DNA of 24,802 nucleotides. It comes from a virus. A program made the translations under genes and the position numbers. Shown here piece after piece: positions 1 through 24,802 of the stretch (position 1 is its first letter; every line of letters starts with the position of its first letter). Under the pieces are notes generated by a model that worked only from the letters and a program-made list of their open reading frames with translations, had not been told where the DNA came from and ran no database searches. The DNA is taken from positions 1 to 24,802 of IMG/VR virus record IMGVR_UViG_3300032242_000327; one strand, written 5' to 3'.

Positions 1-161
1 AGAATGTAGGCCCTCGTATGCACTATCTACACAATAGCATAGGTGGACGAGGTTGGTTAGTTAAGAGTGAATGGGATCCTGGTATGGTTAGTAAACGATG
101 GTACCTGTCATTAGAAGATGAAAGGTTAGCTACTTTCTTTGCAATTAAATTCTCCTCATGA
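1..161 (+). CDS. Partial small protein, C-terminal end only
   Basis: An open frame enters from the left edge (reading frame beginning at base 3) and stops with TGA at 159-161. The visible 52 residues end in LEDERLATFFAIKFSS. That tail resembles the end of the next protein (KDELATWFELLYK), so the two are probably paralogues. The stop overlaps the next start in an ATGA junction, implying translational coupling. I do not recognise a function. Small proteins ending in a 'LATxF-hydrophobic' tail seem familiar from T4-like aquatic phages, but only as hypotheticals. Confidence 0.6.
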   Translation, partial: NVGPRMHYLHNSIGGRGWLVKSEWDPGMVSKRWYLSLEDERLATFFAIKFSS

Positions 162-370
162 TTAGAATTACAGTTAAAGATAAATCACCCAATGACATAA
201 TGGAGATTGTTAAAGAATTACGTGGTAAGGGATATGTGCAGGGTATAGATTATGACTTTGCATATAATCAAAGTAAATGGGATGACATGATAGGGGAGAT
301 TCCAAAACATACTGTGTTTACATTTTACAAAGATGAACTAGCTACCTGGTTTGAACTACTATACAAATGA
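158..370 (+). CDS. Small conserved hypothetical protein (70 aa)
   Basis: A 70-residue protein, mixed alpha/beta in appearance, with no signal peptide, membrane segment or cysteine motif. Its C-terminus (TFYKDELATWFELLYK) resembles the end of the preceding partial gene, which suggests a tandem paralogue family. The ATG overlaps the upstream stop (ATGA, 158-161) and its own TGA overlaps the next ATG at 367. It therefore sits inside a coupled run of small genes leading to the exonuclease. Function unknown. Confidence 0.65.
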   Translation: MIRITVKDKSPNDIMEIVKELRGKGYVQGIDYDFAYNQSKWDDMIGEIPKHTVFTFYKDELATWFELLYK

Positions 371-639
371 CTACTATACCTCCTATACAAGATTACGATG
401 ACGATGATCCTAACATAGATTTTCGTAAGAAACGATGGGACTATTGGGCAGCATTGAAAAAAGTTCGTACTGAATATATGGTTGATGCTAAGAATGGACA
501 GTTTGATGCGTTTGACTTTGAAGATTATATAGAAGAAAAGTATGGCATTAAGATGCAGATAGTCAATGGTAACATCACTGACGGATATAAAATTATGGAC
601 GAAAAGAAATACATTGTGTTTCTACTAAAATATCAATGA
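367..639 (+). CDS. Small acidic hypothetical protein (90 aa)
   Basis: A 90-residue protein with an aspartate-rich N-terminus (DYDDDDPNIDF) and a helical, charged middle. The end (MDEKKYIVFLLKY) has the same 'short charged turn, then beta strand' shape as the two upstream small proteins, though with less identity. It begins at an ATGA overlap with the gene before and ends in an ATGA overlap with the gene after. No known domain is visible. Confidence 0.6.
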   Translation: MTTIPPIQDYDDDDPNIDFRKKRWDYWAALKKVRTEYMVDAKNGQFDAFDFEDYIEEKYGIKMQIVNGNITDGYKIMDEKKYIVFLLKYQ

Positions 640-986
640 ACAATTCACCTTTCATCGTAAACAAATCAACCAATGACAATTGGGTAGTATCGTGGCCTAC
701 ATTTAGAAGTATTAGAGATAGTGTATCTAATATCAAGTTATTAGATATTTTATTTGGTGAGATGCAATGCTACCAAGTAGGACTAGCAATATTGCTTAGA
801 GGTAATGAATATGATACACTATGGATTGACGCTATAGTCTGGTATCAAGATACTAAAAAACAATATGGAGATTACTTAGAATCTATGTATGAAATACAGG
901 GGGTAGTATTTCGTGAACAACATGAAGCAGAAAAACTACAAGACATACTAGAAAAGAAATATATATGGAAAGTATTAAAGGCATAA
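636..986 (+). CDS. Hypothetical protein (116 aa)
   Basis: A 116-residue protein of mixed composition, rich in Tyr and Trp, with a long charged C-terminal helix (roughly residues 80-112, EQHEAEKLQDILEKKY). It starts at an ATGA overlap with the upstream stop and ends two bases before the exonuclease ATG at 988. I recognise no family. The position suggests co-translation with the exonuclease and polymerase-like gene downstream. Confidence 0.6.
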   Translation: MNNSPFIVNKSTNDNWVVSWPTFRSIRDSVSNIKLLDILFGEMQCYQVGLAILLRGNEYDTLWIDAIVWYQDTKKQYGDYLESMYEIQGVVFREQHEAEKLQDILEKKYIWKVLKA

Positions 987-987
987 T

Positions 988-1536
988 ATGGATGTAATGA
1001 TTGACATTGAATCACTAGACACAACACCTGACTGTGTGATTCTAACTATTGGTGCAGTGTTATTCGATCCACGTGGTCATGGCATTATAGATAAAATTGA
1101 GATTCGTCCCACGATTGAGGATCAAACAGAAATCTACAAACGTAGTATCAATGATGCAACAATGGAATGGTGGGGCAAACAAAGTCCAGAAGCAATTGAA
1201 GAAGCTATGGGTGACCGTGACCGTGTATCATTTGAAGAAGCAATGAATCAATTGTACAAGTTCTGTTGGAATCGTAGCAAAGGTGCATGGAGTAATGGTG
1301 CAAGCTTTGACGTTGTAGCAATGGATCATGCATGGCGGCAACTTGGTAAGAACACACCCTGGAACTTCTGGGATATCAGAGATACACGAACATTGTATGA
1401 CATTACCGGTGTCAAACTAAAAGACGGCGGACACGTTACGAGTCACAAGGCTGTAGAAGATGCTGAACGCCAGGCTATTGTTGTGCAACAGGGTTATGTA
1501 AAATTAATTAAAGCAGGATTGGTACTACCACGATGA
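988..1536 (+). CDS. dexA: DEDDh 3'-5' exonuclease, T4 DexA / Rv2179c-like
   Basis: A 182-residue DnaQ-fold nuclease. Exo I is DIE (D6, E8), Exo II has D108 in NGASFDVVAMDHA, and Exo III is H153-x4-D158 in SHKAVEDAERQA; together these are the four acidic residues and histidine of the DEDDh class. The MEWW segment near residues 59-62 is typical of the exonuclease VIII / Rv2179c-like group that includes T4 exonuclease A (DexA). Such enzymes hydrolyse single-stranded DNA or RNA from the 3' end. The gene follows the upstream gene by one base and overlaps the polymerase-like gene by four (ATGA), which suggests coupled translation. DexA identity is inferred; the nuclease class is clear. Confidence 0.88.
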   Translation: MDVMIDIESLDTTPDCVILTIGAVLFDPRGHGIIDKIEIRPTIEDQTEIYKRSINDATMEWWGKQSPEAIEEAMGDRDRVSFEEAMNQLYKFCWNRSKGAWSNGASFDVVAMDHAWRQLGKNTPWNFWDIRDTRTLYDITGVKLKDGGHVTSHKAVEDAERQAIVVQQGYVKLIKAGLVLPR

Positions 1537-2114
1537 GAATAGATAGTGACATTGACATTGACTTTGGATCAAGGGATGACTTACTAAAGTTAATCCCTCA
1601 CACACGTGCGGCTATGCGTAATGCTAATCCTATACGTCATCATGCTACTGGTGTATATGTTACTGATATCCCATATGACCCTGTTAGAGATATGTCAAGC
1701 ATCGATTATGTTGAAGCAGAAAAACGTGGTTACTTTAAACTAGACTTATTGAATGTTCATGTATACAATCAAGTGCGTGATGAACAACATTTAGTTGAAT
1801 TGATGGCAGATCCTGATTGGTCTAAACTAAATGACAAGGTGTTTGTTGAGAAACTGATTCACTTGGGTAATCATTATCAATCTATTCAAAAGATGCCTGA
1901 ACCTATCAATACTATACCTAGACTAGCGATGTTTCTAGCATTAATTCGTCCAGCAAAGAAGCATTTAATTGGTAAAAGTTGGCGTGAAGTAAGTGAAACT
2001 ATCTGGGACAAGGGTATTGATGGGTATAGCTTTAAAAAGAGTCACGCTATAGCTTATGCACATTTAGTAGTAGTTCATATGAACTTACTCAAGGCATCCG
2101 TCGAACAAGAGTAA
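1533..2114 (+). CDS. Miniature DNA polymerase III alpha (C-family) core-like protein
   Basis: A 193-residue protein whose segments line up in order with the DnaE catalytic core. SDIDIDF (residues 5-11) matches the PDFDVDF aspartate motif. RHHATGVYV (35-43) matches KHAGGVVI. FKLDLL (68-73) matches VKFDFL, with K69 and D71 at the positions of E. coli K553 and D555. LALIRP (135-140) matches the ALFRPGP region, and YSFKKSHAIAYA (165-176) matches YGFNKSHSAAYA. The PHP domain, most of the fingers including the LRRAMGKK-type dNTP-binding segment, the beta-clamp region and the OB domain are absent; DnaE itself is about 1,160 residues. Activity is therefore doubtful. It could be a minimal polymerase, a template or clamp-loader binding decoy, or a relic. 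The first ATG overlaps the exonuclease stop. Confidence 0.7.
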   Translation: MRIDSDIDIDFGSRDDLLKLIPHTRAAMRNANPIRHHATGVYVTDIPYDPVRDMSSIDYVEAEKRGYFKLDLLNVHVYNQVRDEQHLVELMADPDWSKLNDKVFVEKLIHLGNHYQSIQKMPEPINTIPRLAMFLALIRPAKKHLIGKSWREVSETIWDKGIDGYSFKKSHAIAYAHLVVVHMNLLKASVEQE

Positions 2115-2469
2115 TACTACGGCGTTTCGTTCTGCGCTTATGTAGTTCGCTAATACTACAAGCAGGACCATGCACAATGGTCAATGTTTTGTTGTGAAAT
2201 GTTCTTAAATAGGGTTTAAATATAACCCAATCATCTTTAAGAAACAAGTTAATCGGTATCAATCGATTACTCTCCCACCACCAAATATCACCCAATTCTA
2301 AGAATTTTTCTTTAACTAACGGGTCTACTATGGCTCCGTAATCGTAAATAGTGGTGACAACATCATCCCTGTTTTGAACAATTCCTACATAATCCTGATT
2401 AGCATAGGAACATATAGTGATGAAAGGATGATTTTCGCTTAGTTTTTTGAAAAATTCGTTTTGAATCAT
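2089..2469 (-). CDS. Conserved hypothetical late protein (126 aa)
   Basis: The frame is open from 2499, but I place the start at the ATG at 2469. The upstream ATG at 2499 overlaps the late promoter octamer at 2490-2497, and transcription should begin near 2484, leaving a leader of about 15 nt. The protein has a Trp-rich centre (LGDIWWWESNRLIP), a beta-rich middle and a strongly basic tail (HKRRTKRRSITLVRRMP). That tail suggests nucleic-acid or nucleoprotein contact, which is only inference. It converges with, and overlaps by 26 nt, the polymerase-like gene. It resembles hypothetical proteins of other T4-like aquatic phages as far as I can recall. Function unknown. Confidence 0.65.
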   Translation of the reverse strand: MIQNEFFKKLSENHPFITICSYANQDYVGIVQNRDDVVTTIYDYGAIVDPLVKEKFLELGDIWWWESNRLIPINLFLKDDWVIFKPYLRTFHNKTLTIVHGPACSISELHKRRTKRRSITLVRRMP

Positions 2470-2489
2470 TGTTATTATATTGACCGAAA

Positions 2490-2497
2490 TATTTATC
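2490..2497 (-). promoter_or_regulatory. T4-type late promoter octamer (minus strand)
   Basis: The minus strand reads GATAAATA, one base from the T4 late consensus TATAAATA. With the usual T4 spacing the transcript starts near 2484, 15 nt before the ATG at 2469. It faces away from the plus-strand copy at 2523-2530. Confidence 0.75.
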
Positions 2498-2522
2498 ATC
2501 GGACGAATGGTTAATATATTTT

Positions 2523-2530
2523 GATAAATA
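2523..2530 (+). promoter_or_regulatory. T4-type late promoter octamer
   Basis: GATAAATA precedes the structural gene at 2614. The predicted start is near 2536, giving a leader of about 78 nt. It forms a divergent pair with the minus-strand octamer at 2490-2497. Confidence 0.75.
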
Positions 2531-2613
2531 TCAGTATGTACTCAACCCAAGTTTTCGTCTATACACAAAGACAAATCGTTATACTTTTAACAGGATTTTC
2601 CCCTAGGAGCTAT

Positions 2614-3321
2614 ATGCCTCAGTATGCCAAACCTTTAACTCTACACAAAGGTGTAGATAATCAATTACAGTTTCAATTTCTTAACCAAGAACAAAAGCCA
2701 GTGGATATCACAGGTAAAGAAATCACATGTCGTATTATCAATTATGAAGGTAACGAAGTTCTAGTTAGAAAAGCATTGACATTGCAACTAGCATTGAATG
2801 GTATTGCCTCATTATATATTTCCCCTGCTGAAATTGAAGATATTGTCACACAGAAATGTTATTATTCATTAGAGATTCCCGTTGGTGACTTTGACTTCCC
2901 TGTGTTTGTAGACCAAAATGCAGGAGCACGTGGTGATATTAATATCGTTAATAGTGTATTACCTAGCTTTGTTCCAAGTATGCAAGTTAGTATTCCAGAT
3001 GGACAAATGTTTGCTAACACAAACTGGATCCCTAACACCTATGTAAACCCTAACCCAAACAGCACAGTATATTGTAGTAGTGTTATCAGTACAAACGATA
3101 ACCCAGTTATGTCATTACAAGCTACATACACTGACTTCTATGGCAATGTATTCATTGAGGGTTCTACTGTAGGTGATGCTGATTGGTATTTGGTCAGCGA
3201 CATATACGACTACACTGACCAGACCTCAACAGAAGGTTATTTAGTCCGTGGCTATCACCCTTTCATACGTATGACATTTGTAAGCAATGCAGGTGTGGTC
3301 ACCAATCTCTGGACAAGATAA
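2614..3321 (+). CDS. Virion structural protein, BppU-N-like N-terminus
   Basis: The start is the ATG at 2614, preceded by the Shine-Dalgarno TAGGAG. The frame is open further upstream, but that part contains the late promoter. The product is 235 residues, beta-rich, with no signal peptide. Residues 1 to about 110 follow the pattern of immunoglobulin-like N-terminal domains of phage baseplate upper/receptor-binding proteins: a 'KGVDNQLQFQFLNQEQKP' strand, then DITGKEITCRI, then an ISPAEIEDI turn. The C-terminal half is Asn/Thr/Tyr-rich and probably beta. Late expression and composition suggest a baseplate, tail or fibre-attachment protein. The exact role is not determined. Confidence 0.65.
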   Translation: MPQYAKPLTLHKGVDNQLQFQFLNQEQKPVDITGKEITCRIINYEGNEVLVRKALTLQLALNGIASLYISPAEIEDIVTQKCYYSLEIPVGDFDFPVFVDQNAGARGDINIVNSVLPSFVPSMQVSIPDGQMFANTNWIPNTYVNPNPNSTVYCSSVISTNDNPVMSLQATYTDFYGNVFIEGSTVGDADWYLVSDIYDYTDQTSTEGYLVRGYHPFIRMTFVSNAGVVTNLWTR

Positions 3322-3331
3322 GCCAATACTA

Positions 3332-3360
3332 TTGCAAAAGTGTAACAGTTTTGTTATACT
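3332..3360 (+). promoter_or_regulatory. Sigma70-type early promoter for the primase-helicase operon
   Basis: A -35-like TTGCAA (3332-3337) and a -10-like TATACT (3355-3360) are separated by exactly 17 bp. The start expected about 7 bp after the -10 box coincides with the primase ATG at 3367, and no Shine-Dalgarno is visible. The early mRNA may therefore be leaderless. Confidence 0.65.
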
Positions 3361-3366
3361 AACTAA

Positions 3367-4338
3367 ATGTTCGATATTCTGTCTATAATTCCAGGCAAAA
3401 GAAAACTCACGGGTAGTGGCTGGCATAGCTTTAATGCTGTATGCTGCCATCATCGTGGGCACAAAGCCGATCGCAGAAGTCGAGGTGGTATCAAGTTTGA
3501 TGGCACTGACAACTGGTCAATGCATTGTTTCAATTGTGGATTCAAGTGTGGATTTAGATTGGGAACATCAATTACAAAGAATACTAGACAACTATTAATC
3601 TGGTGTGGTGTAGATGAAACACAGATTCAAAAGTGGAGTATGGAAAGTGTATTACAAAAAGACTTTGTTGATTTAACACCCAAGAAAAAAGAAAAGAAGA
3701 TTAAGTTCAAGGATCATGAACTACCTGATGCTGAACTACTTGACCAAGATAATGTATTACACAAAGTATACGTAGACTATCTCAGGGCGAGGGGTATAAG
3801 TAGTAATGAATATCCCTTTATGATTACTCCCAACGATGTAGGTCGTATGGGAAATCGTATCATTATCCCATACACATATAAGAATAAGATTGTAGGACAT
3901 ACAAGTAGATTCTTAGATAACAAGATTCCTAAATACATCAACGAGCAACAGCCGGGCTACGTGTTTGGTTATGACTTTCAAAAACCAGATCAAAGTGTTT
4001 GTATTCTAGTCGAGGGAATATTCGATGCACTAAGTTTAGGTGCGTGTGCATTAACACACAATACAATCAATGATGACCAAGCAGAACTATTGGCACAACT
4101 AAACAGAAAAATTATTTTTGTTCCAGATCATGATAAGACAGGACTAGCTACTTGCGACAGAGCATTAGAGCTAGGATATAGTATTAGCATACCACCTTGG
4201 GATGACGATGTAAAAGATGTGAATGATGCAGTCGTTAAATATGGTAGGCTAGCAACACTATTAAGCATATTAGAATCAGCAACAATGAATAAGATAAAAA
4301 TAGAAATACAGAGGAATAAAATTGTCAGAAAATTATAG
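3367..4338 (+). CDS. 61: DNA primase, T4 gp61-like
   Basis: A 323-residue bacteriophage primase. The N-terminal zinc-binding domain shows CCHHRGHKADRR (C26/C27, H28/H29) and CFNCGFKCGF (C54, C57, C61). The Toprim catalytic domain shows ILVEGIFDALSL (E216) and FVPDHDKTG (D254, D256), the acidic residues that bind metal in primases and topoisomerases. It makes RNA primers at the replication fork with the gp41-type helicase, whose start overlaps its end by 17 nt. The only ATG before the zinc motif is at 3367, which coincides with the predicted transcription start. Size and motif order match T4 gp61 (about 340 residues). Confidence 0.92.
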   Translation: MFDILSIIPGKRKLTGSGWHSFNAVCCHHRGHKADRRSRGGIKFDGTDNWSMHCFNCGFKCGFRLGTSITKNTRQLLIWCGVDETQIQKWSMESVLQKDFVDLTPKKKEKKIKFKDHELPDAELLDQDNVLHKVYVDYLRARGISSNEYPFMITPNDVGRMGNRIIIPYTYKNKIVGHTSRFLDNKIPKYINEQQPGYVFGYDFQKPDQSVCILVEGIFDALSLGACALTHNTINDDQAELLAQLNRKIIFVPDHDKTGLATCDRALELGYSISIPPWDDDVKDVNDAVVKYGRLATLLSILESATMNKIKIEIQRNKIVRKL

Positions 4339-5746
4339 TAAAGAAATGCAACTAACATTGTTGCGAACAATGGTATCAGATGCAGAATTGTTTACACGTG
4401 TTATTAACATCTTCAATCCAGAGAACTTTGATAAGTCACTTAGACCAGTGGCTGAACTATTAAAAGAACACTCAGACAAATATAGAACATTACCTGATAG
4501 TGAGATTATTAAAGCAAGCACAGGTGTTGAAATCGAGTTACTGGATGAAGTTAAAGATAATCGCAAAGAATGGTTCTTAGATAAATTTGAAGCATTCACT
4601 AAGAAGCAAGAATTAGAACGTGCTATTGTTAAAGCATATGAATTGCTTGAAAGTGGTAAGTTTGAATCTATTGAAAAACTAGTCAAGGACGCTGTTCAAA
4701 TCAGTTTGACCAGAGACATGGGCACTGATTACTTTGATAGCCCATCTGCACGATTAGACAAATACTTTAGCAGTGGTGGACAGGTATCTACAGGATGGCC
4801 TCAACTTGATAAACTATTACATGGTGGTTTCAGTCGAGGTGAGTTGAATATCTTTGCAGGTGGTAGTGGTTCAGGTAAATCACTTGTTATGATGAACATT
4901 GCATTGAACTGGTTACAATTAGGACTCAATGGTGTTTACATCACACTAGAACTTAGTGAAGAATTGACTGGTCTACGAACTGATGCTATGTTGACTAATC
5001 GTAGCACAAGAGACATTCGTAGAGATGTGCCTGGTGCAGAATTATTGATTAAGATGGTTGGTAAGAAGTCTGGTAACTATCAGATTAAAGCATTACCAGC
5101 ACAGAGTAACATCAATCATGTTCGTGCTTTCTTAAAAGAATTTGAGATTGCATCTGGTCAGAAGCTTGACTTTGTAATGATTGACTATTTGGACTTGTTG
5201 ATGCCAGTAAGTGCTAAAGTTAGCCCATCTGACTTGTTCGTTAAAGACAAGTATGTTAGTGAAGAATTGCGTAACTTAGCAAAAGAATTAGGTATGTTAA
5301 TGGTCACTGCAAGTCAGTTGAATCGTACTGCGGTTGATGAAATTGAATTCGATCATAGTCACATCAGTGGTGGTATCAGTAAGATTAACACTGCTGACAA
5401 CGTGTTTGGTATCTTCACAAGTCGTAGTATGCGTGAACGTGGTCAGTATCAATTACAATGTATGAAGTCACGTAGTAGTACTGGTGTTGGTCAGAAAATT
5501 GAACTGGAGTACAACGTTGAGACAATGCGTATTTCAGACCCTAACCCAGAAGCAGAAACAAGTTATACCCCTAAACCTAGTCCTAATGACATTATGAGTA
5601 AATTGAAGACACAATCAGTTGTAACTTCAACAGAACCTATCATTGACCAGACTACAGGGGAAGTACTAGAACCAATTCAAAAACGTGTTGTGGGGGATGT
5701 ACAAGGGTCAAAATTGAAGTCTTTGCTTAATAGTTTAAAGAAATAA
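4322..5746 (+). CDS. 41: Replicative DNA helicase, T4 gp41 / DnaB-like
   Basis: A 474-residue hexameric helicase of the RecA-fold DnaB class. A helical N-terminal domain (1 to about 130) is followed by the motor: Walker A GGSGSGKS (180-187), YITLELS (206-212), Walker B FVMIDYLDLL (284-293), sensor glutamine in TASQLNR (329-335) and a basic arginine-finger region near MKSRSS (381-386). The C-terminal 80 residues are flexible and charged and may contact primase or loader, which is inference. The start is TTG at 4322, chosen because GAGGA (4311-4315) lies 6 nt upstream; the first in-frame ATG is at 4346 with no good ribosome site. It unwinds the fork ahead of the gp43-type polymerase and partners the upstream primase. 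Confidence 0.94.
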   Translation: MSENYSKEMQLTLLRTMVSDAELFTRVINIFNPENFDKSLRPVAELLKEHSDKYRTLPDSEIIKASTGVEIELLDEVKDNRKEWFLDKFEAFTKKQELERAIVKAYELLESGKFESIEKLVKDAVQISLTRDMGTDYFDSPSARLDKYFSSGGQVSTGWPQLDKLLHGGFSRGELNIFAGGSGSGKSLVMMNIALNWLQLGLNGVYITLELSEELTGLRTDAMLTNRSTRDIRRDVPGAELLIKMVGKKSGNYQIKALPAQSNINHVRAFLKEFEIASGQKLDFVMIDYLDLLMPVSAKVSPSDLFVKDKYVSEELRNLAKELGMLMVTASQLNRTAVDEIEFDHSHISGGISKINTADNVFGIFTSRSMRERGQYQLQCMKSRSSTGVGQKIELEYNVETMRISDPNPEAETSYTPKPSPNDIMSKLKTQSVVTSTEPIIDQTTGEVLEPIQKRVVGDVQGSKLKSLLNSLKK

Positions 5747-5774
5747 AACGGATAACTGAATAAATACTATTAGG
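5726..5774 (+). promoter_or_regulatory. Inverted repeat enclosing a late promoter and hiding a ribosome site
   Basis: The arms CTTAATAGT (5726-5734) and ACTATTAGG (5766-5774) pair over 9 positions in RNA, with one G-U pair. The 31-nt loop contains the late octamer. The right arm overlaps the TAGGA ribosome site (5771-5775) of the gene at 5783. Read-through RNA from the helicase gene could hide that site, whereas RNA started near 5772 cannot form the stem. Confidence 0.55.
5759..5766 (+). promoter_or_regulatory. T4-type late promoter octamer
   Basis: AATAAATA is followed by CTATTAGGATAATT and the ATG at 5783. The predicted start near 5772 leaves an 11-nt leader beginning with the AGGA ribosome site. 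Confidence 0.7.
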
Positions 5775-5782
5775 ATAATTAT

Positions 5783-6037
5783 ATGCAGAAACAAACTCGC
5801 AGCCTCTTGGAAGAATTAGAGTCCATTGGTAATAATCGTGATACAACTCACATTATTGAAAGCCGTGGCCACAATATTATTACTAGTGCAATTAATTTGC
5901 TGGAAATGATTAACAGACATTACACCCCTGAACAGGCAGCGATATTAGAGCGTAAGCTACTAAGTGCTATAAAAAGTAAGGACCAAACTAGGTTCTCTAA
6001 ATCGTTAAAAAAGAACAGAGACAATGAACCTAGCTGA
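5783..6037 (+). CDS. Small conserved late protein (84 aa)
   Basis: An 84-residue, mostly helical, basic protein. The segment HIIESRGHNIITSAINLLEMI (residues about 23-43) predicts an amphipathic helix; the C-terminus is lysine/arginine-rich. It has a late promoter (5759-5766) and an AGGA ribosome site 7 nt before the ATG. The last 14 nt overlap the nucleotidyltransferase-like gene. The sequence feels familiar from T4-like aquatic phages as an unassigned conserved protein. It is not obviously gp67, which is acidic. Function unknown; a structural or prohead role would fit the promoter. Confidence 0.7.
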   Translation: MQKQTRSLLEELESIGNNRDTTHIIESRGHNIITSAINLLEMINRHYTPEQAAILERKLLSAIKSKDQTRFSKSLKKNRDNEPS

Positions 6038-7229
6038 GTCACTATCAATACTAACAAATAAAATAGATCAAATATCAAATGTAGTATTTGAAGCTAAAGG
6101 TCACATGGATCACCCAGAGGACCTAGTGTTACTTGACGGGGGACAGGGTGCGGAACGTGCAATACAAGCTACAGTTGATACTGCACTAAATCCACAAAAG
6201 ATTACTATCAAATGGGACGGATACCCTGCACTGATTTTTGGTCGTGGACCTAATGGTAAGTTCAGCATCATGGATAAGCATATGTTCAACAAAGGTGATG
6301 GCTCTGGACGTAATGTATACAGCCCTGAACAGTTCATGCAATACGATCAGGCACGTGGGGTAGACCGTAGCAACTTACATGCATTAATTAATGAAATATG
6401 GCCTGGTTTAGAAAAAGCAGATAGAAGCAAAGGTTATTACTGGGGAGACTTACTATTCAGTAAGCCACTACAAGTTAGTAAAGACGGACTATACAGATTT
6501 AAAGCTAATCCAAACGGTATAACATATACAGTAGACCCTAACAGTGAAACTGGTAAAGAATTAACAGGTAAACAAGCAGGTATTGTAGTTCATCAGTTTA
6601 TTCCTGCAACAGCAATGACTACTGACGAAGCTACACCATTAGACGGTAGCATAGGAACATTAAAGAATAACAGCAATGTTGCTATTGTTCCTGCTAAAAT
6701 GCCTATCACCCCTAAGGTAAAGATAGACAAAGGTCTACTAAATCAAGCTAAGAAAAGCGCACAAACATACGGTGCTAAAGTATCTGAGTACTTTAACAAT
6801 GCTCCCCAAGCTAAAAACGCATTTACTATGTTATTTACAACATATATCAACAAAAGAATTGTTGCTGGCAACTTAAATGATTTGACTGATGGATTCTTAG
6901 ACTTTGTTGCAGGACGTAACATGTCTGAACCTATGAAGAAGAAACTAATGGGTTATAATACACTTGATCCTAAAACACAAAAACAAGTACATGTTCCTGG
7001 CTATATAGATGGAAATATTCCTACACTACAAGCTGTGTTTCAGTTATGGATTGACATATACAATCTAAAAATGAATGTAGTTGAACAGTTAAACAATGCG
7101 GCAAAATCCAGCCCTGTACAAGGTTATTTAGATGATGGTACTAACACACAAGAGGGTTTTGTTAGTCACGGCCTTAAATATGTAGATAGAATGGGCTTCA
7201 GTCGCCAGAATTTGGCTGGAAGAACCTAA
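6024..7229 (+). CDS. Ligase-like nucleotidyltransferase of unknown role (DUF6267-like)
   Basis: A 401-residue protein with the motif order of covalent nucleotidyltransferases (DNA/RNA ligases, capping enzymes). Motif I is IKWDGYPALIFG, with K63 in KxDG. A motif III-like strand is GYYWGDLLF (137-145), and a motif IV-like strand is GIVVHQF (186-192). The C-terminal half (about 235-400) is helical and lacks an obvious OB fold. I recall this family as conserved in T4-like marine phages and annotated only as a domain of unknown function. The reaction (ligation, nucleotide transfer, or none) is not shown. It is expressed in the late block after the 84-residue gene, so a role in packaging, late DNA repair or the virion is possible. 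The ATG at 6024 overlaps the upstream gene. Confidence 0.65.
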   Translation: MNLAESLSILTNKIDQISNVVFEAKGHMDHPEDLVLLDGGQGAERAIQATVDTALNPQKITIKWDGYPALIFGRGPNGKFSIMDKHMFNKGDGSGRNVYSPEQFMQYDQARGVDRSNLHALINEIWPGLEKADRSKGYYWGDLLFSKPLQVSKDGLYRFKANPNGITYTVDPNSETGKELTGKQAGIVVHQFIPATAMTTDEATPLDGSIGTLKNNSNVAIVPAKMPITPKVKIDKGLLNQAKKSAQTYGAKVSEYFNNAPQAKNAFTMLFTTYINKRIVAGNLNDLTDGFLDFVAGRNMSEPMKKKLMGYNTLDPKTQKQVHVPGYIDGNIPTLQAVFQLWIDIYNLKMNVVEQLNNAAKSSPVQGYLDDGTNTQEGFVSHGLKYVDRMGFSRQNLAGRT

Positions 7230-7256
7230 CCAAAACCGACTTTTTTTGTTGCCAGG

Positions 7257-7264
7257 CATAAATA
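7257..7264 (+). promoter_or_regulatory. T4-type late promoter octamer
   Basis: CATAAATA, 45 bp before the ATG at 7310. The predicted transcript starts near 7270, immediately before a stem-loop at 7271-7287. Confidence 0.75.
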
Positions 7265-7270
7265 AATGTA

Positions 7271-7287
7271 TGAATCTATATGATTCA
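7271..7287 (+). promoter_or_regulatory. 5' stem-loop in the leader of an abundant late mRNA
   Basis: TGAATC (7271-7276) and GATTCA (7282-7287) form a 6-bp stem with a 5-nt loop at the very 5' end of the predicted transcript. The free ribosome site AAAGGAAAA follows. Such 5' hairpins are known to protect bacterial mRNAs from decay; that role here is inferred. Confidence 0.5.
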
Positions 7288-7309
7288 AACATTTTAAAGG
7301 AAAATTATC

Positions 7310-7732
7310 ATGGCAGGCTTTACAAGAACACACGGCGATTCACAACCAGTATTCGCAATGGACACGTTGAACGGTCCAATCGCTTCAACAACAAACGCAA
7401 ACGGTACAACTACAAACTTCATCGGTCCAGGTATGGACTTCTTCGGTTTCGACTTGGGCGCAGCTCCTACAACACAATTGGGTGTTAGCGGTGCTATTTC
7501 AGCAGTTCTACAGTCAATCGAGCAATTAGCTACAGTAATGATTTATTCTGTATCAGCTACAACTAACGTAACTAACATGTCTGTTGCTGTATATCCACTA
7601 GGTGCATATGCTGCTGCTGACTTACAAACACAAATTCGTGCTTTGGGTACAGTTAACGGTTATGACCTATCTGGTGCTACAGTTACTAACGTTGGTTTCC
7701 GTTTAGCTTCTACAGCTACAAGCGCAAGCTAA
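7310..7732 (+). CDS. Probably abundant small virion protein (140 aa)
   Basis: A 140-residue protein rich in Thr, Ala, Ser and Gly with almost no charged residues, typical of a phage structural beta protein. There is no signal peptide. It has its own late promoter, a 5' stem-loop, a strong AAAGGAAAA ribosome site and a strong terminator immediately downstream, making it a single-gene transcription unit. Its codon choice appears less AT-biased than that of its neighbours (many AAC, TTC and GGT codons). These signs suggest high expression, for example a capsid decoration or tail protein. I do not recognise a named family; it is not evidently gp19 or Soc. Confidence 0.75.
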   Translation: MAGFTRTHGDSQPVFAMDTLNGPIASTTNANGTTTNFIGPGMDFFGFDLGAAPTTQLGVSGAISAVLQSIEQLATVMIYSVSATTNVTNMSVAVYPLGAYAAADLQTQIRALGTVNGYDLSGATVTNVGFRLASTATSAS

Positions 7733-7752
7733 TCAGAAGTTTAACTTCAAAG

Positions 7753-7782
7753 AAATCCGAGATTTATTCTCGGATTTTTTTT
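7753..7782 (+). terminator. Intrinsic terminator after the 140-aa virion gene
   Basis: AAATCCGAGA (7753-7762) pairs perfectly with TCTCGGATTT (7768-7777) around a 5-nt loop, followed by further T residues to 7782. It lies 21 nt after the stop codon. Confidence 0.9.
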
Positions 7783-7785
7783 GCC

Positions 7786-7793
7786 TCTAAATA
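7786..7793 (+). promoter_or_regulatory. Late promoter-like octamer, predicted leaderless
   Basis: TCTAAATA lies just after the terminator and exactly 5 nt before the ATG at 7799. With T4 late spacing the transcript would start at the A of that ATG. The same 5-nt spacing is seen for gp14 and the Nudix gene. Confidence 0.55.
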
Positions 7794-7798
7794 TAGAT

Positions 7799-8251
7799 AT
7801 GAGTTACAAAATAAGTTGCTATACGCTATTTGATATCACACAGACAGGTGTTATCAATCGCGGCAAACCGGGCATCGATGAAGACATGGAAGCTTGGTTG
7901 TTTAAAAGAAACACACAATGCAACTTTGACACGATACTACAAGTAGTATCATTACGTAGTCAACCAGAAGATATTAGTAAACCAAAAGTTAAAGAAATAA
8001 ACTTGTCAGAATTTCAGAATTTTGGGTTCTTATTAGAGAATGATGAAAAGGTTAATTCTTGGTCATTCAGTTTTACAATACAGCATCCAAGTGTTTTTAA
8101 TGATGGTATCAGTGATTTAGGTTCATTGTACAATGACTGTGACCAAGTACCTATGATTAAAACTAACACTATTTGGAACAAAATTCCTGCATTCCTAGAC
8201 TCAAGTGATGAGTTAAGGAATATCTATTTTAAGGTTGAGAACGATGATTGA
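7799..8251 (+). CDS. Conserved hypothetical late protein (150 aa)
   Basis: The ATG at 7799 is chosen because the upstream open frame runs through the late promoter. The 150-residue product begins YKISCYTLFDITQTGVINRG and includes a Trp/Phe-rich stretch (WLFKRNTQCNFDTI). I recall this pattern from hypothetical proteins of T4-like phages, without a known function. No catalytic motif, membrane segment or signal peptide is visible. It overlaps the next gene by 8 nt (ATG at 8244), so the two are probably co-translated. Its mRNA is predicted to be leaderless. Confidence 0.7.
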   Translation: MSYKISCYTLFDITQTGVINRGKPGIDEDMEAWLFKRNTQCNFDTILQVVSLRSQPEDISKPKVKEINLSEFQNFGFLLENDEKVNSWSFSFTIQHPSVFNDGISDLGSLYNDCDQVPMIKTNTIWNKIPAFLDSSDELRNIYFKVENDD

Positions 8252-8717
8252 TATTGAAAAGAAGATAAAGAAAGTAATATCTAAACAAGAATTAGATAAG
8301 TTACAAGACATTGCTATGTTTCGTAACAATCAAGGAGTCTATGAAGTTTTTAACAGCTACTTTATTGATAAAAAGCCAGAAGGTGCAATTGTAAAACTAC
8401 ATAACGGTGACACAATAAACTCTTTCTATAACTTAAAAAATGCTGTGTGTTGGTGCATTTTTGATAAAAAAGGTAGATATTCAACTGCTAACAGGATCAT
8501 TGAACTAGACTTGAAATTGTCTGCTGTTGAAGTAAGCATGACTATGCATCAAAAGCTTTTTAAGAAGACAAAAGACACTGATACAAAACTAATTTATTTG
8601 GCAAAATTAAATGAAGACAAGCATAAAAAACGTCAAATGACTGATGAATTAAATGGATATCTTGAGCAATCAGACAGTTGGCAGCAGAAAAGCTATAAAC
8701 TAAAAACCGCACAATAA
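8244..8717 (+). CDS. Conserved hypothetical late protein (157 aa)
   Basis: A 157-residue, lysine-rich, mainly helical protein. The start is the ATG at 8244, which overlaps the upstream stop; a TTG at 8235 is also in frame but less likely. Residues about 30-80 look beta-rich (GVYEVFNSYFI, CWCIFDKKGRY). Residues 85-157 look like two long helices (ELDLKLSAVEVSMTMHQKL, then KLNEDKHKKRQMTDELNGYL). I recall similar hypothetical proteins next to the preceding family in T4-like genomes but know no function. Confidence 0.68.
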   Translation: MIDIEKKIKKVISKQELDKLQDIAMFRNNQGVYEVFNSYFIDKKPEGAIVKLHNGDTINSFYNLKNAVCWCIFDKKGRYSTANRIIELDLKLSAVEVSMTMHQKLFKKTKDTDTKLIYLAKLNEDKHKKRQMTDELNGYLEQSDSWQQKSYKLKTAQ

Positions 8718-8719
8718 AG

Positions 8720-8753
8720 CCAAAAGTGATAAATAATATATATTAGTCTTTGG
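8720..8753 (+). promoter_or_regulatory. Imperfect inverted repeat around a late promoter
   Basis: CCAAAAG (8720-8726) and CTTTGG (8748-8753) can form 6 pairs with one bulged A. The loop contains GATAAATA (8728-8735), and the right arm abuts the ribosome site GGGA (8752-8755) of the gene at 8765. It is weaker than the other examples and could be chance. Confidence 0.35.
8728..8735 (+). promoter_or_regulatory. T4-type late promoter octamer
   Basis: GATAAATA lies 29 bp before the ATG at 8765. The predicted start is near 8741. Confidence 0.75.
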
Positions 8754-8764
8754 GACCCACAACT

Positions 8765-9490
8765 ATGAAATTAACAGATTTTGATAACAAACCAGTAGCA
8801 AGCGCACAACGTGCCTTGAAAGAACATTATGGTACATCTATCGATGTTAGCAGAATGTCTTATGCACAAGTACGTACTATGCTTACTAAAGTACGTGGCT
8901 TAATGAGTGAGTCTAAGCAATCAGCTAGCTTCAGCGAAAGTCATGGTAATGCTTCATACATGAAACTAGTATTCATGGAACAAGCACTAAGCAAGCAGTT
9001 TGCACAACTAAGTGCAAATCGTCCTCGTATCGTTACAGAGAACGAAGAAGTTGAAAAGTCACAAGTTGTTTTGGCAGCTCAAGACCTAGTAGATTCACTA
9101 CGTAAGATGATTGAAGAAGTATCCGACATGTTAGTCAAAGAACTACCAGCATTGTCAGATAGCATTCAATCTGAGATGGGCGTTAATGAAGCAGACCAAT
9201 TTACTAGTCAAGCAACAGAAGCATTAACTTCATTACAAGCTACACTAACTCAAAGTGAAGCTACTATGAAGTCAGCATTGAACAGTATCACTGGTCAAGG
9301 TGGTACAGCCGCATTTGGTACAGATGACGGTATGGGTGGTGATGACATGGGCATGGATGACGGTATGGGAATGGACGCTGATATTAATGCAGAAGAACCA
9401 TTGCCAGGTGGCGGTGAAGAAGACTTCAGTGCTGATATCGAAGAACCAGAACAAGAGCCAGTCGGTGGCGTAGGCCGCGCAAAAAGATAA
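8765..9490 (+). CDS. Prohead core / scaffold candidate with acidic tail (241 aa)
   Basis: The ATG at 8765 is used; a TTG at 8750 lies within the ribosome-site region. The product has a helical body, with one segment reading VLAAQDLVDSLRKMIEEVSD followed by a Gln/Ser/Thr-rich helix (FTSQATEALTSLQATL). Then comes a very acidic, Gly/Met-rich tail (residues about 185-235, repeats of DDGMG/MGMDD). Helical bodies with long acidic tails are typical of phage scaffolding and prohead-core proteins. The helical motif resembles prohead-core (gp68-type) proteins that I recall from T4-like cyanophages. Late promoter and position fit. The ending GRAKR may mark a processing or binding site, which is speculation. 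Confidence 0.5.
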   Translation: MKLTDFDNKPVASAQRALKEHYGTSIDVSRMSYAQVRTMLTKVRGLMSESKQSASFSESHGNASYMKLVFMEQALSKQFAQLSANRPRIVTENEEVEKSQVVLAAQDLVDSLRKMIEEVSDMLVKELPALSDSIQSEMGVNEADQFTSQATEALTSLQATLTQSEATMKSALNSITGQGGTAAFGTDDGMGGDDMGMDDGMGMDADINAEEPLPGGGEEDFSADIEEPEQEPVGGVGRAKR

Positions 9491-9491
9491 T

Positions 9492-9812
9492 ATGAGACTG
9501 TTCGAGTTTAGCACCAGTCCTCTATTGGTAAGTCTGGTAGCTAGTACCAGCCAACTGAAAAGTGATATTGATGCTGGACAAGAAAAATCTGACTGGACAG
9601 TTCCAGAACTCTTGCAATACTACAGAGATAATGATATCATCATTGACAAGTCTGATTTGTATAACATGATTAAAAACCCTCCATTAAACAAATACATTAG
9701 CAACATTCAAGGTGACAATGTAGTGTTTAAGGGACAAGAGCAAGGTAGTGAACCTGGCGCTGATGAAAGTTCTAAGATTGTAAATCAAATGGCTCACAAA
9801 GCAATGAAATGA
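9492..9812 (+). CDS. Small hypothetical late protein (106 aa)
   Basis: It starts one base after the previous stop, so it is co-transcribed with the prohead-core candidate. The product has 106 residues and opens with MRLFEF. It then has a DWTVPELLQYYRDNDIIIDK stretch and a segment DLYNMIKNPPLNKYISNIQG that looks like a small winged or helical domain. The C-terminus is charged and disordered. I do not recognise a family. Its stop overlaps the IscA-like start (ATGA). Confidence 0.65.
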   Translation: MRLFEFSTSPLLVSLVASTSQLKSDIDAGQEKSDWTVPELLQYYRDNDIIIDKSDLYNMIKNPPLNKYISNIQGDNVVFKGQEQGSEPGADESSKIVNQMAHKAMK

Positions 9813-10129
9813 TATCATTAACTGAAAAAGCATCTAACAAAGTAAAACAAACGCTAGCTAAACGAGGCAAAGGCCTGGGAATTCGTATTGGTGTAAAAAC
9901 TACGGGTTGCTCAGGCTTAGCCTATGTGTTAGAGTATGTTGACACTCCAAGAGATGAAGACATTAAAGTAGAATGTAATGGATGCTCATTGTATGTTGAT
10001 CCAAAAAGTTGTGCCTATCTTCAAGGCATGACTGTAGACTTTGTACGCAACGGATTGAATGAAGGATTTGAATTCAGTAATCCAAATGAACGTGACCGTT
10101 GTGGTTGCGGAGAAAGCTTTAGAGTCTAA
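9809..10129 (+). CDS. iscA: IscA/HesB-type iron-sulphur cluster carrier
   Basis: A 106-residue A-type carrier. The three ligand cysteines are at the expected places: C34 in TTGCSGLAY, and C98 and C100 in RCGCGESF, matching E. coli IscA C35, C99 and C101. The conserved LTEKA start and the ECNGCSLYVDPKS strand also fit. Such proteins bind and pass on Fe-S clusters. The gene overlaps the upstream stop by ATGA, and its own stop TAA shares a base with the nuclease ATG (10129). In phages this is an auxiliary host-type gene. A likely client is the adjacent PD-(D/E)XK nuclease, since several Cas4-like nucleases carry clusters, but too few cysteines are visible there to assert it. Confidence 0.93.
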   Translation: MISLTEKASNKVKQTLAKRGKGLGIRIGVKTTGCSGLAYVLEYVDTPRDEDIKVECNGCSLYVDPKSCAYLQGMTVDFVRNGLNEGFEFSNPNERDRCGCGESFRV

Positions 10130-10812
10130 TGATAACAGAAAAATTTACATACGCCCCATTATACAGAGAAACAATCAACGGATCAAGAAAGTACGCTACA
10201 CCAGATGGTGAGAAGCTTCCTAGTGTCACCACAATACTAGATTTCACCAAGAGTGAAGAATCTAAGCTAGCATTACAAAACTGGCGCAAGCGAGTCGGTG
10301 CTCAAAAAGCACAAGAGATTACTACTGAGGCTGCTGGTCGTGGAACTCGTATGCACAAGTGGATTGAAGACTACATAAAGTCAGGTGTACTAGGAGAGCC
10401 CGGAAGCAATCCTTATAGCATCCAGAGCCATAAAATGGCCCAGAACATTATCTATCAAGGTCTTAGTAAATGTAATGAATACTGGGGCACAGAAGTTCCA
10501 CTATACTTTCCAAAAATATATGCAGGAACAACGGACTTAGTAGGTATACATGATGGGGATGAAGCTATCATGGATCATAAGCAAACTAACAAGCCCAAAA
10601 AGCGTGAATGGATTGAAGATTACTTTGTTCAGTTAGCAGCCTATGCTAACGCACATAATGAAGTACACGGGACAAAAATACGTAAGGGTGTCATTTTTAT
10701 GTGTTCTGCTGACAATCTCTATCAGGAATTCATCTTAGAAGGCAGTGAATTTGACAAGTACACTGATGCTTGGTTCAAACGAGTTGAACAATATTATACT
10801 CAGTTCCTATAA
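10129..10812 (+). CDS. PD-(D/E)XK exonuclease, Cas4/RecB-like
   Basis: A 227-residue nuclease of the RecB/Cas4 superfamily. RGTRMHKWIEDYI (71-83) carries the motif I histidine H76. YAGTTDLVGI (131-140) carries the catalytic D136. AIMDHKQT (146-153) supplies the (D/E)xK pair D149 and K151, and YFVQLAAYA (165-173) is the motif IV Q-x3-Y. The CxxC-type cluster residues of Cas4 are not seen. Phage members act in recombination, repair or host DNA breakdown. It is co-translated with the IscA-like gene. The start ATG shares an A with the upstream stop. Confidence 0.85.
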   Translation: MITEKFTYAPLYRETINGSRKYATPDGEKLPSVTTILDFTKSEESKLALQNWRKRVGAQKAQEITTEAAGRGTRMHKWIEDYIKSGVLGEPGSNPYSIQSHKMAQNIIYQGLSKCNEYWGTEVPLYFPKIYAGTTDLVGIHDGDEAIMDHKQTNKPKKREWIEDYFVQLAAYANAHNEVHGTKIRKGVIFMCSADNLYQEFILEGSEFDKYTDAWFKRVEQYYTQFL

Positions 10813-10820
10813 CAAAAATT

Positions 10821-10828
10821 GATAAATA
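10821..10828 (+). promoter_or_regulatory. T4-type late promoter octamer
   Basis: GATAAATA lies 28 bp before the fibre gene ATG at 10856; the predicted start is near 10834. An inverted repeat GTGTAA (10830-10835) / TTACAC (10848-10853) spans the start point. Most of its left arm would be missing from RNA begun here, while read-through RNA could fold and shield the region just before the ATG. Confidence 0.75.
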
Positions 10829-10855
10829 AGTGTAAATCTGTAAAGAATTACACCT

Positions 10856-13297
10856 ATGGCAATTATACAAATCTCGAAAATTCAGCAACGATCAGGTAAT
10901 CTGGTCGATTTGCCACAACTAGACGAAGCACAATTTGGCTGGGCAACTGATGCCAAGCGATTGTTCATCGGTAAAACTACCCCTAATGAAAATATTGAAG
11001 TATTAACTTCTTATTCCAACATCAGCTTTAGTCAAATTGATGGTTCAGGTGGGAGTAATATAAACATCACTGCAAACGCACTACAGAACGGACAATTATT
11101 AACGTATGTTGCAACCACACATACTTGGGAAAACTATACAGGCAATTCTTCTCAAATAGGTAATTCTAAATTACAATTGGGTAATGTTGCTAATATAAAA
11201 ATGTCAGGTGGGTCAACTGGTTTTGTGTTACAAACAGACGGTCTAGGTAATTTATCTTGGACACCAAAGACAACTATCGTGGCAAATATTGTAGCACTAT
11301 CAAATGCTACACCTGTCGTGATGACAGTTGCAAATGTAACACCTTATACTAACGGATCACAGGTTACTATTTCAGGTGCAAATGGTGTATCAAATGCAAA
11401 TATTAATAGTCATAATTTTTATATTAAACTAGCTAGTAACTTCCCATCATCAGGCAATGTAGAGTTATACGCCAATGCAGACTTTACAGGACCTTTGAAT
11501 GGTACTGGACTAACATATACTAACAGCCCTAATGCCTTAGCTATTACTACAGTAGGTGGAACATCTACACTGGTTGCAGCCGGTGCTAACACATCAATTC
11601 AATTTAACAACAGTGGAACATTACAGGGTTCTCCTTACTTTACTATTTTAAATGGTAATGGTTTATTAACTCACACTGGACCTTACTTTGCTGTAGGAAA
11701 TGTATATGCTAATAGTGGTGCGGTTGTAGCAAGTCAATTGACTGGTTCATTGATGACTAATGCTCAACCTAACGTTACAAGTGTAGGAACATTGACAAGC
11801 GTATCTGTATCAGGTAACGCCAATGTAGGTAACTTAAACACAGCAGGTACTGTAACTGCTTCTATAGTTGCAGCTAATAACAACGGTAACGGTACTAACT
11901 TTAAAGTAGGTGATGATGCCTGGATAGGTGATATTAACGTAAATAACACAATGGTTGTCAAGGGACAACAAGATGCTACCAAAGGTTACATTATTTTTGG
12001 CAACGGTGATACTACATCACAATTGGGACGAAGTGGTACAGGACCATTAACTTATCTAGGAGCATTCAGTGTTACTGGTAACGCTAACGTAGGTAACATA
12101 GGTGCAGCCGCAGGGGTGTTCACAACAGTAACCGGTTCATTAACAACAGCGGCACAACCTAATATTACAAGCACCGGTACATTAGCCTCTCTATCAGTAT
12201 CAGGTAATGCTAATATTGGTAATATAGGTACAGCTGGATTAATTACAGCTACCGGCAACATCTCAGGTGCAAATATTGTAGGTACTCATTATGGCGCGGC
12301 TACCGGTTTAACTTCTATTCCGGGTGCAAACGTAACAGGTGCTGTAGCGTATGCGACAACAGCAAACAGTGTTGCCGGAGCAAACGTAAGTGGGGCAGTA
12401 AGTTATGCAACGACTGCAAATGCAGTAGCAGGAGCCAATGTGTCAGGTGCTGTCAATCTTGCAACATATGCAACCACTGCCAATAGTGTAGCCGGAGGTA
12501 ATGTTTCTGGTGCAGTCGCATTTGCAACTACAGCCAATTCAGTTGCAGGAGCAAACGTTTCAGGTACTGTGGCTAATGCAACATATGCAACTAGTGCAGG
12601 CAGTGCATCTACAGCAGGCACAGTGACAACTGCTGCTCAACCTAATATAACAAGCACCGGCACATTAGCATCACTAACAGTTTCTTCTAACGTTGCAACT
12701 GGTGGTATTAAAACAGACAACTATTATTATGCTAATGGTGTGTCTATTAGCTTTGCAGGATCATATAGTAATAGTAACGTTGCGGCATACTTACCAACAT
12801 TCACTGGTACTGTGGGCGCAGGCACTGCAACACATTATGGAACAACATTAACTACCGGAGCAAACACAACAGCAGGTACTATTACCGGTAACTGGTCATT
12901 AAGTGCAGGCTCTAAATTAAATTCAACATATGCTGACTTGGCAGAATATTACGAAGCTGACAGTGAATATGAACCAGGTACTGTGTTAGCGTTCGGTGGA
13001 GAAAAGGAAGTCACCATCGCTGAAGTTGGTACCACTAGAGTAGCAGGTGTAGTATCAACCAATCCGGCATATGCAATGAATGCAACCTGTACAGGTATTG
13101 CTGTAGCTATAGCACTACAAGGTCGTGTACCAACTAAGGTTAGAGGTACGATCCGCAAAGGTGACATGATGATTAGTGCAGGTAATGGGTATGCAAGACC
13201 CTCAATAGCACCTCAAATGGGCACAGTCATTGGCAAAGCATTAGAAAACTTTGAAGGTATCGAAGGCGTTATTGAAATCGCTATCGGAAGATTATAA
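10856..13297 (+). CDS. Large repetitive tail-fibre / virion surface protein (813 aa)
   Basis: Residues 1-50 resemble the short N-terminal domain seen in many phage fibres (IQISKIQQRSGN, then LDEAQFGWATDAKRLFIG). The central part is made of repeated beta modules. AQPNxTSxGTLxSLxVSxN occurs three times (from about 11762, 12152 and 12635), and a 17-21-residue unit like YATTANSVAGANVSGAV occurs five to six times (12322-12600). From about residue 690 a distinct C-terminal domain starts (YADLAEYYEADSEYEPGTV, ending GKALENFEGIEGVIEIAIG). I recall this module from the ends of many marine phage fibre-like proteins. It likely trimerises and contacts the host surface. Start ATG at 10856 follows a late promoter. 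Confidence 0.75.
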   Translation: MAIIQISKIQQRSGNLVDLPQLDEAQFGWATDAKRLFIGKTTPNENIEVLTSYSNISFSQIDGSGGSNINITANALQNGQLLTYVATTHTWENYTGNSSQIGNSKLQLGNVANIKMSGGSTGFVLQTDGLGNLSWTPKTTIVANIVALSNATPVVMTVANVTPYTNGSQVTISGANGVSNANINSHNFYIKLASNFPSSGNVELYANADFTGPLNGTGLTYTNSPNALAITTVGGTSTLVAAGANTSIQFNNSGTLQGSPYFTILNGNGLLTHTGPYFAVGNVYANSGAVVASQLTGSLMTNAQPNVTSVGTLTSVSVSGNANVGNLNTAGTVTASIVAANNNGNGTNFKVGDDAWIGDINVNNTMVVKGQQDATKGYIIFGNGDTTSQLGRSGTGPLTYLGAFSVTGNANVGNIGAAAGVFTTVTGSLTTAAQPNITSTGTLASLSVSGNANIGNIGTAGLITATGNISGANIVGTHYGAATGLTSIPGANVTGAVAYATTANSVAGANVSGAVSYATTANAVAGANVSGAVNLATYATTANSVAGGNVSGAVAFATTANSVAGANVSGTVANATYATSAGSASTAGTVTTAAQPNITSTGTLASLTVSSNVATGGIKTDNYYYANGVSISFAGSYSNSNVAAYLPTFTGTVGAGTATHYGTTLTTGANTTAGTITGNWSLSAGSKLNSTYADLAEYYEADSEYEPGTVLAFGGEKEVTIAEVGTTRVAGVVSTNPAYAMNATCTGIAVAIALQGRVPTKVRGTIRKGDMMISAGNGYARPSIAPQMGTVIGKALENFEGIEGVIEIAIGRL
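11762..12690 (+). repeat. Coding repeats AQPNxTSxGTLxSLxVS (three copies)
   Basis: Three diverged DNA copies begin at about 11762, 12152 and 12635. Each encodes AQPN, a Thr-Ser-x-Gly-Thr-Leu turn and an SLxVS strand; the first two continue with GNANxGN. The copies differ at many synonymous positions, so they are old or selected to diverge at DNA level. Confidence 0.7.
12322..12600 (+). repeat. Tandem coding repeats of the YATTANSVAGANVSGAV type
   Basis: Five to six tandem units of 51-63 nt encode variants of Gly-Ala-Asn-Val-Ser-Gly-Ala-Val followed by Tyr/Phe-Ala-Thr-Thr-Ala-Asn-Ser-Val-Ala. Unit length varies by insertion of LATYATTAN-type spacers. The units are a plausible site of length variation in the fibre. 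Confidence 0.75.
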
Positions 13298-13310
13298 TTA
13301 GGAAAACAAA

Positions 13311-13829
13311 ATGACATCATACGTATATACAGGCAATTTAGTATCACAACAATCAGCTAATATTGCTACAGATAAGATTAGAATATCTACAACTGGCACC
13401 GGCATTCATGCTACAACTGGTTATCCCAGAGTAGCAGGTACTGGAACAGCAACAGCAGCAACTAACAGTGCAACAGTCACTGGATCGGGAACAGCATTTG
13501 ATACACAACTGATAGTTGGTGCTTGGATAGGAAATACCACAGGAACAACTGTTGGAATTGTATCAAGCATTGCTAATGCTACTAGTTTAACTCTTACTAC
13601 TAATGCAGGAGTAGCACTATCAAATGTTGCATATACTTTTAATAATGCAGGAGTTCCTTATGCAATTGCTACACAACAGTCACAAATTTATCCCGGATCC
13701 AGTACATTTAATACTGTTTATTGTGGTCAAGGAAATGTAGTAGCGTTTCTTACAACCGGTGGTGGTGCCGGAACTGAATTTAGTATTACTGAATTAGGTG
13801 CACCACATGCTAATACAGGCACCCAATAA
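13311..13829 (+). CDS. Small virion structural protein (172 aa)
   Basis: A 172-residue Gly/Thr/Ala/Ser-rich protein with very few charges. It contains a beta module of the form 'SATVTGSGTAFDTQLIVGAW ... GIVSSIANATSLTL' that recurs widely in phage surface proteins. It starts 13 nt after the fibre stop with an AGGA ribosome site and presumably shares its late transcript. It may be a fibre-associated or decoration protein. I cannot assign a named family. Confidence 0.65.
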   Translation: MTSYVYTGNLVSQQSANIATDKIRISTTGTGIHATTGYPRVAGTGTATAATNSATVTGSGTAFDTQLIVGAWIGNTTGTTVGIVSSIANATSLTLTTNAGVALSNVAYTFNNAGVPYAIATQQSQIYPGSSTFNTVYCGQGNVVAFLTTGGGAGTEFSITELGAPHANTGTQ

Positions 13830-13840
13830 TTCAGTATTTT

Positions 13841-13848
13841 GATAAATA
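13841..13848 (+). promoter_or_regulatory. T4-type late promoter octamer
   Basis: GATAAATA, 12 bp after the stop of the 172-residue gene and 85 bp before the ATG at 13934. The predicted start is near 13854. Confidence 0.75.
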
Positions 13849-13877
13849 TATCATACACTTGCATTCGGCAGGTTTAT

Positions 13878-13912
13878 GCAGTACCCCACTGCGTAGTGAC
13901 TAGAACTCACTA
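13878..13912 (+). promoter_or_regulatory. Tandem stem-loops in a late leader
   Basis: GCAGT/ACTGC (13878-13882 / 13888-13892, loop ACCCC) is followed by TAGTGA/TCACTA (13894-13899 / 13907-13912). The leader then runs TAATTTTACAAAGGAAAAAT to the ATG, nearly the same as before the sheath gene. They are likely mRNA-stabilising, or keep the ribosome site open. Confidence 0.5.
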
Positions 13913-13933
13913 ATTTTACAAAGGAAAAATCAA

Positions 13934-15292
13934 ATGGGACGTCCTCTAAAAATAGCTAAAGCAACGCTTGTTACAGTTACAGCTACTACAGCCGCAACTG
14001 GTGCAGTTACGATTGCTGAAAGCACAACTTCATTAAGCATCATTCGTGGTCAACGTTTTCAAGTAGCCTCTACTGTAGGTGGCTTAACCGGTGGCACACA
14101 ATATTGGGTATTCGATGTTATCGATGCTAACAACTTCACTGTTACTGCTACACAACCTAGCAATCCAAACGCTGTAGCCGCTACATTGACTGATACAACT
14201 AGTCAATCAGTTATCGCTACTATTCAAGGTGTTGACTTTGGTTTCAACAACCCAGTTGGTTCAGCTAACACATATGGTGTTGTAGGTGGTAACACTGGTA
14301 TCTATGGTAAGCAAGTATTATGTAATGTAGCATTTGGTGCTAATGGTACAGGTACTGTATTTGCAAGTACAGGTAGTAACGTTGTTGCTGGTTGGAATAC
14401 TGACTTTGCTAACCTTGCAGCCGGCACACACTTATACGCAGTTTACAATGCAGGCCAAGGCCCAGTGACATTACTAGGCACAACTACTTCTACAGCAGGT
14501 GAGCTTGATGTTGCAGTTGCTAACACACAAGCAACAGGTAATTTCATTCGCACAAGTGGTAATGCACAGACTCTAGTATCAGGTGGTCCAGTTGCATTTA
14601 CATCTAACTTAGGTGGTTTGGTAATCAATACAACATATTGGATTACTAGTATTGCTAATGCAAGTGCATTCACTGTATCATTGACTCCAGGTGGCACAAA
14701 CGTTACATTAACTAACGCAACAGGTACACCTAATGCGGCTCAACAACAAGTTGTATTGACAGCTAACTCAGCAAACAATGCGGCTGGCGTAACTGGTCAA
14801 GGTGATCCGTTCATTCAAGCATTACCAGAAGCAGGTTATATCTTGCGTCAAAAAGGTAAGACAAAGTATTTGGTACAAGGTACTACAACTGGTTTAGTTG
14901 GTGCAGTTTATACAGCTAACGTTGCTAACACAGCATTAACTCCAAACACAATGAGTGTTATTGCTACATATGATGATAACTCTACTAAGTATGTTTCAAG
15001 TGTAAATGATTATCAAACACGTGTGTTCCCAACAACAGTTGCTGATGGTTCATTGACACCTGGTTCATTGTATACAATTTATTATTCAGGTGATACAAAT
15101 TGGACAGCAATTGGTGCAGCAAGTAACATCACTGGTGTTACATTCACTGCAATAAATGCAGGTGGTAGTGGTACAGGTACAGCAGTATTGAATACAGCTA
15201 ACCCTGATGTTATCTCTACATTCAACACAGCATATGCAGCTAATACATACGGTGGACAACCTAACCCAATCGTAATTATTAACAACGCTTAA
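13934..15292 (+). CDS. Major beta-rich virion protein (452 aa)
   Basis: A 452-residue Thr/Ala/Gly/Asn-rich protein built from several phage-type beta modules. One is GLTGGTQYWVFDVIDANNFT, recurring near residues 225-245 as GGLVINTTYWITSIANASAF. Another, near the C-terminus, has the Y-x-I-x-x-x-GDTNWTAIGAASN...G-x-x-FTA layout common in phage structural proteins. There are no signal peptide or enzymatic motifs. Its own promoter, a structured leader and an AAAGGAAAA ribosome site suggest high expression. It could be a fibre, a head-decoration or a tail protein. The exact role is not determined. Confidence 0.65.
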   Translation: MGRPLKIAKATLVTVTATTAATGAVTIAESTTSLSIIRGQRFQVASTVGGLTGGTQYWVFDVIDANNFTVTATQPSNPNAVAATLTDTTSQSVIATIQGVDFGFNNPVGSANTYGVVGGNTGIYGKQVLCNVAFGANGTGTVFASTGSNVVAGWNTDFANLAAGTHLYAVYNAGQGPVTLLGTTTSTAGELDVAVANTQATGNFIRTSGNAQTLVSGGPVAFTSNLGGLVINTTYWITSIANASAFTVSLTPGGTNVTLTNATGTPNAAQQQVVLTANSANNAAGVTGQGDPFIQALPEAGYILRQKGKTKYLVQGTTTGLVGAVYTANVANTALTPNTMSVIATYDDNSTKYVSSVNDYQTRVFPTTVADGSLTPGSLYTIYYSGDTNWTAIGAASNITGVTFTAINAGGSGTGTAVLNTANPDVISTFNTAYAANTYGGQPNPIVIINNA

Positions 15293-15294
15293 TC

Positions 15295-15609
15295 ATGAGC
15301 CAAGCTAGAGCAATAAAAATGCCTACTAAAACAGAGACTGAAGTAGCTGTATTACAAGTGCAAGTGGATGACATCAAGAGTGATATCAGCGAAATCAAAG
15401 CTGATATCAAAGACTTGAACTCCACTATTGTTAAGAGCAATGAGGATACTCATAAGCTTCTTAAAGAGATGCAAGACTCTAGCACTGGTGCTCATAAAGC
15501 AATGTCAGACAAAATCAACACTCTTGAAAAGTGGAGATGGATGATGATGGGGGCAGGGATAGTGCTTGGTACACTAGGTTATGATACAGTTGCAAAACTG
15601 CTAAAATAA
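15295..15609 (+). CDS. XhlA-like coiled-coil membrane protein (holin-associated candidate)
   Basis: A 104-residue protein. Residues about 15-50 form a heptad coiled coil (VAVLQVQVDDIKSDISEIKA), followed by a charged helix and one C-terminal membrane segment (WMMMGAGIVLGTLGYDTV, about residues 81-98). This layout matches the XhlA/haemolysin-associated family, which cooperates with holins in lysis. No lysin gene is adjacent in the window, so a structural membrane role is also possible. The ATG at 15295 is 2 nt after the upstream stop. A second in-frame ATG at 15319 could be the true start. Confidence 0.6.
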   Translation: MSQARAIKMPTKTETEVAVLQVQVDDIKSDISEIKADIKDLNSTIVKSNEDTHKLLKEMQDSSTGAHKAMSDKINTLEKWRWMMMGAGIVLGTLGYDTVAKLLK

Positions 15610-15634
15610 AAAAGACAGCTTAGGCTGTCTTTTT
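15609..15634. terminator. Bidirectional intrinsic terminator
   Basis: AAAAAGACAGC (15609-15619) and GCTGTCTTTTT (15624-15634) pair perfectly around a TTAG loop. A-tract and T-tract flanks allow termination from both directions. It lies exactly between the convergent coiled-coil gene (stop 15607-15609) and the Nudix gene (stop at 15620-15622, inside the loop). Confidence 0.9.
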
Positions 15635-16036
15635 CGTTAGTGCTTCTAATTTGTCTATTACAACATCAAAATTTACTGTGTTGAATAATCCTGGATGTAA
15701 CGGTTTGGGATATTGATTATCACCTACCCATGCATAACCGCAATGTTCTTCATTCAATACAGGAGTAAATTCTTTGTCAACTTCACAGAAAAATGTATGA
15801 TATGTGAATGAATGATTGACAAACTTTTGAATTGGGATTAGTTTAGCTTTCTTTGGAAAATAACCAATCTCTTCCATACACTCACGTTCAACACCTTCCA
15901 TAAGTGTCTCATCATTTTCTACTTTGCCACCTGGAATCCCCCAGTTGCCTGGGTTCTTGCTGTCAGTTCTAAGTAGATATAGATAGCGTTGAGTTCTTTT
16001 GGAATAAAAGAAAACGCCTGCACTAGTGTTGTTCAT
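15620..16036 (-). CDS. Nudix hydrolase
   Basis: A 138-residue protein with a full Nudix box, G-x5-E-x7-RE-x2-EE-x-G: G37, E43, R51, E52, E55, E56, G58. It is preceded by the typical NWGIPGGK strand. Nudix enzymes cleave nucleoside diphosphate linkages. Substrate cannot be told: candidates are (d)NTP cleaning, ADP-ribose, NAD or RNA 5' ends; T4 has NudE and phage enzymes vary. The ATG at 16036 is preferred over 16051 because a late-type GATAAATC lies 5 nt upstream of it. It is the last gene of the minus-strand gp14-gp15 unit and ends in the loop of the terminator. Confidence 0.9.
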   Translation of the reverse strand: MNNTSAGVFFYSKRTQRYLYLLRTDSKNPGNWGIPGGKVENDETLMEGVERECMEEIGYFPKKAKLIPIQKFVNHSFTYHTFFCEVDKEFTPVLNEEHCGYAWVGDNQYPKPLHPGLFNTVNFDVVIDKLEALTKKTA

Positions 16037-16041
16037 ATAAT

Positions 16042-16049
16042 GATTTATC
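16042..16049 (-). promoter_or_regulatory. Late promoter-like octamer, predicted leaderless
   Basis: The minus strand reads GATAAATC-ATTAT-ATG, the same 5-nt gap as before gp14. A perfect inverted repeat TGATTTA/TAAATCA (16041-16047 / 16056-16062) overlaps the octamer. The last octamer base departs from consensus. Confidence 0.5.
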
Positions 16050-16054
16050 AAAAA

Positions 16055-17431
16055 TTAAATCACTATAGAATAATCTCCCTGATTATACCAGCCTTCGTAA
16101 CTTTTCATCCAAACGCCGTCAGGTGTATAGCGATACTGAATTGATGTTGTTAAGTTAGTAACATATTGTACAACACTTGTATCAGCACGACTATTAAAAC
16201 TTACAAACCATTGTCCTGTACCTGAATCATATTCAATAATATCATTGGCATTAGCAATTAGATTACCCCATGCAATAGTTGAGTTATCTGACTGACCTAT
16301 ACTTTCAACAAGCAAATATCTTACACCGTTGATTGGCCCGGGCAAACCTGCATTGGGTCCAGAAGTCTGTGGATTAATAACACTAGTAACAGGATCTAAT
16401 GTATTTTGGGGTAATGTGTCAGGATCAATATTATATATCAGTAGTCTGTCATCAGCAGGATCAAGTACAATAGTACCTACAATATCAGTATTCATGTATG
16501 GATTTTGTAACCATATTTGACTAATGCCAGGTCTAATAGTACCGTAGACATTTAACAATGATGACCAATACAAATCTGTTGCAGGTGGATTGGGATAATT
16601 TAGATCAATATTACTAGGATCAAATGCTTCATTTGCGGGCAATAATTGTAATCTGTTTCCAATTAGTAATACTTTATATCCATACGGTGTAATCTTTTGA
16701 CGAGTACCTAATAACAAATCATCGTCTTGTATATCTTCTAATGCCTTGCCTTGGAAGATACTTGCAATAACTTTTTCAATAACACCAAACTTTTTAAGTT
16801 TAGCACTTGTACTGATCCATATAGGCATATAAAACTTCCAACTCATAACATCAATTGGATTTTGTGTGCCTTGCGGGATACTACGACTACTGAATGTCAA
16901 TCCATCTTGATATACAACACTCAAACTAGTCCAATCAACAAAGTTTTCTGTACTTTGAATTTCCAATGAAGGATTAAACAATGTACCTAGTTGTTCAATT
17001 AACTCTAGTTTCTGATTATAGTTAGTAGTCCAAAAGTCAACTGTAATACGTAATGTATACGGTACAGGCATTAATCTTTCGATAGTGAATGCTTGTCCTT
17101 GTGTCGTTTCATATTGACCAGTTTCTTGATTAAATGTACGTTGACGAATACTAAGCTTGTCAATGAAAGTAGGATCTTGTGTACGTCTTTGGTCGTATTC
17201 TAATCCACTGATGTAATATGTAATCAATGGTGCGCTTGGTGTATTACTTGCACTGTTGTTAGCAAGTATAGTTGCCGCTTGACGAGAGCTATCACCATAC
17301 ATAACAGGAACACGAACAAGAATGTTATTACCTGCAGGATCTTTTCCTCTGGTAACTTGCCAAGAGCTAAAGATTTTTGCAAACTGAATTAAAAATCTGC
17401 GTATCTGATTGTCATAAAAAAATTGTGCCAT
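16055..17431 (-). CDS. 15: Tail sheath stabiliser / tail terminator, T4 gp15-like
   Basis: The ATG at 17431 gives a 458-residue protein. The N-terminus (FFYDNQIRRFLIQFAKIFS) matches the T4 gp15 opening pattern 'YFYNSSFRRYATLMGDLFS'. The order of later blocks also fits gp15: VRVPVMYGD, a 'PVPYTLRITVDFWT' strand, ELIEQLGTLFNPSLEIQ and the MSWKFYMPIWI strand. It should cap the tail tube and last sheath ring for neck joining. It is longer than T4 gp15 (272 residues) by a beta-rich C-terminal extension of unknown role. The start lies one base after the gp14 stop with no Shine-Dalgarno, so translation by re-initiation is likely. Upstream in-frame codons to 17473 overlap gp14 and are not used in this call. 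Confidence 0.78.
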   Translation of the reverse strand: MAQFFYDNQIRRFLIQFAKIFSSWQVTRGKDPAGNNILVRVPVMYGDSSRQAATILANNSASNTPSAPLITYYISGLEYDQRRTQDPTFIDKLSIRQRTFNQETGQYETTQGQAFTIERLMPVPYTLRITVDFWTTNYNQKLELIEQLGTLFNPSLEIQSTENFVDWTSLSVVYQDGLTFSSRSIPQGTQNPIDVMSWKFYMPIWISTSAKLKKFGVIEKVIASIFQGKALEDIQDDDLLLGTRQKITPYGYKVLLIGNRLQLLPANEAFDPSNIDLNYPNPPATDLYWSSLLNVYGTIRPGISQIWLQNPYMNTDIVGTIVLDPADDRLLIYNIDPDTLPQNTLDPVTSVINPQTSGPNAGLPGPINGVRYLLVESIGQSDNSTIAWGNLIANANDIIEYDSGTGQWFVSFNSRADTSVVQYVTNLTTSIQYRYTPDGVWMKSYEGWYNQGDYSIVI

Positions 17432-17432
17432 A

Positions 17433-19193
17433 TTATAGTACTGGTGGTATTGGTGGAATGTTGTCTGGTGCAAGCGTCAATATAGTTGACAATGCTTGAC
17501 GTTGCGGTACAAGTGTACCATCTGTTAGTCTTGTTTGTTGAGTATCATTAATGAAGCTATTCAATTCAGATTGATTATTTTCATTTGCAAAGCCAGTATT
17601 TGTTCTGACATTCTCACTGATACGAACCCAAATTTTACCGTCCCATCTGAATAGTATTTGAGGTAAGTAATCAATGCGTAAGAAATAATCTCCTACTTGT
17701 GGGTTTTGTGGGAAAGCAATACCTGATCCAGAAAGAGATGATGTATCTAATCCTAAACCATTCAATGGGAAGCCGTTTGGTGCAGTACCGTCTCCGGTCA
17801 AATATCCTGCTAAATAACCAAAGCTACGTGGACTACTACGTGCAATGAATTGGAATCTAGGATCACAGTCAGCACGATAGTCCATTGTGTTAGGACCATA
17901 TGGCTGTGTACCTGTAAAGCCTGGGGCTACTGGATCTTGGTCTGCTGTAGCATATGTGTTGTCTGCGGTGCCGTACGGGCCTGTAATTGGTCCCATACTG
18001 TCAACAGTTAACACCATATCCCATTCAACTGATCCGGATCCACCTGCTGTCATTTCTGGTGCTAATTTAAGCGATGATAATAACAATGTTGCATTAGCTT
18101 CAATACTAGGGAACGATGAATCTAACGTCATTGTCCAAATCTTAGCTATAGTAGCAGCCGGTATACGTAATACTGGACTATCGTTAACATATTGTGTGTT
18201 AGATACAATTTCAACAGTAGGGTTAGGTGCACCGGTAGCACTTGAAGATGTTACAACATTGATAGGCGGCGCTGGTTGATCTAACTTATGCGACAGTACA
18301 CCGTTCGCACTATATACACCGTATGTAGGGACAACATATAACTGGTTTACATCATAACCTGACTTAGGTAGTAGACGTTGTGCTTCTGCAAGTACTGCAT
18401 CATTAACTTCAAGGTTCTTGTTGTAAGTAGCAAGAATGTCACGTAAGTTTTGATCGGGGTCAAGTTCCCAATATGTTGCATTGGGCGGGGTGATTCCTGC
18501 AGGAACATCAATCAATGCTTTGTAATTTTTATCACCATAAGTAATTACATACCCAGCTGGATAAGTTTTAGTAGTGTCCCACAATCCTAGATAAGTGTCT
18601 AAGTTTGTAGGTTCATTAAGAATTTGTGTAAATTCTTGACTGTCAATTAGTGGCTCACACTTGATACGCCACATGTGCGGGAACCATGTTTGACTGAAAC
18701 CTTCACTAGAAAAGTTAGCGTCAGTGATTTGATAGAAACGTTTTAATGCAACAGGTATTGTTTCTTTTAATGGATTATAATCTAATAAGTGAGGTAATTC
18801 TAATACATCTCCAACCATTAACTTACGACCAACAATATCAATCATGTCATTATAATGTACATTAATAAAAATAATGTCATTATTTAAAAATAATCCAAAT
18901 TGACTTAAATCAAAATCTAAGTTTTGTACATTATAATGCCCACGTAATCTATAAATATTTGGGTCATAAGCACGGTCACGATTTTCTAAGAATAATAAAT
19001 CTTGAATTCCCGTTGGGGCTGTTTCTGTATATTGAGGTTGTGTATAATCATTACTAGGCCCCTGATTCTGAGGACCCAAATACTTATGAATATATAAGTC
19101 TGTACCGCCCACACGCAATTCTTCCGAAATAGTTCGGTCAAAGAATCTGTAATCATTTTGTTTATTTGGGCGGTATAGGGATAATTTTGGCAT
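17433..19193 (-). CDS. 14: Neck protein, T4 gp14-like, with long C-terminal extension
   Basis: A 586-residue protein. Residues 1-190 fit gp14: DRTISEELRVGGTDLYIHKY (a TESIQ...GxDxYYxPR-like block), then FENRD-like and FGLFLNNDIIFINVHYNDM segments, then GDVLELPHLL and RFYQITDANFSSEG. Size exceeds T4 gp14 (256 residues). The extra part contains LWDTTKTYPAGYVITYGDKN (204-223) followed by YKALIDVPAGITPPN, a pattern like small carbohydrate-binding modules (CBM5/12). It also has a 'GDYFLRID...RWDGKIWV' module near residues 500-525. It pairs with gp13 in the neck and is directly followed by gp15. Late promoter GATAAATA ends 5 nt before the ATG. Confidence 0.72.
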   Translation of the reverse strand: MPKLSLYRPNKQNDYRFFDRTISEELRVGGTDLYIHKYLGPQNQGPSNDYTQPQYTETAPTGIQDLLFLENRDRAYDPNIYRLRGHYNVQNLDFDLSQFGLFLNNDIIFINVHYNDMIDIVGRKLMVGDVLELPHLLDYNPLKETIPVALKRFYQITDANFSSEGFSQTWFPHMWRIKCEPLIDSQEFTQILNEPTNLDTYLGLWDTTKTYPAGYVITYGDKNYKALIDVPAGITPPNATYWELDPDQNLRDILATYNKNLEVNDAVLAEAQRLLPKSGYDVNQLYVVPTYGVYSANGVLSHKLDQPAPPINVVTSSSATGAPNPTVEIVSNTQYVNDSPVLRIPAATIAKIWTMTLDSSFPSIEANATLLLSSLKLAPEMTAGGSGSVEWDMVLTVDSMGPITGPYGTADNTYATADQDPVAPGFTGTQPYGPNTMDYRADCDPRFQFIARSSPRSFGYLAGYLTGDGTAPNGFPLNGLGLDTSSLSGSGIAFPQNPQVGDYFLRIDYLPQILFRWDGKIWVRISENVRTNTGFANENNQSELNSFINDTQQTRLTDGTLVPQRQALSTILTLAPDNIPPIPPVL

Positions 19194-19198
19194 ATACT

Positions 19199-19206
19199 TA
19201 TTTATC
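19199..19206 (-). promoter_or_regulatory. T4-type late promoter octamer for gp14, predicted leaderless
   Basis: The minus strand reads GATAAATA-AGTAT-ATG. With the T4 late start point six bases after the octamer, the transcript begins at the A of the gp14 ATG (19193). Confidence 0.65.
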
Positions 19207-19222
19207 GTATGTTCCTGTAAGG

Positions 19223-19251
19223 TTGACAGTAAATAAGGGTTGTGCTATAAT
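19223..19251 (+). promoter_or_regulatory. Perfect-consensus sigma70 early promoter
   Basis: TTGACA (19223-19228), 17 bp, TATAAT (19246-19251): both boxes and spacing match the bacterial consensus. The start is expected near 19258, giving a 25-nt leader with TAGGAG before the ATG at 19283. It diverges from the minus-strand gp14 late promoter. Confidence 0.88.
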
Positions 19252-19282
19252 ACATAAATGTTATCAACTATAGGAGTAATCA

Positions 19283-20440
19283 ATGGCTACACGTAAAAAG
19301 AATACAGAAGATCACAGTCAGGTTAAAGCACTAAACCCACGTGATGCAGATGTTCAACACTATGGTGACGAACCATTGTTTGTACTACAGCCCGATGAAG
19401 ACAAACGCAGGGTAGCATTAATGCGTAGTTTTACATGGTACAATCGTTTCTATGGCAAAAAAGACGCAAAAGAACTAATGAGTCAATATCTTGACTTAAA
19501 CAATCGTCCCGGTGATGCAAAAGCACTACGTAAGGTTCATGAGAACGAATTTTTATTGACATTGTGCTGGTTGGCACGTATGAAATTACGTGGTCTAGAA
19601 TTAACAGAACATGAAGAAATGACACTTGAAAACGAAATTGTTCGTTTGTTATTAGTTGTCAACAAGCCTGAGGAAATCAAAGCAGAGGTAGATACCTCAA
19701 ATCGTCCCAATATTCAAGACATTTTGCGTGAGAAAGCAAAAGAAGCTGCCGGCGAACTTGAAGGTGTCTTTGACGAATTCATTATAGAGGGCAAGACAAA
19801 GACAAAGACAATGGATCTAGTGTCTAAATTTAATGTGATGCCACAACATATCAGTTTGATTGCTGATATCTGGAAAAAGAAACAAACAGAATTTAATGAC
19901 CTTCAAGAGGGTAGTGACAAACAATTGATTGAGGGTTATAGTCACCTCACTAAAATTCAAGTACGAAACATTGTCAAGTTTATTGAACAAGTACTAACTG
20001 ACTTAAACGCATATATTTCAGTTAAGAAAGCAAGCAAAGCACCTCGACAACGCAAAGCAGTTCCGGTCGAGAAAGTTGTAGCTAAACTCAAGTACTTGAA
20101 AACATTCAAAGATGTAGCCAGTAAGCTTGACTTGACTAGTATCAGTCCTGTAAAATTGCATGGTGCAAGTGAAGCTTGGGTCTATGACACTGCAAAGCGC
20201 AAACTGCATCACTATATTGCAGATGAGTACTCAAAGGCATTTACTGTAAAAGGTAATACACTACTTGGGTTTGATACAACTAAGAGTGAAGTGAAAACCC
20301 TGCGTAAGCCGGGCGAGCAAATTAAAGAAGTCATGGGAAGCAAGCCTGCGGCACGTAAATTCTTTAATGATATTAAAGCAGTTGCAACTACCCCTAACGG
20401 TCGTTTCAACGAAGGTATGATTATTTTGAAAGCATTTTAA
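19283..20440 (+). CDS. Conserved T4-like hypothetical early protein (385 aa)
   Basis: A 385-residue basic protein. Residues 1-150 are helical (FTWYNRFYGKKDAKELMSQY, LCWLARMKLRGLELTEHEE). A charged linker precedes residues 215-385, where the pattern HGASEAWVYDTAKRKLHHY, GNTLLGFDTTKS and NEGMIILK appears. I recall close relatives of this C-terminal part as hypothetical proteins in T4-like marine phages. Lysine-rich stretches suggest nucleic-acid contact, but no catalytic motif is seen. It is the first gene under the strong early promoter and shares a TAATG junction with the MazG-like gene, so it likely acts early. Function unknown. Confidence 0.8.
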   Translation: MATRKKNTEDHSQVKALNPRDADVQHYGDEPLFVLQPDEDKRRVALMRSFTWYNRFYGKKDAKELMSQYLDLNNRPGDAKALRKVHENEFLLTLCWLARMKLRGLELTEHEEMTLENEIVRLLLVVNKPEEIKAEVDTSNRPNIQDILREKAKEAAGELEGVFDEFIIEGKTKTKTMDLVSKFNVMPQHISLIADIWKKKQTEFNDLQEGSDKQLIEGYSHLTKIQVRNIVKFIEQVLTDLNAYISVKKASKAPRQRKAVPVEKVVAKLKYLKTFKDVASKLDLTSISPVKLHGASEAWVYDTAKRKLHHYIADEYSKAFTVKGNTLLGFDTTKSEVKTLRKPGEQIKEVMGSKPAARKFFNDIKAVATTPNGRFNEGMIILKAF

Positions 20441-20859
20441 TGACTAATATTGATTTAAACAAATATAAAGATTTTGTAGAGGCTGTAACAAGCCAAGCAA
20501 GCAATGACTTGACTACATTCATGAACCGATGTGATGAACTTGATGGTAACGATGGTGGTCCTGATATCAACGTGACTCTATTACTTACTGCATGTTTAGG
20601 ACTTGCGGCTGAGGCGGGCGAGTTTATTGAAGTGCCCAAGAAGATGTTTTTTCAGGGTAAGCCACTGACTGACGCAGAAGTCTTTCACATGAAACGTGAA
20701 CTTGGTGATGTTATCTGGTATTGGATCAATGCTTGCAGGGCATTGAATCTTGACCCCAACGAAGTTATTGACGAGAATGTGCGTAAGCTAGAAAGTCGCT
20801 ATCCCGGTGGTAGTTTTGATGCTCATTACAGTGAGAATCGCAAAGACGGAGATATCTAA
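20440..20859 (+). CDS. mazG: MazG-like nucleotide pyrophosphohydrolase
   Basis: A 139-residue single-domain all-alpha NTP pyrophosphatase. LAAEAGEFIE (56-64) carries the metal-binding E58 and E61. RELGDVIWYW (86-95) supplies the second pair, E87 and D90. NVRKLESRYPGGSF (113-126) is the typical substrate-side segment. Enzymes of this class cleave dNTPs or NTPs to monophosphates. Phage MazG proteins are known to alter host nucleotide pools; (p)ppGpp has been proposed but is disputed. The ATG shares an A with the upstream stop (TAATG), so it is co-translated early. Confidence 0.92.
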   Translation: MTNIDLNKYKDFVEAVTSQASNDLTTFMNRCDELDGNDGGPDINVTLLLTACLGLAAEAGEFIEVPKKMFFQGKPLTDAEVFHMKRELGDVIWYWINACRALNLDPNEVIDENVRKLESRYPGGSFDAHYSENRKDGDI

Positions 20860-20864
20860 TAGCT

Positions 20865-20900
20865 TGTGTTACCTGATAAATACTACTATTAGGTAACACA
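20865..20900 (+). promoter_or_regulatory. Perfect inverted repeat around the gp13 late promoter, hiding the ribosome site
   Basis: TGTGTTACCT (20865-20874) and AGGTAACACA (20891-20900) are perfect 10-bp complements. The 16-nt loop begins with the late octamer and contains the predicted start (about 20888). The right arm holds the ribosome site AGG (20891-20893), 8 nt before the ATG. RNA read through from the early mazG unit can fold; late RNA lacks the left arm. Confidence 0.8.
20875..20882 (+). promoter_or_regulatory. T4-type late promoter octamer for gp13
   Basis: GATAAATA followed by CTACTATT, matching the T4 late pattern including downstream pyrimidine/AT bases. The predicted start is near 20888, 14 nt before the ATG at 20902. 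Confidence 0.8.
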
Positions 20901-20901
20901 T

Positions 20902-21699
20902 ATGACTGTATCAACGACCGCAAGCATTTTATCAACTCCAAGTGGATTAACACTAGATGAGTTAAAACAAGCATTGTTCAAAAATATTCGATACCGTTTA
21001 GGAGATGGTATCATTGATTTAGAACTTGATCCAGAACACTTTGAGGCTGCTTATAACTATACCATCAAGGTATATCGTCAACGAGCACAAAACAGCACCA
21101 GTGAATCATACACTTTAATGACTACCATTAAAGATGTAGACACTTATACCCTACCTAGCAATTTCATCAACGTTCGTTCTATCTTTAGACGCACAATTGG
21201 TATGGAAACAGGTGGTACTGGCACTGCGTTTGATCCGTTCTCAAGTGCTATTCTAAACACATATCTATTGAACTATAACTTTGCTGGTGGTATGGCAACA
21301 TATGACTTCTATGCAGGTTATGTTGAATTAGCCGCACGTATGTTTGGTGGTTATGTAATTTATACATTTGATCCAGTAACCAAAGTTCTTAGAATTGTTC
21401 GTGATCCTAAGGCCTCAGGTGAACGTATTCTTATTTGGGCTGATGTTCAACGTACAGAAGAAGTATTATTACAAGATCCGGGTGCAGGTGTTTGGATTGG
21501 TGATTATATATTAGCCAATCTTAAACTAATCATCGGTGAAGCACGTGAGAAATTTGGAACTATTGCAGGCCCCGGTGGCGGTACAACACTAAATGGTACA
21601 GCTATGAAAGCTGAAGGTAAAGCCGCAATGGAACTATTGCTTGACGAATTGAAACGCTATGTTGATTATTCACAACCATTAACATGGATTCAAGGTTAA
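20902..21699 (+). CDS. 13: Neck protein, T4 gp13-like
   Basis: A 265-residue protein. The opening LDELKQALFKNIRYRLGDG followed by IDLELDPEHFEAAYNYTIKV matches gp13 '[32 protein letters not shown]'. The middle has the GGMATYDFYAGYVEL-type block and a strand pair LRIVRDP / ERILIWADV. The end (GKAAMELLLDELKRYVDYSQ) matches the gp13 C-terminal helix. It joins head and tail together with gp14. Here gp13 and gp14 lie on opposite strands, about 1.7 kb apart, with an early cassette between them. Late expression is controlled by the promoter-in-hairpin at 20865-20900. Confidence 0.85.
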   Translation: MTVSTTASILSTPSGLTLDELKQALFKNIRYRLGDGIIDLELDPEHFEAAYNYTIKVYRQRAQNSTSESYTLMTTIKDVDTYTLPSNFINVRSIFRRTIGMETGGTGTAFDPFSSAILNTYLLNYNFAGGMATYDFYAGYVELAARMFGGYVIYTFDPVTKVLRIVRDPKASGERILIWADVQRTEEVLLQDPGAGVWIGDYILANLKLIIGEAREKFGTIAGPGGGTTLNGTAMKAEGKAAMELLLDELKRYVDYSQPLTWIQG

Positions 21700-21721
21700 C
21701 CTAAAACACTTTTTTTGTCAC

Positions 21722-21752
21722 ACTCCTGTAGTATAATAAGTATTACAGGAGT
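21722..21752 (+). promoter_or_regulatory. Inverted repeat with TATAAT in its loop, hiding the dNMP kinase ribosome site
   Basis: ACTCCTGTA (21722-21730) and TACAGGAGT (21744-21752) are perfect 9-bp complements with a 13-nt loop containing TATAAT (21732-21737). The right arm is the AGGAG ribosome site of the gene at 21762. TTTTTCTTTT follows, so read-through RNA may also terminate here. RNA starting near 21744 would lack the left arm. No convincing -35 box is present at 17 bp. Confidence 0.75.
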
Positions 21753-21761
21753 TTTTCTTTT

Positions 21762-22394
21762 ATGATTATAGGCATCACAGGTTTCATTGGTTCAGGCAAA
21801 GACACAATAGCAGACTATCTCTGCACATTTCATGGATTCAAACGATTAAGTTTTGCAGCCAGTCTTAAAGATGCGGTGTCAAGTGTCTTTGGTTGGAACA
21901 GAGAATATCTAGAAGGTTCTACTAAAGCTAGTAGAGAGTGGAGAGAACAGAAAGATGTGTGGTGGAGTGAACGACTTGGTATGGATATTACCCCTCGTTG
22001 GATACTGCAATACTGGGGCACTGAAGTTTGTCGCAATGGCTTTCACAGTGATATCTGGGTTGCTAGTGTAGAGAACAAACTACGGCAAGCTAGTGACAAC
22101 ATAGTCATCACTGACTGTCGTTTTGCCAATGAAGTTATTGCTATCAAATCAGCAGGTGGTATTACAATGCGAGTTAGTCGAGGTCAGCCACCAGAGTGGT
22201 ATGATGCCGCAGTAGAATATAACAAGGGTGGAAATAACAATATGTACTGGGCCACTAGCAAAGCAAAACTAGATAGAAATCGTGTTCATGCTAGTGAATA
22301 TTCTAGCGTAGGATTAAACTACGACCACTATGTTGACAACAATGGTACGATTGATGAATTACACAAACAGATTCAATCAATAATCAACTTGTAA
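21762..22394 (+). CDS. 1: Deoxynucleoside monophosphate kinase, T4 gene 1-like
   Basis: A 210-residue P-loop kinase: GITGFIGSGKDTIADYL (4-20) holds G7, G10, K13, D14 and T15. The lid/acceptor region WWSERLGMDITPRWILQYWG, the segment ITDCRFANEV and the pattern VSRGQPPEWYD fit phage dNMP kinases. It phosphorylates dNMPs released from host DNA, including in T4 hydroxymethyl-dCMP; the substrates here are unknown and no hydroxymethylase is in the window. Ribosome site AGGAG lies 10 nt upstream, inside the hairpin described above. The 3' end overlaps the minus-strand HNH gene by 18 nt. A terminator lies at 22536-22565. Confidence 0.88.
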   Translation: MIIGITGFIGSGKDTIADYLCTFHGFKRLSFAASLKDAVSSVFGWNREYLEGSTKASREWREQKDVWWSERLGMDITPRWILQYWGTEVCRNGFHSDIWVASVENKLRQASDNIVITDCRFANEVIAIKSAGGITMRVSRGQPPEWYDAAVEYNKGGNNNMYWATSKAKLDRNRVHASEYSSVGLNYDHYVDNNGTIDELHKQIQSIINL

Positions 22395-22724
22395 GTCACC
22401 GCGCTTCCAAGTCACTTCTTTCTTTTTAACAACCTCTACACAGTTTAAGCAGATACTGCGTAGGTTAGTTAATTTACAGTTATCCAAGTCACCGTCAATG
22501 TGAAAGACTGTAATTTGATTAGATAGGACACTACGAAACCCACATAAGTCACATGTGGGTTTTTTATTATATCCTGCACTTTGCCATCTAGGTGTTCTAG
22601 CTTTAAGCTTTTTCTTTTTACGACCGCACTCATCACACCCACTACGATAGTGTGTAATACCTTCACGTATATAATTCACTGCACAGTGATTCTTTCCGCA
22701 TGTTTTACATATAGGTCTCAGCAT
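22377..22724 (-). CDS. HNH-type zinc-knuckle protein, possible homing-like endonuclease
   Basis: A 115-residue protein with three Cys pairs before the catalytic-like fold: C6-x2-C9 with H13/C14, C30-x2-C33, and C58-x2-C61. These are followed by FHIDGDLDNCKLTNLRSICLNC with H75, N82, N87 and a final C92-x2-C95. This is the beta-beta-alpha-metal pattern 'HxDGDxxNxxxxNLRxxCxxC' of HNH nucleases. Such small proteins in T4-like phages may be homing endonucleases or DNA-nicking or regulatory proteins; the histidine that usually ends the motif is not obvious, so activity is uncertain. The ATG at 22724 directly follows a perfect TATAAATA. It is encoded opposite to flanking gene 1 and gp18. Confidence 0.8.
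   Translation of the reverse strand: MLRPICKTCGKNHCAVNYIREGITHYRSGCDECGRKKKKLKARTPRWQSAGYNKKPTCDLCGFRSVLSNQITVFHIDGDLDNCKLTNLRSICLNCVEVVKKKEVTWKRGDLQVDY
22536..22565 (+). terminator. Intrinsic terminator inside the antisense HNH coding region
   Basis: AAACCCACAT (22536-22545) and ATGTGGGTTT (22553-22562) pair over 10 bp with a 7-nt loop, followed by more T. It terminates plus-strand RNA from the dNMP kinase, whose stop lies about 140 nt upstream. The same bases on the other strand encode K-P-T-C-D-L-C-G-F of the HNH protein zinc knuckle. Confidence 0.75.
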
Positions 22725-22728
22725 AATG

Positions 22729-22736
22729 TATTTATA
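22729..22736 (-). promoter_or_regulatory. Perfect T4 late octamer for the HNH gene, predicted leaderless
   Basis: The minus strand reads TATAAATA-CATT-ATG. The expected start point falls at or within one base of the ATG at 22724. Confidence 0.65.
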
Positions 22737-22777
22737 ACCTTCGAAGGTACACTAATTGGTCTTTTTTTGAAGTATAT

Positions 22778-22785
22778 ACTAAATA
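22778..22785 (+). promoter_or_regulatory. Late promoter-like octamer for the tail sheath gene
   Basis: ACTAAATA followed by CTACTATG, resembling the octamer plus downstream bases before gp13 (GATAAATA CTACTATT). The predicted start is near 22791. It partly overlaps a palindrome AGTATATACT (22771-22780). Confidence 0.55.
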
Positions 22786-22799
22786 CTACTATGCATTTT

Positions 22800-22813
22800 A
22801 GGGTCGTAACCCT
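22800..22813 (+). promoter_or_regulatory. 5' stem-loop in the sheath leader
   Basis: AGGGT (22800-22804) and ACCCT (22809-22813) pair around a CGTA loop about 9 nt into the predicted mRNA. The leader then runs ATAATTTTACATAAAGGAAAAC to the ATG, nearly the same as the leader at 13911-13933. Confidence 0.5.
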
Positions 22814-22839
22814 CATAATTTTACATAAAGGAAAACAAA

Positions 22840-24802
22840 ATGGCATTAACATCTCCAGGCGTACAAGTAACGATTAACGATCAAAGTCAGTATCTTGCAG
22901 CCCCAATAAATTCAGTTCCTCTTATTGTGCTAGCCACAGCGCAAAATAAACCAAACGCTACTGGTACTGGCGTTGCCGCTGCTACTACAGCCGCAAACGC
23001 AAACAAGCTATTTTTAGTTAGTAGTCAGCGTGACTTGGTAAACTTGTATGGCACACCTTATTTCTATACTACAACCAACGGTACTCCTATTCAAGGTTAT
23101 GAATTAAACGAGTATGGATTGTTGGCAGCATATTCAACGCTTGGTGTAACAAATCGTGCTTATGTACTACGTGCCGATATTGATTTGGCTAGTTTAGTTG
23201 GTCAAGCAGGTCGTCCAACCGGAGAGCCTGCTGACGGTACATATTGGTTAGATACAACTAATAGTACATGGGGCATTTATGAATTCAATGCTACTACTGG
23301 TCAGTTTGAATTAGTAAATCCTATAGTTATTAGTGATCCTGCTATGATTGTAGGTGGTGGCCCAGCCGGTGCTCCACTCGACAGTGTTGGAAACATAGGT
23401 GATTATGCAGTTAATGCACTTCAAACATATAATGTTCCAAGTACAACTACAGGTCATACTTATTTTTACAAAACGTCAGATAATACTTGGGTAATAGTAG
23501 GTAGCTCAAGATGGAGAAGCACTGTACCTACAGTACAAGGTACCAACGCACCAACATCATTAACTGTAGGTAATACATTTACTATTAGTGTCAGTGGTCT
23601 TTGGACTGAAACTGTAACTGTTCCAGCAAGTACAAACAATACGGTTGCAGGTATTGCAGCCGAAATTAATGATTGGGGATACCCTGAAATAACAGCAGAT
23701 GTTACTAATGGAAAATTAAATCTTTATTCAACTCAAGTTGGTTCTAACCCTAATTTAACAATTGCCGCTGGAAGTGGTACGGTGTTAGCTGATTTAGGGA
23801 TTACTCCAAAGACATATTATATTCCTACTATGTTTGCCGGAACTTCTTCTCAAATGCCATTATGGTCAGCAAGTCAAACATATCCTAGACCATCAGGATC
23901 TGTATGGATAAAAGTTGGATCAAATGGTAACGGTCTTGCTCCGGTAGTATCAGAGTATAGTTCAGTTACTCAAAGTTGGATTAAAAAGAATGTACAATCA
24001 TATTCATCAGATTGGGCTGCAATCTATGATTTAGATGCTACCGGTGGACAATTAATTCCGGCAGGTACTATATATGGTGAATATTCATATAATTCACAAA
24101 CTCCAAGCGCAGCCTATTATCTATGGGAAAGAATTGCAACAGGTCCTACAATTATAACTGGTACTGTGCAAAATCCTGTATTTAATAGTACAACATGTAA
24201 TGGTGCTGGTCCATATACGTTGAATTTATCTGCATCGGTCCCAGGCAGCCCTAACTTGTCTAGTGCATATACTGCTACTATACCAGACGGTGCTACTGCC
24301 ACAGATTTTGTTACTGCATTTTTGGCAGCAGGTACACCTTACGTAACTGCTAGTGTAACAACAGACGGTGCAATTCAACTTACACATACTCAAGGTGGTG
24401 TAATTGAATTAAGCGATAATACTACAGCCGCATTTACATCATGTGGTTTGTTAAATGCTGCTGGATTTATAATTGGTCAAACAACAGGTGTAGAAGCAGG
24501 TTTAGCACAAGTTATAACTTATACTAATATAAGTAATAGTGGTGCTACTAGATGGACAACAGATGGTGTCGGTACTGGAGCTGCATTCAATATAAGACAA
24601 ATATTTAGTTCTTACTTTGGGGTAGGTAATGGTATATTTGCCGGCGGAACTGGTTTTGCTGTGGGTGACATGATAACTATCAAAGGACAATATCTAGGTG
24701 GTGCAACAGGTACAAATGATTTGATTTTGACAGTTTCTAAAATTGGTGTTAGTGGGGCTATTACTGGAATATCATTCACATCAGGAATAGCAAATGCAAG
24801 AT
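22840..24802 (+). CDS. 18: Tail sheath protein, T4 gp18-like (3' end beyond window)
   Basis: The ATG at 22840 follows AAAGGA by 7 nt, and the frame stays open to the edge (654 codons, partial). The N-terminus ALTSPGVQVTINDQSQYLA, then the block SQRDLVNLYGTP, NEYGLLAAYSTLG and RAYVLRADIDL match the gp18 opening (SPGIELKE..., NEVDLVNTFGQP, RVVRAVD). It polymerises around the tube and contracts on infection. Between residues about 120 and 654 lie inserted beta modules: 'ADGTYWLDTTNSTWGIYEF', 'GDYAVNALQ...YFYKTSDNTWVIV' and an S/T/G-rich domain resembling fibre modules. These probably form surface-exposed sheath insertions. The conserved C-terminal sheath domain would lie past the window end. Confidence 0.88.
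   Translation, partial: MALTSPGVQVTINDQSQYLAAPINSVPLIVLATAQNKPNATGTGVAAATTAANANKLFLVSSQRDLVNLYGTPYFYTTTNGTPIQGYELNEYGLLAAYSTLGVTNRAYVLRADIDLASLVGQAGRPTGEPADGTYWLDTTNSTWGIYEFNATTGQFELVNPIVISDPAMIVGGGPAGAPLDSVGNIGDYAVNALQTYNVPSTTTGHTYFYKTSDNTWVIVGSSRWRSTVPTVQGTNAPTSLTVGNTFTISVSGLWTETVTVPASTNNTVAGIAAEINDWGYPEITADVTNGKLNLYSTQVGSNPNLTIAAGSGTVLADLGITPKTYYIPTMFAGTSSQMPLWSASQTYPRPSGSVWIKVGSNGNGLAPVVSEYSSVTQSWIKKNVQSYSSDWAAIYDLDATGGQLIPAGTIYGEYSYNSQTPSAAYYLWERIATGPTIITGTVQNPVFNSTTCNGAGPYTLNLSASVPGSPNLSSAYTATIPDGATATDFVTAFLAAGTPYVTASVTTDGAIQLTHTQGGVIELSDNTTAAFTSCGLLNAAGFIIGQTTGVEAGLAQVITYTNISNSGATRWTTDGVGTGAAFNIRQIFSSYFGVGNGIFAGGTGFAVGDMITIKGQYLGGATGTNDLILTVSKIGVSGAITGISFTSGIANAR

Follow-up and report, generated by a model that had tools for sequence, protein, structure and literature searches.

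A sigma70-type promoter in a ribosome-site hairpin upstream of the dNMP kinase gene of T4-like phages: a probable lock on read-through RNA

A promoter embedded in a hairpin directly upstream of the deoxynucleoside monophosphate (dNMP) kinase gene of a T4-like phage fragment probably acts as the kinase's own promoter unit, in which RNA reading through from upstream would be locked and RNA from the inner promoter would be translatable, as comparative analysis of relatives and RNA folding predictions both suggest. Judged from sequence conservation across a large group of uncultured T4-like phages, the conserved entity is a sigma70-type promoter inside a hairpin that sequesters the ribosome site; it is neither a late promoter nor a terminator of gp13.

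Results

Gene order and sampled relatives

The window, which is the whole stretch of DNA analysed (a 24.8-kb IMG/VR virus record), was judged by its genes to be a fragment of a T4-like phage. The local gene order is a MazG-like protein, a gp13-like neck protein, the dNMP kinase, an ORF on the minus strand that weakly matches HNH, and the tail sheath (Table 1). Cultured large phages such as CBB, GAP32, 121Q and Cassandra are annotated with gp13, kinase and sheath in this order, in some cases with an extra gene. At 19223-19251, ahead of the MazG gene and the ORF at 19283, there is a perfect TTGACA-17-TATAAT promoter whose -10 box is preceded by TG; it is likely to define an early transcription unit heading towards gp13.

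Two scans of viral contigs yielded 160 loci (one of them that of the window), and these provided 120 distinct 75-nt regions upstream of the kinase. The sampled loci represent the nearest part of the kinase family (the best 80 per scan), for which at least 598 relatives exist, and the sampled sequences are related, such that the counts given below do not equal independent events.

Table 1. Positions of the kinase promoter-hairpin unit and of neighbouring features in the window
Feature	Position	Strand	Basis
Sister element: late promoter TGATAAATA (20874-20882) in hairpin ending at gp13 start	20865..20900	+	
Neck protein, gp13-like head-tail adaptor	20902..21699	+	phrog_211 1e-23; pre-kinase gene in phage 121Q annotated T4-gp13-like
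Conserved AACCTAAA(C/A) block upstream of -35, about -42 from predicted start	21698..21706	+	position profile
-35 position: decayed to CTTTTT in the window; relatives have TTTACT or TTGACY at the same 17-nt spacing	21709..21714	+	
Left arm (anti-ribosome-site arm), within -35/-10 spacer and -10 box	21722..21734	+	folding; covariation
TATAAT -10 box, inside hairpin	21732..21737	+	conservation; shuffle test
Right arm, contains ribosome site	21740..21752	+	folding
Predicted transcription start, 5-8 nt past -10 box	21742..21745	+	inferred from -10 position
AGGAG Shine-Dalgarno sequence of kinase	21747..21751	+	sequence; unpaired probabilities
T-rich tract after stem; terminator-like in window, missing in half of relatives	21752..21761	+	
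Deoxynucleoside monophosphate kinase (T4 gp1-like)	21762..22394	+	phrog_139 2e-49; PF21448

Hairpin in the window

The segment 21722-21730 (ACTCCTGTA) is perfectly complementary to 21744-21752 (TACAGGAGT), which gives arms of 9 bp upstream of the kinase ATG at 21762. With inner and G-U pairs the stem grows to 13 bp and closes a loop of 5 nt (-16.7 kcal/mol for the hairpin alone); RNA from 21700-21770 is predicted to fold into this single hairpin (-17.3 kcal/mol, z -4.1, with none of 200 dinucleotide shuffles as good). The anatomy described in the first-pass annotation, namely a 9-bp inverted repeat around TATAAT with AGGAG as its right arm and a T-run behind it, was thus confirmed in its coordinates and fold. 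Perfect 9-bp arms with loops of 3-20 nt occur in the window in 13 registers (7 places), compared with 3.0 registers in shuffles. Only 11 of the 2,641 ORF ATG starts in two large relatives have a helix of 7 or more pairs at the ribosome site, and such an element is therefore rare at any given start. The Rfam search of 21700-21770 gave no match at gathering score.

Association of the hairpin with the kinase gene

The hairpin is borne by 68-84 distinct sequences. The first-pass annotation had suggested that it might also stop late gp13 RNA, and the possibility that the hairpin and its T tract are mainly an intrinsic terminator was evaluated by comparing loci in which gp13 and the kinase are separated. 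The window itself fits the terminator consensus well, its stem being the longest among the terminator-like sites scanned (13 pairs followed by TTTTCTTTT), but that stem contains only 4 G-C pairs. A stable stem with a U tract is likewise present in half of the hairpin-bearing relatives; the U-rich tail was found in 34 of 68 such sequences, the others carrying, for example, TTACCAT or TTTCCAT. No tie of the hairpin to the upstream transcription unit was seen, as the hairpin follows the kinase: of 35 distinct loci in which at least one gene separates the kinase from gp13, 22 have the helix at the kinase and only 3 have a comparable hairpin behind gp13, and gp13 in these loci is followed directly by the next gene, with no terminator in between. 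Because the hairpin stays with the kinase and half of its bearers lack the tail, termination of gp13 RNA was rejected as the conserved role and is unlikely to be the main function of the element, though the hairpin may terminate transcription in the lineage of the window itself. In one locus (L051) the promoter-hairpin unit is located approximately 1 kb before the kinase, ahead of another ORF.

Covariation of the hairpin arms and accessibility of the ribosome site

Covariation of the arms was examined in 48 aligned sequences over an 8-pair stem. In this set 97.7% of cells are paired, a value that is no test of pairing because the sequences were picked for bearing the hairpin; the test is provided by covariation and by controls in which the partner was slid. 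Changes on both sides were found at 4 pairs, and double changes occurred in 12 cells, compared with 2.5 +/- 1.3 in shuffles (0/500) and 0-4 with the partner slid. Among 86 distinct arm pairs, which were anchored on the -10 box and the ribosome site and include hairpin-less sequences and a few mis-anchored ones, 83% of cells pair, versus 35-50% when slid. One inner pair swaps A-T for C-G (54 and 15 sequences, respectively) and is paired in 86% versus 58%, the shuffled maximum being 71%; on the kinase tree this pair requires a minimum of 10 state changes. In the tree contrasts that were examined both sides of the pair change together and almost never oppositely, with only 2-3 of these contrasts on strongly supported branches, which is too few for significance.

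Folding predictions were compared for RNA that reads through from upstream and RNA that starts at the inner promoter. In the window, the predicted unpaired probability of AGGAG is 0.00 in read-through RNA; in RNA spanning 21745-21830 its first four bases have values of 0.66-0.86 and its last base 0.17. When the self-started RNA is extended to 22000, pairing within the coding sequence lowers the values to 0.17-0.40. In a set of 84 distinct relatives, the median predicted unpaired probability of the ribosome site rises from 0.00 in read-through RNA to 0.55 in self-started RNA; 65 of these relatives are below 0.2 in the former, 48 are above 0.5 in the latter, and 33 satisfy both. Since the site is predicted to be closed in read-through RNA and mostly open in short self-started RNA, the kinase is probably made solely from self-started RNA. 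The stop codon of gp13 at 21699 lies 22 nt before the hairpin, and a ribosome finishing gp13 should therefore leave the hairpin unmelted. Together with the conserved promoter described below, the covarying arms and the folding lend support to the earlier proposal that the ribosome site is hidden in read-through RNA and freed in RNA started inside the hairpin.

The hairpin is missing from about a quarter of relatives, as might be expected if the promoter were real and the hairpin tuned only RNA stability or the choice of start site, not the translation of read-through RNA. This alternative is improbable: the conserved arm is the exact complement of the ribosome site, and three relatives that lack the ribosome site (L055, L066 and L067) also lack the hairpin. 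In these three the -10 box is located 16 nt before the ATG; their kinase RNA would be near-leaderless, which would provide another route to translating self-started RNA only.

Promoter elements inside and upstream of the hairpin

When the distinct kinase upstream regions were anchored on their best -10 match, 118 out of 120 had a -10 box with at least 4 of 6 matches including A2 and T6, the most frequent forms being TATAAT (63), TATACT (20) and TACAAT (19). Exactly 17 nt upstream, the base frequencies were T92 T95 T83 A66 C55 T68 (%), which corresponds to a consensus of TTTACT; this hexamer was exact in 38 of the 120 regions, and TTGACA, TTGACC or TTGACT was found in 11. The position profile of the upstream regions clearly shows both hexamers, and a promoter score of at least 9/12 was reached by 84 of the 120, compared with 3% of shuffles. 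The most distant clade (approximately 63-65% kinase identity) keeps TTGACC-17-TATAAT or TATACT while the hairpin is absent, which indicates that the promoter stands alone. The relatives thus have a -10 and a -35 element at the 16-18 nt spacing of sigma70-type promoters, with a degenerate -35 in the window, and it is from this conservation, including that in the far clade, that we conclude that the kinase promoter is of sigma70 type.

The first-pass annotation had noted the lack of a -35 box and left open whether the loop is a weak sigma70 -10 box or a variant of a late promoter. The lack of a -35 box holds for the window, in which the copy at that position is poor, but not for the relatives. 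The -35 element became a T run in the window and in a near relative (L002), and it is kept as TTTACT in a locus with a kinase fragment 95% identical (L112). The sigma70 alternative is accordingly favoured, the -35 question being answered by the hexamer found at 17 nt in relatives.

The late-type variant, in which a phage late sigma factor (gp55-like) would read the loop and the kinase would be a late gene, was compared with the sister element at gp13. The kinase gene does sit among late genes, and TATAATAAGTA resembles a late-like box, GATAAATAAGTA, at 19205 on the minus strand. T4 late promoters have no -35 element, however, whereas a -35 is kept at 17 nt here, and the -10 variants include TATACT and TACAAT. 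Furthermore, the late motif [ACT]TAAATA does not overlie the -10 box in any of 118 kinase upstream regions, whereas it is found near the start in 83 out of 83 distinct gp13 upstream regions, in 58 of which it is enclosed by a perfect hairpin of 7 bp or more. Late-promoter hairpins similar to that of the window are also located at gp13 in the cultured phages CBB, GAP32 and XbC2. On these counts the late-promoter reading of the kinase loop was rejected as very improbable.

Another late-type TGATAAATA box in the window is followed immediately by an Rfam freshwater-2 RNA (13842-13936; RF02980, 71.4 bits), which precedes an ORF at 13934 and occurs also in locus L183. A late RNA may carry this motif as its 5' leader.

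A conserved block, AACCTAAAC (window 21698-21706), was detected upstream of the kinase -35 element, and its position near -42 makes an activator site possible. A pattern search of three large relatives with the full layout including AACCTAAAC matched only the kinase, and the block was therefore rejected as a promoter element shared across these phages.

The placement of a perfect dyad across the -10 box is classic for an operator, but binding of a dimeric repressor to this palindrome, with RNA pairing as an incidental result, is very improbable. The arms show compensatory changes and accept G-U pairs, which occur at two positions of the stem in 10 of 48 sequences each, and the ribosome site invariably forms one of the arms. 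The loop varies in length while pairing is constant, and the distance from the -10 box to the ribosome site ranges over 13-19 nt, which fits an RNA loop, unlike a protein operator.

Other genes and cultured relatives

Genome-wide use of the same switch was examined in three large relatives of 364, 260 and 230 kb (the 260-kb record minus its last 148 bases). Only isolated candidates were found, at a membrane protein gene (L169) and at queD (L180), and genome-wide use was rejected. The first candidate (L169, 12500-12563) consists of TTGACA-16-TATAAT in a ACTCCAGT/ACTGGAGT ribosome-site hairpin upstream of the gene for a 52-aa membrane-like protein, and is possibly a second case at another gene. 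Upstream of the QueD-like gene, a conserved hairpin, CCTATG-CTATAATNN-CATAGGAG, is located at the ribosome site (80 loci, L205-L284) and adjoins a GCGG..CCGC stem that recalls the preQ1 riboswitch; the Rfam search at this hairpin gave no match at gathering scores. The queD element was not counted as a second instance, as its hairpin is retained in two loci that lost the -10 box (L263 and L267) and the preQ1-like stem lies alongside.

The kinase hairpin is absent in the cultured phages CBB, 121Q, RaK2, GAP32, XbC2, Kaldavass and Cassandra and in a Vibrio phage. Agrobacterium phage Atu_ph07 (L292) has a different long hairpin (TTGGTATTCTCTGTAT.. / ..ATATAGAGAATACCGA) at approximately 1450-1490, with TATAGT inside, directly before the kinase start. 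The kinase of Phosso is preceded by an AT-rich hairpin without a clear promoter.

Discussion

In the proposed switch, promoter and start codon are so close together that the left arm and loop of the hairpin would be encoded by the spacer and the -10 box. RNA started upstream, either late gp13 RNA or early RNA from the promoter at 19223, would contain both arms and fold, hiding AGGAG; this helix is predicted by folding and backed by covariation. RNA begun inside the hairpin, at about 21742-21745, would be without the left arm and its ribosome site would be open, as the position and conservation of the inner promoter suggest. The kinase would then be made only upon firing of its own promoter, probably before the takeover by late transcription. 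That the promoter fires and that the hairpin blocks ribosomes is what we infer from these features.

It is conceivable, at somewhat short of an even chance, that two adjoining genes of opposite timing are each locked to their own promoter class, gp13 to a late and the kinase to a sigma70-type promoter, and translated solely from RNA begun there, in a mirror image of T4, where it is late genes that are locked, and that the kinase promoter, with its weak -35 element and AACCTAAAC near -42, may also be turned on by a phage activator.

If the proposed switch is correct, the promoter-in-hairpin lock of T4 late genes would be a general device that includes host-type promoters, an early enzyme gene could sit in a late cluster without the enzyme turning late, and a compact 31-bp arrangement would render a gene deaf to read-through transcription. 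As the element is kept in dozens of environmental phage lineages, natural compensatory variants are at hand.

In the transposons IS10 and IS50, transcripts begun at the transposon's own sigma70 promoter lack the hairpin at the transposase ribosome site. The transposase mRNA of IS200 has a hairpin that occludes the ribosome site and also terminates impinging transcripts (PMC3196728). The kinase element resembles these systems in that a ribosome-site hairpin would guard against read-through RNA, although they concern transposon genes with no phage timing.

Further parallels are in T4-like phages. In T4, the genes e, soc, 49, I-TevI and segB, as well as mobE of Aeh1, have ribosome-site hairpins with inner late promoters; the site is sequestered in RNA started upstream, and the promoter, which lies in the sequence encoding the left arm or loop, gives rise to RNA that is translatable (PMC3014915, PMC2988022). 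The kinase element is alike in that its hairpin would hide the ribosome site and RNA from its inner promoter would be without the left arm. The T4 promoters are late (TATAAATA) and serve late genes within early transcripts, whereas the kinase element, of the -35/-10 type and without the late motif (0/118), serves a nucleotide-metabolism gene within late genes. The kinase element may thus work like the T4 switch while standing outside its late-promoter class, with a translation block predicted by folding. The same contrast is present within the window, where the gp13 and kinase hairpins share the promoter-in-hairpin design and differ in that the former contains a late motif, TGATAAATA, and the latter -35/-10 elements. 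Its promoter class, and hence probably its timing, sets the kinase element apart from gp13 and T4. Our search of the open-licence literature found no sigma70-type phage case of a promoter in such a hairpin. In conclusion, the logic of the switch was already known with T4 late promoters, and what is new here is a sigma70-type promoter located in a ribosome-site hairpin.
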